DNA from: an uncultured Holophaga sp.
Lineage (GTDB): Bacteria; Acidobacteriota; Holophagae; Holophagales; Holophagaceae
Assembly (NCBI RefSeq): GCF_963677305.1
Contig: NZ_OY781925.1
Span: 1,389,001-1,453,000, forward strand
Direction of reading: 5' to 3'
Length of the DNA: 64,000 nt
Shown here: in pieces, positions 1 to 64,000 of the stretch
How the letters are laid out: every line of letters begins with the position of its first letter
Numbering within the stretch: position 1 is the first letter of the stretch
Program-made: the position numbers and the translations under genes
The notes under the pieces: generated by a model
The model's input: the letters and a program-made list of their open reading frames with translations, nothing else
Database searches by the model: none
What the model was told of the DNA's origin: nothing

Positions 1-429
1 CAGGGTGGCGACGAGGGTCATGTAGCGGTGGGAGGCCTGCATCCGGGTCAGGCCCAGCTTCTCCTGGAGCTGGATGTCCGAGACGGGCATGACCACGCTC
101 ACGCGGCTGGGAGCCATGCTCCGGACGAGACCGATGTCCTCCAGGGCGGCCCGGATCCAGAGGGCGGCCTGGGGGAACTCGAGGCCCAGCTCGCGGATCG
201 CCTCCAGGCGGTCGCGCTGGGCTTCGCTGTGGATGAAGAAGTCGGACTCGCGGATCAGACCCTCAGGGCCGCTGATCCGTGAGATGAGACGGAAGATGTC
301 CACGGCCTGGGGTGTAGAGAGGGGGGCCATGGCCTGCAGGCCCTCCCGGAAGGTGGTGTCGGTGATCCAGATCCGTGCGGGATCAAAGGACGGCGACTGG
401 ATGTCGAGCTTGGGGAATTCCGCGACCAT
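1..429 (-). CDS. HMGL-family acyltransferase, NifV/homocitrate synthase-like (partial)
   Basis: The gene enters from the left edge; 143 N-terminal residues are visible. Residues 22-31 read ITDTTFREGL, a variant of the DTTxRDGxQ signature of the homocitrate/isopropylmalate/citramalate/Re-citrate synthase TIM-barrel family, in which the Asp binds the catalytic metal. It is the last visible cistron behind the nif operon, so provision of homocitrate for FeMo-cofactor (NifV role) is a reasonable inference. The signature is atypical (Phe for Leu, Glu for Asp, Leu for Glu) and resembles a divergent branch often annotated only as 2-isopropylmalate synthase-like, so Re-citrate synthase or another condensation is possible. 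The start is an ATG at 427-429 with a weak ribosome site. A 15-bp perfect inverted repeat separates it from the ferredoxin gene. Confidence 0.72.
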   Translation of the reverse strand, partial: MVAEFPKLDIQSPSFDPARIWITDTTFREGLQAMAPLSTPQAVDIFRLISRISGPEGLIRESDFFIHSEAQRDRLEAIRELGLEFPQAALWIRAALEDIGLVRSMAPSRVSVVMPVSDIQLQEKLGLTRMQASHRYMTLVATL

Positions 430-464
430 GGGCACCTGCCGTCTCAAGGAAAATGAAAAGGGGT

Positions 465-518
465 ATTCCGTGTGCCCGGCACAGCACTTACCCAACCCAA
501 CACCCGGGCACACGGAAT
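465..518 (-). terminator. Inverted repeat between fdx and nifV-like gene; terminator or attenuator
   Basis: A perfect 15-bp inverted repeat (arms 465-479 and 504-518, loop 24 nt) is followed on the minus strand by an interrupted T-rich stretch. It could end or attenuate nif transcription before the nifV-like gene, or stabilise the upstream mRNA end. The loop is longer than in a textbook terminator. Confidence 0.55.
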
Positions 519-541
519 CTTCAGGCACTGACCCGTTGGGG

Positions 542-850
542 TCAGGCGATGGTCAGGTCCTCGACCACGGTGCCCTCCTCGAGGGCATCCAGAATGCGGT
601 CGATGGTGTCCTCGCTCTCGACCTTGCCATACCAGATGTTCTCGGGCTGGATGACCATGACGGGCCCGCGGTCGCAGGCCTTCAGACACCCGGCGGAGGT
701 CACCTGGATGCCATCAAGGCCGCGGCCGTTGATCTCGTTCTCCAGGTAACCCAGGAGGTCGATGGCACCCTTCTTGTGGCAGATGCCCTGGGGGGTGCCG
801 CTGGTGCGGAAGCTGCAGCAGACGAGGATTTGGTGCTCAGGTTTTTCCAT
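542..850 (-). CDS. [2Fe-2S] ferredoxin of the thioredoxin-like (Shethna/clostridial) type
   Basis: 102 residues. Cys11/Cys12, Cys24, Cys55 and Cys59 match the spacing of cluster ligands in the thioredoxin-fold [2Fe-2S] ferredoxins of Clostridium pasteurianum and the Azotobacter FeSI (Shethna) protein. Such ferredoxins often sit in nif clusters and serve as electron carriers or as conformational protection partners of nitrogenase. It follows nifB in the same direction, separated by an 87-nt gap holding a 9-bp hairpin, and probably belongs to the nif transcript. It is a soluble cytoplasmic protein without a signal sequence. The family call is firm; whether it donates electrons to NifH, to NifB chemistry or protects nitrogenase cannot be decided from sequence. 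Confidence 0.88.
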   Translation of the reverse strand: MEKPEHQILVCCSFRTSGTPQGICHKKGAIDLLGYLENEINGRGLDGIQVTSAGCLKACDRGPVMVIQPENIWYGKVESEDTIDRILDALEEGTVVEDLTIA

Positions 851-882
851 GGAAGGCTCCTTGTTGGAAGGTTGCGGAGGAG

Positions 883-915
883 GGGAAGGGGCCTGACGCG
901 ATCTGACCCCTTCCC
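883..915 (-). other. Hairpin between nifB and fdx
   Basis: Arms 883-891 and 907-915 form a perfect 9-bp G/C-rich stem in the nifB-fdx gap. No T-tract follows, so an mRNA processing or stability element is more likely than a terminator. Confidence 0.4.
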
Positions 916-937
916 GGGAGGTCCTTTGGGACGGCCA

Positions 938-2218
938 TCAACCGCAGCCGGTGCCGGTGCCGCTGCACTTCTCACCGCACTTGGTGGCGCAGCGGGCCAG
1001 CATGTGGGTGGGGAGCTCATTGGCGAAGAGGGACTTCAGGGCGGCATCCACCAGGCCCTCCAGGACCAGGACCTTGAGACCACTGGCCTCCAGGGCCGTC
1101 TTGGGCATCTCGCCCACGCCGCTGCAGAGCACCATCTGGCAATCTGCGATGCTGGCGGCGAGATCCTTCCAGCGGGACTGGCCACCACCGGGCTCGGGGG
1201 TGGCCCGCTCACCCACCAGGACGAGCTTCTCGCCCTCCATGCGATAGACCCGCAGGCTCTCGGCCTCGCCCAGGTGCTGGTTGACCAGCAGTCCCTCGCG
1301 GGTGGCCACCGCGATGTGCTTCCGCCTGCTGGTGCTGTCGTAGACCAGATCCTCGGGGGGATGAGCGGAGGCCTTGGCGGCCATCATCTCGCGGTGGACC
1401 AGCTCGGTGTCGTCCTTTCCGATGATGCCGGCAGCGTCGGCGCGGCAGCGATTGCAGTGCTCCATCAGGTTCAGGTGCTGGCCGGTCAGGTCCTTGATGT
1501 GGCTCATGAGCTCAGGGGCCGGCTCACCCAGGGAGGCGAAGCTGGAACCGGGGCTGGGGTGCATGGGCATGCAGTTCATGAGGTCGGCACCCAACGCCTT
1601 CACACGGATGGCGATGTCCTCCATGTGGTGCTCGTTGACCCCGGGGATGACGATGGAGTTGATCTTGACGGTGATCCCGGCCTCCTTGAGGGCCCGGATG
1701 GAGGCCTCCTGGCGCTCGAGGAGCACGGTGGCTCCCTCGACGCCGGTGAGGGCACGGCGGCCCACCCGGAACCAGGAGTAGACATGCTGTCCGATCTCGG
1801 GATCCACGGCGTTCACCGTGACCGTGACGTGGCTAACACCCAGGGCCTTGAGGTTGGGGACGTACTGGGGCAGCTCGAGGCCGTTGGTGGCGACGCAGAG
1901 GCTCAACTCGGGGTGGCGGGCGGCCACCAGGCGGAAGGTGTTCAGGGTCTCGTCGGGGTTGGCGAAGGGATCGCCGGGGCCGGCGATGCCGATGACCGAG
2001 AGGTTGGGCAGCTTGTCATACATCCGGTCCACATAGTCCGCCGCCTCCCAGGGGGTCAGCAGGGCGCTGGAGACACCGGGCCGGCTCTCGTTCAGGCAGT
2101 CGAACTTGCGGTCGCAGAAGCGGCACTGCAGGTTGCACTTGGGGGCCACGGGGAGGTGGAGGCGGGAGTGGGAGCCCGCGGCGTGGGCATCGAAACAGGG
2201 GTGGGGGTTCTTGCTCAT
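938..2218 (-). CDS. nifB: Nitrogenase cofactor biosynthesis radical SAM protein NifB
   Basis: 426 residues. The N-terminal radical SAM domain has Cys28, Cys32 and Cys35 in the CxxxCxxC motif that binds the SAM-cleaving [4Fe-4S] cluster. The C-terminal part, from about residue 300, is a NifX-like cofactor-carrier domain, and the protein ends in a Cys-rich tail. NifB fuses two [4Fe-4S] clusters with carbide and sulfide insertion to give NifB-co, the precursor of FeMo-co that is handed to NifEN. The start ATG has a GAGG site and lies 7 nt behind the nifN stop. This is the two-domain form common in diazotrophic bacteria. Confidence 0.97.
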   Translation of the reverse strand: MSKNPHPCFDAHAAGSHSRLHLPVAPKCNLQCRFCDRKFDCLNESRPGVSSALLTPWEAADYVDRMYDKLPNLSVIGIAGPGDPFANPDETLNTFRLVAARHPELSLCVATNGLELPQYVPNLKALGVSHVTVTVNAVDPEIGQHVYSWFRVGRRALTGVEGATVLLERQEASIRALKEAGITVKINSIVIPGVNEHHMEDIAIRVKALGADLMNCMPMHPSPGSSFASLGEPAPELMSHIKDLTGQHLNLMEHCNRCRADAAGIIGKDDTELVHREMMAAKASAHPPEDLVYDSTSRRKHIAVATREGLLVNQHLGEAESLRVYRMEGEKLVLVGERATPEPGGGQSRWKDLAASIADCQMVLCSGVGEMPKTALEASGLKVLVLEGLVDAALKSLFANELPTHMLARCATKCGEKCSGTGTGCG

Positions 2219-2225
2219 GGTCGCC

Positions 2226-3608
2226 TCACATGTAGGAATAGCCCAGGCCCGTGGTTTCCTGGGTGTGGGAGAGGAGGGTGTTCACCAGATCGTCGAAGAG
2301 GCGCTGGGTGCCTTCGTAGCCCATCAGGCGGAGCCTGGGGGCGCCGAAGCGGTCATGGATGGGGAAGCCCACCCGGACGAGGGGGACACCGAGCCGCTTG
2401 GCGGCCTTGTAGCCCTTGCTGTTGCCCATCATGAAGTCCACGCCAGCCTGGGCGGTGGCCTGCTCGATGTGGTCGAAATCGGTGTCGGACATCACGTGGA
2501 TGCCCTTTTCGTCGAGATCGGGGATCAGCTCCTTCAGGGTCTCCCGGAAGGCGTTGACCGGACCTCCCGCGGCGCAGACCACCGGGGTCACGCCGATTTC
2601 CAGGAGGAAGAGCGTCAGGGTCGCCACCAGGTCGGCTTCGCCGTAGACGGCAGCGCGCTTGCCGGAGACGTACTTGTGGCCATCGGCATAGGCATCGATG
2701 AGGCGGCCGCGCTCGGCCATGAGTTCCGCGGGGAGCTCACAGCCGCCGAGCCTCTGGAGTTCGCTGAGGAAGCGGTCCGTAGCGCCGATGCCCACCGGGG
2801 CGCCCAGCATGGTCCGCTTGACGGCACGGTTCTCTTCCAGCCAGAGGGCCGCGGAGTCAGCCGGAGTCATGGTGTGGCTCAGTTCCAGGGAGCAGGAGGC
2901 CTCGCCCATGGCCTTGATGGCAGCCAGGGGGGTGCCCCCGGAGGGGATCCGCTCGTAACTGGACCAGAGGCCGCCATCAAGGGTTTCGGAGTAGTCCGGG
3001 AGCACCACCGGCTCCAGGCCGAAGACGGGCAGGAGCTTCTTGAGCCACCGCAGGTCCGCAGGGGAAGCCATGCCGGGGAAGACGTTGATACGGCGGTTGA
3101 AGGTCTCGTGGGCCTCCTCGGTGAGGCTGCTGACCAGGGATCTCACGGCACGGTTGAAGCCGTCAGCGTGACTGCCGCAGTAGCTGGGGGTGGAGACGTT
3201 CAGGACCTTGCAGGTCTCCTCAGGGTTGGCGGGAACCCGATCCCGGAGGATGCCGACGACATCATCGCCGATGGTCTCCGAGAGGCAGGTGGTGGCCACG
3301 CCGATCATCTGGGGGCTGTACTGCCTGGACACGTTGTCGAGACCGGCCAGGAGGTTGGACTTGCCGCCGAAGACGGCGGTTTCTTCCGTGAAGCTGGAGG
3401 AGGCCACATCGATGGGCTCGCGGAAGTGGCTGATCAGGTAGCGGCGGATGTAGGTGGCGCAGCCCTGGGAGCCGTGCAGCATGGTGACGGCACCCTCGAC
3501 GCCCTTGAAGGCCAGGCAGGCCCCGAGGGGTGAACAGAGACGGCAGGCGTCCTGGGTGACTTCGCGGCCGGGTTCGGTGCTCGGCTTGGCGATGGTGCTC
3601 TTGCTCAT
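2226..3608 (-). CDS. nifN: Nitrogenase FeMo-cofactor scaffold subunit NifN
   Basis: 460 residues of the nitrogenase component 1 superfamily. The N-terminal part keeps a CRLCSPLGA segment, the HGSQGC motif and TTCLSETIGDD, which resemble cluster-binding segments of NifK. Its place after NifE marks it as NifN. NifE and NifN form the tetrameric scaffold on which NifB-co matures into FeMo-co. Its ATG overlaps the nifE stop (ATGA), so the two subunits are translationally coupled. The 7-nt distance to nifB puts all three cofactor genes on one transcript. Length is normal. Confidence 0.95.
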   Translation of the reverse strand: MSKSTIAKPSTEPGREVTQDACRLCSPLGACLAFKGVEGAVTMLHGSQGCATYIRRYLISHFREPIDVASSSFTEETAVFGGKSNLLAGLDNVSRQYSPQMIGVATTCLSETIGDDVVGILRDRVPANPEETCKVLNVSTPSYCGSHADGFNRAVRSLVSSLTEEAHETFNRRINVFPGMASPADLRWLKKLLPVFGLEPVVLPDYSETLDGGLWSSYERIPSGGTPLAAIKAMGEASCSLELSHTMTPADSAALWLEENRAVKRTMLGAPVGIGATDRFLSELQRLGGCELPAELMAERGRLIDAYADGHKYVSGKRAAVYGEADLVATLTLFLLEIGVTPVVCAAGGPVNAFRETLKELIPDLDEKGIHVMSDTDFDHIEQATAQAGVDFMMGNSKGYKAAKRLGVPLVRVGFPIHDRFGAPRLRLMGYEGTQRLFDDLVNTLLSHTQETTGLGYSYM

Positions 3609-5068
3609 GCCTTCACCCCCCCGTTGAAGCGTGGCGCGAACTTCCAGATGGGGCTCATGACGGAGGCGTGGACCTCCTTGGCGAAGGCGACCATGCCCTC
3701 GAAGCCGGCCAGGGGGATCTTCCGCTCATGGTTGTGATCACAGAAGGCGACGCCCAGTTTGTAAGCCAGGGGGCGCTCCTTCACACCGCCGATCAGGAGA
3801 TCGACCTTCTTCTCAAGCATGTACTTGCAGAGTTCCACGGGATTGGTGTCGTCGACGATGACAGCGCCTTCGTCGCAGATCTCCGTAAGGGTTTCATAGT
3901 CATCCTTGTTGCCGGTCTGGGAACCGGCGAGGACGACCTTCATGCCGATGTGGCGCAGGGCCACGATCAGCGAAAAGGCCTTGAAGGCACCGCCCACATA
4001 GATGGCGGCGGTCTTGCCCTCCAGGTCCTTGCGGTAGCTTTCGAGTTGGGGCAGGAGGACGGCGATCTCCTCGGACACCAGCTTCTGGGTCCGCTTCATG
4101 ATCTCCTTGTCATCCTTGAAGGCATCGGCCACGGCGTAGAGGGCCTTGGAGACATCCTCGATGCCGAAGAAGGAGACCCGCACGTAGGGGATGCCGTATT
4201 CCGTCTCCATCTTCTTGGCGAGGGAGGTGATGGAGCCGGAGCACTGGACCAGGTTCAGGGCGGCGTTCTTGGCCTGGCGGATCTCATCGATCCGGCCGTC
4301 CCCGGTGAAGGTGGAAACCACCTCGACGCCCATCTTCCGGAAGTATTCCTTCAGGATCCAGGCTTCACCGGCGATGTTGAACTCGCCCAGGATGTTGATG
4401 GAGTGGGGACGGGTCTTGACCCTGGACGAAGGGGCCTGCTCGCTCGCGGAGCTCGCTGTGCGTCCCCCTCGTGCTCCCCGCGAGGAATCCGGGCCGAGCC
4501 CGTCTTCCTCGCCTGTGGCCACATCAGAGTCGACGATACGCCACAGGGCGTCGCAGGCGGCCTTGTAGCCGTCTTTCTTGGTGCCCTTGAAGCCCTCCGA
4601 GTGGACGGCGATCACGGGAATGCCGCACTCCTTCGTCATCTTGGCGGCGACGGCGTCCACATCGTCACCGATGAGACCCACGACGCAGGTGCCGTAGACG
4701 AAGGCGGCTTTGGGCTTGTGGCGGGCGATCAGCTGGCGCAGGGCGGCCTCCAGCTTCTTCTCTCCACCGTAGATGATGTCAGTCTCCCTCAGGTCGGTGC
4801 TGAAGCTCGTGCGATGGAGCTCAGGACCCGAGGACCGGGATCCGCGGATGTCCCAGGTGTAGGCGGCGCACCCGATCGGTCCATGGACGATGTGGAGGGC
4901 ATCGGCGATGGGATAGAGCACGACGCGTGAACCGCAGAACACGCATGCCCTCTGGCTCACCGCGCCTGAGAGGCTGGGCTTGCCGCAGGCGATTTCAAAA
5001 TCCGCTGGCTCCGAGCCCTTTTCGAAGACCTGGCGGCGTCTTTCGTCGAGCAGTTTGAGGCCAGTCAT
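3605..5068 (-). CDS. nifE: Nitrogenase FeMo-cofactor scaffold subunit NifE with an in-frame insertion
   Basis: 487 residues from the second of two close ATGs. The ATG at 5068 has AAGGA at proper spacing, whereas the ATG at 5074 directly abuts that motif. Cluster-binding segments (ACVFCG, HGPIGCAAY, YGTCVVGLIGDD) and the INILGEFN block are all present, so this is a NifE. Between WRIVDSD and the TRPHSINILGEFN block lies a Ser/Arg/Gly-rich stretch of about 37 residues (183-219). It replaces what is normally a short linker and looks like an inserted palindromic DNA element that keeps the frame. The 3' end is coupled to nifN. A strong inverted repeat sits between nifK and this gene. Confidence 0.95.
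   Translation of the reverse strand: MTGLKLLDERRRQVFEKGSEPADFEIACGKPSLSGAVSQRACVFCGSRVVLYPIADALHIVHGPIGCAAYTWDIRGSRSSGPELHRTSFSTDLRETDIIYGGEKKLEAALRQLIARHKPKAAFVYGTCVVGLIGDDVDAVAAKMTKECGIPVIAVHSEGFKGTKKDGYKAACDALWRIVDSDVATGEEDGLGPDSSRGARGGRTASSASEQAPSSRVKTRPHSINILGEFNIAGEAWILKEYFRKMGVEVVSTFTGDGRIDEIRQAKNAALNLVQCSGSITSLAKKMETEYGIPYVRVSFFGIEDVSKALYAVADAFKDDKEIMKRTQKLVSEEIAVLLPQLESYRKDLEGKTAAIYVGGAFKAFSLIVALRHIGMKVVLAGSQTGNKDDYETLTEICDEGAVIVDDTNPVELCKYMLEKKVDLLIGGVKERPLAYKLGVAFCDHNHERKIPLAGFEGMVAFAKEVHASVMSPIWKFAPRFNGGVKA
4412..4522. repeat. GC-rich palindromic insertion inside nifE
   Basis: This 111-bp stretch codes for a low-complexity Ser/Arg/Gly/Ala segment absent from the usual NifE linker. 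It contains short self-complementary blocks: CTCGCG at 4440-4445 pairing with CGCGAG nearby, and GAGGAA with TTCCTC enclosing GGGC/GCCC. The arrangement resembles in-frame palindromic elements such as those described in Rickettsia genes. That the block was inserted is inferred from the family comparison I remember, not from an alignment. Confidence 0.5.
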
Positions 5069-5085
5069 AACCATTCCTTAAAAGA

Positions 5086-5130
5086 CGCAGGGGCACAGAG
5101 TGGGAGGTCGTCCTAATCCGTGCCCCTGCG
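5086..5130 (-). terminator. Strong inverted repeat between nifK and nifE
   Basis: A perfect 11-bp stem (arms 5086-5096 and 5120-5130) is followed on the minus strand by TCTTTT, then directly by the nifE ribosome site. It is a plausible partial terminator or mRNA-end stabiliser, which would keep nifHDK transcripts in excess of nifENB. Confidence 0.6.
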
Positions 5131-5147
5131 GTAAAGCAAGTGAGGCG

Positions 5148-6530
5148 TTACATCACAAGTTCGAAGCTCTCTTCAGGCGCATCACGGTCCTGGCGGTCCA
5201 TGAGGACACCGAGGATCTTCTCCAGGAGGCGGATGGCCCCCTTGTAGCCCAGGGTGGGCATGTACTGGTGGCCGACCCGGTCGATGATGGGGAAGCCGAA
5301 GCGCACGAGGGGGGTGTCCTCGTCCCGGGCGATGTACTTGCAGTGGGTGTTGCCCATGATCAGGTCGACGGGCTCCTGCTTGATCCACTGGTGAAGCTGG
5401 AAGAGGTCGGTGGGGACCTTGAGGTTCACCGGACGGCCCATCTTGGCCAGGGAGGCCTCGAAACGGGCGGGGATCTTCTTGCCGGGGGTGCCGGTCACGA
5501 TGTGGACGGGCTTCATGTCCATGCTGACCAGGAACTCCACCAGGGACACCAGGTGGTCGGGATCACCGGCGATGGCGACCTTCTTGCCATAGGTGTACTG
5601 GTGCATGTCGGTCATCATGTCCAGGAGCTGGCCGCGCTCGCGGGTGATGCTCTCGGGGACGGTGACACCGGCCACCTTGCGGAGAGTATCGATGAAGCGG
5701 TCCGTGGCCTGCAGGCCGATGGGGAGCTCCAGGTTGTGACAGGGCACCTTGCACTTGGTGTCGAGGGCCTTGGCCGCAGCACTGGAGGCCGTGGGGCCCA
5801 GAGCCAGGGTGGCGACACTGTCACCAGTGGCCTTCAGCTGCTCGATGGTGGTGCCACCGGCAGGATACATGTGGAACTTGCCCGTCATCGGGGTGTTGGT
5901 CACATTGCTGGTGTCGGGGAAGAGGATGGTCTTGACGCCCATTTCACCGGCCAGACGCTTGAGCTCCTCCATGTCGGAGGGATCGACGAAGCCGGGGATG
6001 ATGTTGACGACGTTGTCCTTGACCTCCTTGGTGCTCTCCGACAGGGAGGTCACCATGCTCTTCACCATGTTGGACCAGCCGGTGATGTGGCTGCCCACGT
6101 AGCTGGGGGTGCTGGCATTGATGACCAGCTTGCCCTCGGGGATCTTCCCGGTCTCCTGGGCCTTGGCACTGATCTGCTTGCAGTCGTCACCGATGGTCTC
6201 GGAGAGGCAGGTGGTGTGGATGGCGATGATGTCGGGGTTGTAGACGGTGAAGATGTTCCCGATGGCTTCCAGCAGGTTGGCCTGGCCGCCGAACACCGAG
6301 GCGCCCTCCGTGAACGCCGAGGTGGCGGCCATGATGGGTTCCTTGAAGTGGCGGGTCAGCATGCTGCGGTGGTAGGAGCAGCAGCCCTGGGAGCCATGGC
6401 TGTGGGGCAGGCACTTGTGGATGCCGAGGGCGGCATACATGGCCCCGATGGGCTGACAGGTCTTGGCGGGGTTGATGGTCAGGGCCTCGCGCTCGACGAT
6501 CGGTTCGGCAGTGGTGTGTCGCAGTAGCAT
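5148..6530 (-). CDS. nifK: Nitrogenase MoFe protein beta subunit NifK (short N-terminal type)
   Basis: 460 residues from the ATG at 6528-6530, which has a GGAGAG site; a TTG codon further up that overlaps the nifD stop is less likely. P-cluster ligands are Cys25, Cys50 and Cys108, which correspond to Cys70, Cys95 and Cys153 of Azotobacter NifK. The N-terminus is therefore about 45 residues shorter, as in clostridial-type nitrogenases. NifK forms the alpha2beta2 MoFe protein with NifD and holds the P-cluster at the subunit interface. It lies 14 nt behind nifD. No truncation or missing ligand is seen. Confidence 0.97.
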   Translation of the reverse strand: MLLRHTTAEPIVEREALTINPAKTCQPIGAMYAALGIHKCLPHSHGSQGCCSYHRSMLTRHFKEPIMAATSAFTEGASVFGGQANLLEAIGNIFTVYNPDIIAIHTTCLSETIGDDCKQISAKAQETGKIPEGKLVINASTPSYVGSHITGWSNMVKSMVTSLSESTKEVKDNVVNIIPGFVDPSDMEELKRLAGEMGVKTILFPDTSNVTNTPMTGKFHMYPAGGTTIEQLKATGDSVATLALGPTASSAAAKALDTKCKVPCHNLELPIGLQATDRFIDTLRKVAGVTVPESITRERGQLLDMMTDMHQYTYGKKVAIAGDPDHLVSLVEFLVSMDMKPVHIVTGTPGKKIPARFEASLAKMGRPVNLKVPTDLFQLHQWIKQEPVDLIMGNTHCKYIARDEDTPLVRFGFPIIDRVGHQYMPTLGYKGAIRLLEKILGVLMDRQDRDAPEESFELVM

Positions 6531-6544
6531 GTTTCTCTCCGTTC

Positions 6545-8191
6545 TCAACCGGCGTAGGCGTAGGAAGCGCTCAGCTCAGGGCTGGACTGCCAGGGGGCCT
6601 TGATCAGGCTCCAGGGGGTGGCGTTCACGAGACGGTCGATTTCGGCGTAGAAGTTGATGGCGCCCTTGAAACCGGCGTAGGGGCCGCTGTAGTCGTAGCT
6701 GTGGAGCTGCTTGAGGGGCACGCCGCTCTTCTGGATGACGTACTTTTCCTTGATGCCGGCGCCGAAGAGGGCGGGCTTGGCCTTCTCGATCAGAACCTCG
6801 GCCTCGTGGTGGTTGAGGTCGTCGATGATCAGGGTGCCGGCCTTCATCTCGGGCATCATGCCTTCGTAGCCGTTCATCTCGATGCCCATCTCCAGGAGCT
6901 CGGCCTTGCGCTCGGGGCTGAGACGCTGCTGGTAGAGCGCAGGATCCTGCTCGACTTCGATCTCCTCGATATTGCGGCTGTCGGCGTCGATCTTGATGGT
7001 GGGGATGACGTGGCGGCCTTCGTAGTCATCGCGGTGGGCGAACTCGTAGCCAGCGCTGATGGTGGGCATGCCCAGCTCGCCGAAGAGGTCCTGGTAGTGG
7101 TGGGCACGGGAGCCGCCCACGAAGAGGACCACGGACTTGCCGTCGGTGTGGGGCTTGTGCTCCGCGAGGGAGGCCTTGACGTCCACCATCTCCTCGGCGA
7201 TCACAGCCTCGACGCGATCGATGAGCTCCTGGTCGCCGTAGTACTGGGCGATCTTGCGCAGGGACTTGGCGGAGGCCTCGGCCCCGATGAAGTTCACCTT
7301 GAACCAGGGAATGCCATACTTGGTCTCCATCATGTCGGCCATGTAGTTGATGGAGCGGTGGCACATGACCAGGTTCAGATCCACGTTGTGGGCGGAGGTG
7401 AACTCGTCATAGGTGGAGTTGCCGGAGAAGGTGGCCTGCAGGGTGATGCCGCACTTCTCGAAGACGCGCTCCAGCTCGAAGGCGTCACCACCGATGTTGT
7501 ACTCGCCCAGGAGGTTCACGCGGTACTTGCCGGGCTTTTTGAGGTCGCCCAGGCCGAGGACGTCCGTGAACACCTTGTTGTTGGCGATGTGGTGGCCAGC
7601 GGACTGGGAGACGCCCTTGTAACCCTCACAGCTGAATCCGAAGATGTTGACATCGGGATACTTGGCTTCCATCTCGCGGGCAACGGCGTGAACGTCGTCA
7701 CCGATCAGGCCCACAGGGCAGGTGGAGAAGATGTCGAGGGCCCGGGGCTTGAAGATGGCGATGGCCTCGTCAATGGCCTTCTTGAGCTTCTTCTCGCCGC
7801 CGTAGATGATGTCCTCCTCCTGCATGTCCGTGCTGAAGCAGTAGGTCATGTAGTTGGGATCTTCATCGGTGACGGGGCGGGTCTGGTTGCGCCGGGTCAG
7901 CCAGGCATAGTAGCTGCAGCCGATGGGACCGTGGACGATGTGGAGGATGTCCCGGGTGGGACCGAGCACCACGCCCTTGCACCCTGCGTAGGCACAGCCG
8001 CGCATGCTGAGGATGCCGGGGATGGTGCGCGCGTTGGAGAGGATCTCAGGAGTGGTGGGGAGACCGTTCGGGGAGGTCTCTTCCTTGAGGTTGTTGATGA
8101 TGATCTGCTTTTCGCGCTTCCGGGCGACCTTCGCAGGGTAGGCCTTGAGCAACTCCTTCTTCAGTTCTTCTGGGGAGAGCTTGGCGGACAT
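6545..8191 (-). CDS. nifD: Nitrogenase MoFe protein alpha subunit NifD (with clostridial-type insertion)
   Basis: 548 residues. P-cluster ligands are Cys66, Cys92 and Cys158; FeMo-co ligands are Cys277 and His497; the substrate-pocket residues Gln196 and His200 are also present. These match Azotobacter Cys62/88/154, Cys275/His442 and Gln191/His195. The interval between the two cofactor ligands is about 53 residues longer than in Azotobacter, placing the protein with the clostridial-type molybdenum nitrogenases. Together with NifK it reduces N2 with electrons from NifH. The ATG has a clear AGGAG site. A long-range inverted repeat lies in its leader, behind nifI2. Confidence 0.98.
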   Translation of the reverse strand: MSAKLSPEELKKELLKAYPAKVARKREKQIIINNLKEETSPNGLPTTPEILSNARTIPGILSMRGCAYAGCKGVVLGPTRDILHIVHGPIGCSYYAWLTRRNQTRPVTDEDPNYMTYCFSTDMQEEDIIYGGEKKLKKAIDEAIAIFKPRALDIFSTCPVGLIGDDVHAVAREMEAKYPDVNIFGFSCEGYKGVSQSAGHHIANNKVFTDVLGLGDLKKPGKYRVNLLGEYNIGGDAFELERVFEKCGITLQATFSGNSTYDEFTSAHNVDLNLVMCHRSINYMADMMETKYGIPWFKVNFIGAEASAKSLRKIAQYYGDQELIDRVEAVIAEEMVDVKASLAEHKPHTDGKSVVLFVGGSRAHHYQDLFGELGMPTISAGYEFAHRDDYEGRHVIPTIKIDADSRNIEEIEVEQDPALYQQRLSPERKAELLEMGIEMNGYEGMMPEMKAGTLIIDDLNHHEAEVLIEKAKPALFGAGIKEKYVIQKSGVPLKQLHSYDYSGPYAGFKGAINFYAEIDRLVNATPWSLIKAPWQSSPELSASYAYAG

Positions 8192-8228
8192 GGTGACTCC
8201 TGTTCGTATGCGGTTCTGGGTGGTAAAG

Positions 8229-8316
8229 CACCACGGGGTGCGGACGCTGTTGCGGGGCGCGGACCTGGCTGCGAGGAAGGGTGCCGGGTGTCCTCCGCGA
8301 CCGGGGCCCCGTGGTG
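8229..8316 (-). other. Long-range inverted repeat in the nifI2-nifD gap
   Basis: The perfect 10-bp arms CACCACGGGG (8229-8238) and CCCCGTGGTG (8307-8316) enclose 68 nt of GC-rich sequence. The element fills the 135-nt gap between nifI2 and nifD and may form a leader structure ahead of the nifD ribosome site. Confidence 0.4.
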
Positions 8317-8326
8317 AGCTTCTGGG

Positions 8327-8707
8327 CTAGGCCTCGTCGAGGACGCTCTCACCGGGCTCGCTCACCCGGATGCGGGAGGCATCCAGGACCGGCAGGACGA
8401 AGATCTTTCCGTCGCCGGGCTTCCCGGTCTGGTTGGCGGCGATGATGGTCTCGACGGTCTTGGAGACCAGCTCATCGGGGACCACCACGTTGAGCACCCG
8501 CTTGGGGATGAGGCGCTGGCTCTGACCCAGCTGGGCGATGGCCTCTTCGTAGCCCTTCTCAGCACCTTCGAGGAGCTTGAAGTCCACCAGGCCCTTGCCG
8601 CGACCCAGGGCATCCTTGGCGGTCATGGAGCTGATGCCAGCATCCGCCAGGGCGCGCTTGGTCTTGTTCATCATGTTCATGCGGACAACAGCCATGACCT
8701 CTTTCAT
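8327..8707 (-). CDS. nifI2: PII-family nitrogenase regulator NifI2
   Basis: 126 residues of the PII (GlnB) superfamily. The opening MKEVMAVVRM and the block DGKIFVLPVLDASRIR, which matches the C-terminal PII signature, identify it. In methanogens and other anaerobes NifI1 and NifI2 form a complex that binds the MoFe protein and switches it off when ammonium is available; 2-oxoglutarate and ATP relieve the block. The position between nifH and nifD is typical of this system. The start overlaps the nifI1 stop (ATGA), so the two regulators should be made in equal amounts. Confidence 0.94.
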   Translation of the reverse strand: MKEVMAVVRMNMMNKTKRALADAGISSMTAKDALGRGKGLVDFKLLEGAEKGYEEAIAQLGQSQRLIPKRVLNVVVPDELVSKTVETIIAANQTGKPGDGKIFVLPVLDASRIRVSEPGESVLDEA

Positions 8708-9057
8708 ACGCCGACCTCCGAGAGGGCAGCGCCGGTCTCCTTGAGGCCGGAGGAGACGGTGTAGACCTCCTCGACGGGGGAGACGAAGATCTTGCCGTCA
8801 CCGAAGGAACCCTTGGTGCCGGTGCGGGCGGCGGAGGTGATGGTCTTGACCACCAGGTCCTTGTCCTTGTCGGCGACGACGGTGATCAGGAGCTCCTTGG
8901 GGATCTCGTCATACACGATCTCGCCGATCTTGATACCGCGCTGCTTGCCGCGGCCCACAACGCTCATCTTGGTCACCGCAGGGAAACCGGCTTCCATGAG
9001 AGCGGCGAGCACGGCATCCACCTTCTCGGGGCGGATGATGGAACGGATCATCAACAT
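8704..9057 (-). CDS. nifI1: PII-family nitrogenase regulator NifI1
   Basis: 117 residues from the ATG at 9055-9057, which has an AAGGAGAA site. The start MLMIRSIIRPEKVDAVL and the motif GDGKIFVSPVEEVY are those of NifI1. It partners NifI2 in post-translational control of dinitrogenase by nitrogen status. An upstream extension in the same frame runs through tandem repeats and is not expected to be translated. The gene lies behind nifH, separated by two copies of a 92-bp repeat, an unusually long gap in an otherwise tight operon. Confidence 0.94.
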   Translation of the reverse strand: MLMIRSIIRPEKVDAVLAALMEAGFPAVTKMSVVGRGKQRGIKIGEIVYDEIPKELLITVVADKDKDLVVKTITSAARTGTKGSFGDGKIFVSPVEEVYTVSSGLKETGAALSEVGV

Positions 9058-9120
9058 AATTTCTCCTTGGGAGAGGAATCGGAAACTGGGGAAAAGCGAC
9101 TGGGCAGTACCCCCGTACGG

Positions 9121-9304
9121 CAGGATCACGGAGTCCGGCGCTGCCGGAGGAGGTGACGGGGGTCCGGGGGGACATCGTGAGCGCCAGCGAACAGGCGGTC
9201 CCACCGGAACTGCAGGGTCACGGAGTCCGGCTTTGCCGGATGAGGTGACGGGGGTCCGGGGGGACATCGTGAGCGCCAGCGAACAGGCGGTCCCACCGGA
9301 ACTG
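9121..9304 (-). repeat. Two tandem 92-bp repeats between nifH and nifI1
   Basis: Units 9121-9212 and 9213-9304 are nearly identical. Each contains a 6-bp stem, TCCGGC/GCCGGA, with a three-base loop. The loop differs between copies (GCT versus TTT) while the stem is kept, so structure appears to be what is conserved. The array starts right after the nifH stop and could stabilise the nifH message or reduce read-through into nifI1. Confidence 0.9.
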
Positions 9305-9306
9305 CA

Positions 9307-10513
<1,207 letters not shown>

Positions 10514-12109
10514 ATGTCGAATACACCCCTTGAAGCTGCTGACATCGTGGTCGTCGGGCTCGGCCCGGCTGGCCTGCTCTCCTGCCTGCAAATGGGGCAG
10601 AAGGGCTACCATGTCATCGCTCTGGACCGCTGGCCCAGACCCTATCCGCTGCCCCGGGGCGTGACCATGGACCATGAGGTGGCCCGCATCCTGGCCGGTC
10701 TCGGGATCAATGTCGACCTGGATCCGGCCTTCGAGTTTCATGATGACCACTACTACTGGCTCAACGGAGGAGAGGAGACCCTGCTGGACATCGACTGGTT
10801 CTCCAAGGCCGATGACGGCTGGCGGAACACTTACTGGTTCAACCAGCCGGACCTCGAAGAGCGCCTTCGCGGGATCCTGGCCTCCCTGCCCAATGTCGAG
10901 ATCCGTCCCGGCATGGAAGTCGTCGGACTCGAACAAGATGGGGAAGGGGTCACCGTGCGTTTCCGGGAGGTGGAAGCGGAGCAGGGCAGGACCAGACCCA
11001 AGGAAGGCGGGGTCAGTGGTGAGATCCGTGCCCGTTTCGCTCTGGGGGCTGACGGTGCGAACAGTTTCCTGCGCCAGTCGGTGGGGTATGAATACGTGGA
11101 TCTGGAGTTCTACCATGACTGGGTGGTGGTGGATGTGAGCCCCACGGAGATGCCGACCTACCGTTCCCCCCACTACCAGCTCTGCGATCCCGTGCGTCCC
11201 ACCAGCGTCGTGCCCGGCGGTCCCCGACGGCGGCGCTGGGAGTTCATGGTCCTGCCCGGTGAGGATCCCCAGGTCATGGCCAGTCCTGAGCAGGTGTGGC
11301 GCCTGCTTGAGCCCTATGGGATGAATCCGGGCAATGCCCACCTGGACCGCGCCGTGGCCTGGCGCTTCCAGGGCAAATACCTGGAGCGCTGGAGGGCCGG
11401 TCGGGTCCTGCTCATGGGGGATGCCGCCCACCTCATGCCGCCCTTCATGGGCGAGGGGATGTGTGCTGCCCTCCGGGATGTGAACAACTTGGCCTGGCGT
11501 CTGGACTTGGTTCTCAAGGGGCTGGCTGCCTTCCCCCTGTTGGATGAGTGGTCCGATGAACGACGGGAACATGTCAAGTACTACATCAACTTCTCCATCG
11601 AGCTGGGCCGGGTCATCTGCGTCACCGATGCCCAGGAGGCCGCCGAGCGGGATGCCCGGATGAAGGCGGAGCATGCCGAGCGAGCCAAGATCGGTCCCAT
11701 CCAGCCCCATCGTGCCGTCCTGGGGCAGGGGACCTGGAATGGCAACGATCCGCTGGCGGGTCGCCCCAGCATCCAGGGAGAGGTGGCCTACCTGGGGCGT
11801 ACCGGCCGCTTTGATGATGTGGTGGGGCGGGGCTGGTGCCTCCTTTCCCGGGTGGAGGCTGGCAGTCCCCTCACAGAGTCCCAGCAGGAGAGCTTCCGCC
11901 GCATCGGCGGGCAGGTCCTCACCATGGGTTCCCGTGGTTCCGGCGCCCAGGTGATCGATCTGGGCGGCACCTATGCCGGTTGGATGGCCAAGCACGGCGT
12001 CTCCCACCTGCTGGTCCGGCCCGACGCCTTCGTCGCCGCCACCGCCGACTCCGGGTATCAGCTCCGGGCGGTCTTCGACCAACTCATGACCAAGATCACG
12101 GCGGAGTGA
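10514..12109 (+). CDS. FAD-dependent aromatic hydroxylase (class A flavoprotein monooxygenase, MhpA/PheA-like)
   Basis: 531 residues. The N-terminal Rossmann motif GLGPAG binds FAD ADP. The GADGANSFLR segment corresponds to the DG motif and LLMGDAAHLMPP to the GD motif of this class, so the FAD and NADPH sites are intact. The closest families by memory are 3-(3-hydroxyphenyl)propionate hydroxylase (MhpA) and phenol 2-monooxygenase, which insert one oxygen atom from O2 into a phenolic ring using NAD(P)H. The C-terminal third matches the thioredoxin-like tail of these enzymes. It is a lone plus-strand gene between nifA and nifH, which is odd: an O2-using enzyme inside a nitrogenase locus. The substrate is unknown. 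Confidence 0.85.
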   Translation: MSNTPLEAADIVVVGLGPAGLLSCLQMGQKGYHVIALDRWPRPYPLPRGVTMDHEVARILAGLGINVDLDPAFEFHDDHYYWLNGGEETLLDIDWFSKADDGWRNTYWFNQPDLEERLRGILASLPNVEIRPGMEVVGLEQDGEGVTVRFREVEAEQGRTRPKEGGVSGEIRARFALGADGANSFLRQSVGYEYVDLEFYHDWVVVDVSPTEMPTYRSPHYQLCDPVRPTSVVPGGPRRRRWEFMVLPGEDPQVMASPEQVWRLLEPYGMNPGNAHLDRAVAWRFQGKYLERWRAGRVLLMGDAAHLMPPFMGEGMCAALRDVNNLAWRLDLVLKGLAAFPLLDEWSDERREHVKYYINFSIELGRVICVTDAQEAAERDARMKAEHAERAKIGPIQPHRAVLGQGTWNGNDPLAGRPSIQGEVAYLGRTGRFDDVVGRGWCLLSRVEAGSPLTESQQESFRRIGGQVLTMGSRGSGAQVIDLGGTYAGWMAKHGVSHLLVRPDAFVAATADSGYQLRAVFDQLMTKITAE

Positions 12110-12127
12110 AGGCCAGAAGATCCCCCG

Positions 12128-12159
12128 CCAGGCAATCCCGCTGAAGTGGGATTGCTTGG
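12128..12159. terminator. Hairpin between the convergent monooxygenase and nifA genes
   Basis: Arms 12128-12139 (CCAGGCAATCCC) and 12148-12159 (GGGATTGCTTGG) pair over 12 positions with one G-T wobble. It lies 18 nt after the monooxygenase stop. No T-tract follows, so its strength as an intrinsic terminator is doubtful. The rest of 12160-12255 shows no feature. Confidence 0.5.
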
Positions 12160-12255
12160 TGATGGAAGACATCCGGAGGGGGCGAAGCCTGAGGAAAGCA
12201 TGGTCTGGTTACCGACAGGTCTCAGCTTGGCCGAGTTCCGGGATCCTGATTGTCC

Positions 12256-13809
12256 CTATGCTCCGCGGATGATGGCCTTCACATCGATGCCGAGATTCTT
12301 GATCTTGTAGCGGACCATGCGGTCTGTGATGCCCAGTTCTTCGGCGACTTCAATGAGTTTTCCATTGGTTCGCTTCAGGGACTCCACCAGGACCTCTCGC
12401 TCCAGCAGGTTGACCCGCTGTTTGAGGGTGCCCTTGGCGGTTGGCGCGATTCCGTCCTCGGGCATCTGGAGGGTGGGGGGCAGATCCTGGCCCTGGATGG
12501 TGTCCCCGGCACAGACCAGGGCGGCATGTTCCATGCAATTCTCGAGTTCACGCACGTTCCCGGGCCAGTGGTAGGCCAGGAGCATGTTGATGGCCGGGGT
12601 GCTGATGCGGTGCAGGGGCTTGCTCAGGGCTTCGCCGTACTTCCGGGTGAAGTGGTTGGCCAGGAGCAGGATGTCGCTCTTTCGGGTCCGGAGGGGGGGC
12701 AGGTAGATGGGAAACACATTGATGCGGTAGTAGAAGTCCCGTCGGAAGCTGCCCTCGGCCACAGCGGCCTCCAGGTCCCGATGGGTGGCGGCGATGATGC
12801 GGACATTGGCCTTCCGTGTCCTGTTGCTGCCTACACTTTCGTATTCCCTCTCCTGGAGGACCCGCAGGAGCTTCACCTGGAGGATGGGCGAGAACTCACC
12901 GATCTCATCCAGGAAGAGGGTGCCTCCCTCGGCCTCCTCGATGCGACCCTTCCTGGCCTGGAATGCGCCGGTGAAGGCCCCCTTCTCATGCCCGAAGAGT
13001 TCGCTCTCCAGCAGATTCTCACTGAGCGCTGCGCAGTTCACCTTGATCAGGGGTCCATCGGAGCGGGAGCCACTGTAGTGAAGGGCTGAAGCCACCAGCT
13101 CCTTGCCTGTGCCGGATTCTCCGCGGATCAGGACAGTGGTCTCCGAGGCGGCCACCTGCTTGATCCGCCGGTAGACCTGGCGCATCTCCTTGGAGTTCCC
13201 GACGATGTGCTGGGGGTGGTAGTCGCAGATGAGGGCTTCCTTCAGGCGCTGGTTCTCGCTCTCGAGCGCCTCCCGTTGGAGCCTGAGGACCCGGCGCTTC
13301 TGGACATCCCCGGCGATCATGCTGGCCACGATGCTCAGGAACTTCTCGGTCTTGGCGAGATCGACCCGGGGACTGGAGTGCACATCCACCGAGAGGGTGC
13401 CGAGGACCTCACTGCCCAGCTGAATGGGGACACAGATGAAGCTCAGCTCGTCCTTCCCCTTCCCGCGGCGGTGGATGCGGTCCTGGAAGCGGGGCTCCCG
13501 GGCCATGATGGGGATGATCTCCGACTGGCCGGTGGCCAGGACATGACCCTGGATGCCCTCGCCTTTGCGATAGGTGGTGGCCAACTGGGCAGCGCTCACC
13601 TCCGTCTCCCCCAGGGCCTCCACCACGAGCTCTTCGTCGCCCATGGTCAAAAGCATCACGGTGCCGCGGATCAGGCCCAGGCGTTCCTCCAGCACCCGGA
13701 GCACTTCCCGCAGAGCCTCCCGCTGCATGTCGGTGGCCGACAGCAGCTGAGAGACGGCATAGAGCGCCTCCAGTTCCCTCGAGTGCGCCTCTTCATTCCC
13801 GCGGACCAT
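12256..13809 (-). CDS. nifA: Nif-specific sigma-54 activator NifA
   Basis: 517 residues from the ATG at 13807-13809, preceded by GGAGG. It has an N-terminal GAF domain (about 12-165), a central AAA+ domain with Walker A GESGTGKE (230-237), the sigma-54-contacting GAFTGA loop (277-282) and Walker B FLDEIG, and a C-terminal Fis-type helix-turn-helix. It would drive the sigma-54 promoter in front of nifH. The linker before the DNA-binding domain lacks the C-x4-C pair that makes many alphaproteobacterial NifA proteins oxygen-sensitive, so control by a PII or NifL-like partner, or through the GAF domain, is more likely. A promoter may lie in the AT-rich stretch 13850-13950. Confidence 0.92.
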
Positions 13810-13958
13810 GCTTCCTCCGAGCCAGAATGGCAAGCATGATAGATGCCCAATGTTTAAGTGCTGAAATGTATTAAATTAATCCAAAAGACAAAGAGCCGTA
13901 TGTGACAATTTTGTTGGAAATGGATTTCCAGGCTTCCTTTTTGTGGGTCATAAACGGG

Positions 13959-14978
13959 TCAGTTACCTGTCAAAGATCGCCCGATGACCTGGGCGATGCC
14001 CTCCAGTTCGCGGGTGAGCTGCTCCAGCTGCTCCGGGTAGAGGGCCTGGGGGCCGTCGGAGAGGGCCTCCTCGGGGCAGGTGTGGAACTCCACGATGACG
14101 CCGTCGGCTCCGGCCGCCACGCCGGCCCGGGCCAGGGGGATGACCTTGTCCCGCACGCCGATGGCGTGGCTGGGGTCCACGATGATGGGAAGGTGGGTCA
14201 TCTCCCGCAGGACGGGCACACAGCTCACATCGAAGGTGTTGCGGGTGGCGGTCTCGAAGGTGCGGATGCCCCGCTCGCAGAGGATCACCTGGTCGTTGCC
14301 GCCAGCCATGATGTATTCAGCCGACATCAGCCACTCCTGGAGGGTGGCGCTGAGGCCCCGCTTGAGGAGCACTGGCTTGCGGAGCTTGCCCAGGGCCGAG
14401 AGGAGGGTGAAGTTCTGCATGTTCCGCGCCCCTACCTGGAGGAGGTCAATGGTCTCCAGCATGGCCGGGAGCTGGCTGGCATCCATGACCTCGCTGACCG
14501 TGGCGAGGCCGTATCGTTCGCCGGCCTCCTTGAGATACTCGAGCCCCTTCTCCCCGAGTCCCTGGAAGGCATAGGGGCTGGTGCGGGGCTTGTAGGCCCC
14601 GCCGCGCAGGACGGGGATGCCGGCTTCCTTCACCAACCTCGCCATCTCCAGGATGTGCTCCCGGCTTTCCACAGAGCAGGGGCCCGCCATCATGACCACG
14701 TTCCGACCCCCCACGGGGGTGCTGCCCACCTGCACCACCGTGGGCGCCGGGTGGAAGACCCGGCTGGCCAGACGGTAGGGCTCGCTGACGGGGACCAGCT
14801 TGCGGACCCCAGGCAGTTTCGCCAGTTCCGCCTTGGCCTTGGCGCTCACGGTGCCCACCAGGCCGATGGCGCTGCCTCCCTCCCCGGCCACGTGGGGGGA
14901 CAGCCCCAGCCGGCCCAGGGTGGCGCGGAGGGCCTCCAGGGCCTCAGGGGTGATGTTGGGGTCGAGGATCAGCAGCAT
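13959..14978 (-). CDS. aroF: 3-deoxy-D-arabino-heptulosonate 7-phosphate synthase (DAHP synthase)
   Basis: 339 residues. An N-terminal ferredoxin-like/ACT-like regulatory domain (about 1-75) precedes the TIM barrel with MAGPCSVES, LRGGAYKPRTSPY, QVGARNMQNF and IIVDPSHAIG, the signatures of type I-beta DAHP synthase as in Thermotoga. It condenses phosphoenolpyruvate and erythrose 4-phosphate, the first step of the shikimate route. The N-terminal domain usually brings feedback inhibition by Phe or Tyr. It follows trpA in the same direction and supplies chorismate to the trp pathway, so it is probably the tail of the trp operon, although a 130-nt gap with a repeat element intervenes. Confidence 0.95.
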   Translation of the reverse strand: MLLILDPNITPEALEALRATLGRLGLSPHVAGEGGSAIGLVGTVSAKAKAELAKLPGVRKLVPVSEPYRLASRVFHPAPTVVQVGSTPVGGRNVVMMAGPCSVESREHILEMARLVKEAGIPVLRGGAYKPRTSPYAFQGLGEKGLEYLKEAGERYGLATVSEVMDASQLPAMLETIDLLQVGARNMQNFTLLSALGKLRKPVLLKRGLSATLQEWLMSAEYIMAGGNDQVILCERGIRTFETATRNTFDVSCVPVLREMTHLPIIVDPSHAIGVRDKVIPLARAGVAAGADGVIVEFHTCPEEALSDGPQALYPEQLEQLTRELEGIAQVIGRSLTGN

Positions 14979-15018
14979 GGGGGCTCCGTCACGTCATGCA
15001 TTCAGGAAAAGCTTCTGG

Positions 15019-15100
15019 CCAGGGATGGACAAACAGGGGGCCGGACGGCACGGGTGCCTGGGGCGCCATCCTTGTTCATCTGTGCGCATCCGTGGCCGCC
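15019..15100. repeat. Structured intercistronic element in the aroF-trpA gap (weak copy)
   Basis: The gap holds GGGATGGACA at its left and TGCGCATCCGTGG at its right, in inverted orientation, with a hairpin GGCAC-GG-GTGCC (15047-15058) between them. It resembles the better preserved elements in the trpB-trpF and trpG-trpE gaps and is probably a degenerate member. Confidence 0.45.
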
Positions 15101-15108
15101 TTCCATGC

Positions 15109-15897
15109 TCAGGCCTTGGGGGTGTCCAGCGCCCTGCGGAAGGGGGTCAGGAAGTCCTTGGCGGCCTGGACAGGATCCGCGGCTCCCTCCAGGGCCTTGG
15201 CCAGGGCGCTGCCGATGATGACACCATCGCAGGCGGCGGCCAGGGCCGGGGCCTGGGACGGGCGGGAGACCCCGAAACCCGCCAGCACGGGCATGCCGCT
15301 CCTGGCCTTGGTGTTGGCCAGGAAGGCCGGCACCGTGTCTGAGAGGGTGTCCCGGGTACCGGTGACGCCCAGCACTGCCACGGCATAGAGGAAGGGCCCG
15401 CCGATCCGGCCCAGCTCTTCCAGTCGGTCATCCGGAGTGTTGGGGGCGGCAAAGGGCACCAGGGGCGGCATGCCGGGGGCCGAAAGGTGATCCCAGATTT
15501 CCGGGAGGAGGTCCGGCACCAGCAGGGCGGCCACTCCGGCTGCCTGGGCCTTCTGCGCCAGGGTCCCGGCGCCCATGTTGAGGAAGGGGTTGGTGTAGCC
15601 CATGAGGGCGACGGGGACCTCCGGACGCTGCGCATGGAAGGCCCCGGCGGTCTCGATGGCCTTGGCCAGGGTGGCGCCTCCCTTGAGGGCCACCAGGGAG
15701 GCCGCCTGGAGGACAGGGCCGTCCGCCAGGGGATCGGAGAAGGGCACCCCCAGTTCGATGAAGTCCGCGCCGGCATCCGCCAGGGCGTGGAGCAGGGGGA
15801 GGGTGTGGGCCTGGGTGGGGTAGCCCGCGCAGAGGTAGGGGACCAGGAGCTTGCGGCCCGAGGCCACACGCTGGGCGACGAATTCTTTGAAGTTCAT
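15109..15897 (-). CDS. trpA: Tryptophan synthase alpha chain
   Basis: 262 residues. It contains the catalytic-acid region FIELGVPFSDPLADGP and the phosphate-binding C-terminal part (GFGVSRPSQ, GVIIGSALAK). TrpA cleaves indole-3-glycerol phosphate to indole and glyceraldehyde 3-phosphate; indole is channelled to TrpB. Its ATG follows the trpB stop by two bases, so the two subunits are coupled. Length is standard. Confidence 0.97.
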   Translation of the reverse strand: MNFKEFVAQRVASGRKLLVPYLCAGYPTQAHTLPLLHALADAGADFIELGVPFSDPLADGPVLQAASLVALKGGATLAKAIETAGAFHAQRPEVPVALMGYTNPFLNMGAGTLAQKAQAAGVAALLVPDLLPEIWDHLSAPGMPPLVPFAAPNTPDDRLEELGRIGGPFLYAVAVLGVTGTRDTLSDTVPAFLANTKARSGMPVLAGFGVSRPSQAPALAAACDGVIIGSALAKALEGAADPVQAAKDFLTPFRRALDTPKA

Positions 15898-15899
15898 GG

Positions 15900-17090
15900 C
15901 TACTTCCCTTCCTTCTTCAGCAGGTACTCTTCCATATCCTTGTCGCCACGCCCTGAGAGGCAGAGCAGGACCGGGCCCTCCAGCTTGCCCTTGTTGCGGA
16001 GCACCCAGGCCAGGGCATGGGAGCTCTCGAAGGCGGGGATGATGCCCTCCAGGCGGCTCAGGGTTTCGAAGGCGTTGAGGGCCTCCGCATCCGTGGCGCT
16101 TTCGTAGCGGGCGCGTCCGGAGGTGTGGAAGTGGGCGTGCTCGGGTCCGATGCCGGGGTAGTCCAGTCCGGCGGAGATGGAGTGAGCCTCCAGGACCTGG
16201 CCATCGCCATCCTGAAGCAGGTAGCTCATGGCGCCGTGGAGGACGCCGGGGCGGCCCTTGGTCAGGGTGGCGGCGTGGCGCTCGGTGTCCACGCCCTCTC
16301 CGGCAGCCTCGATGCCGATGAGCTGGATCTGGGTGTGGGCGGAGAGAGGATGGAAGAGGCCCATGGCGTTGGAACCGCCGCCCACGCAGGCCACGGCGTA
16401 AGTGGGCAGCTCGATGCCCCGCTCCTGGAGCTGGCTGAGGGCCTCCAGGCCGATGCAGGACTGGAAGTCCCGCACCATGGTGGGGTAAGGGTGGGGACCC
16501 ACCACGCTGCCGATGAGGTAGAAGGTGGTCTCCACGTTGGCCACCCAGTCGCGGATCGCCTCATTGGTGGCGTCCTTCAGGGTGCGGCTGCCCGAGAGGG
16601 CGGGCTTCACGGTGGCCCCCATGAGCTCCATGCGGCGCACGTTGAGCTTCTGGCGCCGGATGTCCTCTTCGCCCATGTGGACCATGCACTCCAGCCCGAA
16701 GCGGGCGGCCACGGCGGCGGTGGCCACGCCGTGCTGACCTGCACCGGTCTCTGCGATGATCCGCTTCTTGCCCATGCGCTTGGCCAGGATGATCTGTCCC
16801 AGGGCGTTGTTCACCTTGTGGGCGCCCAGGTGGTTCAGGTCCTCACGCTTGAGGTAGACGGGCGCCCCCACGTATTCGGAGAGGCGTTCAGCGTGGTAGA
16901 GGGGGGTGGGATGGCAGGAGTAGGTGCGCAGCGCCTCGGCGAACTCCGCCTGGAAGGCGGGGTCATCCTTGGCCTCCGCATAGGCCCTGGAGAGTTCATC
17001 CAGGGCCGGCTTCAGGGTCTCGGGGACGAAGCGTCCGCCGAAGGCGCCGAAGAAGCCCCGTTCATCGGGTTGGGAGAGGGTTCGGGTCAT
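15900..17090 (-). CDS. trpB: Tryptophan synthase beta chain
   Basis: 396 residues from the ATG at 17088-17090. An ATG 12 nt upstream is in frame, but neither has a clear ribosome site, and the chosen start gives the standard length. The segment [15 protein letters not shown] contains the PLP-binding Lys, GGGSNAMG binds the cofactor phosphate, and [13 protein letters not shown] is the catalytic loop. TrpB condenses indole with serine. It is the conventional TrpB1 type partnered by TrpA. The 182-nt gap behind trpF contains a structured repeat, which interrupts the otherwise overlapping trp genes. Confidence 0.97.
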
Positions 17091-17114
17091 GGGGTTCACC
17101 ATCAAAAAGAAGCG

Positions 17115-17257
17115 TTGTCCACGGATGCACACGGATACCCACGGATGGGGTGCCGACCCACGCAGACCCTGGGATCCGGGTCTGGGAGGGGGGCGGGTCC
17201 GAGGGTCGGGTTCGCAGCTCCCCGTTTATCCGTGACCATCTGTGTCCACCGTGGCAA
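17115..17257. repeat. Structured intercistronic element in the trpB-trpF gap
   Basis: The left end (17115-17150) carries three CACGGAT-like repeats spaced about 12 bp apart. The right end (17221-17257) carries the inverted counterpart (ATCCGTGACCATCTGTG). Inside are the stem CCGACCC (17153-17159)/GGGTCGG (17203-17209) and, within it, the hairpin AGACCC-N8-GGGTCT (17164-17183). Ends and interior match the layout of the element between trpE and trpG. Confidence 0.7.
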
Positions 17258-17272
17258 AAAAGGTTTTTTCAG

Positions 17273-17917
17273 TTAGTTCCGGAAGCCGGGTACGGGGTGC
17301 TCAGATCGGAGCCCGCTCAGTTCCTGGAACAGCGCCTTCAGTTTGGCTGGGTCCTTGATCCCCGGCGAGGCCTCCACGCCACTGGCGAGGTCCAGGGCGG
17401 AGGGCCGTACGGCCTCCCAGGCCTCCCGGGCGTTGCCGGGTCCGATACCGCCGGCGAGGATCAGGGGATGACGCGCAGCCAGTTCCCGGGCCAGGCTCCA
17501 GTCGGCCTTGAGACCGGTGCCGCCATGGAGGGTCGGATGGGCGGCGTCCAGGAGGAAGGCGGCCCTCCGGTAGGCCTCCAGGGTGTCCGTCTCCAGCGCC
17601 TCCTTTGCCCGGATGACCTTGATGACGGGGGCCTGGACTCGGGCGGCCATGGCCGGGCTTTCGTGACCGTGGAGCTGGGCGAAGCTGAGCCCGGCAGCCC
17701 GGACAGCCTCGTTGACGGCCTCGGGGTCCCAGTCCACGAAGACGCCCACGGTGACGGCCTCCGGGGGCAGGCCCCGGCGGATTTGGGCGACTCGGCTCAC
17801 CGTGACGGCCCGGGGGCTGGTGGGGTGGAAGATGAAGCCCAGGGCCGAAGCCCCCAGCTCCCAGGCCAGGCGGGCATCCTCCAGGCGGGTGAGCCCGCAG
17901 ACCTTAACGGGCGGCAC
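17273..17917 (-). CDS. trpF: Phosphoribosylanthranilate isomerase
   Basis: 214 residues. It opens with VKVCGLTR, in which the Cys is the general base of the isomerase; FAQLHGHE and LAGGIGPGNA are family motifs, and the C-terminal SGVEASPGIKD binds phosphate. It converts phosphoribosylanthranilate to CdRP in tryptophan synthesis. The start overlaps the 3' end of trpC by 14 nt, so translation is coupled. This is a single-domain TrpF, not fused to TrpC. Confidence 0.96.
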   Translation of the reverse strand: MPPVKVCGLTRLEDARLAWELGASALGFIFHPTSPRAVTVSRVAQIRRGLPPEAVTVGVFVDWDPEAVNEAVRAAGLSFAQLHGHESPAMAARVQAPVIKVIRAKEALETDTLEAYRRAAFLLDAAHPTLHGGTGLKADWSLARELAARHPLILAGGIGPGNAREAWEAVRPSALDLASGVEASPGIKDPAKLKALFQELSGLRSEHPVPGFRN

Positions 17918-18698
17918 GGACCTGCTCCAGGAGCCTGGCCAGCTCCAGACCGGGCTCGGGGCGGGACATGAAGCGGGTGCCCATGAGCACCGCCTGGTAG
18001 CCCAGGCCCACCATGCGCTTCAGGTCCTCGGGGGAGTCCAGGCCGCTCTCGGAGACCCGCACCCGGGCCGAGGGCATGCGCTCGGCCATGCGGCGGCTCA
18101 GATCCATGTCCATGACCAGGGTGTCCAGGTCCCGGTGGTTGATCCCAACGAGGTCCACCTGCAGCCCTTCGGCCTTCTTCAGGTCCTCCTCGTCGTGCAG
18201 CTCCAGGAGGGTCTGGAGCCCCAGCTCCCGGGCGCTGGCCAGCATGGTCTCAAGCTCAGGGCGGCTCAGGGAGCGGGCGATGAGCAGCGCGGCGTCGGCG
18301 CCGCTGGCCCTGGCCTCGAGCAGGTCGTAGGGATCGCAGAAGAAGCCCTTGGCCAGGAGGGGCAGGCTGCAGGCCCTGCGGGCGCGGCCCAGGAAGGCCC
18401 AGTCGCCATCGAAGTGGCGGGCATCCACCAGCACCGAGAGGCAGGAGGCCCCGGCCTGCTCATAGCTCTCCGCCACGAACTCCACATCCTTCGCAGGGCG
18501 CAGGCTGCCCTTGGAGGGAGAGCGGAACTTGACCTCCGCGATGATGCCGGGGGCGGGGGCGGCCAGGAGGGCCCCGGCGAAGTCCCGGCAGGGCTCACAC
18601 TGGGCGATGCGCTCCCGGAGGGCGCTCTCGGGGGTCCGGAGGCGGCGCTGGGCGGTCTCGGCGCGGCGGTAGGCGTTGTGGTCGGTCAGAAAGCCCAT
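17904..18698 (-). CDS. trpC: Indole-3-glycerol phosphate synthase
   Basis: 264 residues from the ATG at 18696-18698, one base behind the trpD stop. IIAEVKFRSPSKG and LLAKGFFCDPYDL carry the two catalytic Lys residues. VGINHRDLDTL and VSESGLDSPED are also diagnostic. The enzyme decarboxylates and cyclises CdRP to indole-3-glycerol phosphate. A longer upstream reading lies within trpD and is not credible. Confidence 0.96.
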   Translation of the reverse strand: MGFLTDHNAYRRAETAQRRLRTPESALRERIAQCEPCRDFAGALLAAPAPGIIAEVKFRSPSKGSLRPAKDVEFVAESYEQAGASCLSVLVDARHFDGDWAFLGRARRACSLPLLAKGFFCDPYDLLEARASGADAALLIARSLSRPELETMLASARELGLQTLLELHDEEDLKKAEGLQVDLVGINHRDLDTLVMDMDLSRRMAERMPSARVRVSESGLDSPEDLKRMVGLGYQAVLMGTRFMSRPEPGLELARLLEQVRAAR

Positions 18699-18699
18699 G

Positions 18700-19713
18700 T
18701 CAAAGCTCCCGGGTGAGGGCCCGCAGCGCCTCGAGCTTGGCATAGGCGGCGCCGGAGTCGATGGAGGCTTCCGCCATGCGGAAGCCCTCGGCCAGGGTCG
18801 AGGCCTTCCCGGCCACCAGCAGGGCACAGGCGGCGTTGGCGCAGACGGCCTGGCGGACGCCATCCTTCTGTCCCTTCAGCAGGGCGATGATGCGCTCGGC
18901 GTTGGCGGCGGCCTCCCCGCCCGTCAGCTCCTCCGGCTCCAGGGTGCGGGAGCCGAAGTCCTCCGGCTTGAAGGTGTGCTCGGTGATCTTCCCTTCGGAG
19001 ACCTCCAGCACCGTGGTTGGGGCGGTCAGGCTGACCTCGTCGTAGGGACCGGGGGTGTGGAGCACAAAGGTGCGCTCTGTGCCCAGGGCCGCCAGGACCT
19101 CGGCGAGGAGCCGCATGGCCTGGGGGCTGAAGGCGCCGATGACCTGCCGCTTCACCTGGGCGGGGTTGCACACCGGGCCGAGGAGGTTGAAGGCGGTGGG
19201 GAAGCCCAGAGCCCGGCGCACGGGCCCGATTTTGGCGAAGAGGGGGTGGTGCCCGGGGGCGTAGATGAAGCCGAGGCCCACCTCACGGATACAGCGGGCC
19301 ACGGCCTCGGGGCTGAGTTTGAGGGGCAGGCCCAGGGCCTGGAGCACATCGGCGCTGCCGGTCTTGCTCGAGACGCCGTGGTTGCCGTGCTTGGCCACCG
19401 GGACCCCGGCACCCGCCACCACGATGGCGGCGGCGGTGCTGAGGTTCACCGTGTGCTGACCGTCGCCGCCCGTGCCGACGATGTCCACGGCGGGGAGGCC
19501 TTCCAGTTCCACGGGGATGTACTGCTCCCGGAGCACCTCGGTGAAGCCGATGAGCACCTCTGAGGATTCGCCGCGGATGCGCAGGGCGGTGAGGGCGGCG
19601 GCCAGCTGTTCCGGCAGGGCGTGGCCCTCAGCGAAGGCCCGCAGCAGGGTGGCGGCGTGCTCACGGGTGACGGGGTCACCGGCAACGGTGCGGTGGAGAA
19701 GATGGTGGCTCAT
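18700..19713 (-). CDS. trpD: Anthranilate phosphoribosyltransferase
   Basis: 337 residues. DIVGTGGDGQHTVNLST binds PRPP pyrophosphate, KHGNHGVSSKTGSADVL contains anthranilate-binding residues, and the GPVCNP block is conserved. It transfers phosphoribose to anthranilate. Its ATG overlaps the trpG stop (ATGA), giving coupled translation with the glutaminase subunit. Length is normal. Confidence 0.97.
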   Translation of the reverse strand: MSHHLLHRTVAGDPVTREHAATLLRAFAEGHALPEQLAAALTALRIRGESSEVLIGFTEVLREQYIPVELEGLPAVDIVGTGGDGQHTVNLSTAAAIVVAGAGVPVAKHGNHGVSSKTGSADVLQALGLPLKLSPEAVARCIREVGLGFIYAPGHHPLFAKIGPVRRALGFPTAFNLLGPVCNPAQVKRQVIGAFSPQAMRLLAEVLAALGTERTFVLHTPGPYDEVSLTAPTTVLEVSEGKITEHTFKPEDFGSRTLEPEELTGGEAAANAERIIALLKGQKDGVRQAVCANAACALLVAGKASTLAEGFRMAEASIDSGAAYAKLEALRALTREL

Positions 19714-20297
19714 GCATTCACCTCACGGCGGCGGTAGAGACGGAGGAAGTTGCGGAGCATCTGGGTGCCCTGGGGGGTGAGCACGGACTCCGGGTGGAAC
19801 TGGACACCCTGGATGGGGTGCTCCTTGTGGCAGAGGGCCTGGAGGACGCCGTCGGCGCTGTGGGCCAGGGGCGTCAGGCAATCAGGCAAGGTCTCGGGAT
19901 CGACCATCAGGGAGTGGTAACGGCCCACCTCCAGGGGGTTGGGCAGCCCGGCGAAGAGGCCTTCGCCGTTGTGGTAGATGGGGCTGGACTTGCCGTGGAC
20001 CAGGGCGGGGGCGGGCACCACCTTGCCCCCGAAGGCCTGGCCGATGGCCTGCTCGCCCAGACAGACCCCCAGGGTGGGGATGCGGGGTCCACACGCCTTG
20101 ACGATGTCGAGAAGGAAGCCCGCCTGGGAGGGATTGCCCGGGCCCGGGGAGAGCACCAGGTAGTCAGGGTTCAGCTCCAGGATCTCCGCGGGGCGCATGG
20201 CGTCGTTGCGCACCACCTTGATCTCGGGGTGGAGTCCGCCCAGGAGTTGGACCAGGTTGAAGGTGAAGGAGTCGTAGTTGTCGATGACCAGGATCAT
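19710..20297 (-). CDS. trpG: Anthranilate synthase component II (glutamine amidotransferase)
   Basis: 195 residues of the class I amidotransferase family. The nucleophile Cys lies in LGVCLGEQAIG, where Glu replaces the usual His of the GVCLGHQ motif. The His/Glu pair is in VQFHPESVLTPQG. It releases ammonia from glutamine for TrpE. In many bacteria the same protein serves p-aminobenzoate synthesis; no separate pabA is seen here. It is separated from trpE by 285 nt that hold a large structured element, so the two subunits of the enzyme are not translationally coupled. Confidence 0.95.
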   Translation of the reverse strand: MILVIDNYDSFTFNLVQLLGGLHPEIKVVRNDAMRPAEILELNPDYLVLSPGPGNPSQAGFLLDIVKACGPRIPTLGVCLGEQAIGQAFGGKVVPAPALVHGKSSPIYHNGEGLFAGLPNPLEVGRYHSLMVDPETLPDCLTPLAHSADGVLQALCHKEHPIQGVQFHPESVLTPQGTQMLRNFLRLYRRREVNA

Positions 20298-20337
20298 GGG
20301 GACCTCAGTGGGAGGGGGCGTGGCGGGAAAGGTTTTT

Positions 20338-20575
20338 TGTCCACCGATGCACGCCGATGAACGCCGATGGGAGATCAGGATCTGGAGGGATGCGGCCCGG
20401 GTGGCTGGGGCCGCCCCGCAGAGCGGGGGCGGTCGGCAGACCGACCGTGTTCAGGAAGGGGTGCGCCCCTGGGACGCGCGAGCGCGTCCACGGGGCGAAC
20501 CCCACCCTGAACCAGCCCCAGCCACCCAAGTGGGTCGCGCTCCATCGGTGTGCCTCCGGTTCATCGGCGGACAAG
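20338..20575. repeat. Large structured element with terminal inverted repeats between trpE and trpG
   Basis: The left end, from 20338, reads TTGTCCACCGATGCACGCCG followed by a further GATG repeat. The right end (20541-20575), read on the other strand, begins TTGTCCGCCGATGAAC, giving imperfect terminal inverted repeats of about 35 bp. The interior has a perfect 13-bp stem (20399-20411/20515-20527) enclosing three hairpins: 20411-20432, 20431-20446 (GGTCGG-CAGA-CCGACC), and a long interrupted one at 20449-20512. No coding potential is apparent. It looks like a miniature mobile element or a conserved RNA structure inserted in the operon. Confidence 0.75.
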
Positions 20576-20582
20576 TTGCCCA

Positions 20583-22001
20583 TCAGCGCACCAGCGATGT
20601 CGCGGCGGCGGCGAGCTTCTGGCGGCACTCGTCGAACTCCTTGTCGGGGATGGAGTCGGCCACGATGCCGGCTCCCGCCTGGAGCTGGACCTTGCCGTCC
20701 TTGACGATGGCGGTGCGGATGGCGATGCAGGTGTCCAGGTTGCCCCGGTAGTCGAAGTAGCCCACGGAGCCGGAGTAGACGCCCCGGCCGGGGCCCTCCA
20801 GATCGTGGATGATCTCCATGGCCCGGATCTTGGGGGCTCCGCTCACGGTGCCAGCGGGGAATCCGGCGAAGAAGGCGTCCACGGCGTGGGCGTCGGGGCG
20901 CAGCTGTCCCACCACGCTGCTCACGATGTGGAGCACGTGGCTGTAAGTCTCCACGGTGCGGTAGGCGGCGACCTTCACGCTGCCGAACTCGCAGACCCGG
21001 CCCACATCGTTGCGGCCCAGGTCCACCAGCATCACGTGCTCGGCCGCCTCCTTGGGGTCCTCCAGCAGCTCCTGCTTCATGAGTTCGTCGGCCTCCGGCG
21101 TGGCCCCCCTGGGGCGGGTGCCGGCGATGGGGCGCACCTCCATCTGGCGGTTCTGGACGCGCACCAGCATCTCGGGGCTGCCCCCCAGGATCGTGGCGTC
21201 GGCCTGGTCCAGGAAGAAATGGTAGGGCGAGGGGTTGCTCATCCGCATGCGCCGGTAGATGTCCAGGGGGTCCCCGGCGTAGGGGGTGATGTGCTGAGTG
21301 GAGAGGACCACCTGGAAGATGTCGCCCAGGCGGATGTGCTCCTTGGCCTTGGTGACGGCGGCGGCATAGGCCTCGCGACCCGGCAGGTCCGGCAATTCGG
21401 GCTTGCGCTCGGCACAGTCCAGGGGGCTGGCCCCGGCGCTGGCCACCAGGTCGGCCAGGCGGGCCAGGCGGATCTCGGCTTCCGCCCTGGCCTCGGTTTC
21501 CGAGGGGTGATCCTCCAGGACTGCATTGGCCAGGAGGGTCACGCGGCTGCGGGCGTGATCGTAGATGAGGATGTCGTCGAAGCGCTCCAGCACCGCGTCC
21601 GGCAGACCGAAGGGATCGGGCTTCACGGGCAGGCGCTCCACCGAGGCGGCGCAGGCGTAGCCCATGTAGCCCACATAGCCTCCGGCGAAACGGGGAACCT
21701 CGGGCAGCTCCTGGGGGCGGAAGGCGGCGAGGCGGGCCTTGAGGGCCTCGGGGAGGGAGCCAGGCAGGCACTCATCGCCCTTGGGGGTGCGGCGGAAGAG
21801 CTTGCCGTCCCGGGAGTAGAGCCGCTCCCTGGGTTCGAAGCCCAGGATGCTGTAGCGGGCCAAGTGGCTGCCGCCCTCCACGCTCTCCAGGAGGAATCCC
21901 TTGAGCCCGCGGCGGCGGGCGGCCACCAGGATCCCGACGGGGGTCAGGGTGTCGGCGGCCAGGGTCCGTGTCAGAGGCAGCACGTTGGGGGTGGGGTTCA
22001 T
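20583..22001 (-). CDS. trpE: Anthranilate synthase component I
   Basis: 472 residues from the ATG at 21999-22001, which has a GGAG-like site; an upstream ATG lies inside the attenuator. The N-terminal domain holds the LLES segment expected for Trp feedback binding. The C-terminal chorismate-binding domain has IAGTRPRG, LVDLGRNDVGRV and FPAGTVSGAPKIRAM. TrpE makes anthranilate from chorismate with ammonia from TrpG. It is the first structural gene of the trp operon and sits directly behind an intrinsic terminator and a Trp-rich leader peptide, so its expression should follow charged tRNA-Trp levels. Confidence 0.97.
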   Translation of the reverse strand: MNPTPNVLPLTRTLAADTLTPVGILVAARRRGLKGFLLESVEGGSHLARYSILGFEPRERLYSRDGKLFRRTPKGDECLPGSLPEALKARLAAFRPQELPEVPRFAGGYVGYMGYACAASVERLPVKPDPFGLPDAVLERFDDILIYDHARSRVTLLANAVLEDHPSETEARAEAEIRLARLADLVASAGASPLDCAERKPELPDLPGREAYAAAVTKAKEHIRLGDIFQVVLSTQHITPYAGDPLDIYRRMRMSNPSPYHFFLDQADATILGGSPEMLVRVQNRQMEVRPIAGTRPRGATPEADELMKQELLEDPKEAAEHVMLVDLGRNDVGRVCEFGSVKVAAYRTVETYSHVLHIVSSVVGQLRPDAHAVDAFFAGFPAGTVSGAPKIRAMEIIHDLEGPGRGVYSGSVGYFDYRGNLDTCIAIRTAIVKDGKVQLQAGAGIVADSIPDKEFDECRQKLAAAATSLVR

Positions 22002-22010
22002 GGTGGCTCC

Positions 22011-22050
22011 AGGCAAAAGAAAAAGGCCCATCGGGGTTGTCCGATGGGCC
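22011..22050 (-). terminator. trp operon attenuator (intrinsic terminator)
   Basis: On the minus strand an 11-bp perfect stem, AGGCCCATCGG/CCGATGGGCCT (arms 22040-22050 and 22023-22033, 6-nt loop), is followed by TTTTCTTTT. It lies between the leader peptide and trpE, the expected place for an attenuator. Other complementary segments nearby (CTGCTTG and CAAGCAG) could pair in the alternative fold. Confidence 0.9.
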
Positions 22051-22088
22051 TGTGATGTTGGGTTTCTGCTTGTGCTAGTGGGGGTTCT

Positions 22089-22166
22089 TCATGCAAGCAG
22101 ACCCTGCCCCTCGGAGTTGGGCCACCAACGCCAAGCGGTCAGGATCATGGAAAGGGAACGGGACAA
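22089..22166 (-). CDS. trpL: trp operon leader peptide
   Basis: A short frame upstream of trpE that encodes a Trp-Arg-Trp-Trp run (codons 22122-22133 on the minus strand). Counting from the TTG at 22164-22166, which has AGGAG at proper spacing, it gives 25 residues. Counting from the in-frame ATG at 22146-22148, which has no good ribosome site, it gives 19. Ribosome stalling at the Trp codons when charged tRNA-Trp is scarce would let the downstream RNA refold and prevent the terminator at 22011-22050, as in enterobacterial attenuation. The stop is at 22089-22091. Three Trp codons in four, followed by a strong terminator before trpE, are unlikely by chance. Confidence 0.85.
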   Translation of the reverse strand: MSRSLSMILTAWRWWPNSEGQGLLA

Positions 22167-22210
22167 GGACTCTCCTAATGGAGTTCACCGTGCCATGACA
22201 GAGCCCAGCC

Positions 22211-22216
22211 TGTCAA
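22211..22216 (-). promoter_or_regulatory. Possible -35 box of the trp promoter
   Basis: A perfect TTGACA on the minus strand overlaps the lgt stop codon, 45 nt upstream of the leader-peptide start. No good -10 hexamer follows at 16-18 bp, so the assignment is weak. Confidence 0.3.
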
Positions 22217-23073
22217 GTCGCCCTGGGGCCCGTCCTCCGGAGCAGGACCAGGAGGCTGAGGAGGCCGAAGGCCAGGAGCCCGATCTGGAGCGCGGTCATG
22301 CCGACCCAGACGGTGGCGTCCCTGTCGCCGTGGAGGAACTCCAGGGCGAAGCGCAGGAGGGCATAGCCCCCGAAGTGGATCCAGAAGACCCGGCTCCAGG
22401 GGGTTTTCTGGCGCGCCAGGGCTCTCAGGGTCAGCAGGACGATGCCCGCCAGGAGCAGGTCTCCAAGAGCCTCGTAGAGCTGGGTGGGGTGAAGGGGCAC
22501 TGTCCTGAGGGCATTGGGGTTGGTGTAGCCCTGAGCTACGCTCCACAGCCAGGCGGCACTGGGTTCGGTGAGGTCCCTCCTCATGGCCGGGATGAGTAGG
22601 CCGAACTTCGGAAGGGAGACCCCCCAGGGCAGGTGGGTCGGGATGCCCCAGGCATCTCCGTTCAGGAAACAGCCCACCCGGCCGATGGCCTGGCCCACCA
22701 GGATGGCGGGGCTGGCCACGGCGAAGCTGCGCCAGAAGTCGGAGTGGTGCCGCCGGTAGTAGACCAGGGCGGAGAGCCCCCCTCCGGCCAGGCCCCCGGT
22801 GATGGACAGGCCCCCCTCCCAGAAACGGAGGAAGTCCAGGGGGTTCCGGAGGAGGCTGCCGAAGTCCCAGAAGACGAAGTGGAAGATCCGCGCCCCGACG
22901 ATGGCACCCACCAGAAGCCAGGGAAAGCAGCCGACGAAGATCTGCGGATCGAGTCCGGCCCTCTCCATGCGGCGGACGATGAGCCAGAAGGCCACCAGAA
23001 TGGAGGCCGCGAAGTAGAAGCCCTCGTAGTAGTGGAAAGTGCCGAAGCCCAGGTTCAGGTGGATGGGGAACAC
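22213..23073 (-). CDS. lgt: Prolipoprotein diacylglyceryl transferase Lgt
   Basis: 286 residues from a GTG at 23071-23073, 13 nt behind the preceding lipoprotein gene; longer readings overlap that gene. It is a multi-spanning inner-membrane protein. The signature GRVGCFLNGDAWG with its following HLPWGV segment is the Lgt family motif, and the HPTQLYEAL block near the C-terminus is also diagnostic. Lgt transfers diacylglycerol from phosphatidylglycerol to the lipobox Cys of prolipoproteins. Its direct upstream neighbour encodes a lipoprotein that would be a substrate. Confidence 0.92.
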   Translation of the reverse strand: MFPIHLNLGFGTFHYYEGFYFAASILVAFWLIVRRMERAGLDPQIFVGCFPWLLVGAIVGARIFHFVFWDFGSLLRNPLDFLRFWEGGLSITGGLAGGGLSALVYYRRHHSDFWRSFAVASPAILVGQAIGRVGCFLNGDAWGIPTHLPWGVSLPKFGLLIPAMRRDLTEPSAAWLWSVAQGYTNPNALRTVPLHPTQLYEALGDLLLAGIVLLTLRALARQKTPWSRVFWIHFGGYALLRFALEFLHGDRDATVWVGMTALQIGLLAFGLLSLLVLLRRTGPRAT

Positions 23074-23086
23074 CGGGGGGCCCGCT

Positions 23087-23653
23087 CTACTTCCGTTGGG
23101 CGTGGGGCGGGAACTTGAGGAGCATCCGCTCCACCGCATCGTTCACCACCTCGTCGGCCTCCTCGGGGCTCCCGAGATCGGTCAGGGCGCCATCGGCCAC
23201 AGCCTGCCAGATCAGCTGGTTGCTCTTGTAGTCGACGATCTCCAGGACGATGGAGCCCTCCTTGATATTGCGGACCTCGCTGACGGCGGAGTTGATGCCG
23301 TAGTGGAAGGGGCGCCAGCGGAAGCCCGTGCCCAGATCTGTGGTGGTGATCACTTGGCGGTTGGTGTAGACGGGGTAGTAGGTCAGGAGGAAGTCGGGCT
23401 CGCCCTGGGACTCCAGGCGGAATCCCTTGGCCTGGAGCTGCTTCTCCACGGCGTGGCGCACCCGGCGGTCCATGAGGGTATTGCCCGTTCCATCCTTCTT
23501 GTCCTTGGCGTATTTGCTGGAGGCGTACCAGTTGAAGGTCTTGTAGGCGCTGTAGTCAGCCGTGGTGTCATAGTCGGCCCTGACGGCGAAGGTGCTGCAG
23601 CCGGTGAGAAGGGCTGTGGTGAGCAGGGCGGGGAGCAGGAGTGTGCGCTTCAT
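23087..23653 (-). CDS. DUF4136 lipoprotein
   Basis: 188 residues from the ATG at 23651-23653 with a GGGAGG site. A lipoprotein signal peptide ends in the lipobox LLTGC (Cys19). The mature part, with the DYDTTADYSAYKTFNWY opening, fits DUF4136, periplasmic or outer-membrane-attached proteins of unknown function that are often found with envelope stress genes. It sits between a molybdopterin oxidoreductase and lgt in the same direction. No catalytic residues can be named. Confidence 0.85.
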   Translation of the reverse strand: MKRTLLLPALLTTALLTGCSTFAVRADYDTTADYSAYKTFNWYASSKYAKDKKDGTGNTLMDRRVRHAVEKQLQAKGFRLESQGEPDFLLTYYPVYTNRQVITTTDLGTGFRWRPFHYGINSAVSEVRNIKEGSIVLEIVDYKSNQLIWQAVADGALTDLGSPEEADEVVNDAVERMLLKFPPHAQRK

Positions 23654-23669
23654 GGGGCCTCCCATAGGG

Positions 23670-25700
23670 TCAGGAACATTGGACCGCGGGAGCCGGGCAG
23701 GGGTTTAGCTCCACCCGGCAGTCGTAGAAAGTAGGCCCCTCACCTAAGTCGGTCAGAGCCTGGCTGGTGAGCTCGTTGATGCCCTTGCCGTCGGGGCTGC
23801 GCTTGCGCCACCAGAGAGAGGGGGCCAGGAGCACCCCGGGGCGGACCCGGGGGCTCGGCACGGCCCTCAGCCGCAGTTCCCCCTGGGGACTGGAGACCTG
23901 CACCCACTGTTCGCCGTAGATGCCAAGGTGCTGGGCGTCAGAGGGGTGGATCTCCAGGGTGGGCACCCCGGCGGGGGGCTGGCAGCTCGGCAGGTTGGCG
24001 AAGGTGGAGTTGAGGAAGTCCCGGTGGGGGGCGGAGATGAGGATGAAGGGGTGGGCGGGGTCGGGCTCCGGCGGGGTCCAATCGGGCAGGGGGTCATGTC
24101 CCTGGCGGGCCAGTTCCCCGGCGTGGAACTGGCAGCGCCCGTCAGCGGTGGGGAAGCCGCCCTCGGCGAAGGGGGCCTCCGGGAGGGGCAGGGGTGCCCA
24201 GCCCGTGCGCTTCAGGGTCTCCCAGTCGGTTCCGGTCCCTTCCCAATGGAAGGCCTGCTGGGCGATCTCCGCATCGGTCTCCCGGAAGCACGGCTCGGTG
24301 TAGCCCAGGCGTCCGGCCAGGCGACGGAAGACTTCGGTGTTGGGCAGGGTCTCTCCTGGGGGCAGCACCGCAGGGAGATTCACCGCCAGGCAGGTGTGGC
24401 CGTAGGCCTTGTGGATGTCCAGGTGCTCCATCTGCATGGTGGCGGGGAGCAGAAGGTCCGCATAGTCGGCGGTATCGGTCTGAAAATGCTCCAGGACCAC
24501 TGTGAAAAGGTCTTCCCGGGCCAGTCCCCGGAGCACCGAGCGGGAGTCCGGGGCCACCACGGCTGGGTTTGAATTATAAACAAATAATAAATTAATGGGA
24601 TGGAGGGGATCCCCCAGAGCCTGGCCGAGGAGGCTCATGTTGACCTGCCGGGTGGGCTCGGTCTGGAGCTCCGGGTGGGTCAGGGCAGCGGTGTCCACCG
24701 GGAAGAAGCCGGAGGAGGAGAGGAGGAGGCCCCCCGCCCGATGACGCCAAGCCCCCACCAGGCTGGGCAGGCAGCAGATGGCCCGAGCCGCCTGGCCGCC
24801 GTTGCGAGTGCGCTGCATGCCGTAGTTGAGGCGGATGGCCGCCGGGCGGGTGGTCCCGTATTCGCGGGCCAGGGACTCAATGGCGGCGGCGTCGAGTCCG
24901 CAGATCCCCGCTGCCCGCTCAGGCGTCCAGGTTGCGGCGCGGGTCTTGAGGGCCTCGAAGCCCGAGGTGTGGCGTGTGATGTAGTCCTGGTCCAGGAGGT
25001 TTTCCCGGATCAGCACATGGATCAGGGCCAGGGCCAGGGCGCCATCGGTACCGGGGCACAGCTGCAGGTGGAGGTCAGCCCACTCCGCAGAGGCGGTTTT
25101 CACGGGGTCGATCACCACCACCCTGGCCCCCTGGCGACGCGCCTCCTTGATGCGCATCCAGAGGTGCAGGCCGGAGTGGGCCGGATTGGTGCCCCAGAGG
25201 AGGATCAGTCTGGACTCGGCGAAGAAGCGCCCGTGCATGCCCACCCCGGAGCCGTAGGTGGCCTTGAGGGCGGTGAAACCTGCCTCGGCACAGATGGTCT
25301 GGTGGAGCCCGGAGGCGCCCAACCGGTGGAAGAACCGGGCGGACATGCTGTGACCCTGCACCAGGCCCATGGTGCCGGCATAGTGGTAGGGCAGGATGGC
25401 CTGGGGATCCCTGGCCGCCACCTCCCGGATACGGGCTGCGGCCAGGTCCAGGGCTTCGTCCCAGGAGATGCGCTCGAAGCGGCCCTCTCCCTTGGCGCCG
25501 ATCCGCTTCATGGGGTGGAGCAGGCGCTCGGGATGCTGGAGGCGCTCAGCATAGCGCCCCACCTTGGGGCAAGGGGCCCCCTGGGTCAGGGGGTGATCCG
25601 GAGCGCCGGTGACCCGGATCACCCGGCCCCCTTCCACATGGACGCACAGGGCGCAGGTGTCAGGGCAGTCGTGGGGGCAGGCGCCGAAGGTGATAGGCAT
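23670..25700 (-). CDS. Molybdopterin (bis-MGD) oxidoreductase, catalytic subunit, substrate unknown
   Basis: 676 residues from the ATG at 25698-25700. The N-terminal CPHDCPDTCAL followed by APCPK supplies four Cys for a [4Fe-4S] cluster. The bis-MGD binding regions (LILLWGTNPAHSGLH, VVVIDPVKTASAEWAD, LFVYNSNPAVVAPD) and the C-terminal dinucleotide-binding domain are complete. There is no Tat signal, so it is cytoplasmic. It resembles the stand-alone family often labelled formate dehydrogenase-like or BisC-like. No partner iron-sulfur or membrane subunit is adjacent. A stretch around 24560-24600 is unusually AT-rich inside the gene. The substrate cannot be inferred. Confidence 0.85.
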   Translation of the reverse strand: MPITFGACPHDCPDTCALCVHVEGGRVIRVTGAPDHPLTQGAPCPKVGRYAERLQHPERLLHPMKRIGAKGEGRFERISWDEALDLAAARIREVAARDPQAILPYHYAGTMGLVQGHSMSARFFHRLGASGLHQTICAEAGFTALKATYGSGVGMHGRFFAESRLILLWGTNPAHSGLHLWMRIKEARRQGARVVVIDPVKTASAEWADLHLQLCPGTDGALALALIHVLIRENLLDQDYITRHTSGFEALKTRAATWTPERAAGICGLDAAAIESLAREYGTTRPAAIRLNYGMQRTRNGGQAARAICCLPSLVGAWRHRAGGLLLSSSGFFPVDTAALTHPELQTEPTRQVNMSLLGQALGDPLHPINLLFVYNSNPAVVAPDSRSVLRGLAREDLFTVVLEHFQTDTADYADLLLPATMQMEHLDIHKAYGHTCLAVNLPAVLPPGETLPNTEVFRRLAGRLGYTEPCFRETDAEIAQQAFHWEGTGTDWETLKRTGWAPLPLPEAPFAEGGFPTADGRCQFHAGELARQGHDPLPDWTPPEPDPAHPFILISAPHRDFLNSTFANLPSCQPPAGVPTLEIHPSDAQHLGIYGEQWVQVSSPQGELRLRAVPSPRVRPGVLLAPSLWWRKRSPDGKGINELTSQALTDLGEGPTFYDCRVELNPCPAPAVQCS

Positions 25701-25707
25701 GGGTGCC

Positions 25708-26679
25708 TCAGTGGAGTTCCTGGACCCGGCCTTCGTGCCACAGGAAATAGCGTCCATGGTGGGCCCAGGGGATGGCGGTGCCGTTGGCTTCCACCTCGAA
25801 ACCGTGGAAGTGGCCGGTGATGAAGGCGCGCTGCCCATGCTCCCGTGCCGCGGCCTGGAAGGCTTCCCGGGGGAATTTCAGGCGGTATTCACGGTTCACA
25901 GTGCGCATGGACTTCTCGAGCTTTTCCAGCCGGGGCCTGACCCATCGGGAGGGGAGGCTGCGACCGATCATCCAGACGATACCGCTCCGGGAGAGGAGGT
26001 TCCAGATCCGGTACTTCCAGTCCCGGTCGTTGATCAAGTCGCCGTGCTCCCAGCATAGATCCTCTGCGGGCAGCTCACCCCCCACCCCTTCGCCGATCAG
26101 GTCGAAGTGATGGGCCAGGCTGTCCAGGGCATACTCCCGGTTGCCCATCCAGAAGCCCACCCAGCGGCCGAGGCGGCGCCGTTCGCGGACCCACCACAGG
26201 AAAGAACGCTGGGCTTCTGTCTCCATGCCCGGCAGACCCACCCAGAGGTCGAAGATGTCGCCCAGGAAGAGCCAGTCCGCTTCAGGGTGGCGGAGGGTGG
26301 CCTCGGAGAGGCCCGTGAGCTCCTCGCTCCAGTGGGCATCGGCCACCAGGATCAGGGGACGCTCCGGGTCGGGGCGCCGGTCCATGCCCTTCTGCCAGGC
26401 GAAGCCCGTGAGACGCCGTCCCCAGAAGAATCGCAGGCTGGCCAGGGCGAGGCCGAAGGAGCTCCCCAGGGTGGAGGCGACCAGGGTGGGCAGAAGGGCC
26501 CCCTCCAGCAGGCCGACGGCGATCCCCAGCAGTACGGCGCAACTCCAGATGGCCAAGTGCCGCCGGTAGACCGGGAGGCGGTTGCGGCCGGTGCGGAGCC
26601 CCAGTTCAAGGAGAGCGGCCAGGACCAGGGTGCCTGCAAGGCCGATGAGAAAACTGCGGAGGGGGACGGGCAGGTGCAT
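25708..26679 (-). CDS. Membrane-anchored calcineurin-like metallophosphoesterase (LpxH-like)
   Basis: 323 residues. About two or three hydrophobic segments occupy residues 5-85. They are followed by a metallophosphoesterase domain with VADAHW, LGDIFDLW, MGNREY, EHGDLI and TGHFHGFE, which provide the metal-binding Asp/His/Asn set. The order and the GDIFDLW motif recall UDP-2,3-diacylglucosamine hydrolase LpxH of lipid A synthesis, but LpxH proper lacks the N-terminal membrane part. It lies 7 nt upstream of the molybdopterin oxidoreductase in the same direction. The start ATG has a GGAG site. Role in lipid A or another phospho-substrate is uncertain. Confidence 0.8.
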   Translation of the reverse strand: MHLPVPLRSFLIGLAGTLVLAALLELGLRTGRNRLPVYRRHLAIWSCAVLLGIAVGLLEGALLPTLVASTLGSSFGLALASLRFFWGRRLTGFAWQKGMDRRPDPERPLILVADAHWSEELTGLSEATLRHPEADWLFLGDIFDLWVGLPGMETEAQRSFLWWVRERRRLGRWVGFWMGNREYALDSLAHHFDLIGEGVGGELPAEDLCWEHGDLINDRDWKYRIWNLLSRSGIVWMIGRSLPSRWVRPRLEKLEKSMRTVNREYRLKFPREAFQAAAREHGQRAFITGHFHGFEVEANGTAIPWAHHGRYFLWHEGRVQELH

Positions 26680-26742
26680 CTCTCCATCTCACCATGACGG
26701 CGGAGGCCCAGGCAGGGGGAATCTGGCATCCAAAGGGGTGCT

Positions 26743-27248
26743 ATGGGCCACGACCGGATCTTCCAGGACCATGTGGACCTCCCTTGTCCCCGGGAGGAGG
26801 TATTCGCCTTTTTCCAGGATCCCCGGAACCTGGGGCGTATCACCCCGCCCTGGCTGGGCTTCCGCATCCTCACTCCCGAGCCTCTTCCCCGGGGCCAGGG
26901 TGCGGTCTACGACTTCAGGATCGGCCTTCACGGGCTGCCCCTGCGCTGGCGCACCCGCATTCTGGACTGGCGGGAGGGCGAGGCGTTCACCGATGACCAG
27001 GAGCGCGGACCTTATGCCCGTTGGACACACACCCACAGCTTTGCTGATATCCCCGGGGGCACCCGCATGACGGATACCGTGGTGTGGAGGCTGCCTTGGA
27101 GATGGGTGTCCTGGGTCGCCTTCCCGTGGGTGAAGCGGGATGTGGCGAGGATCTTCGCCTATCGGCGGGCGGCCCTGATGGCCATCCTGTGCGCCTCGAC
27201 GGGAAAGGGCGCTCCGGAGAGCGCCCTTTCCGCCCAGGAGTCTGGGGC

Positions 27249-27252
<4 letters not shown>
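26743..27252 (+). CDS. SRPBCC (START-like) family protein
   Basis: 169 residues. The opening pattern, with PREEVFAFFQDPRNLGRITPPW, is that of the polyketide cyclase/dehydrase-like SRPBCC family, small hydrophobic-ligand-binding proteins; the subset with this motif is often linked to sugar-nucleotide epimerase-like YfcH proteins. It is alone between divergent and convergent neighbours. Its last codons overlap the end of the pyruvate phosphate dikinase gene on the other strand by 4 nt, and the coding end contains the hairpin that terminates both transcripts. No function can be assigned beyond ligand binding. Confidence 0.75.
27203..27230. terminator. Bidirectional terminator between SRPBCC gene and ppdK
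   Basis: A perfect 12-bp stem, GAAAGGGCGCTC/GAGCGCCCTTTC, with a CGGA loop. The A-rich and T-rich stem ends make it usable in both directions. On the minus strand it lies just after the ppdK stop; on the plus strand it is inside the last codons of the SRPBCC gene. Confidence 0.75.
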
Positions 27253-29972
<2,720 letters not shown>

Positions 29973-30162
29973 GTGAAATCCTCGCACCCAGGTTTATAAC
30001 ACAAGCGTCACGCTGCCTGAACCCCAGGGTGTTATTAGCTGTTTATTATTATGTAATTTTTGAGATGCCTTGGTTTGCCGTTTCTGTCAGAAGCCTGGCT
30101 ACCGCGGGGCCGCCTGTGAGACAATGGCTTTTCCGCGTCGTGAGACGCCACAGGAGAAGGCC

Positions 30163-31050
30163 ATGGCCCCCAGGAACACCGCCAGACCCCCATCGAACCG
30201 TGCCCAGGGCACCCCCTCCAAGGCCCCCCGGGGGCCCCGCACTGCGGCCGTTCCGGCTGCTAAGACCCGCCCTGCAGTGGCCCCCTCCCGCCCGTCCAGG
30301 CCTGCAGGGCGTCCTGCGGGGCGTCCTGCGGGGCGCCGGGGCGAGGAGGAACGCCTCCAGAAGATCCTGGCCCACGCCGGTGTGGCCAGCCGCAGGGCTT
30401 GCGAGGAGCTGATCCTGGAGGGGCATGTCCAGGTGAACGGCGTCACCATCACCGAACTCGGAGCCAAGGCCGATCCCCAGCGCGACGAGATCACGGTGGA
30501 CTTCCGCCCCATCCAGAGGGAACAGCCTGTCTACATCCTCATGAACAAGCCCAAGGGCTATGTGACGACGGTCAAGGATGACCAGGGGCGGCCCACGGTG
30601 ATGGCCCTGTTGAGCGGCATCTCGGCTCGGGTCTACCCCGTGGGTCGCCTCGACTTCAACTCCGAAGGGCTCCTGCTCATGACCAATGACGGGGAGATGG
30701 CCCAGCGCCTCAGCTCTCCCGAGTTCCACATTCCCAAGGTCTACCTGGTGAAGATCCACCGGAATCCCCGTCCCGAGACCCTGGATGAACTGCGGGGGGG
30801 CTTCCGCCTGGACGGGCGCCGGCTCAAGCCCTGCGGGATCGAGGTCCACGAGAAGGGCGACAACCCCTGGATGAAGGTCACGCTCATCGAAGGCAAGAAC
30901 CAGCAGATCCGCAAGATGTTCGCCGCTGTGGGGCACCCCGTGTCCAAGCTGCGCCGGGTCCAGTTCGGGCCCCTGGATGACCCCTTCCTCAAGCCTGGCA
31001 CCTGGCGCTTCCTGAAGCCCCAGGAGCTGGCGGCGCTGAAGAGCCTCTGA
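30163..31050 (+). CDS. rRNA pseudouridine synthase of the RsuA/RluB family
   Basis: 295 residues from the ATG at 30163, which has AGGAGAAGG; two upstream ATGs lack ribosome sites. Residues 1-63 form a basic, Pro/Ala/Arg-rich extension with tandem GRPA repeats coded by 12-nt DNA repeats. An S4 RNA-binding domain follows (RLQKILAHAGVASRR), then the catalytic domain with GRLDFNSEGLLLMTND, where the Asp is the nucleophile. By length and S4 domain it is likely RluB (23S rRNA), but RsuA or RluF specificity is not excluded. The disordered basic tail is typical of high-GC bacteria. Confidence 0.9.
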   Translation: MAPRNTARPPSNRAQGTPSKAPRGPRTAAVPAAKTRPAVAPSRPSRPAGRPAGRPAGRRGEEERLQKILAHAGVASRRACEELILEGHVQVNGVTITELGAKADPQRDEITVDFRPIQREQPVYILMNKPKGYVTTVKDDQGRPTVMALLSGISARVYPVGRLDFNSEGLLLMTNDGEMAQRLSSPEFHIPKVYLVKIHRNPRPETLDELRGGFRLDGRRLKPCGIEVHEKGDNPWMKVTLIEGKNQQIRKMFAAVGHPVSKLRRVQFGPLDDPFLKPGTWRFLKPQELAALKSL

Positions 31051-31061
31051 GGCCCTTGCCC

Positions 31062-32912
31062 CTATTGAGGTAATGCTCTGGGCACCCGCTTCCGCGCCAG
31101 GAGCCGGAGCCTTCCTTCTGCGTGTGGGGTGGGGTGGAGCGGGGTGCCCAGGCGCCGGAAGGCCGAGAGCATGTTGCGGCAGATGGCCAGCCCCCCAGCG
31201 CGGGGACGCAGACCTCCCCGGAGGAAGGCCTGTCTGGCCTGGCCTCGGAGGCCCACCAGGAGGACCAGGATCCCCTTGCGGTTGAGGTCCTCCACCACGG
31301 AGGACATGGAGGCAAGGCCTGTGGCGTCCGCGGCGGGCACCTGTTCCATCCTGAAGATGACCACGGTCACATCTGCGGCGATGGCCCGTATGGCGCCCAT
31401 GGCCCGTTCAGCAGCGCCGAAGAAGAGGGGGCCGTAGAGGTCGTAGATCACCACCCCCTCGGGCAGCGGACCCGGGAGGGAGCGGTGGTCCGGCTCGGCG
31501 ATCCGTCCTTCGGTCGTGTGGGCCATGCGCCGGATGAAGAGGAGGGAGGCCAGCATGATGCCCACCGTGACGGCGATCACCATGTCGAAGACCACGGTCA
31601 GGGCGTAGCAGGTGAGCAGTACCGCCACATCACTGCGGGGGGCGGCCCTGACCGTGTGGATGAAGTGCCCGATTTCCGACATGTTCCAGGCCACCAGGAG
31701 CAGCAGGGCAGCCAGGCTGGCCATGGGGAGGAAGCGGATCAGAGGGGCCAGCAAGAGGATGGCCAAGAGGATGGTGAGGGCGTGGGTCATGGCGGCCACG
31801 GGGGTCCGGCCCCCGAAGCGGAAGTTGGTGGCGGTGCGGGCGATGGCCCCGGTGGCCGGGATGCCCCCAAAGAAGGGGGTGATCACATTGGCGACGCCCA
31901 GGGCCAGGAGCTCTGCATCAGGGTCGTGACGGGTCCGCGCCATGCCATCGGCCACCACGGCGGAGAGCAGAGACTCGATGGCTCCCAGGAGGGCCACAGT
32001 CAGGGCCCCGGGCAGGAGCCGGCGCAGGGTGTGGAGGGAGAGGGACAGCGAACCCCCATCGGGGCCCGGGGAAGACCAGGGCCAGACCCAGGCCGGTAGG
32101 ACCTGGGGGATGCCATGCACCAGGTGTCCCCCCACCTGGGTGTGGAAGCGGGTGCCGATGGTCTCCACCTGGAGTCCCGGCCAGAGCTGGGGCAGGGCCC
32201 AGGCGGCGATGCCCGCCAGGGGGAGGGCCAGGAGGGGGGCCGGGATCTTCCGCAGCATCCGGGGAAGGCGGGCCAGCCAGCGTTTGGGGAGTCTGGGCAT
32301 CAGCAGGATCGCCAGGGTGCCCAGTCCGAAGAGCAGGGTCGGCAGGGAGGCCGTTGCGTGGGCCAGGGCCATGGCGTGGAGCCGCTCGAAGAATCCTTCC
32401 GGAGTGTGGGTCAGCTGGAGCCCGAAGAAGTCCTTGAGCTGGAGGGCGGCGATGACGGTGGCGATGCCCGCCGTGAAGCCGGTGGTCACTGGGAAGGGGA
32501 TGAACTCGATGAGGCGCCCCAGCCGGAGGAGGCCCATGCCGATGAGCATGAGGCCCGCCAGAAGGCCCGAAAGCAATAGCCCGGCCATGCCGAAACGGAT
32601 GCCGATGGGTGCCAGGACCACGATGAATGCGGCTGTGGGCCCGACCACCTGGATCCGGGAGCCACCGAGGAGTGCCGTGAGGAAGCCCGCGATGATGGAC
32701 GTATAGAGGCCCTGCTGCGGGGTGGCACCCACGGCGATGGACAGGGCCATGGCCAGGGGCATGGCGATGATGCCCACCAGGAAGCCCGAGCTCAGGTCCT
32801 TCTTCAGGTGGCCCCACCGGTAGCCCTCCCTCCAAGCGGCGCGCAGGGCGGCGCAGGGCAGGGCGCGGAGCGGGAGGTCACCGCCGGGGTGCTGGAATCG
32901 GGTTCTGGCCAT
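31062..32912 (-). CDS. SulP-family anion transporter with STAS domain
   Basis: 616 residues. The N-terminal membrane domain contains about 10-14 helices with SulP motifs (DLSSGFLVGIIAMPLAMALSIA, GPTAAF, GIPATGAIARTATN). A cytoplasmic STAS domain follows (about 480-590), where VPAADATGL replaces the DSSG seen in anti-sigma antagonists. SulP proteins move sulfate, bicarbonate, molybdate or dicarboxylates. It ends convergently 12 nt from the rRNA pseudouridine synthase gene and is not in an operon. The substrate is not predictable; sulfate or bicarbonate are the usual ones. Confidence 0.9.
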   Translation of the reverse strand: MARTRFQHPGGDLPLRALPCAALRAAWREGYRWGHLKKDLSSGFLVGIIAMPLAMALSIAVGATPQQGLYTSIIAGFLTALLGGSRIQVVGPTAAFIVVLAPIGIRFGMAGLLLSGLLAGLMLIGMGLLRLGRLIEFIPFPVTTGFTAGIATVIAALQLKDFFGLQLTHTPEGFFERLHAMALAHATASLPTLLFGLGTLAILLMPRLPKRWLARLPRMLRKIPAPLLALPLAGIAAWALPQLWPGLQVETIGTRFHTQVGGHLVHGIPQVLPAWVWPWSSPGPDGGSLSLSLHTLRRLLPGALTVALLGAIESLLSAVVADGMARTRHDPDAELLALGVANVITPFFGGIPATGAIARTATNFRFGGRTPVAAMTHALTILLAILLLAPLIRFLPMASLAALLLLVAWNMSEIGHFIHTVRAAPRSDVAVLLTCYALTVVFDMVIAVTVGIMLASLLFIRRMAHTTEGRIAEPDHRSLPGPLPEGVVIYDLYGPLFFGAAERAMGAIRAIAADVTVVIFRMEQVPAADATGLASMSSVVEDLNRKGILVLLVGLRGQARQAFLRGGLRPRAGGLAICRNMLSAFRRLGTPLHPTPHAEGRLRLLARKRVPRALPQ

Positions 32913-33076
32913 GGTGTGCTCGGGATGCCTCTATCCTACGCGCGTCCAAGTAAATGGGTAGGGTCGCGATCCCCTACCGATACAGACCGGAGGGCCTGCT
33001 TCTGCGGAGCCTTGCGCAGCAGAGGGGTTCGCGCTTCGGCTCGGGTGCTTTAGCCTGGAAGACTTGGGAGTGAGCC

Positions 33077-33703
33077 ATGCTGAAGTGCGAAACCTTTCCG
33101 ACCGGAACCCTCGGGGTCAACTGCTCCCTTGTGTGGGACCCCGAAAAGGCTGTCGGTGTCGTCATTGATCCGGGCGGGGACGCCGGGAAGATCGCCCGCC
33201 GGGTGGAGGCCCTGGGCTTCCGGGTGGAGGCCCTGCTCCACACCCACGGGCACTTCGATCACATCGGAGCGACCCGGGTGCTCCAGGAGAAGTGGGGTTG
33301 CCCGGCCCTGATGCACCCGGATGACACCTACCTGCTGGAGGATCTGGGCACCCAGACCCGGCTCTTCGGGATGCCGCCGGTGGAGCGTCCCGCCATGGAA
33401 GCCCTCCAGCCCGGCGGGCTGTGCTTCGGCTTCAAAGTCATCCACACGCCCGGTCACTCTCCCGGGGGCTGCTGCTTCCTCGGCGAGGTGGAGGGCCAGC
33501 CTGTGGTATTCGTGGGGGACAGCCTCTTCGCCGGCGGGGTGGGGCGCACCGATCTGATGGGCGGCGACTGGGAGACCCTGGAAGCCAGCATCAAGCGCGA
33601 ACTCTTCAGCCTCGCCGATGACACCGTGGTGGTGCCGGGCCATGGCCCCGCCACCAGTATTGGTCGTGAGGCCCGCAGCAATCCCTACGTCCGGAGGGGG
33701 TAG
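33077..33703 (+). CDS. MBL-fold metallo-hydrolase, glyoxalase II-like
   Basis: 208 residues. The zinc-binding motif THGHFDHIG (THxHxDH), the HTPGHSPGG block, GDSLFAGGVGRTD and the terminal VVPGHG give the full metal-ligand set of the metallo-beta-lactamase fold. The short length and GVNCSLVWD opening match the YcbL-type glyoxalase II-like hydrolases that act on thioesters. It precedes exbD by 21 nt and may be co-transcribed. The substrate is not established. Confidence 0.88.
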   Translation: MLKCETFPTGTLGVNCSLVWDPEKAVGVVIDPGGDAGKIARRVEALGFRVEALLHTHGHFDHIGATRVLQEKWGCPALMHPDDTYLLEDLGTQTRLFGMPPVERPAMEALQPGGLCFGFKVIHTPGHSPGGCCFLGEVEGQPVVFVGDSLFAGGVGRTDLMGGDWETLEASIKRELFSLADDTVVVPGHGPATSIGREARSNPYVRRG

Positions 33704-33724
33704 ACTCTAGACAAGGAGGGGCGG

Positions 33725-34150
33725 ATGGCCTTTACGCCGGGTTCCAAGCATGGCCAGATGGCCGACATCAACATGACGCCCCTCATCGACGTCATGCTGG
33801 TGCTCCTCATCATCTTCATGGTGGCGGCGCCCATGCTGACCACCGGGGTGGATGTGAGCCTGCCGCAGAGCCGGACAGGACGGAATCTGGACGCGGAGGC
33901 CCTGACGATCTCCCTGGATCGGGATGGGCGCATCGAGTTCGAGAAGCGCTTCGTCCAGGAGGGTATGCTCCGCCGGGAACTCCAGGCCCGGGCCTCGGAG
34001 GGGGTGAAACGGCCGGTGCTGGTGAGGGCGGACCACAATATCCCCTATGGCCGGGTGATCGCGGTAGTGGATGCCATCCGGGAGGCGGGATTCACTCAGG
34101 TCGGCTTCGTGACCCAGGGGGCCCAGGGCGCCCCCGAGAAGGATCTGTGA
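33725..34150 (+). CDS. ExbD/TolR-family biopolymer transport protein
   Basis: 141 residues with a GGAGG-type site. One N-terminal transmembrane helix (about 20-37) begins with [15 protein letters not shown], in which the Asp is the proton-conducting residue of ExbD/TolR. A periplasmic domain follows. ExbD works with ExbB (or TolR with TolQ) to energise TonB or TolA at the outer membrane. No exbB/tolQ gene is adjacent, which is unusual; it must be elsewhere. Its stop overlaps the GTG start of the TonB-like gene. Confidence 0.9.
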
Positions 34151-34956
34151 GCCGCGAGCTGGCGGCGCTGCTCCAGCAGCGCTCCCGCATGGGGAGGCTA
34201 CGCTGGCCCCTGGGGGTGGGCTTCAGCTTCCTGGTGCACGGGGCTGTGCTGGTCATCCTGGTCCTGGCCAATCGCCACAACGCCGATGCTGTTCCGGAGG
34301 TGAAGGTGACCTGGGTCAGCCTGCCCTCGGCAACCGGACCCGCCGGAGGGGCCACGGCCCAGGAGAAGGGGGACGAAGGCGAGCGGCAACGCCGCGTCGA
34401 GGAGGTCGCCCCCCGGCAGGACGTGGCCCACCCCACGCCTACGCCCAATGCCTGGGGCTCGCACAGCTCTGCGCCGGCGCGGGGCACCAGCAGCGATCTC
34501 CACTCCACGGGCACCGCCCCTGTGGCCGCCAAGGGCCGGCAGCCCGATCCTCACAGCCGCACCGGGGCTGCAGGTGAGGGTGGGGGGCACGCCCTCGGCC
34601 GCGGCAGCAGTTCACCCGGCCTGAAGGCCACCAACGGTGTCCAGGGGGGCACGGGCATGGTGGGGGATCTGGACAGCTCCTTCCCCTTTCTCTGGTACCT
34701 CCAGAATGTCCAGAACCGCATCACTTCCAACTGGACCCGCCAGTCAAGTGCCCAGGGCAGGGTCCAGATCTACTTCCGGATCCGCCGGGACGGCTCCCTG
34801 GATGGGGCCCGGGTGGAGATCCCCAGTGGAAACGGGATTTTCGACCAGAGCGCCCTCCTGGCGGTGAAGCGTTCCTTCCCCCTCCAGCCCCTGCCCGATG
34901 GCTTCGACGGGCAGACGCTGGGGGTGAGGTTCTGGTTCACCTACCTGGGGGACTGA
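34147..34956 (+). CDS. TonB/TolA-like energy transducer
   Basis: 269 residues starting with GTG overlapping the exbD stop (GTGA). There is one transmembrane helix near residues 22-42, then a long Gly/Ser/Pro-rich, probably disordered, periplasm-spanning linker (about 50-175). The C-terminal TonB/TolA domain runs from RITSNW through the [17 protein letters not shown] segment. It would couple the proton-driven ExbB/D or TolQ/R motor to outer-membrane proteins. The linker lacks the Pro-Glu/Pro-Lys repeats of E. coli TonB, so TolA is an alternative name. Confidence 0.85.
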
Positions 34957-36129
34957 TCAGAGGTCCTTCATGATTTCGGCCTTCTTGGCCTTGTACTCTT
35001 CAGGGGTGAGGAGTCCCTTGCTGCGGAGCTTGTCGAGGCGCTGGAGGCGCTCCTCCAGGTTCCCGGCCTCCTGGCCGCTCCGGGATGCACGCTCCTCGCG
35101 CCTGCCTGCCCTCGGACCACCGCTGCGGGCCTCCACCCTGGACATCTCCTCCATGAGCTTCAGGGCTTTCTCGCACTCCAGCTTCGCCGTGGCATAGATC
35201 CTGTTGTCCGGGTCCGCTTCTCTGGCGGCACTGAGGAAAGGCAGGGCCTCCGGGTAGCTGCCGAGGATGAAGTGGCAGATGCCTGCGTTGTAGTTGGTCC
35301 TTCCCAGATACTTGGGCTTGGCGTCCGAGTCGGCTCTGGCTGCCCGGACTGCCTCCAGGGAGAGCTGCAGGGCTCCTTCCGGATCTCCCAGCTTCAGCCG
35401 TTTGTGGGCCTCCTTCATGCCGTAGTCCTTGTCGTCATAGAAGGTCAGCCTGCGCCCCTCGGTCCAGGAGAGGAGCATCTGGTGGACCTCCCGGGTGGCT
35501 TGGCCGATGGCAAGCTCCGTCACGGAGGCATCCGAGGGGTATTCGGGTCTCCCCTGGTCGGAGTGGGACTCCAGGGAGGGGGTGGTGACGATGCGGCGCT
35601 GGGCGTAGACCTTGCCTGAGGCCAGGTCCACTGCCTGGACCGAGGCGTTGAACTCCGCCTGGGTCTTGGAGGTGTAGGTGGTGGTGGGGGGGTGATAGTT
35701 TCCCTTCTTGTCCTTCCATCCGGCACTGGTGGAGCTGGTGGGGATGTGCTTGACCTCCAGGTGCTGGACCTTGACGAAGAGCATGACCGGAGAACCCAGG
35801 AGGCGGCCCAGGCTCACAGCGGTAGCTTCGTCCACCAGCCCGGAGTTGGTGAATTTCTGCTCCCTGAGGACCCGCTCGGTGTTCCCTCGGTCCAGGATCT
35901 CGAGCCCGCCGCTGGCCGACAGGTCCGCGATACAGGCGGAGATGAGGTCTTCCGAAGCGCGGTCTGGGGCCGGCGCGAAGGCGAGGCGCTGGACCTTGAG
36001 TCCCAGGGAGGGGGGGTGGACAAGGCTGACCTCCACCTCAGGGTTGACCAGCTTTTCCCAGAACTGGGCCCGGGCGGGCAGCTGGCTCAACGCCAGGGCC
36101 AGGGCAAGGGCGGGGATGGCTTTGTGCAA
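34957..36129 (-). CDS. Exported CsgG-like/TPR protein with C-terminal SHOCT domain
   Basis: 390 residues from a TTG at 36127-36129 that has an excellent AGGAGG site. A signal peptide ends near ARAQF. Residues about 45-240 resemble CsgG/FlgO-type proteins (LEILDRGNTERVLREQKF). One or two TPR units follow (NAGICHFILGSYPEALPFL). The final 30 residues are a SHOCT domain (LRSKGLLTPEEYKAKKAEIM). It is convergent with the TonB-like gene, with adjoining stops. Envelope assembly or lipoprotein-related function is likely, but no specific role can be named. Confidence 0.75.
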   Translation of the reverse strand: MHKAIPALALALALSQLPARAQFWEKLVNPEVEVSLVHPPSLGLKVQRLAFAPAPDRASEDLISACIADLSASGGLEILDRGNTERVLREQKFTNSGLVDEATAVSLGRLLGSPVMLFVKVQHLEVKHIPTSSTSAGWKDKKGNYHPPTTTYTSKTQAEFNASVQAVDLASGKVYAQRRIVTTPSLESHSDQGRPEYPSDASVTELAIGQATREVHQMLLSWTEGRRLTFYDDKDYGMKEAHKRLKLGDPEGALQLSLEAVRAARADSDAKPKYLGRTNYNAGICHFILGSYPEALPFLSAAREADPDNRIYATAKLECEKALKLMEEMSRVEARSGGPRAGRREERASRSGQEAGNLEERLQRLDKLRSKGLLTPEEYKAKKAEIMKDL

Positions 36130-36289
36130 GGGGGCCTCCTTGGGGCAGGCTGTTTCTGGACGGGGGGCAGGGGTTCATGTTGCCAGCTCTCCCCTGCCTA
36201 CCGCCACCGGCCGTCCTTTCCGGTGCTTCTGAGTTTGCTGCGGAGCCTGCAGGGGTTATGTTTGGAGTGTTCCCCCCCTGGAGGCTGCC

Positions 36290-36712
36290 ATGTTCAACCG
36301 GATCCTCGTCGGCATTGATTTCTCCGAATCCTCCAAGGTGGCGCTCACCCAGGCCCAGGACCTCGCGGGGCGTCTCTCCCTCCCCCTCACCGTGGCCCAC
36401 ATCCTCCAGCCCCCTGCACCCATGCTCCCCGAAGCCCAGATCGGGCTTCCGGACAAGGCCTGGATGGATGCCATCGAGGCCCATGCTCTGGAGCAGCTGA
36501 ACCTCTGGGTGAAAGACATCCCCGGCGCCGCGGTGCTGGTGAAGTGGGGCAGCCCGGCCGATGAACTCGTCCGTGCCGCCGGATCCGGATGTCTCATCGT
36601 GGTCGGGCGAGTGGGGCACTCGGCGCTGCAGAGGATGCTCTTCGGCAGCACCGCCGTGAAGGTGATCAAGCATTCCCCCTGCAACGTCCTGGTGGTCCAG
36701 GAACCCAGTTGA
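36290..36712 (+). CDS. Universal stress protein (UspA family), first of three
   Basis: 140 residues with a GGAGG site. The ATP-binding G-x2-G-x9-G-S/T motif is present in VGRVGHSALQRMLFGST. It is one of three related genes in a row (36290, 36903, 37630), each preceded by its own gap and the first two followed by intrinsic terminators, so they are separate transcription units. Usp proteins bind ATP or AMP and help cells survive growth arrest, redox or metabolic stress. The start MFNRILVGIDFSE is nearly the same in all three, so they arose by duplication. Confidence 0.93.
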   Translation: MFNRILVGIDFSESSKVALTQAQDLAGRLSLPLTVAHILQPPAPMLPEAQIGLPDKAWMDAIEAHALEQLNLWVKDIPGAAVLVKWGSPADELVRAAGSGCLIVVGRVGHSALQRMLFGSTAVKVIKHSPCNVLVVQEPS

Positions 36713-36734
36713 GGGGGCGCAGGGACCGCAACGC

Positions 36735-36763
36735 GGGCCGGCTCGGGCGAGCTGGCCCTTTTT
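36735..36763 (+). terminator. Terminator after the first usp gene
   Basis: The stem GGGCCGGCTCG/GAGCTGGCCC (36735-36758, one bulge) is followed by TTTTT. It lies 22 nt after the stop. Confidence 0.85.
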
Positions 36764-36793
36764 GTGTCCGACTTCTTCTTTACTGAAAAACAT

Positions 36794-36807
36794 GGTACGG
36801 TCGTACC
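36794..36807. promoter_or_regulatory. Palindrome upstream of the second usp gene
   Basis: The 14-bp palindrome GGTACG-GT-CGTACC lies about 95 nt before the second usp start. It may be an operator; no protein can be named. Confidence 0.35.
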
Positions 36808-36902
36808 GATTCTTGCATCCAAGCCAGTGAAGTCAGACAGGTCACCACGGGGATTTCACCGTTCAACCCGTTGCTTGACAGCAACATTCACGCGGAGGTT
36901 CT

Positions 36903-37316
36903 ATGTTCAACCGGATCGTGGTCGGTACTGATTTCTCGGAAGGGTCCAGGCTGGCCCTGGAGGCTGGCCGGAAGTGGGCTGAAAAGTGGGGGGTTCCTCT
37001 CACGGTACTGCATGTCATCCAGCCCCCCGCGTCCCCCCACATGCTCAACAACATGGTCTTCGGCTGGCAGGAGCAACTCAAGAAGCAGGCTGGTGAGGAT
37101 GTGGCGGCTCTCGTGAAGGATTTCCCGGGGGTGGTCGCGGAGGTCAAGATGGGCCACCCTGCTGAGGTCCTGGCCGCTGAAGCGGACGCCAACACCCTCA
37201 TCATCGTGGGGTACGCGGGACACTCCGGCCCCGACAGCCACCACTTCTTCGGCAGCACCGCCGTCAAGGTTGTCAAGCACGCCCCCGGGAATGTGCTGGT
37301 GGTCCGCAAGGTCTGA
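36903..37316 (+). CDS. Universal stress protein (UspA family), second of three
   Basis: 137 residues with a GGAGG site. The nucleotide-binding motif VGYAGHSGPDSHHFFGST keeps the G-x2-G-x9-G-S-T spacing. It is most like its two neighbours, differing mainly in the middle (HMLNNMVFGWQEQ). A strong terminator follows within 40 nt, so it is monocistronic. A 14-bp palindrome lies in its leader. Confidence 0.93.
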   Translation: MFNRIVVGTDFSEGSRLALEAGRKWAEKWGVPLTVLHVIQPPASPHMLNNMVFGWQEQLKKQAGEDVAALVKDFPGVVAEVKMGHPAEVLAAEADANTLIIVGYAGHSGPDSHHFFGSTAVKVVKHAPGNVLVVRKV

Positions 37317-37338
37317 TCCAGCCCTCGGCATCCTGGAG

Positions 37339-37365
37339 AAAAAGGCGCATCTGATGCGCCTTTTT
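37339..37365 (+). terminator. Terminator after the second usp gene
   Basis: The perfect stem AAAAAGGCGCAT/ATGCGCCTTTTT with a 3-nt loop is followed by further T residues in its own arm. Confidence 0.92.
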
Positions 37366-37419
37366 CCATATGCATGACCGCTTTTCTGGTCTTTTCTCTG
37401 GCTTGGATGGGGGGTTGAC

Positions 37420-37629
37420 CTATGCTGGGGTTGATCCGGAGCAGGATCCACGATGCCAGACCGAAGCCAAGCCGGTCATGGGGCGTGCGGAGCCCCGCGG
37501 AGTGTCGTCACCCCAGGCGGGAGGCGGTCGGGACTGTTCCAGGTCAGGACCCCGGGGGGTGAGCCCTCCGGTTGGCTAGAGCTGTCAGCGGGGCCGGCGT
37601 GGCGCCCGCTTTCTTGAAAGGAGGCTGTC
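37420..37629 (+). other. Long GC-rich structured leader of the third usp gene
   Basis: The 313-nt gap 37317-37629 holds, after the terminator, a GC-rich stretch with several possible hairpins: GACCG-N9-CGGTC near 37461-37479, and GGGGC-N7-GCCCC near 37481-37497. It ends at AAAGGAGG before the gene. No gene is seen. It does not match the riboswitch consensus sequences I know. Confidence 0.4.
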
Positions 37630-38034
37630 ATGGTCAAGCGGATTCTGGTCGGTGTGGACTTCTCCCCGGCTTCCGGGAAGGCCGTCGAGATGGCCCGTGA
37701 TTGGGCGGCGAGGCTGGGAGGGTTGCCGGTGACGGCCATGCATGTGCTGCATGAGCCCGCCCTCAGGTTCGACAAGGCCTGGGAGGAGAAGACCGAGGCC
37801 CACGCACGGGAGAAGCTGGAGGCCTGGGTGAAGGACTGTCCGGGCTTCAGCACCAAGGTGGTCTGGGGCGATCCCGCCGGTGCGCTGGTGGAGGCTGCGG
37901 ACCTGGAGACCCTGATCCTGGTGGGCAACGTGGGGCACTCCATGCTGGAACACATGCTCTTCGGCAGCACGGCCAGCAAGGTGGTCAGGCATGCTCCCTG
38001 CGATGTCCTGGTGATCCGGAAGCCCAGGAGCTGA
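37630..38034 (+). CDS. Universal stress protein (UspA family), third of three
   Basis: 134 residues with an AAAGGAGG site. The motif VGNVGHSMLEHMLFGST binds the nucleotide phosphates. It opens like the other two (MVKRILVGVDFSP). Its 3' end overlaps the convergent membrane protein gene by 50 nt, so the two messages would be partly antisense. The long upstream leader sets it apart from its paralogues in regulation. Confidence 0.93.
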   Translation: MVKRILVGVDFSPASGKAVEMARDWAARLGGLPVTAMHVLHEPALRFDKAWEEKTEAHAREKLEAWVKDCPGFSTKVVWGDPAGALVEAADLETLILVGNVGHSMLEHMLFGSTASKVVRHAPCDVLVIRKPRS

Positions 38035-38470
38035 GTCTGGGGCTGAAGGCCAGGAACATGATGGGGACGGTGGCGATGAAGGAGCGGGCGTGGCGCAGGC
38101 CCGGCCGCCCTGCGAGTACGAAGTAGAGCGGGCCGAGGAGCGAGCAGGCTCCGAAGATGAGCGTGGCCACCAGGAGTTCACGCTTCAGCGACTGGCAGCG
38201 GGCCCGGGGGGACTGATCCGAAAGCTTCCCCCGGGCCCTTCTGCGGCGCCAGAAGATGTAGGCCGCTGCCAGAAAGACCAGCCCCGTGAAGGTGTGACCC
38301 GTGGACTCGACCACCTGGGAGGAGGAAGGCGGGGCGATGGGCAGCCGGGTGAGGAAGATCTCCAGAGCCAAGGGCCAAGCCACGCAGAGGGCCAGTCCCA
38401 GGGCGTAAGGCAGGAGGGCGGCCCGCTTCAGGGTCGCCCGTTCCTCGGTGGTGTCGCTGCTTTCCGTCAT
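37985..38470 (-). CDS. Small membrane protein of unknown function
   Basis: 161 residues with a GGAGG site. Four hydrophobic segments are visible (about 20-38, 62-78, 100-120 and 132-150), separated by a very basic loop (WRRRRARGK). I do not recognise the family. Its last 50 nt overlap the third usp gene on the opposite strand. The divergent neighbour is rlmI, 76 nt away. Confidence 0.65.
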   Translation of the reverse strand: MTESSDTTEERATLKRAALLPYALGLALCVAWPLALEIFLTRLPIAPPSSSQVVESTGHTFTGLVFLAAAYIFWRRRRARGKLSDQSPRARCQSLKRELLVATLIFGACSLLGPLYFVLAGRPGLRHARSFIATVPIMFLAFSPRLSSWASGSPGHRREHA

Positions 38471-38546
38471 CCCTCCATCATCGCCTGACCCGGGCCCGGC
38501 GGGAACGGGGACTCCCGGCTGACCCTGGAACGGTCACAATGGAGGC

Positions 38547-39737
38547 ATGAGCGAAGCACGTTGGCCCTACCCCCTGATCCGCCTCAAGCCCGGCAAGGAG
38601 AGCATGATCTCCCGCCACCACCCCTGGGTCTTCTCGGGCGCCCTGGCCGAGGCCCCCGTCGCACCCCTGGTCCGCCTGGCCGATGCCTCGGGCAATGTCC
38701 TGGGGGTGGGGACCGCCTCCGCCACCAATCCCCTGGCGGTGAGGCTCTTCCGCTTCGAGGACGCTCCCCTGGATGAAGCCTGGTTCAAGGCCCGCCTTGA
38801 GCATGCCCTGGCACTGCGCGATTCCCTTGGGCTGGATGGTCCGGAGGCGGGTTGCCGCTGGATCTTCGGCGAGGGGGACGGGCTTCCCGGCCTGGTGGTG
38901 GACCGCTATGCCCATGCCCTGGTGATCCAGGTGGGGACGGCCGGGCTGGAGGCCCTCCGGGAGACCTGGTGGCCCCTGCTCTGGGAGGCCGGCCAGGCCC
39001 GTGGGCTCACGGTCTTCGTGGAGCGGAGTCAGGCCGGGCGCAAGGAGGAGGGCCTGGCTCCCGTGAACCGGCTGCTCAAGGGTTCCCTGGGCGGGCCGGT
39101 GAACATCCGGGAGGGCCAGGCCAGCCTCAGCGTGGATCTCCTGAAGGGGCAGAAGACCGGCTTCTTCCTCGACCAGCGGGATCACCGTCTGACCCTGGGC
39201 CGCCTCTCCCGGGGCTGCCGGGTCCTCAATGCCTTCGGCTACACCGGTGGCTTCTCGATCCACGCGGGTCTGGGTGGAGCCCGGGAGGTAGCGACCCTGG
39301 ATATCTCGGTGCCCGCCCTGGATCAGTGTGAGCGGGACTGGGTGGCCAACGGACTGGATCCCGCCGCCCACACCCGGCTCCAGGGGGATGCCTTCGAGCT
39401 CATGCGCCAGTTGGAGCCCGGGGCCTGGGATCGCGTGGTGGTGGACCCTCCGGCCTTCGCCAAGACACGCAAGGATGTGGACAACGCCTTCAAGGCCTAC
39501 AAGGATGTCTTCCGGCTGGGGGCTCGGGCCACGGCGTCCGGAGGGCATCTCTGGTGCTTCTCCTGCAGCCAGCACATCGACCGGGTCCGCTTCCAGGAGG
39601 CGGTCTGGACCGCCCTGCTGGAGGCTGGTCGCGAGGCCCAGGTGATCGCACACCTCGGCCAGCCCCAGGACCATCCCTACGCGCTCAATCATCCAGAGGG
39701 CTTCTATCTCAAGGGGTTGTGGCTGCGTCTGGTCTGA
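38547..39737 (+). CDS. rlmI: 23S rRNA cytosine-C5 methyltransferase, RlmI family
   Basis: 396 residues. An N-terminal PUA RNA-binding domain (RLKPGKESMISRHHPWVFSGAL) is followed by a central domain and a class I SAM methyltransferase domain with FLDQRDHR, NAFGYTGGFSIHAG (SAM loop) and VVDPPAFAKT (catalytic-site motif). SCSQHID provides the conserved Cys. RlmI methylates C1962 of 23S rRNA in E. coli. It is alone and plus-strand, convergent with menA, whose end follows after one base. Confidence 0.92.
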   Translation: MSEARWPYPLIRLKPGKESMISRHHPWVFSGALAEAPVAPLVRLADASGNVLGVGTASATNPLAVRLFRFEDAPLDEAWFKARLEHALALRDSLGLDGPEAGCRWIFGEGDGLPGLVVDRYAHALVIQVGTAGLEALRETWWPLLWEAGQARGLTVFVERSQAGRKEEGLAPVNRLLKGSLGGPVNIREGQASLSVDLLKGQKTGFFLDQRDHRLTLGRLSRGCRVLNAFGYTGGFSIHAGLGGAREVATLDISVPALDQCERDWVANGLDPAAHTRLQGDAFELMRQLEPGAWDRVVVDPPAFAKTRKDVDNAFKAYKDVFRLGARATASGGHLWCFSCSQHIDRVRFQEAVWTALLEAGREAQVIAHLGQPQDHPYALNHPEGFYLKGLWLRLV

Positions 39738-39738
39738 A

Positions 39739-40611
39739 TCAGCCCAGGCAGAGCCCAAGACCCAGCAGAAGGCCATAGGCGAGCTCCAGGCGTCCCGTCG
39801 CCTGGAGCACGGGAATGAGCTCCCGGCCGCTCCGTCCACCGGTGACGGCGCGGAGGGGGGCCATGGCGAGGGGGGCTGAGAGCAGGGCCAGGGCAGACCA
39901 GGGGTGGTGCGGCAGGCATGGGAGGAGGGCCAGGGCTGCCAGACCCAGGAGGCCGGCATAGAGCATCCGGGTCCGGGCATCCCCCAGGCGGACAGCCAGG
40001 GTGAGCTTGCCGCTGCCCCGGTCTGTGGGAATGTCCCGGAGGTTGTTGGCCACCAGGATGGCGCAGGCCAGGGCGCCGATGCCCACTGCTGCCCCCAGGG
40101 CGGGCGAGGAGATGCGGCCAGCCTGGGTGCAGGTGGTGCCCAGGACCGCCACCAGGCCGAAGAAGATGAAGACGAACAACTCGCCCAGGCCAAGGTAGCC
40201 ATAGGGCTTCTGGCCGCCGGTGTAGTACCAGGCCGCGGGGATGCAGGCGCCCCCGATGGCCAGGAAGATCCAGGTCTTGGCCAGGAGGACGAGCAGCAGG
40301 CCGCTCAGGGCCGCTACCCCGAAACAGAGGAATGCAGCGGTCTTCACGGCCCCCGGGCGTGCGGCTCCGGAGCCTGTCAGGCGGAAGGGGCCCACCCGGT
40401 TGGTGTCGGTGCCGCGGATCCCGTCGGAGTAGTCATTGGCGAAGTTCACTCCCACCTGGAGTGCAAGGGCGACGAGCAGGGCCAGCAGGGCCCGCCCTGT
40501 GTGGGCCCCGTGGAGGGCCGCTGCTGCACCTGTGCCTGCCGCCACCGGGGCCAGGGCTGCGGGGAGGGTGAGGGGGCGGGCCCCGGTAAACCACTGGGCT
40601 GTCGAGGCCAT
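39739..40611 (-). CDS. menA: 1,4-dihydroxy-2-naphthoate polyprenyltransferase
   Basis: 290 residues of the UbiA superfamily with about eight to nine transmembrane helices. The [11 protein letters not shown] motif is the Mg-prenyl-diphosphate binding site typical of MenA, and [22 protein letters not shown] is the second Asp-rich motif. It attaches the isoprenoid chain in menaquinone synthesis, so the organism has a menaquinone-based electron chain. Its ATG overlaps the gatA stop by one base (TGATG reading), so translation is coupled to gatA. Confidence 0.94.
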
Positions 40612-42056
40612 CAGACCGGACGCCGGAGGTGGTGGTCCGTCAGCTCCTGCCAGGCGGCCCCGATCTCCAGCAGCTTCACATCCGAGAGCCGGGGGCCCGT
40701 GAGTTGGAGGCCGACCGGGAGGCCTCCGCAGAAGCCCGCCGGGAGGGCCAGGACCGGGAGTGCGGCCAGGGGGGCCGTGACCGTGAAGACATCCGCCAGA
40801 TACATGGCCATGGGATCCAGGGTGTTGGCCCCCAGGGGGAAGGCTGGGGTAGGGCTCACGGGGGTCAGCAGGACATCCACTTGGCCGAAGGCCGCTTCGA
40901 AGTCCCGGGTGATGAGGGTGCGGGCCTTGAGGGCCTTCATGTAGTAGGCATCGTAGTAGCCCCGGGAAAGACAGAAAGCCCCCAGCAAGATGCGGCGCTT
41001 GACCTCGGCGCCCAGGCCCAGGTCCCGGGTTCCGGCGATGAGCTCCTGCAGCTCCCCGGCCTCCTGGCGGAGGCCATAGCGGACCCCGTCGTAGCGGGAG
41101 AGGTTGCTGGAGACCTCAGAGGTCACGATCAGGTAGTAGGTGTCGATGGCGTAGGGGGTATGGGGGAGAGAGACCTCCCGCAGCTCCGCCCCGGCCTCCC
41201 CGAATCGGCGGATGGCAGCTTCCAGGATGGTGCGCACCCCGGGCTCGATCCCCTCGCCGAAGTACTCCTTCGGCAGCCCCACCCGGAGTCCCTTCAGGGA
41301 GATCGGCCGGAGTCCCGCCAGACGCTCTGTACCCGGCAGGTCCAGGCTGGTGCTGTCCTTCGGGTCCAGGCCCGTCATCACCGAGAGCCCGGCGGCCAGA
41401 TCGGCGGCGGAGCCCGCCACCGGCCCCACTTGGTCCAGGGAGGAGGCCATGGCGGAGACGCCGTAGCGGCTGAGCACCCCGTAGGTGGGTCTCAGGGCGG
41501 TGATGTTGCAGAAGCTGCCGGGGAGACGGACCGAGCCTCCCGTGTCCGTGCCCAGGGCAAAGGGGGCATAGCCCGCGGCCACGGATACGATGGATCCGGA
41601 GCTGCTGCCGCCGGCGACCCGATCGTGGTCCCAGGGGTTGCGGGTGGGGCCGAAGGCGCTGTACTCTCCGCTGGAGCCCATGGCGAACTCGTCCATGTTG
41701 GCCTTGGCCACGGGGATGGCACCCGCCTCCAGGAGCCGCTCCACCACGGTGGCGCTGAAGGGGGAACGGTAGCCCTGCATGATGCGGGAGCCGTTGCTCA
41801 GGGGGGCGCCCTCCAGGTTGAGGTTGTCCTTCAGGACCACCGGGATGCCCAGGAGGGGGGTCCGCTCCCCGGACTTCAGTCGCTGGGCCGCCTTGGTGGC
41901 CCGATCCAGGGCCTGTCCGGAATCCCGCCAGAGGGTGGCGTTCAGCTCCGGCTCCAGGGCCTCCATCCGGGACAGGGCCTGCCCCACCAGCTCTTCGGGG
42001 CTGACCCTTCCCCCATCCAGGGCTTCCCGCAGACCCGCCAGCGTCCCTCCGCTCAT
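40611..42056 (-). CDS. gatA: Aspartyl/glutamyl-tRNA amidotransferase subunit A
   Basis: 481 residues from the ATG at 42054-42056 with GGAGG. The amidase-signature triad is visible: Lys in VVLKDNL, Ser in the GGSSSGS block, and Ser in the GTDTGGSVRLP block. KANMDEFAMGSSGEYSAFGPTRNPWD is highly specific to GatA. It hydrolyses glutamine to supply ammonia for Glu-tRNA-Gln and Asp-tRNA-Asn transamidation. GatB and GatC are not next to it, so they lie elsewhere. It is coupled downstream to menA. Confidence 0.95.
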   Translation of the reverse strand: MSGGTLAGLREALDGGRVSPEELVGQALSRMEALEPELNATLWRDSGQALDRATKAAQRLKSGERTPLLGIPVVLKDNLNLEGAPLSNGSRIMQGYRSPFSATVVERLLEAGAIPVAKANMDEFAMGSSGEYSAFGPTRNPWDHDRVAGGSSSGSIVSVAAGYAPFALGTDTGGSVRLPGSFCNITALRPTYGVLSRYGVSAMASSLDQVGPVAGSAADLAAGLSVMTGLDPKDSTSLDLPGTERLAGLRPISLKGLRVGLPKEYFGEGIEPGVRTILEAAIRRFGEAGAELREVSLPHTPYAIDTYYLIVTSEVSSNLSRYDGVRYGLRQEAGELQELIAGTRDLGLGAEVKRRILLGAFCLSRGYYDAYYMKALKARTLITRDFEAAFGQVDVLLTPVSPTPAFPLGANTLDPMAMYLADVFTVTAPLAALPVLALPAGFCGGLPVGLQLTGPRLSDVKLLEIGAAWQELTDHHLRRPV

Positions 42057-42165
42057 CCTCTGTCCTCCGGTTCCGAGTGTGCCATGAGCCGGGCAGGCGG
42101 CATCCCGGCTCTTGTGCTGGATGAAGCCCTCCAAAGGACTATTTTCTGGGTGGGGAAGCCCCGTC

Positions 42166-43509
42166 ATGAACATCCTTGCCATCTCCAGACATGAGGCTCT
42201 GGTAGAGCGCCTGCGGGTGGCCTTCGAGCCCCTGGGGCATCGGGTGCGGCATCTCCGGGACGCCATTCAGGCCCTCATGGCCGAGGCCTGGGACGAGGCC
42301 CATCTCATCCTGGTGGACAGCACGGGGGACCCCCTGGACGGTTTCCGCTTTGCCACCCTCCTGCGGGGCGAGTCCCGGGTGCTCTTCCAGAACATTCCCA
42401 TCTTCCTCATCCTGGACCACACTCCAGGTCCCGGCGAGGATGCCCGGCTCTGGGAGGCCGGCGGCGATGGCTTCCTCCAGTCCAATGCGGGGCTCCACAA
42501 CCTCATGAATGTCCTGGGACCGGCCCTGGAGGGTGGGCAGAGCCGCCCTGGTGGGACTCCGATCCCGGTGCTGGCCGCGGGCTTCCGGCCTGCCGAGGCC
42601 CGGAAGCTCCACCTGATCCTGGACCACTTCGGCTTCGAAGTCCGGGACGCCTCTCCAGTGGATGCCCCCGTGCTGCAGCAGGAGCTGCGGGCTCCGATTC
42701 TTCTCGTGGCCCTGGGGGACGGCGGACAGGAAGCCCTCACCTGTCTCCGGGCGATCAGGGAGCAGGAGTGCCGACCCTACCCGATCCTGGTGGGGCGGGT
42801 GCCCGCCGAGGTCATGATGCGGCGCCTGATCCTGGCCGGGGCAAGGGAGGTCATCAGTGGGCACCTCTCCCCTTCGCGGCTCCTGCACGCCTGTCGCATG
42901 GGCATGGAGTGGCTCCATGTCCGCTGTGTCCAGCACGAGTTCCGGACCCATCTCGAGGAACTCCGGGAACGCCGGGTCCTTCTGGAGATGGAAACGGCGA
43001 ACCTGCGCACGGAGGTTCTGACCGATCCCATGACCTCCCTCCTCAACCGGAGAGCCTTCAATCAGCATCTGGGCCACGCCTGCAATCAGTGGGACCGGCA
43101 CCGTCGGCCTTTCACCCTGATCCTGGGAGATGTGGACTACTTCAAGCTCGTCAATGACCGCCACGGCCATCTGGTGGGGGACCGGGTGCTCCGGGAGCTG
43201 GCGGACTGCCTGAGGGGGGGGCTCCGGCGCTCGGACCTGGCCTTCCGCATCGGGGGGGAGGAGTTCGCGGTGCTCCTGGCGGAGACCGCGCTCCAGGTGG
43301 GCCTCGAGGTGGCGCAGAAGCTCCGGGCGAGGGTGGCCGGACTGGCGGTCACCCTTTCGGATGGCAGTACCATCCGTCCGACCATGAGCTTCGGGGTGGG
43401 GGAGGGGGACGGTCGACCGGCTGCGGATCTCTTCCTGGCGGTGGATGCGGCCCTCTATGCCGCCAAGCACCGGGGGCGGAACCGGGTCGAGGCCGAGGTC
43501 AAGGCCTGA
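42166..43509 (+). CDS. Diguanylate cyclase with receiver-like N-terminal domains
   Basis: 447 residues from the ATG at 42166. Residues about 1-125 and 130-250 look like two receiver (REC)-type domains with weak conservation; LILVDSTGD in the first may contain the phospho-acceptor Asp. A short coiled coil (about 260-285) leads to a GGDEF domain with active-site GGEEF and an upstream RxxD (RRSD) inhibitory site, so it should make c-di-GMP and be feedback-inhibited. It is monocistronic, convergent with the LysR gene. The input signal and partner kinase are not visible. Confidence 0.88.
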   Translation: MNILAISRHEALVERLRVAFEPLGHRVRHLRDAIQALMAEAWDEAHLILVDSTGDPLDGFRFATLLRGESRVLFQNIPIFLILDHTPGPGEDARLWEAGGDGFLQSNAGLHNLMNVLGPALEGGQSRPGGTPIPVLAAGFRPAEARKLHLILDHFGFEVRDASPVDAPVLQQELRAPILLVALGDGGQEALTCLRAIREQECRPYPILVGRVPAEVMMRRLILAGAREVISGHLSPSRLLHACRMGMEWLHVRCVQHEFRTHLEELRERRVLLEMETANLRTEVLTDPMTSLLNRRAFNQHLGHACNQWDRHRRPFTLILGDVDYFKLVNDRHGHLVGDRVLRELADCLRGGLRRSDLAFRIGGEEFAVLLAETALQVGLEVAQKLRARVAGLAVTLSDGSTIRPTMSFGVGEGDGRPAADLFLAVDAALYAAKHRGRNRVEAEVKA

Positions 43510-44403
43510 TCAGATCAGGTCCGGCACCCCCAGGGCGGTCAGGAAGCGGGGGACCAGGGGGTTGTCGGTGTCCTTGCGCCAGACCACGATGTCCTGGACA
43601 GCGGCATCCTCGTCCGTCAGGTCCACGCACTTGACCCGGTAGCGGGGGTAGAAGTCCACCATGTGGTGGGAGAGGATGGCCACCCCGGCGCCGCTCTCAA
43701 CCAGCATCAATACGGTTTCGACATCGTTGGCCCACTGGACGATGTGGGGCATGAAGCCGCGCTTGGCGAAGGTGGCCTCCAGGCTCTCCAGGGCGGGCCG
43801 CGAGTTCCGGGCGCCTTCGGCCACCATGCGGACATCCCGCAGGTCCTCGAAGCGCAGAGACTCGCGTTCCGCCAGGGGATGGTCCACAGGCATGACCACC
43901 GAGGCGCGCCCCTCGAAGAGGGTGTGGGTGTGGTAGGCCGGGTTGCTGCCGAAGGCCACCGAGATGGTGAAGCCGATGTCCAGCTCCCTTTCGGCCAGGG
44001 CCTGCATGAGCTCCACCAGGTTGTAGCGCTTGAGGTGGACCATGGCTTCGGGGTTCTCGTTCCAGAAGCTGGGCAGGTACTTGGGCAGCAGGGTCTTCTC
44101 GATGGCTCCGAAGAATCCCACGGTGATCTCACCCGAGACGCCGGCCTCGATGTTGCGGATGCGATCCACCACGCCGTTGTATTCCTTCAGCATCCGGCTG
44201 ACGGTGTCGAAGAGCAGCTTTCCGGCCTGGGTCAGCTGGACTGAGTGGGTGTCCCGCCGGAAGACCTTGGTGCCCAGGTTCCGCTCCAGGGAGGATATCT
44301 GGTGACTGACCGCTGATTGCGTCAGGAACAGCGCATTGGCCGCCTTGGTGAAGCTGAGGTGCTCCGCCACCGCAATGAAACAGTTCAGCTGTCGGATGTC
44401 CAT
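43510..44403 (-). CDS. LysR-type transcriptional regulator
   Basis: 297 residues. An N-terminal winged helix-turn-helix (FTKAANALFLTQSAVSHQISSLERNLG) is followed by a periplasmic-binding-protein-like effector domain. It is transcribed divergently from a ferredoxin and flavoprotein gene pair with a 347-nt shared upstream region, the classical arrangement for a LysR activator that controls its neighbour. The effector is likely the substrate of the flavoprotein or a related metabolite, and is unknown. Confidence 0.93.
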   Translation of the reverse strand: MDIRQLNCFIAVAEHLSFTKAANALFLTQSAVSHQISSLERNLGTKVFRRDTHSVQLTQAGKLLFDTVSRMLKEYNGVVDRIRNIEAGVSGEITVGFFGAIEKTLLPKYLPSFWNENPEAMVHLKRYNLVELMQALAERELDIGFTISVAFGSNPAYHTHTLFEGRASVVMPVDHPLAERESLRFEDLRDVRMVAEGARNSRPALESLEATFAKRGFMPHIVQWANDVETVLMLVESGAGVAILSHHMVDFYPRYRVKCVDLTDEDAAVQDIVVWRKDTDNPLVPRFLTALGVPDLI

Positions 44404-44750
44404 CGATCACCTGGGAAGCTGGCTCCGGCATCCCGTTTCTGCCGGTCCGGTCTGGAGAAAAGGCTCGCTGAGGGCCCGGAGGCAGACCAGTATCATCTCA
44501 TAGCCCCGCCGGGGCCCGGTTTCCAATCATGAGCACATGCGGATATTTCATGACTGGAACTATTGATTTTGATGAGCAGGACCGAAAAAATCAGTTGTCC
44601 CACGTCAGTCAATCCGGCAGAAGCGACAGGGAAGTGCCCAGCCCCATCAGGGATTCTCCCGCAAGCCTGCGCCCTGCAGGTGAGTTTGCCGTCCATCCTC
44701 CGATGGACCATGTTCTGTTTCCCAACCCCTTTTTCAAGGAGCGAAAGCCC
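44404..44750. promoter_or_regulatory. Divergent control region of the LysR gene and the ferredoxin/flavoprotein genes
   Basis: No gene is convincing here. Two TCATGA palindromes at 44527-44532 and 44548-44553 lie exactly two helical turns apart (21 bp) and could form a LysR operator. An AT-rich stretch (44545-44600) follows and could carry the promoter of the ferredoxin gene. A leader of up to 150 nt precedes that gene. Confidence 0.4.
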
Positions 44751-44990
44751 ATGAACGTCATCAAGGTCGACGACGAAAAGTGTGTCGGCTGCAAGACCTG
44801 TTACAAGGCCTGCTGGCTCGACGTCATCCGCTGGAATGAGGAGGCCAAGCGCCCCGTCATTGCCTACGCCGAGGACTGTGTGGAGTGCAACTTCTGTGAG
44901 ATCAGCTGCCCGACGGACGCGATCTTCGTGAACGTGGACTACACACGTCCCTTCCCCAGCCCCTACATCCCCGATCAGCACATCCGCTAG
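44751..44990 (+). CDS. 2[4Fe-4S] ferredoxin, partner of the AprA-like flavoprotein
   Basis: 79 residues with an AAGGAG site; a longer upstream reading is less likely. Two CxxCxxCxxxC(P) motifs (CVGCKTCYKAC and CVECNFCEISCP) bind two [4Fe-4S] clusters. It resembles the N-terminal half of AprB, the beta subunit of APS reductase, but lacks the long AprB tail. It sits 12 nt before the flavoprotein gene and very likely passes electrons to its FAD. It is cytoplasmic. Confidence 0.92.
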   Translation: MNVIKVDDEKCVGCKTCYKACWLDVIRWNEEAKRPVIAYAEDCVECNFCEISCPTDAIFVNVDYTRPFPSPYIPDQHIR

Positions 44991-45002
44991 GAGAACCCAG
45001 AC

Positions 45003-46745
45003 ATGGCTACGCTCGAACAACTGGGTACGGTCGTCGAGACCGACGTTCTCGTGGTGGGCTTCGGCATCTCCGGCCTCGCCGCTGCCATCACCACCAAGGA
45101 GGAGAATGCCTCCCTGAAGGTCCTCGCCGTTGACAAGGGCTGTGTCGGATACGCCGGCAAGGCCAACAAGGGGGGCGGCCACGTGGCCTTCATCCCCGAG
45201 GGGGGTGAGGAACAGTACGTCGAGTACCACACCCGCAACTGCGGTGACTACCTCAACGATCAGGACCTGATCCGCAAGTACGCCCACCACACGGTCAAGA
45301 CCATGGACCGCTGGGCCTCCTGGGGGGTCAACTTCATCGGCCGCGAGCACGCCGGACAGGCCCACGCCGTGATCCCCTGGAAGGTCTGCATCGTCGACAA
45401 CGACAACATGATCCCCATGGCCAAGACCGCCCGCAAGCTGGGTGTCGAGTTCCAGGAGAAGGTCACCATCACCGACCTGCTCAAGGAAGGCGACAAGGTT
45501 GTCGGCGCCTTCGGCTTCAGCCTGTTGACCGGTGAGGTCTACATCTACAAGGCCAAGGCCGTGGTCCTGGCCTGTGGCGACCAGAACTTCCGCATCATGC
45601 GCATGTGGAACTCTGGCCGTGGCGATGGCATCGCCGCCGCCTACCGCGCTGGCGCTAAGCTGCGCAACGCCGAGTTCGGCAGCTTCATGAACATCATGAG
45701 CGCCGAGCACAAGATGGTGGCCTACGGTGCCGAGGATGCCCTGGTCAACGCCCGCGGAGAGAACTGCTCCGAGCGCGCCGATCTGGATCCCAGCCTGAAG
45801 TCCGTGGTGGGTGGCGTCGATCTCGGCGGCTCCCAGTCCGTGCTGATGTATCTGGATGTCCGGGACGGCAAGGGTCCCATCTATGAGGACAGCAGCAAGA
45901 ACGGCTTCCCCACCAGCTTCGTGGGCCGCAACCTCTGCAACCTGACCGCCCCTCCCGATCCCCCCTTCCGCCGTCCCACCTCCGAGAAGTTCTGGGCCCG
46001 GATCATGGAGAAGAAGCACGCTGGCTACCGCAATGACGGCCCCCTGAAGGAGGTCATCCCCGGTGTGGTCGCCGAGTGCTCCCCCCTCTATGTGGATCAC
46101 GACTACGCCTGCAGCGTCCCCGGTCTCTTCGCCTCCGGCGACATCTGCGGCTGCGGTGGCGGCTGGGCCGGCGCCGTTCCCACCCCTCCGGGGCGGAACC
46201 GTGGGTCGGGTCTGATGCACGCCGTCATGACCGCCATCTTCGCCGGCACCAGCGTGGCCAAGTACGTGGTGGCCAACCCCACCCAGGGCAGCATCAACGC
46301 TGAGGAGGTCGCCAAGCTCAAGGAGGAGACCTTCGCCCCCCTGAAGCGCATGAAGATGGGCGTCACCACCCACCAGGTGGTCCGCGAGATCGGCGAGATC
46401 ATGCAGCCCGTGGCCTACTCCGGCTACAAGTCCGAGGTGCGCCTCAACGAGGCCCTGGATCGGGTCCTGGCCCTCAAGGCCAAGCTGCCCAACCTGGTGG
46501 CCAAGGATCCCCACGATCTTGCGTCGGCCAATGAGTGCCGCTCCATGGTGCTCTGCGCCGAGGCCTTCTACCGCGCCTCCCTGCTCCGCAAGGAGAGCCG
46601 CGGCTGGCACATGCGCGAGGACTTCAAGACCCGCGACGACCAGAACGGCGCCCAGTGGATCTATGAGGAGATGGGTCAGGACGGGGAGATGAAGATCACC
46701 TGCGTCCCCCTGCCCATGGACCAGTACAAGTACAAGCCCGAGTAG
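45003..46745 (+). CDS. FAD-dependent oxidoreductase, AprA/fumarate reductase flavoprotein-like, substrate unknown
   Basis: 580 residues with an AGGAG site. The N-terminal FAD-binding Rossmann motif GFGISG lies at 19-24. A mid-region FAD segment (VVLACGDQNFR) and a capping domain follow, then a C-terminal helical domain of the succinate dehydrogenase/fumarate reductase/APS reductase superfamily. It lacks a Tat signal and the length of true AprA. Paired with a ferredoxin and a divergent LysR gene, it could reduce or oxidise a specific organic compound such as an unsaturated acid, or act in anaerobic respiration. No sat, qmo or dsr genes are near, so a role in sulfate reduction is not supported. 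Confidence 0.85.
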   Translation: MATLEQLGTVVETDVLVVGFGISGLAAAITTKEENASLKVLAVDKGCVGYAGKANKGGGHVAFIPEGGEEQYVEYHTRNCGDYLNDQDLIRKYAHHTVKTMDRWASWGVNFIGREHAGQAHAVIPWKVCIVDNDNMIPMAKTARKLGVEFQEKVTITDLLKEGDKVVGAFGFSLLTGEVYIYKAKAVVLACGDQNFRIMRMWNSGRGDGIAAAYRAGAKLRNAEFGSFMNIMSAEHKMVAYGAEDALVNARGENCSERADLDPSLKSVVGGVDLGGSQSVLMYLDVRDGKGPIYEDSSKNGFPTSFVGRNLCNLTAPPDPPFRRPTSEKFWARIMEKKHAGYRNDGPLKEVIPGVVAECSPLYVDHDYACSVPGLFASGDICGCGGGWAGAVPTPPGRNRGSGLMHAVMTAIFAGTSVAKYVVANPTQGSINAEEVAKLKEETFAPLKRMKMGVTTHQVVREIGEIMQPVAYSGYKSEVRLNEALDRVLALKAKLPNLVAKDPHDLASANECRSMVLCAEAFYRASLLRKESRGWHMREDFKTRDDQNGAQWIYEEMGQDGEMKITCVPLPMDQYKYKPE

Positions 46746-46762
46746 TCCACTCGGCACCCTGG

Positions 46763-46788
46763 AAGGCCCCGGTTTCCCCGGGGCCTTT
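46763..46788 (+). terminator. Terminator after the flavoprotein gene
   Basis: A 10-bp perfect stem, AAGGCCCCGG/CCGGGGCCTT (loop 5 nt), with a short T run, 18 nt after the stop. Confidence 0.85.
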
Positions 46789-46881
46789 CTGCATGGCGTG
46801 GGAATCCCCAGCGGGATCCGCGCATCCAAGGGCAGTCCCCCGGCCCTCGGCTGGATCGCGGGGCTGTGCTTCGGAGGGTCC

Positions 46882-47712
46882 ATGCGCCCAGGTCTTTCCA
46901 TCGAGTTCTTCCCTCCCCAGACCCCCGAGGGCATGGAGAAGCTGCGGGGTGTGCGCAGTCAGCTGGCGGTGCTCCAGCCCGCCTTCTTCTCCGTCACCTT
47001 TGGCGCGGGCGGCACCACGCGCGAGCGCACCTTCGACGCGGTCCGGGAGATCACGGCGGAAGGCTTCAACGCCGCTCCCCACCTCTCCTGTATCGGCTCC
47101 TCCCGGCAGAGCATCCGGGAGATCCTGCAGGACTACCGGGCCGCGGGCATCTGCCGCATCGTCGCCCTGCGGGGAGACCTGCCCTCAGGCATGGTCGAGC
47201 TGGGCGAGTTCCGCCATGCCAATGAACTGGTGGCCTTCATTCGCGAGGAAACGGGGGACCACTTCCACATCGAGGTCGCCGCCTACCCTGAATGGCACCC
47301 CCAGGCCCGCCATCCCCAGGACGATCTGGCGGCCTTCGTGCTCAAGGCCAAGGCCGGGGCCGACTCGGCCATCACCCAGTATTTCTTCAACGCGGACGCC
47401 TACTTCCACTTCGTGGACCGGGTGCGGGCCGCCGGGGTCGATCTGCCCATCGTGCCTGGGATCATGCCCATCGGCAGCTTCTCCCGGTTGGCCCGCTTCT
47501 CGGATGCCTGCGGGGCGGAGCTGCCCCGCTGGATGCGCCGGGAGTTCGAGGGGCTGAGCGATGACACCGCCGCCATCCGGGAGCTGGGGCTGGAGCTCGT
47601 GACGCGACTCTGCGAGCGTCTTCTGGCCGGGGGGGCCCCGGGGCTCCACTTCTACTCCATGAACCAGGCTGGCCTGACTCTGGAAATCTGCCGACGGCTG
47701 GGCTGGGCCTGA
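46882..47712 (+). CDS. metF: 5,10-methylenetetrahydrofolate reductase
   Basis: 276 residues from the ATG at 46882 with a GGAGG site. LSIEFFPPQTPEG starts the FAD TIM barrel, and VTFGAGGTTRE, ALRGDLP, and the ADSAITQYFFN block are family motifs. It makes 5-methyl-THF, the methyl donor for methionine synthase, and in acetogenic metabolism part of the methyl branch. It is monocistronic behind a terminator and convergent with bshB1. No SAM or SAH riboswitch is recognisable in the short upstream gap. Confidence 0.94.
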   Translation: MRPGLSIEFFPPQTPEGMEKLRGVRSQLAVLQPAFFSVTFGAGGTTRERTFDAVREITAEGFNAAPHLSCIGSSRQSIREILQDYRAAGICRIVALRGDLPSGMVELGEFRHANELVAFIREETGDHFHIEVAAYPEWHPQARHPQDDLAAFVLKAKAGADSAITQYFFNADAYFHFVDRVRAAGVDLPIVPGIMPIGSFSRLARFSDACGAELPRWMRREFEGLSDDTAAIRELGLELVTRLCERLLAGGAPGLHFYSMNQAGLTLEICRRLGWA

Positions 47713-47722
47713 GCCGCCGGGT

Positions 47723-48448
47723 TCAGCTGAGCCTTGTCAGGAGTTCGATGAGGGCCGGGGCCACCGGCTTCTCGCACCAGAGCCCCTCTGCAAAGGCGCA
47801 GTCCCGAAGGCTGGCCCAGTGCATGGCCCGGCCTTCGATGCCCCGGCGGAAGGCCGGGTGGGCGATGCGGGTGGGGGGCAGGTCGGGGTTCTGGGTGAAC
47901 TGGCTGCCGAAGGCGTCGAAGGCGGCCATGCGCCGCTCCCAGACCCCCGAGACATCCACGGTGAGGTCCGGCGGGGTGGGGGGGTTCACCCCCCCGACCC
48001 AGGCCAAGGCGGAGGGGCGGAAGGGCTCTCCCTGGCAGGGATAGTTGCGAAGGCCTGCGTAGAAGGCCGCCTCCCGGCCAATGCGGTGGATGCGTCGATG
48101 GTCCGGGTGGTGGTCCTCGGGATGAGGCAGGATGACGACCCGTGGCCGCAGGGCCCGGTACTGCTCCATCACGGCGATCCGGTAGCGCTCACGCTCATCG
48201 AAGCGGGCGTCGGGGAAGTCCAGGATGTGGCGCTGGACCCCCAGGAGCCGGGCGGCGGCCAGGGCCTCCTCGCGGCGGAGCTCCGGGGTGCCCCGGGTGC
48301 CCAGGTCCCCGGAGGTGACATCCAGGATGGCGCAGCGCAGGCCGCGGTCCGAGGCCAGGGCCAGGATGCCGCCCACATGCACCTCGGCGTCGTCAGGGTG
48401 GGCCCCGAGGACGAGGAGGTCGAGAGGGGAGGAGGGATCAGTGGTCAT
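47723..48448 (-). CDS. bshB1: Bacillithiol biosynthesis deacetylase BshB1 (PIG-L family)
   Basis: 241 residues. LVLGAHPDDAEVHVGG carries the zinc-binding AHPDDAE motif, and PHPEDHHPDHRRIH provides the second His cluster. The 11-nt gap to metF on the other strand and the upstream bshC gene place it in a bacillithiol pair. It removes the acetyl group from GlcNAc-malate to give GlcN-malate, the step before Cys addition. Other PIG-L deacetylases exist, but the neighbour supports this call. Confidence 0.85.
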   Translation of the reverse strand: MTTDPSSPLDLLVLGAHPDDAEVHVGGILALASDRGLRCAILDVTSGDLGTRGTPELRREEALAAARLLGVQRHILDFPDARFDERERYRIAVMEQYRALRPRVVILPHPEDHHPDHRRIHRIGREAAFYAGLRNYPCQGEPFRPSALAWVGGVNPPTPPDLTVDVSGVWERRMAAFDAFGSQFTQNPDLPPTRIAHPAFRRGIEGRAMHWASLRDCAFAEGLWCEKPVAPALIELLTRLS

Positions 48449-48451
48449 GGA

Positions 48452-49633
48452 TCACCCGGGCTGCTGGTGGGGGATGGTGAGGACGGGGGCGCCGGTCTCC
48501 AGGCCCGCCAGGATGCGTTGGAGGAGCTCGGGCTCCCTGAGCCATTGGATGCCGGGCAGGACTCTCTCCTGGGGGCGCCCGAAGGGGAAGAGGGCCTGGC
48601 GCAGGCGCTCGGGGTCCATCCCCAGGCGGGCTGCGGCCGCATCCCGGAGCACCCGGCGGTCCAGGCGGCCAAGGCGGGCCCGGGTCCGCTCCAGCTCATG
48701 CCGGAAACGCTCGGCCAGGGGCGGTGCCCAGGCGGGGTCGGGAGTGGGCAGGGGAAGGGTCTGGCTGGGGAGGGGAGGGGGGTCGAGGGCCAGGGCGGTC
48801 CAGTCCCCGAGCCGGATCCGCTCCAGGTCGGAGAGCTCCAGATCCAGGCCGGGGGGGAGCAGGTGGACCGTGGGGCGGGGGATGATCCGGGGAGGCTGGA
48901 GGCCCACCCGCTCCCAGAGGGGTTCGGTCAGTCGCCAGTAGGCCCGCTCGGCGGGGCCCAGGACCACGCCTTCCACCGGGACCAGGAGGGACTGCATGAG
49001 GGGGCGGAGGGCGGCGCCAGGACTCAGCCAGCAACCCCTGGGGCAGGGCTCGCCCTGCTCCAGACGCTGCCGCAGGCCGGTGGCAGGATCCAGAGAGAAC
49101 CAGGCTGCCTGGGCGCTGGGGTCCAGGGGCAGGGGGGCACCCTCTGCTGCAAGGCGCTCCGCCTGGGCTGCGAGGTTCGCCTCCAGTCCCAGGGATCGCC
49201 AGCGTTCGAGCTCGGACTGGATGGGCATCCGGACTGCGGGGTCGGTGGGAGAGAAGGGCTCCAGGCCCAGTTCCCAGAGAGGGCGACCCAGGGCCAGGGC
49301 ATGGCCTCGGAGGTCGGGACTCTGTGGAAGGGGGACCTGGCCCCAGAGCTGCTCTGCCTCCCTCTGCTGCTGGGCCTCCCAGGGGAGCCAGCCCGTGGCG
49401 GTGCCGGGCGGAGCTGCGAAGCGGAAGCGGTGACGCAGGAGGCGTCCCGCCTGCAGGCCGCAGGTGGCCGCCACCTCGTGGCGATCATGATCCTCGTCGG
49501 CCAGCCAGTAGAGCGCCCTCGCACCGGTACGTCGCGCTTCGGCCAAGGCCGTCAGGGCCTTGACCACGGAGAGGGCCGGCGTCCATCCGGCTCCGATCTG
49601 CTGCCCGGTGATGATGGCTGGGGGTGGCGCCAT
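48452..49633 (-). CDS. bshC: Putative cysteine ligase BshC, short form
   Basis: 393 residues. VVKALTALAEARRTG and the ALYWLADEDHDRHEVA motif, together with the opening IITGQQIG, are diagnostic of BshC, which joins cysteine to GlcN-malate to complete bacillithiol. Typical BshC proteins have about 530-540 residues; here the N-terminal region before the TGQQ motif is missing and the C-terminal coiled-coil part is shortened. No frameshift is evident. Its stop lies 3 nt from the bshB1 start, so the two are coupled. The start is an ATG without a strong ribosome site, 21 nt from the divergent membrane-protein gene. Confidence 0.82.
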   Translation of the reverse strand: MAPPPAIITGQQIGAGWTPALSVVKALTALAEARRTGARALYWLADEDHDRHEVAATCGLQAGRLLRHRFRFAAPPGTATGWLPWEAQQQREAEQLWGQVPLPQSPDLRGHALALGRPLWELGLEPFSPTDPAVRMPIQSELERWRSLGLEANLAAQAERLAAEGAPLPLDPSAQAAWFSLDPATGLRQRLEQGEPCPRGCWLSPGAALRPLMQSLLVPVEGVVLGPAERAYWRLTEPLWERVGLQPPRIIPRPTVHLLPPGLDLELSDLERIRLGDWTALALDPPPLPSQTLPLPTPDPAWAPPLAERFRHELERTRARLGRLDRRVLRDAAAARLGMDPERLRQALFPFGRPQERVLPGIQWLREPELLQRILAGLETGAPVLTIPHQQPG

Positions 49634-49654
49634 CTGCCCAGGGTATCCCCAGCC

Positions 49655-50947
49655 ATGTCAGGATGGAAGCTTGCGGGGGAGGTGGATTTGCAGGCGAAGG
49701 GCGTGGAGACGGACCTGGGGAGGGTCTGTGACCGGTGCAGGGCTGGCCTCTCGACGGTGCGTATCATCGTGGTGGAGGCTTTCAGTGCCTTCGGTCGGAA
49801 CGATGATCTCCGGCAGGCTTCTTCTCTGGCCTTCTACACGGCGCTTGCCCTCATTCCCGCCATGCTTCTCCTCACCTTCGTGCTGGGTTGGGGCATCGGG
49901 ACCTCCCCCAGGGCCCTGAAGCGGACTACGGAGGTGATCCACCAGGTCATGCCGGATTTCGGGAGTGTGATCCTCCGGGAGGTGGGGGCCATTGCCCGCA
50001 ACAAGCGCGGACTGGGGATCATCAACATCGCCCTCCTGCTCTGGAGTCTCACTCCCCTGGTGTCGGCCTTCCGGGGCGTTCTGAACCATGTCTTCAAGGT
50101 CCGTCCGGCCCGGCCTGTCTGGATCACCAAGTTCATGGACCTGGGGATTTCTCTTCTGGTGATCCTGGGGACGGCGGTGCTGGCCAGCCTGAGCATGGTC
50201 GTCGGATTCCTCTCCAAGCTTCCGGTGCCGCTGGTCTCCGCCTCCTCCATGCGGGGTTTCAGTCTCTACCTGCTGGTCGTGGGTCTGCTCCTGCTGCTCT
50301 ACCGGGCCTTCGCCCCGCGCATGAAACTGGCCCACCTGCTGGCGGGCGCCCTGACGACGGCGACCCTCTGGTTCCTGCTCAAGCCCTGCTTCACGCTTTT
50401 CTTGATGCACAACCCGGGCTACGGTCTCGCCTTCGGCTCCTTCAAGTCCCTGTTCATCCTCTTCATCTGGATCTACTACTCCATGGCGGTGCTCCTCCTG
50501 GGGGCGGAGGTGATGGCGGCCCTCAGTCGCAAGGACATGCTCCTCCTCAAGCACTTCCTCGACGGGAAGGTGGGGCCCTCGCGCTTCGGTCACCATCGCT
50601 TCCTGATCCGGGTGCCGGAGGGGGAGGTCTTCTTCCGGGAGGGGGAGAGCGGGCGGGAGATGTTCTACCTCCTGAGGGGCCGGGTGGCCATCCTCCGGGG
50701 ACAGGAGGAGATCGCCTTCATGGAGGCCGGGGACTTCTTCGGCGAGATGGGTCTTCTGCTGGGGCAGCGGCGCTCGGCCACCGCCATGGCACTGGAGGCT
50801 TGCGAGTGTGTCCTGGTCAGTGAGCAGAGCCTGGATACCCTCATGCGGGAGTTTCCGGACCTGGTGCGCGAGATGCTGACCGAGATGGCCTCCCGGCTCA
50901 GGCTGATGGATGAGCGCCTTGGAGGTACTCCGTCAGGGCCCGCTTGA
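49655..50947 (+). CDS. YihY/BrkB-family membrane protein fused to a cyclic-nucleotide-binding domain
   Basis: 430 residues if the ATG at 49655 is used; it has no clear ribosome site, and a later GTG start near residue 35 is possible. Residues about 40-300 hold six hydrophobic segments with the YihY motif ASSLAFYTALALIPAMLLL and the SLFILFIWIYYSMAVLLLGAE block. A cytoplasmic cNMP-binding (CRP-like) domain follows (about 325-425: FREGESGREMFYLLRGRVAIL and AGDFFGEMGLLLGQRRSATA). The fusion suggests control of the membrane domain by cAMP or a related nucleotide. The C-terminal end overlaps the HEAT protein gene by 50 nt. Confidence 0.85.
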   Translation: MSGWKLAGEVDLQAKGVETDLGRVCDRCRAGLSTVRIIVVEAFSAFGRNDDLRQASSLAFYTALALIPAMLLLTFVLGWGIGTSPRALKRTTEVIHQVMPDFGSVILREVGAIARNKRGLGIINIALLLWSLTPLVSAFRGVLNHVFKVRPARPVWITKFMDLGISLLVILGTAVLASLSMVVGFLSKLPVPLVSASSMRGFSLYLLVVGLLLLLYRAFAPRMKLAHLLAGALTTATLWFLLKPCFTLFLMHNPGYGLAFGSFKSLFILFIWIYYSMAVLLLGAEVMAALSRKDMLLLKHFLDGKVGPSRFGHHRFLIRVPEGEVFFREGESGREMFYLLRGRVAILRGQEEIAFMEAGDFFGEMGLLLGQRRSATAMALEACECVLVSEQSLDTLMREFPDLVREMLTEMASRLRLMDERLGGTPSGPA

Positions 50948-53261
50948 AGGCATCCCTCTCCGGCCCCTGCGGCTCGGCGGAAATCAGCCGGTCGATGGCG
51001 TGCTGGGCCTCCTGGGTGTCGAGGCGACAGAGGGCCCTCAGGGCCGCGACCCGGATGGGCATGGCCTCCCGGGTTTCCCGGAAGAAGCGTCGCCTGCGGG
51101 CTGCGAACTGCTCCAGGTCGGTGACTGTGGAAGGGACCTTCAGGGTCCCCAGGAGCTCAATGGCCCGCTCCCGGACTCGCTCCGCCGCTCCGCCCTCCCG
51201 GGTCCGCCCGGACTGGATGAAGCGCAGGATCTCGGGCGCCGAGCGACGGCTGTCGAGCTCCCCCAGAGCGTAGAGGGTTTCGATCTGGATGTCGGGCTCG
51301 CTGCGGAAGAGCAGGTCCACCAGGGCCTGATCAGCGGAGGGCCCGCCCATACGGCCGATGGCCCGGATGGCCGCCTTCCGGACCCGGATGTCAGGGTGGA
51401 CCAGGCAGGCGTGGATCCGCTCTGCGTGGCCGGGGCCCCCGATCTCCGCCAGGACCACCAGGGCGTTCCTCACCACGAACCAGTCCGGGGCCTCCAGGGC
51501 ATCCAGGAGGGGGCCCTCGGAGACGGATCCACAGGCCTTCAGGAGTTCCATGATCCGGCTTCGCCGGGTCCGGTCGGGCTCCTGGGAGAGACGATCCAAG
51601 AGGTGCCCTGTGGCAAGGGGGCCCACCAGTTCCAGGTAGGGCATGGCTTCCTGCCTCCCCTGGGAGAAGACCCGTTCAAGCACGCTGTCGATCCGCTCAG
51701 GGCTCGCCAGACGGGTGAGCAGGTCCCGGGTGGCGCGGTCCTTCCATGGCGATGGGGGGGCCAGTTCCGAGGCCACATCGTGGAGTTCCCCGAGGAGCAG
51801 GACCATCCGCCTGGGATCGCCAAGGGCGACCCAGTGCCACAGGAGGTGCTCCACTGCCCGGGAGATGGGCTCGTGGACCGCTGGGTCCTTCTCTCTGCCC
51901 CAGGCCTGGGCCAGGAGCTGCTCCAGCTCCTGGATGAGCCCCACGGGCATGCCGGGGATGTCCACCCATCCGGCAATGCTGATGAAGCCCACGGCCACCT
52001 GCGTGCGGCGGGCCACGGCCGGAGAGGCCAGTCCGGTCCCATAGTGGCGCATGAGACGCATGAACTCGGGCAGCCGTCCCCCCTCCAGGAGCTCCCGGAG
52101 GAAGGCCAGGACTTTGTCGGTGGGGATCTCGAAGATCTTCTGCTTCTCCAGGAGCTTGCGGAAGCGGACCTCGGGGGGGAGGCTCTCCCATGAGAGGATC
52201 TCCATCAGGTCCCGGAGCTGCTCCTGGGAAAGGCCGCCTTGGCTCAGGGCCTTCAGGAGCTGATCGTTCCAGCGTTCGGGAGCCGGGGCCATGCTGCGGA
52301 GGGCAGGGCTGTAGCTCCCCAGTTCCTCCTGGGAGATGCCGCTTTCCAGGTAGGCCTGGGCCAGGGTCGAGGCCCCGACGCTCCCCACCAGCCTGGCGAA
52401 GGTGGCGCGGAGCTGGCCTCCCCGCAGCTGGGAGGCGGCCTTGAAGACGCCCAGCCTGGAGGCGGCGGGCAGGCTGCTCACCGCCTGGCTGAGGATGCCC
52501 TGGGTGTTGGGCTGGGAGCCCTGGCGGTCAAGGCCCAGCTGCTCCATGAAGTCTCCGAGCCCGCTCAGGTCGGACTCCCCGCCGAGTCCCGCCACGGCCA
52601 GAAGGAAGGTCCGGAGCTGGTCCACCAGGGTGGGCGTGGAGCGCTCGGTCTGGGCCGACTGGATCTGGGCCATGACGCTGCGGGTGGGGACGTTCATCGG
52701 CAGCGTCCGGTCCTCCGTCTGCCCCTGGGCCGCACCCGCATCGATGCCTCCGGGTGTGGGTCCAGTGCTGCCCGACCTGCGCTGGACGGCCAGCTCGGCC
52801 ACGGACTGGAGCATGGCGGCCACCACCTCGCCGCCTTCGGTGACCTCCTCGAGTCGTGTGGCCAGGATGCGGATGTGGGTCACGCCCAGCGACTCCAGGA
52901 GTTTGCGGGCACCTCCTACTTCCCGCAGCTCTCCGGGCTTCTGCGACAGGACCTGAAGGAGGGACTGCAGCTCCTCCAGGGAGACTCCGGGATAGAGGGT
53001 CAGGGCGTGGATGCTCCGTTCCTCCAGGATCCGCGCGAGGCTGCGGACATGCATGTTGCCATCGTCCTCGGGGCTCTTGTCCAGGAACATCCGTCCGTTC
53101 CGGGCGGCGACCTGGGCCTGCCGCTTGCCTGCCAGGAAGTCCTCGTAGCAGGCGGCGAGCGCCTGCATGAACTCCATGTGGCGGGGGTGTTTCGCCCCAT
53201 ACATCTGCGAGGTCTTCAGGGACCTGAGCAGGGCCACGATGAATTCCTGGAAGGGCGGCAT
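50898..53261 (-). CDS. Large HEAT-repeat protein of unknown function
   Basis: 787 residues, very rich in Leu, with no signal peptide. The N-terminal half (MPPFQEFIVALLRSLKTSQMYG) contains helical segments and a low-complexity linker around 180-215. The C-terminal third (about 560-760) is made of HEAT-like repeats, for example IHACLVHPDIRVRKAAIRAIGRMGG. Such proteins serve as scaffolds or as regulators of signalling. The start has no obvious ribosome site. It is convergent with the YihY-fusion gene and overlaps it by 50 nt. Confidence 0.75.
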   Translation of the reverse strand: MPPFQEFIVALLRSLKTSQMYGAKHPRHMEFMQALAACYEDFLAGKRQAQVAARNGRMFLDKSPEDDGNMHVRSLARILEERSIHALTLYPGVSLEELQSLLQVLSQKPGELREVGGARKLLESLGVTHIRILATRLEEVTEGGEVVAAMLQSVAELAVQRRSGSTGPTPGGIDAGAAQGQTEDRTLPMNVPTRSVMAQIQSAQTERSTPTLVDQLRTFLLAVAGLGGESDLSGLGDFMEQLGLDRQGSQPNTQGILSQAVSSLPAASRLGVFKAASQLRGGQLRATFARLVGSVGASTLAQAYLESGISQEELGSYSPALRSMAPAPERWNDQLLKALSQGGLSQEQLRDLMEILSWESLPPEVRFRKLLEKQKIFEIPTDKVLAFLRELLEGGRLPEFMRLMRHYGTGLASPAVARRTQVAVGFISIAGWVDIPGMPVGLIQELEQLLAQAWGREKDPAVHEPISRAVEHLLWHWVALGDPRRMVLLLGELHDVASELAPPSPWKDRATRDLLTRLASPERIDSVLERVFSQGRQEAMPYLELVGPLATGHLLDRLSQEPDRTRRSRIMELLKACGSVSEGPLLDALEAPDWFVVRNALVVLAEIGGPGHAERIHACLVHPDIRVRKAAIRAIGRMGGPSADQALVDLLFRSEPDIQIETLYALGELDSRRSAPEILRFIQSGRTREGGAAERVRERAIELLGTLKVPSTVTDLEQFAARRRRFFRETREAMPIRVAALRALCRLDTQEAQHAIDRLISAEPQGPERDAFKRALTEYLQGAHPSA

Positions 53262-53382
53262 GCGGGGCTCCGGACTGAAGGGGATGGCCCCAGTGTGCCC
53301 GGTCGCCCTGGGGGGGGCAATGTGCGCTTTGGCTGTGGAGGTTCATCGGATGCGGGAAGGCCCTTTTTCCCATGGGACGGCA

Positions 53383-53408
53383 AAGCCCCCCGGCCGAGCG
53401 GGGGGCTT
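53383..53408. terminator. Terminator between gap and the HEAT gene region
   Basis: A 10-bp stem, AAGCCCCCCG/CGGGGGGCTT, with a 6-nt loop. It lies 17 nt behind the gap stop on the minus strand; the following T run is short. Confidence 0.75.
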
Positions 53409-53425
53409 GGGGGGATCGGCCAGGG

Positions 53426-54496
<1,071 letters not shown>

Positions 54497-54724
54497 TCAG
54501 CACACCTTCGCAGCAGGATAACGCAGGCTGGGCAGACGGGACTCCAGCTTCTTGGAGAGGGTGTTGCGGTGGATGCCCAGGCGCCGGGCGGCGGCGCTCT
54601 GGTTGCCCTTGTGGGCCTCCAGGACCTGGAGGAGGTAGGCCCGCTCGAACTCATGGAGGGCCATGTCGAGGGGGATCTCCTTGCGCACCATCTCGAGGAC
54701 CAGATTCTCCAGTTGCTCGCGCAT
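54497..54724 (-). CDS. Fis-family DNA-binding protein
   Basis: 75 residues from the ATG at 54722-54724, which has GGAG at proper distance; a TTG 24 nt upstream is in frame but weaker. The C-terminal NQSAAARRLGIHRNTLSKKLE is the Fis-type helix-turn-helix that is also found at the end of sigma-54 activators. It may be a stand-alone Fis-like nucleoid regulator. It lies ahead of gap in the same direction and is divergent from the pyruvate kinase gene. Targets are unknown. Confidence 0.85.
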   Translation of the reverse strand: MREQLENLVLEMVRKEIPLDMALHEFERAYLLQVLEAHKGNQSAAARRLGIHRNTLSKKLESRLPSLRYPAAKVC

Positions 54725-54861
54725 TCCACCATCTCCATCGTTGGGCAAGAGTGGAGTAAGGTAGCACCCGGGAGGCCACCCGCGAAGGGGAAAATTTCGG
54801 GCAAATGCAGGCCGGCTGCGGAAAAAACTGTGGAATCCTTGTGGACAAGATGGAGGAGAAG

Positions 54862-56283
54862 ATGCGCAAGACCAAGCTGGTGACCACCGTAGGTCCGGCC
54901 CTCCTCAACGGCGGACCTCTCCGGGAGGTGCTCGGGATCACCGATGCCATCCGGATCAATGCAAGCCACTCCAGCCCTCAGGACCGGAGCCCGGTGCTGG
55001 AGGAGATCCGCCGGATCGCCTCCGAGTTGGGCCGTCGGATCCCGGTCTTCCTGGATCTGCAGGGACCCAAGTGGCGCATCGGCATCCTGGAGGCACCCAT
55101 CGCCCTTGAGGTGGGCTCGGTGGGGGTTCTCCATCCCCAGGACAGTCCAGCCCCGACAGCTCAGGCCTGGGCGGTGCCCGTCCCCCATCCTGAGCTCTTC
55201 CAGGGGGCGCGGCCCGGTCAGCGGTGGCTCCTGGATGACGGCAACCTCAGCCTGGAGATCCAGGAGGCCCGCGACGGCCACCTCCTGGCCAGGGTCCTGG
55301 TGGGCGGGATGTTGAAGAGCCGCAAGGGCATCCACCCCCTGGGCATCGATGTGGCCATCGAGCCCCTGACCTCCCGGGATATCGAGGATGTGAAGTGGGG
55401 CGTGGAGAACGGGGTGGACCTCTTCGCCCAGAGCTTCGTGCGCTCCGGGGCCGATGTGCAGGCCCTGGCCGCCACCATCCGCGCCTTCGGAGGGGCCCAG
55501 CCGATCATCGCCAAGATCGAGCACCCCAAGGCCCTGGACCAGCTGGATCCGATCCTCGAGGCCGCCTGGGGCATCATGGTCGCCCGGGGCGATCTCGGGG
55601 TGGAACTGGGGGTGGAGAAGGTCCCCCACATCCAGAAGCACATCATCCGCAAGGCCCGGCTGGCCATGAAGCCCATCATCACCGCCACCCAGATGCTGGA
55701 GAGCATGATCGAGAACCCCCAGCCCACGCGGGCCGAGGCCTCCGATATCGCCAACGCCATCTGGGACGGTACCGATGCGGTGATGCTCAGCGCTGAGAGC
55801 GCCGCTGGCAGGTACCCCCTGGCGGCGGTGGAGTGGCTCGCCCGCATCGCCGAGGATGCCGATGGGCACGCGGAGCCCCGCCCTTGGCGGAAGGACGAGC
55901 GCCTGCCCGAGAGCCTCCTGCACCAGACCGATGCTGCCGTGGCCCTGGCGGCCTGCCGGGCGGCGGAGGACCTCCAGGCCAAGGCCCTGCTGGTTTTCAC
56001 CGAGAAGGGTGGAAGCGTACGCCTGGTGAGCCGGCTGGCGGGGATGACCCCCATCTTCGGGGCCACCACCAATGAAGGCAATGCTCGCCTAATGGGGCTC
56101 CTGAGGGGGGTTCGCAGCCTGATTGTGCCCCGGACCCAGCACTTGAGCGACATGGTGGCCTCCGTGGAGCCCCTGTTGCGGGAGCAGGGGGACATCCAGC
56201 CGGGGGATCGGGTCGTCATGACTGTCGGCCACCCCCTCTGGACTGCCGGATCCACCAACACGATGCGCGTGACCACCTACTGA
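54862..56283 (+). CDS. pyk: Pyruvate kinase
   Basis: 473 residues from the ATG at 54862, which has GGAGG; the further-upstream starts are less supported. TKLVTTVGPA opens the barrel. IIAKIEH (catalytic Lys), MVARGDLGVEL (metal and PEP), TATQMLESMI and the C-terminal allosteric domain are present. It converts PEP and ADP to pyruvate and ATP. The B-domain is shorter and diverged, and residues around the start RINASHSS replace the usual RLNFSHG, so substrate or effector handling may differ. The stop TGA overlaps the ATG of a 53-residue membrane protein gene. Confidence 0.93.
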   Translation: MRKTKLVTTVGPALLNGGPLREVLGITDAIRINASHSSPQDRSPVLEEIRRIASELGRRIPVFLDLQGPKWRIGILEAPIALEVGSVGVLHPQDSPAPTAQAWAVPVPHPELFQGARPGQRWLLDDGNLSLEIQEARDGHLLARVLVGGMLKSRKGIHPLGIDVAIEPLTSRDIEDVKWGVENGVDLFAQSFVRSGADVQALAATIRAFGGAQPIIAKIEHPKALDQLDPILEAAWGIMVARGDLGVELGVEKVPHIQKHIIRKARLAMKPIITATQMLESMIENPQPTRAEASDIANAIWDGTDAVMLSAESAAGRYPLAAVEWLARIAEDADGHAEPRPWRKDERLPESLLHQTDAAVALAACRAAEDLQAKALLVFTEKGGSVRLVSRLAGMTPIFGATTNEGNARLMGLLRGVRSLIVPRTQHLSDMVASVEPLLREQGDIQPGDRVVMTVGHPLWTAGSTNTMRVTTY

Positions 56284-56444
56284 TGAAGGGGATCCTGCTC
56301 GCCCTGGGTGCCACCATCGGAGGGTGGGCCGGGTGGTGGCTGGGGCTCAAGGTCGGGATCACCACCGCCATCCTCCTTTCGGCCGTGGGCACAGGGGCTG
56401 GGATCTTCCTGACCCGCCGCCTCTGTGAGGATCACCTCGAATGA
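56283..56444 (+). CDS. Small two-helix membrane protein between pyk and sfsA
   Basis: 53 residues, too short for usual gene finders. Its ATG overlaps the pyk stop (TGATG), and its stop overlaps the sfsA ATG (ATGA), so the three genes are translationally chained. Two hydrophobic segments rich in Gly, Trp and Leu (about 3-21 and 24-43) are followed by a basic turn LTRRLC. The frame covers the gap exactly. I do not recognise the family. Confidence 0.7.
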   Translation: MKGILLALGATIGGWAGWWLGLKVGITTAILLSAVGTGAGIFLTRRLCEDHLE

Positions 56445-57181
56445 CCAACGGCCTGCTTACCCGAGACCACCTGGTCCCCGGCCGCATCCTCAAGCGCTAC
56501 AAGCGCTTCCTGGCGGATGTGGAGCTGGAGGACGGGCAGGTCGTCACCGCCCACAGCACCAACACCGGGACCATGGCCACCTGCTGGGAACCCGGGGACC
56601 CGGTGCTGCTGGAGCCCAGCGCCAACCCCGCTCGCAAGCTGCCCTTCACTTGGCTGGCCTGCTGTCGGGGGGGGGTATGGATCGGCGTGGACACCGGGAT
56701 CCCCAACAAGGTGGTGGCTGAGGCGGCCCGCCGGGATCGCCTGCCCGGGCTCCACGGCCTCCGGGAGGTCCGTACCGAGGTGGCCTACGGCTCCGAACGG
56801 AGCCGTATCGATGTCTGGGCCCGGGACCCTGCAGGGCGGGCGGTGTACATCGAGGTCAAGAACACCACCCTGGTCCTGGGGGAGCGGATCTGCTTCCCGG
56901 ATGCGGTGACCGAGCGGGGGCGCAAGCACCTGCGCGAGCTGCGGGGGGTGGTCCGGGAGGGGCACCGGGCCGCCCTTGTCTTCTTCCTCCACCGTCCCGA
57001 CGGGCGGTCCTTCGATGCGGCTCGGGACATCGATCCCGCGTACGGCGAGGAACTGGACCGGGCGGCGGAAGCCGGTGTGGAGATCCTGCCGGTGCGGGTC
57101 GCGATGGCGGTGGGGCAGGGGCCTGCGGGCTGGTGCATCGACTGGGGGCTGGAGGGGCTGCTGCCCTGGGTCAGAGTCTGA
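56441..57181 (+). CDS. sfsA: DNA/RNA nuclease SfsA
   Basis: 246 residues. The N-terminal OB-fold (RYKRFLADVELEDG, HSTNTGTM) and the nuclease core with YIEVKNTTL (Glu/Lys) and CFPDAVTERGRKHLREL are the SfsA signatures. It was first described as a sugar-fermentation stimulation protein in E. coli; structural relatives are nucleases. Its ATG overlaps the stop of the small membrane protein gene, so it is expressed with pyk. It is not in an obvious fermentation operon. Confidence 0.93.
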   Translation: MTNGLLTRDHLVPGRILKRYKRFLADVELEDGQVVTAHSTNTGTMATCWEPGDPVLLEPSANPARKLPFTWLACCRGGVWIGVDTGIPNKVVAEAARRDRLPGLHGLREVRTEVAYGSERSRIDVWARDPAGRAVYIEVKNTTLVLGERICFPDAVTERGRKHLRELRGVVREGHRAALVFFLHRPDGRSFDAARDIDPAYGEELDRAAEAGVEILPVRVAMAVGQGPAGWCIDWGLEGLLPWVRV

Positions 57182-57241
57182 CTCCACTTTCCTGGCCGGT
57201 CTGCCGATGAAACATCGGGTCCCAGCGACAGGAGTCCTCCC

Positions 57242-58333
57242 ATGTCAGATCTGAAGCGCACCCCCCTGTATCCCCGGCACGCCGCCCTGGGGGCAAGGAT
57301 GGTGGACTTCGGAGGGTGGGAGATGCCCATCCAGTACCCTGCGGGCATCCTGGCCGAGCACCAGGCCGTCCGCACTCTGGCCGGGCTTTTCGACGTCAGC
57401 CACATGGGCGAGCTCCGGGTCCGGGGTCCCCAGGCGATGGCCTTCCTGGACTGGCTCACACCCAATGATGTCCGGGGGCTGAGGACCGGAAGGATCCACT
57501 ACACCGGGCTTCTCACGGATCGCGGCACCTTCCTGGATGACCTTCTGCTCCACAAGGTGGACGAGCGGGACTTCCTCCTGGTGGTCAACGCTTCCAATAC
57601 CGGTGCGGATCTGGCGTGGATCCGGGATCGGGCCCGGGGCTGGGAGGTGGAGGTCCTGGACGAATCTCCGGACACGGGGCAGGTGGCCCTCCAGGGGCCG
57701 CGGAGTGCCGAGATCCTCCAGCCCCTGGTGGACCTGGACCTGTCCGCTCTCCGCTACTACGGGTGCTCGGCGGCCTGCTTCCAGGGGGTGCCGGTGTTCC
57801 TGGCCCGCACCGGCTACACCGGAGAGGACGGCTTCGAGGTCTATGCCCCGGCAGGGGAGACTCCTGGGATCTGGGATGCCCTCCTGGAGAGGGGATGCCC
57901 TCTGGGGCTGGTGCCGGCCGGACTGGGCTGCCGCAACACCCTGAGGCTGGAGGCGAGGATGGCCCTCTACGGGCACGAGATCGACGCGGAAACCACACCT
58001 CTGGAGGCGGGGCTGGAGGGGATCCTCAACCTTGAGAAGGGGGATTTTATCGGCCGGGCGGCTCTGCTGGAGCTGCAGCAGAGGGGGGTGGAGCGCCGTC
58101 TGGTGGGGTTCAGGATGCTCGAGAAGCGCGACATCGCCCGGGATGGCATGCCCGTGCTCGGAGGGGGGCGGGTCACCAGCGGGGCGCCCAGTCCCACCTT
58201 TGCCTGCAACCTGGGGTTGGCCCTGGTCCCGGCAGCCCGGTGGGTCCCCGGTTCAGGTCTGGAGGTGGAGATCCGGGGCCGAGCCTGTCCAGCGGTGGTG
58301 GTTCCGACCCCCTTCTATGTCCGTCGGCGCTGA
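57242..58333 (+). CDS. gcvT: Aminomethyltransferase (glycine cleavage T protein)
   Basis: 363 residues with an AGGAG site. KRTPLYPRHAALGARMVDFGGWEMP and FDVSHMGE are the T-protein opening, the ARTGYTGEDGFEVY block is the folate-binding core, and AGLGCRNTLRLEA is conserved. It releases ammonia from the aminomethyl group on H protein and transfers the one-carbon unit to tetrahydrofolate. gcvH follows directly; gcvP is not in the window. No glycine riboswitch fits in the 60-nt gap upstream. Confidence 0.96.
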   Translation: MSDLKRTPLYPRHAALGARMVDFGGWEMPIQYPAGILAEHQAVRTLAGLFDVSHMGELRVRGPQAMAFLDWLTPNDVRGLRTGRIHYTGLLTDRGTFLDDLLLHKVDERDFLLVVNASNTGADLAWIRDRARGWEVEVLDESPDTGQVALQGPRSAEILQPLVDLDLSALRYYGCSAACFQGVPVFLARTGYTGEDGFEVYAPAGETPGIWDALLERGCPLGLVPAGLGCRNTLRLEARMALYGHEIDAETTPLEAGLEGILNLEKGDFIGRAALLELQQRGVERRLVGFRMLEKRDIARDGMPVLGGGRVTSGAPSPTFACNLGLALVPAARWVPGSGLEVEIRGRACPAVVVPTPFYVRRR

Positions 58334-58355
58334 TAGACTTGTGGAGGGAGGCCCC

Positions 58356-58748
58356 ATGTATCCGGCTGAGCTGAAGTACACCCGGAACCATGAATACCTG
58401 AGGCTGCTCGGGGATGGCACCGCCCTGGTCGGCATCAGCGGGTACGCCCAGGAGGTGCTGGGGGACATCGTCTTCGTGGCCTTGCCTCTCCAGGGCACCC
58501 ATTTCGGGACCGGGGAGGAGTTCGGTACCGTGGAGTCGGTCAAGACCGTCTCCGAGCTCTACATGCCCGCCACGGGCGAGGTGCTTGAAATCAACGGGGA
58601 ACTGGAAGCCCATCCAGAACTTGTCAACCAGGACCCCTATGGCGAAGGCTGGATGATCAAGGTCCGCCTGGACGGAGAGCCCGCAGCGGATCTGCTGGAT
58701 GCGGGAGCCTACCAGACCCTCGTCGCCACGGAGACCCACGGCCAGTGA
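58356..58748 (+). CDS. gcvH: Glycine cleavage system H protein
   Basis: 130 residues from the ATG at 58356 with a GGAGG site, 22 nt behind gcvT. The Lys in GTVESVKTVSELYMP carries lipoate. It shuttles the aminomethyl group between the P, T and L proteins. Its stop overlaps the GTG start of the lytic transglycosylase gene (GTGA), so that envelope gene is coupled to the glycine cleavage genes, an unusual combination. Confidence 0.97.
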   Translation: MYPAELKYTRNHEYLRLLGDGTALVGISGYAQEVLGDIVFVALPLQGTHFGTGEEFGTVESVKTVSELYMPATGEVLEINGELEAHPELVNQDPYGEGWMIKVRLDGEPAADLLDAGAYQTLVATETHGQ

Positions 58749-60451
58749 AACTGCAATCCAAGCTTCTCGGAAGAATCGCCCTCCTATTGGTTCTGGCCCA
58801 GGGCGGGCGCCTCCTGGCGGCCCCCCCGGCGGCCAGGGTTCCCTCTGTGTCCTCGCCCATCGAGCGTCTGGGCACCCTCGTCAAGGCCGCGGAGGCGGCC
58901 CTCGAGGCGGATGACGAGGACAAGACGGCCCAGTACATTGATGAGGCGGAGTCCCTGATCGCCGACTGGAGTGACGACACCCGGGCGAAGCCCGATGTGG
59001 CCCCACTCATTGAGCGTCTGGAGGCGGTCGAGGAGGACCTGGGGGATGATGACGAAGCCGACCCCAATGAGCTCAGCCCCTCGGAGGAGGTGGTGGTCCT
59101 CAAGGGGCAGGATCTGGTCTCGGAGATGGCCCGGGTCAAGACGGCGGAGGCGGGTACCGCCTACGACGTCCCCATCGACCTCAACGACAAGGTGCTGAGC
59201 TGGGTCCACAGCTTCACCCACGAGAAGCGAGGCTTCATGGAGCGCTCTCTCTCCCGGGCCAGCCGCTACCTGCCCATGGTCCGCCAGGTTTTCGCCGAAG
59301 AGGGAGTTCCCCAGGACCTTGCCTATCTGGCGCTCATCGAGAGCGGGTACACCAACAAGGCCCGCAGTCACGCCGCCGCCGTGGGCATGTGGCAGTTCAT
59401 CCGCCCCACGGGGCGCCTCTTCGGTCTCTTCGGCAATGCCTGGGTGGAGGAGCGGCAGGACCCCGTGAAGGCCACGCGGGCAGCGGCCCGCTACCTCAAG
59501 AGCCTCTATCAGAGGGATGGGGACTGGTACCTGGCGCTGGCCAGCTACAACGCGGGACCGGGCACCACGGACAAGGCCACCAACGGGACCAACTCCCGGA
59601 ATTTCTGGGATCTGCAGCGCTCCCGCTATCTCCGGACTGAGACCAAGCAATATGTCCCCAAGTTCTGTGCGGCGGTCCTGGTGGGCCGCAATCCCGAGCG
59701 CTATGGGCTCAGCTTCGAGCCCGAGCCGCCCTACACCTATGAGACGGTGCAGGTGGACCGGATGACCAGTCTGGCGGTGCTCTCCAGGCTCTCCGAGACG
59801 CCGCTGGAACAGCTTCGGGAGCTCAACCCCGAGTTGCTCCGGGGCAGCACTCCGCCCGGGGTCTACCAGCTCCGGGTCCCCCCCGGGACCTCCATGGCCA
59901 CCGCCAAGGTCCTGGCCAACCTGCCCGCCAACCAGCGTCTCGACTTCCTCTCCTACACCATCCGGCGCCGGGACACCTTGTCCAAGGTGGCCGAGCGCTT
60001 CAAACTCTCCCCGTCGGATCTGCTGGCAGCCAACGAGATGAGTGCGTCCCAGTTCCGGGTCGGGCGCCGGATCCAGGTGCCGCCGCCACCCCTCACGCCC
60101 ATCGATGCCCAGGATCTGGCCACCAGCGCCAGCACGCGCCGGGCCATGCCCCTGGAGCCGACGCCTTCCATTCCCACGGTGGCCGCGGTGGTGCCGGCTC
60201 CCCCCACGGAGGAGGCCCCTGCCGAGCTGGAGCCGGTGGGGCCCTCGGAGCGGAAGCCCCGGCATGCGCCCGTGCCCCATCCCGTGCGGCGGGCCGAGGC
60301 CAAGCCCCGTTACCACACCGTCAAGCGGGGGGAGACCCTCTACTCCATCTCCGCCCGCTATGGCCTGGAGGTGGGTCAGCTGACCAAGTGGAACCGGATC
60401 CGGAAGGGGCGGATCCAGGCCGGGCAGAAGCTGCGGATCTCGGCGACCTGA
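58745..60451 (+). CDS. LysM-containing lytic transglycosylase (MltD-like)
   Basis: 568 residues starting with GTG overlapping the gcvH stop. A signal peptide ends near LLAAPPA. An acidic region (about 50-120) precedes the SLT domain with YLALIESG (catalytic Glu199) and GMWQFIRPTG. Two LysM domains follow (about 405-445 and 522-567), joined by a Pro/Ala-rich linker. It cleaves peptidoglycan between MurNAc and GlcNAc with 1,6-anhydro formation and binds glycan by LysM. It is probably periplasmic or outer-membrane associated; no lipobox is seen. Normal MltD has two to three LysM units. Confidence 0.92.
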   Translation: MKLQSKLLGRIALLLVLAQGGRLLAAPPAARVPSVSSPIERLGTLVKAAEAALEADDEDKTAQYIDEAESLIADWSDDTRAKPDVAPLIERLEAVEEDLGDDDEADPNELSPSEEVVVLKGQDLVSEMARVKTAEAGTAYDVPIDLNDKVLSWVHSFTHEKRGFMERSLSRASRYLPMVRQVFAEEGVPQDLAYLALIESGYTNKARSHAAAVGMWQFIRPTGRLFGLFGNAWVEERQDPVKATRAAARYLKSLYQRDGDWYLALASYNAGPGTTDKATNGTNSRNFWDLQRSRYLRTETKQYVPKFCAAVLVGRNPERYGLSFEPEPPYTYETVQVDRMTSLAVLSRLSETPLEQLRELNPELLRGSTPPGVYQLRVPPGTSMATAKVLANLPANQRLDFLSYTIRRRDTLSKVAERFKLSPSDLLAANEMSASQFRVGRRIQVPPPPLTPIDAQDLATSASTRRAMPLEPTPSIPTVAAVVPAPPTEEAPAELEPVGPSERKPRHAPVPHPVRRAEAKPRYHTVKRGETLYSISARYGLEVGQLTKWNRIRKGRIQAGQKLRISAT

Positions 60452-60511
60452 GGCCGGGCGGAATTTGTGCTTGCCTTGTTCCGGAACTCGTGAGAAACTG
60501 AGAATTCCTCC

Positions 60512-60587
60512 GGGGCTATAGCTCAGCTGGGAGAGCGCCTGCATGGCATGCAGGAGGTCAGCGGTTCGATCCCGCTTAGCTCCACCA
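60512..60587 (+). tRNA. tRNA-Ala (GGC), first copy
   Basis: 76 nt with encoded CCA. Acceptor stem GGGGCTA/TAGCTCC (one G-U pair), D-arm GCTC/GAGC, anticodon stem CCTGC/GCAGG with loop ATGGCAT (anticodon GGC) and T-arm AGCGG-TTCGATC-CCGCT. It is identical to the second copy at 60645-60720. Confidence 0.97.
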
Positions 60588-60611
60588 AAAGGCCGCCGAA
60601 AGGCGGCCTTT
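60588..60611 (+). terminator. Terminator after the first tRNA-Ala
   Basis: A perfect 10-bp stem, AAAGGCCGCC/GGCGGCCTTT, with a GAAA tetraloop, starting right after CCA. The T-run is short. Confidence 0.8.
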
Positions 60612-60644
60612 CGACTCGGAGATGCAGTACACCCAGAACCCCTT

Positions 60645-60720
60645 GGGGCTATAGCTCAGCTGGGAGAGCGCCTGCATGGCATGCAGGAGGTCAGCGGTTC
60701 GATCCCGCTTAGCTCCACCA
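60645..60720 (+). tRNA. tRNA-Ala (GGC), second copy
   Basis: Sequence identical to 60512-60587 over 76 nt, with anticodon GGC and encoded CCA. The 57-nt spacer carries a terminator, so this copy may have its own promoter. Confidence 0.97.
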
Positions 60721-60721
60721 G

Positions 60722-60750
60722 AAAACGTCGCCCCCGGGCGACGTTTTTTT
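60722..60750 (+). terminator. Terminator after the second tRNA-Ala
   Basis: A 12-bp stem, AAAACGTCGCCC/GGGCGACGTTTT, with a 2-nt loop and three further T residues. Confidence 0.93.
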
Positions 60751-60838
60751 ATTGTCTGATCCCGGGCAGGACCGCTGAACAAGCGGCCTGCAGCGCGGTA
60801 ATCTGGAGGTTCCGCCTTCTGCGGTCTTCAGGTCGTCC

Positions 60839-62794
60839 ATGTTTGCTTCCCTCAATCACGCCCACCTCAGCTTCGGCCCTCACGAGATCCTCAGGGATGT
60901 CACCTGGGTCCTGGACGAGGACGAGTGCTGGGGTGTGATCGGCCGCAATGGAGCCGGGAAGAGCACCCTCTTCAAGGTCCTCCTGGGGGAACATGAGCTG
61001 GACGGTGGCACCGTGGTGCGACCCACCCGGGAGCGGGGCGTCCGCCTGGGGCACTACGCCCAGGACCTGAATCCCGAGACCGATGGCTCCATCCTGGAAG
61101 AGACCCTGGCGGCCTTCGGGGATGTGGAGGCGCTCCAGCACGAGATGCGGGAGCTGGAGCACCGCATGGGGGAGGCAGGGGATCTCGAGGCCATCATGGC
61201 CCGCTACCAGGAGGTCCAGGAGGCCTTTGAGCGCATGGACGGCTTCGTCATCCGCTCCAAGGCCGAGAGCATCCTGATGAACCTGGGCTTTCCCCTGGAG
61301 ATGCAGACCAAGAACATCCACGAGCTGAGCGGCGGGCAGAAGTGCCGGGTCATGCTGGCCAAGGCCATCCTCCAGGGTCAGGACCTGCTCCTCCTGGACG
61401 AGCCCACCAACCACCTGGATCTCCCCAGCCTCCGCTGGCTGGAGCAGTTCCTGCAGGACACCACCGCCACGGTGGCGGTCATCAGCCATGACCGCTACTT
61501 CCTGGACAAGGTGGCCACCAGCATCGTGGAGATCGAGCTGGGCCGCAGCCGGGTCTATGAAGGCAACTACACCGACTTCATGGAGAAGAAGGAGCAGGAG
61601 CTGGAGATCGCCGAGCGCCACTACGAGCGCCAGCAGGACTACATCCGCCAGCAGGAGGAGTACATCCGCCGCAACATCGCCGGGCAGAACACCAAGATCG
61701 CCCGGGGGCGGCGCACCCACCTCTCCAAGCTCCAGCGCATGGAGAAGCCCCTCCAGGACCGCCGCAAGGTGAAATTCACCTTCAACGAGACCCAGCGCAG
61801 TGGTGACACCGCCCTGGTGCTGGACAACGCCTCTGTGGGCTGGGAGGGCCGGGGGCTCTTCGACCCCATCGAGCACCTGCAGGTCAAGCGCGGCCAGAAG
61901 CTGGCCATCGTGGGCTTCAACGGCACGGGGAAGTCCACCCTCCTCAAGGCCATCTCCGGGGAGATCGAGTTCCTCACCGGCGGCTCCCGTCTGGGGAGCC
62001 AGGTGAAGCTGGGCTACTTCGACCAGCATCACCGGAACATCGACCCGCGCAATACCGTCTTCCAGCAGATACAGGCCGTGATCCCCATGGCCCCCAAGCA
62101 GGATGTCCTGGGCTTCCTCGCCAAGTTCCAGTTCCGGGGGGACGATGTGGACAAACCCACCACGGTGCTCTCCGGTGGCGAGCGGGCGCGGCTCTCCATC
62201 GCCACTCTCATCCGGGAGGGCGTGAATCTGCTGCTCCTCGACGAGCCCACCAACCACATGGACATCCACTCCATGGAGGCCATGGAGGACACCATCCTGA
62301 GCTTCACCGGCGCCGTGGTCCTGGTGACCCACGACCGCTATCTCCTGGGGCGTTGTGCCGACAGCCTGCTGCGGATCCACGAGGGGAAGGCGGAACTCAA
62401 GGAGGGTGGCTACGAGGAGCACCAGGCCTGGGTGGACCTGGATCTGGAGGCCGACCAGTCGCCTGTCGAGGAACCGAAGAAGGAGGCCCCCAGGCCCCAG
62501 TCCAAGTCCCAGGCCAAGGAAGCCGTCCCTATGGCTCCACCCAGGGGGCAGGCCATCGATAGGGAGAGACAGAAGACCCTCAAGCGCCTGGAGCGCAAGG
62601 TTACAGAGGCCGAGGCGAAAGTGGGGGAGGTGGAGGCCAGCATGGCTTCTCTCGCCGAGGAGCTGGCGGGGATGGACCCTTCCGACTGGCAGGCCTTCAG
62701 CGCCAAGCTGGACGCCCAGAAGGCCCTGGAGGCCGATCTCGCCTATGCCATGGCCGAGTGGGAGGAGGCCCAGACTGCCCTCGAGGAGGCTTGA
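60839..62794 (+). CDS. ABC-F family ATPase (ribosome-associated)
   Basis: 651 residues. Two ABC domains are visible: Walker A GRNGAGKST and GFNGTGKST, signature LSGGQKCRV and LSGGERARL, and the LLLLDEPTNHLD/MD boxes. A linker with a long helical (P-site tRNA interaction) part lies between them. The C-terminal end (about 560-650) is a coiled coil as in Uup and related proteins. ABC-F proteins act on translating ribosomes; the C-terminal coiled coil suggests the Uup/YdiF-type branch and not an antibiotic-resistance factor. The ribosome site is weak. It is alone on the plus strand. Confidence 0.92.
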   Translation: MFASLNHAHLSFGPHEILRDVTWVLDEDECWGVIGRNGAGKSTLFKVLLGEHELDGGTVVRPTRERGVRLGHYAQDLNPETDGSILEETLAAFGDVEALQHEMRELEHRMGEAGDLEAIMARYQEVQEAFERMDGFVIRSKAESILMNLGFPLEMQTKNIHELSGGQKCRVMLAKAILQGQDLLLLDEPTNHLDLPSLRWLEQFLQDTTATVAVISHDRYFLDKVATSIVEIELGRSRVYEGNYTDFMEKKEQELEIAERHYERQQDYIRQQEEYIRRNIAGQNTKIARGRRTHLSKLQRMEKPLQDRRKVKFTFNETQRSGDTALVLDNASVGWEGRGLFDPIEHLQVKRGQKLAIVGFNGTGKSTLLKAISGEIEFLTGGSRLGSQVKLGYFDQHHRNIDPRNTVFQQIQAVIPMAPKQDVLGFLAKFQFRGDDVDKPTTVLSGGERARLSIATLIREGVNLLLLDEPTNHMDIHSMEAMEDTILSFTGAVVLVTHDRYLLGRCADSLLRIHEGKAELKEGGYEEHQAWVDLDLEADQSPVEEPKKEAPRPQSKSQAKEAVPMAPPRGQAIDRERQKTLKRLERKVTEAEAKVGEVEASMASLAEELAGMDPSDWQAFSAKLDAQKALEADLAYAMAEWEEAQTALEEA

Positions 62795-62882
62795 TGCGGC
62801 CGGAACTGGTCTGATAGGGCAGGTCTTCCGATACCCTGGAGGCAAAGCTGTGGGCTGACCCCAGCTCTTCCGGGAGAAGACC

Positions 62883-64000
62883 ATGAAGAACTTCGTCCTG
62901 TACAATCCCACCCGCCTCTTCTTCGGTGCAGGCCAGATCGCGGCCGTCGGCCGGGAGATCCCCAAGGGCGCCAAGGTCCTCATGACCTACGGTGGGGGCA
63001 GCATCAAGGCGAATGGGGTCTACGAACAGGTGATCCAGGCCCTGGACAAGCACACGGTCCTGGAGTTCGGGGGCATCGAACCGAATCCGTGCTATGAAAC
63101 ATTGATTAAGGCTGTCGAACTGGCCCGGGAGGAGAAGGTGGATTTCCTCCTGGCGGTGGGGGGCGGCTCGACTCTGGATGGCACCAAGTTCATCTCGGCA
63201 GCCGTGAACTTCGAGGGGGATCCCTGGGACATCCTCAAGGGAGCCCGACCGCAGGTGGCGCTGCCCCTGGGTTCGGTCATGACCCTCCCCGCCACCGGCT
63301 CCGAGATGAACTCCGGAGCGGTCATCTCCCGCAAGTCCACTCTGGAGAAGTTCGCCTTCTCCTCTCCCCTGGTCTTCCCCCGCTTCTCGGTGGTGGATCC
63401 GGAGGTGACCTACTCCCTCCCCCCTCGCCAGATCGCCAACGGGGTGGTGGATGCCTTCGTGCACGTCATGGAGCAGTACCTGACCTACCCGGCGGATGCC
63501 CCCATCCAGGATCGCTTCGCCGAAGGCATCCTGCAGACCCTGCTGGAGTCGGGACCGAAAACCCTCGCGGACCCAGCGGATTACACCGCACGCGCCAATG
63601 TGGTCTTCTCCGCCACCATGGCCCTGAATGGGCTCATTGGTGTGGGCGTGCCCCAGGACTGGTCGACGCATCTGATCGGCCATGAACTCACTGTCCTGGT
63701 GGGGCTTGACCACGCTCAGACCCTGGCCATCGTCATGCCCAATCTGCTCTGGGTCCAGCGGGACTCCAAGCGCGAGAAGCTCCTGCAGTACGCCGAGCGT
63801 GTCTGGGGTGTCCGGGAGGGCGGCGAGGCGCAGCGCATCGAGGAGGCCATCATCCGGACCCGGGGCTTCTTCGAGAGCATGGGCAATCCCACCCATCTCT
63901 CGGACTACAGCCTGGATGGCGACTGCTTTGACGAGATCGTGAGGCGATTCAAGGGGCGCAACATGCTGCCCTGCGGTGAGAAACGCGATCTCGACGAAGC
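62883..64000 (+). CDS. Iron-containing alcohol dehydrogenase, YqhD/BdhA-like (partial at right edge)
   Basis: 372 residues are visible from the ATG at 62883 (GGGAG site); the gene runs off the right end, probably only a short tail is missing since YqhD has 387 residues. FVLYNPTRLFFGAGQIAAV opens the NADPH domain, VGGGSTLDGTKF binds the pyrophosphate, and the metal site is in NGVVDAFVHVMEQYLT with further His in QDWSTHLIGHELT and GLDHAQTLAI. It reduces aldehydes or butanal-type substrates to alcohols using NADPH. It could detoxify aldehydes or take part in fermentation. Confidence 0.9.
   Translation, partial: MKNFVLYNPTRLFFGAGQIAAVGREIPKGAKVLMTYGGGSIKANGVYEQVIQALDKHTVLEFGGIEPNPCYETLIKAVELAREEKVDFLLAVGGGSTLDGTKFISAAVNFEGDPWDILKGARPQVALPLGSVMTLPATGSEMNSGAVISRKSTLEKFAFSSPLVFPRFSVVDPEVTYSLPPRQIANGVVDAFVHVMEQYLTYPADAPIQDRFAEGILQTLLESGPKTLADPADYTARANVVFSATMALNGLIGVGVPQDWSTHLIGHELTVLVGLDHAQTLAIVMPNLLWVQRDSKREKLLQYAERVWGVREGGEAQRIEEAIIRTRGFFESMGNPTHLSDYSLDGDCFDEIVRRFKGRNMLPCGEKRDLDE

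Follow-up and report, generated by a model that had tools for sequence, protein, structure and literature searches.

Several described systems resemble, in one respect or another, the element reported here. A review gives the length of Chunjie, a MITE of Geobacter uraniireducens, as 235 bp and puts the number of its additional copies at 37, each of 178-235 bp (PMC10969869). The class 2 repeats of Geobacter metallireducens are reported to consist of three tandem TCTCCGTS units, paired on opposite strands at a variable distance, and the account of these paired tandem repeats interprets them as possible regulator sites (PMC2700814). The intervening sequences (IVS) of 23S rRNA with the S23 protein have been termed selfish elements, and excision by RNase III is reported to have been shown for the Coxiella IVS (PMC4990558). 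Multicopy sequences are also mentioned in a further paper (PMC3543383).

The window analyzed here is a stretch of 64,000 nucleotides (G000:C1:1389001-1453000) from a genome of the family Holophagaceae, assembled as a single contig of 3.67 Mb and referred to below as the host genome. It contains a structured non-coding element in the gap between two genes that we take to be trpE and trpG; these two names are assumed or come from the original prediction made on this DNA, and the names of the neighbors used below (trp, glmS, thiolase, hbd, mnmA, carA, carB) are likewise assumed, having been assigned from the peptides or taken from the same source. Unlike a MITE, the window element ends in arrays of tandem 10-nt units like those that surround the genes of a nuclease family, the GxxExxY proteins; to our knowledge, this family is not known as a transposase. 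The window element also has a covarying three-hairpin core, and inspection by eye revealed no target duplication for this copy. Its short length (236 nt), lack of coding capacity, inverted ends and many dispersed copies are traits that it shares with MITEs such as the Correia elements and Chunjie, the latter being compared through its description in the review. The TCTCCGTS class of G. metallireducens resembles a unit type seen in the flanks of GxxExxY genes in our data (e.g. L172, L179), and the portion of that account available to us makes no mention of GxxExxY genes. The 23S rRNA IVS are similar to the window element in their complementary ends and optional small ORF, but they are sited in rRNA, their protein is S23, and the corresponding arrays in the family studied here have 7-nt units. 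In GxxExxY loci the same kind of arrays frames a gene, whereas the window element is without such a gene.

Table 1. Position of the element, its parts and neighboring features, counted from the first letter of the window.
Feature	Position	Strand	Basis or remark
trpE	20583..22031	-	ORF; orthologues
trpG	19710..20297	-	ORF; orthologues
Structured non-coding element, trpE–trpG gap	20338..20573	.	member of a dispersed family; z of the best fold about -9
Left terminal array, three 10-nt units TGTCCACCGATG CACGCCGATG AACGCCGATG	20338..20369	+	sequence reading
Right terminal array, inverted, ATCGGTG...CATCGGCGGACA	~20543..20573	-	reading; pairs with left array in predicted fold
5' arm of perfect 13-bp stem, GGGTGGCTGGGGC	20399..20411	.	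sequence and fold
3' arm of perfect 13-bp stem, GCCCCAGCCACCC	20515..20527	.	sequence and fold
Hairpin 1, CCCCGC/GCGGGG	20414..20428	.	fold; 98% of cells paired among host-genome copies
Hairpin 2, GCGGTCGG/CCGACCGT	20429..20448	.	fold; A-U versus U-A swap at one pair
Hairpin 3, long, interrupted	20449..20512	.	arms rewritten in other copies, pairing kept
Additional, shorter element whose ends are of the same kind, trpF–trpB gap	17116..17254	.	both ends by motif search (G000:C1:1406119, 1406228)
Degenerate element remnant, one recognizable end	15040..15098	.	motif match G000:C1:1404078

The limits of the window element were drawn from its inverted arrays and not from an empty site (Table 1). 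The left end reads TGTCCACCGATGCACGCCGATGAACGCCGATG, and the two ends consist of facing tandem 10-nt units such as CCACGGATGAA, with a consensus of about 10 nt, CRCnGATGnn. The original prediction had described imperfect terminal inverted repeats of CCGATG-type units, which can be read directly in the sequence, and a perfect 13-bp stem enclosing three hairpins; the two 13-nt arms are indeed exact complements, and all three hairpins are present in the predicted fold. The extent that it had assigned, 20338-20575, is right at the left end but not at the right, where the array stops at 20573, just inside that limit. The folding energy of the element was -163.7 kcal/mol on the plus strand and -160.3 on the minus strand, with z scores of -9.15 and -9.70, respectively, and 0 of 200 shuffles folded as well on either strand. 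Two results agree with its remarks that the element is no protein gene and does not look like a familiar riboswitch: when a GxxExxY protein was compared by tblastn with a set of host-genome loci and the window, matches were obtained in L009 and L023 only and no such ORF was found in the window element, and an Rfam scan of the element returned no family at its gathering score. A known RNA family was rejected on the latter result, the sole Rfam match with E up to 1 being to a miRNA family, at 21.7 bits where the gathering score is 268.

The trpE–trpG gap measures 285 nt in the host genome, 156 nt in its sister species (G001), and 10 nt, from the trpE stop to the trpG start, in two genomes of genus g7 (G060 and G062). 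The gap of the sister species does not align to the window element and looks like a remnant with CTTCGTG-type units. At this site the window element was absent from all three relatives inspected, namely the sister species and the two g7 genomes, and it was probably gained in the lineage of the host genome. Given gaps of 285, 156 and 10 nt, it is reasonable to infer that the element uncouples trpE and trpG. Besides the window element, the same trp gene cluster contains a short and a degenerate element of this kind. The trpB–trpF gap is occupied in the host genome by the short element, which is of the CACGGATG type, and in the sister species by one that shares the three-hairpin core of the window element and has CACAGAGGG-type ends; close by in that species, another element has this core within CACCAAG-type ends. 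Ends of several unit types thus surround the same core in the sister species, so that a core is not bound to one type of end.

The window element belongs to a dispersed family. A blastn search with the window stretch gave at least 33 matches in the host genome (40 of 81 candidates were scored), and a covariance model built from 18 host-genome copies matched at least 29 distinct places there at E <= 0.001, with all 29 scored candidates matching and 18 of them in the model by construction. At the same threshold, and with at most 29 candidates scored per genome, the model gave at least 28 matches in the sister species; those listed amount to 21 distinct places, with 2 on the other strand of a place already counted. 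Overall, 53 of the 77 family genomes had a match to the model, and many of the matches listed for genus g3, being 70-130 nt long, probably reflect the ends alone. The terminal motif CCRCVGATGNNCRCVGAT, with at most one mismatch, was found at 78 sites in the host genome, overlaps counted, compared to 2 for the reversed control. It is present in 72 of the 77 family genomes, where the reversed control gives 0 to 5 sites per genome, and genomes with only a few motif sites are no better than that control. The gene context of the 29 places in the host genome was assessed from rough gene calls in 900 nt on either side, with no genome-wide expectation and with gene overlap unscored: the flanking genes were convergent in 12, tandem in 12 and divergent in 5 cases. 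By the same calls, the core of the 12 copies between co-directional genes lies in the sense orientation in 6 and antisense in 6.

The fold of the core is kept while its sequence changes across copies. Among the copies of the host genome (18 of 27 extracted, picked by eye for completeness, one of them trimmed by hand), 95.2% of the pair cells were standard, versus 37-48% when the partners were slid, and 16 of 54 pairs had changes on both sides; further pair types were not above the shuffles (32 versus 33.5). A mixed alignment was made from 10 sister, 2 g10 and 6 host-genome copies with limits set by hand, the cores of L343, L346, L349 and L350 being cut at one end. In this alignment 94% of the cells were paired, versus 41-51% when slid, with double changes in 23 of 33 pairs and a covariation score of 0.470, compared to 0.150 for shuffled and at most 0.113 for slid partners; relatedness among copies inflates such scores. 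Hairpin 1 had no double changes among the host-genome copies, and 3 of the 6 pairs of the matching helix were doubly changed in the mixed alignment. For hairpin 2, one pair was A-U in 11 and U-A in 7 of the 18 host-genome copies, and for hairpin 3 (helices 2 and 3) 20 of 27 pairs in the mixed alignment had changed on both sides. When the 12 sister and g10 copies were folded singly and judged by eye, 11 of them had three hairpins in a row; hairpins 1 and 2 were lost in the G001:C49 copy. DNA-level repair of palindromes could also keep the arms matched. The original prediction was to be given up if there were no other copy and no covariation, and both were found, with at least 29 places in the host genome and strong covariation. 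Its interpretation is partly supported: the many copies and the strong covariation agree with a miniature mobile element that is structured.

In genus g3, ends of this kind at L156 and L159 lie about 400 nt apart and enclose an ORF whose frame continues into the repeat (MNTDEHG and MNTDKHG, respectively). The ORF of L156 encodes a GxxExxY protein (NCBIfam TIGR04256; Pfam PF13366, PDDEXK_3), which belongs to the PD-(D/E)XK family. PF13366 matches were found in 62 of the 77 family genomes, with three in the host genome. A scan of named genomes with the GxxExxY protein of the host genome, from which the best 80 of at least 487 relatives were taken, gave loci labelled as Acidobacteria, Deltaproteobacteria, Planctomycetota, cyanobacteria, Betaproteobacteria, Chloroflexi, archaea and others; metagenome-assembled genomes account for many of these.

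The flanks of these genes, 150 nt on each side, were scored for inverted repeats and compared with shifted placements in the same loci. For the named genomes, where 76 of the 80 loci were used and 4 with short flanks were left out, the median score was 41.5 versus 16 for 1947 shifted placements; 66 of the 76 loci were above the 95th percentile of the control, and 63 were above all of their own controls. In the family set, comprising the 30 best-scoring PF13366 matches and sharing some genes with the named set (e.g. L182, L208), 25 of 30 loci exceeded the maximum of 529 controls. The flanks of 10 of the 76 named and 5 of the 30 family loci were not above the control 95th percentile. With cross-paired flanks as the control, only 35 of the 77 loci used (of 80) were above its 95th percentile, because the loci share a motif, and we judge the same-locus control better suited for that reason. 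Within a single element, the ends thus tend to be more similar to each other than to the ends of other elements.

Motif counts and GxxExxY counts are correlated over the 77 genomes with a rho of 0.48, to which, being uncorrected for phylogeny or completeness, we give no weight; G016, which is 86% complete, has 33 motif sites and no PF13366 match. Beside glmS in the host genome, a copy, a GxxExxY gene and a second copy follow one another, both copies being full, and the gene thus has an element on either side and is not enclosed by the ends of a single one. About 20 kb from there the unit is found again, with a shortened gene. In the sister species, the GxxExxY gene beside glmS is preceded, at a distance of 85 nt, by the best-scoring copy of that species. 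In total, a match to the core was found near only 4 of 10 GxxExxY loci of the genus, in two species: L332, L335, L336 and L338 (weak, E 4.6e-7). Two GxxExxY genes that are apparently orthologous, G000:C1:2334007-2334345 and G001:C216:16819-17157, have no arrays by eye in the printed flanks; they are perhaps settled copies, and the gene behind them is presumably mnmA. The single-contig genome G065 (genus g9) contains 49 PF13366 matches and only 6 CACGGATG-type motif sites, and its GxxExxY genes perhaps use another unit type.

The PD-(D/E)XK pattern requires D, E and K residues such as D67, E77 and K79, which are invariant in 47 aligned GxxExxY proteins (from 47 of the 80 loci; 48 were chosen by hand and L263 was dropped for a stop codon). 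The predicted model of the protein has a pLDDT of 96.7, and its best Foldseek matches are nucleases, namely SSO0001 (4ic1, which we take to be a Cas4 nuclease), LHK-Exo and AddAB, the best of them at 1.3e-3 and none at E <= 0.001. A search by sequence for a solved relative returned a single match, an oxidoreductase at E 0.68, which was rejected. The GxxExxY protein looks like an active nuclease.

A second, unrelated small protein of the family, S23/IVP, provides a comparison for the arrays. PF05635 has matches in 23 of the 77 family genomes and none in the host genome or the sister species. Inverted arrays were found at 16 of the 24 S23/IVP loci tested against 430 control placements, 6 of the 30 loci having been left out by eye as truncated or minor matches. 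The period was 7 in 14 of these 16 arrays, and CRCnnA occurred in 2; the units in the family loci L352-L377 are 7 nt long, such as GCTATCA or GTCTTCA. For GxxExxY, the 89 loci with a flank score above 24 among 106 (76 named and 30 family) were considered: the period was 9-10 in 56 and 12 in 1, while 32 were without a clear period, and a repeated CRCnnA unit was present in 71. S23/IVP genes have the same layout with 7-nt units, and unit length therefore goes with the protein. By reading, the ends of the window element fit the GxxExxY type, with inverted CRCnnA arrays and a period of 9-10.

On balance we favor, with modest confidence, an interpretation of the window element as a MITE-like, non-autonomous satellite of mobile elements linked to GxxExxY. 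Behind it stand the dispersed family, the absence from the trpE–trpG site in three relatives, the covarying core and the association of ends with gene; it is this association that suggests mobilization by the GxxExxY nuclease. Weighing against such mobilization are the failure to find a target duplication for the window copy, the conventional MITE that carries one subfamily, the GxxExxY loci whose flanks do not stand out from the controls or are without a core match, the position of the host-genome gene between two elements, and the combination of one core with several types of ends. The GxxExxY protein would recognize the inverted arrays and help elements to move or be copied into spacers, in many cases directly after a stop codon; the window element would be a satellite that has lost the gene and carries a palindromic core in its place. 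Within the trp operon, co-transcription of the element would put a very stable hairpin between trpE and trpG; this hairpin may loosen their translational coupling and could be cut by a double-strand RNase.

The alternative that survives best, although we regard it as doubtful, is that the structured element was spread by ordinary transposases and recombination, with the arrays and the GxxExxY gene as passengers and with palindromes matched by DNA-level template switching and not by selection. One subfamily of copies in the host genome is nested in a conventional MITE with the ends CTGGTTATCG and CGATAACCAAG, the target duplications of which are perfect 9-bp repeats at the 556 kb and 2038 kb copies and imperfect at the 2529 kb copy. 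Part of the spread therefore had another vehicle and needs no GxxExxY protein. The combination of sister-species cores with several end types, the roughly equal folding of both strands, and the arrays carried by S23/IVP genes also agree with spread by transposases. However, the window copy does not lie within this outer MITE, its flanks being without CTGGTTATCG/CGATAACCAAG ends. In addition, arrays frame GxxExxY genes across phyla above the same-locus controls, and the type of array differs by protein family; this association and the family-specific type are unlike what would be predicted for passengers. The nested copies, either of the element or of its ends, are found in G000:C1 at about 556216, 2038559, 2529199 and 3651530 (L020, L016, L088 and L091).

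It is unlikely that the element is an IVS-like selfish RNA insertion, excised from mRNA by RNase III in the way of the 23S rRNA intervening sequences. The terminal complementarity, the stem enclosing an ORF or hairpins, and the inverted-array layout shared by the S23/IVP genes of the family are all in keeping with it, as is the excision reported for Coxiella (PMC4990558). The window element, however, lies between trpE and trpG and not in rRNA, the family is orientation-neutral on the rough gene calls, and PF05635 is without a match in the host genome and the sister species; moreover, excision of this kind explains processing, not spread.

We consider quite unlikely a structured RNA useful to the host, acting within mRNAs in processing, stability or regulation and with its fold under selection. 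The very stable fold and the strong covariation could be accounted for in this way, as could the position of copies near gene ends on the rough gene calls and the number of G-U pairs over the 18 related copies, which is 110 in the plus orientation versus 59 in the minus. The equal numbers of sense and antisense copies between co-directional genes nevertheless argue against a strand-specific RNA role, and the plus strand was the more stable in only 12 of 18 copies (p 0.24). The lack of the element at the orthologous site in three relatives and of any Rfam family likewise speaks against it.

Arrays that serve as binding sites of nucleoid or global regulators, as proposed for the paired tandem repeats of G. 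metallireducens, where the class 2 repeats on opposite strands are read as possible IHF/HU sites (PMC2700814), are very improbable here and would leave the arrays around GxxExxY and S23 genes, with their protein-specific periods, unexplained. Mobilization as a REP/REPIN sequence by a Y1 (RAYT) transposase, which the palindromic nature and many copies of the element might suggest, is strongly disfavored and barely conceivable, as the PF01797 search found no such transposase in the host genome, nor a match in the sister species, while 13 of the 77 family genomes do match.

In genus g3, the same operon spacer, the thiolase-hbd gap, is filled repeatedly. The gap was parsed at 29 of 30 loci: 13 are short (32-35 nt), 7 are of 86-118 nt and contain small hairpin elements with units of several types, and 9 have longer inserts (314-478 nt). 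The inserts start within about 8 nt of the stop codon. At least 7 of the 9 long inserts have a PF13366 match beside hbd, and the remaining two, in G034 and G036, are without one among the matches listed. These gaps form a natural series of spacer insertions, short, hairpin-filled or long, in which the tolerance of operons for inserts can be studied.

More tentatively, the satellite interpretation can be extended beyond this locus. GxxExxY nucleases and, separately, S23/IVP proteins may each drive a class of mobile elements that has gone unrecognized and is defined by inverted arrays of short tandem units. The protein would read the unit length, which is 9-10 nt for GxxExxY and 7 nt for S23, and satellites without the gene, such as the window element, would be mobilized in trans and would repeatedly come to occupy the same operon spacers. 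A search of one literature library found no description of a link between GxxExxY and such arrays, and the papers that name GxxExxY, PF13366 or TIGR04256 are, by their titles and the start of their abstracts, not about such elements. Paired short-unit repeats surround GxxExxY genes in many phyla, and the literature found assigns a role to neither. Once the two are linked, what was a curiosity of annotation can be tested as a mobile-element hypothesis, with unit-specific binding by a small nuclease as its prediction, and the window element may point to a largely unrecognized kind of mobile DNA. Other unit types were also seen. At L157, L160 and L164 of genus g3 there are further array-like repeats in the same stretches, for example of the ATTTCGGTGATTTCAGTGATTT and CTCCGTTGTCCTCCGC types, and at L162 (G006:C1:1720111-1720362) ends of the CACCGATG type recur with a spacing of 117 nt near a GxxExxY gene.
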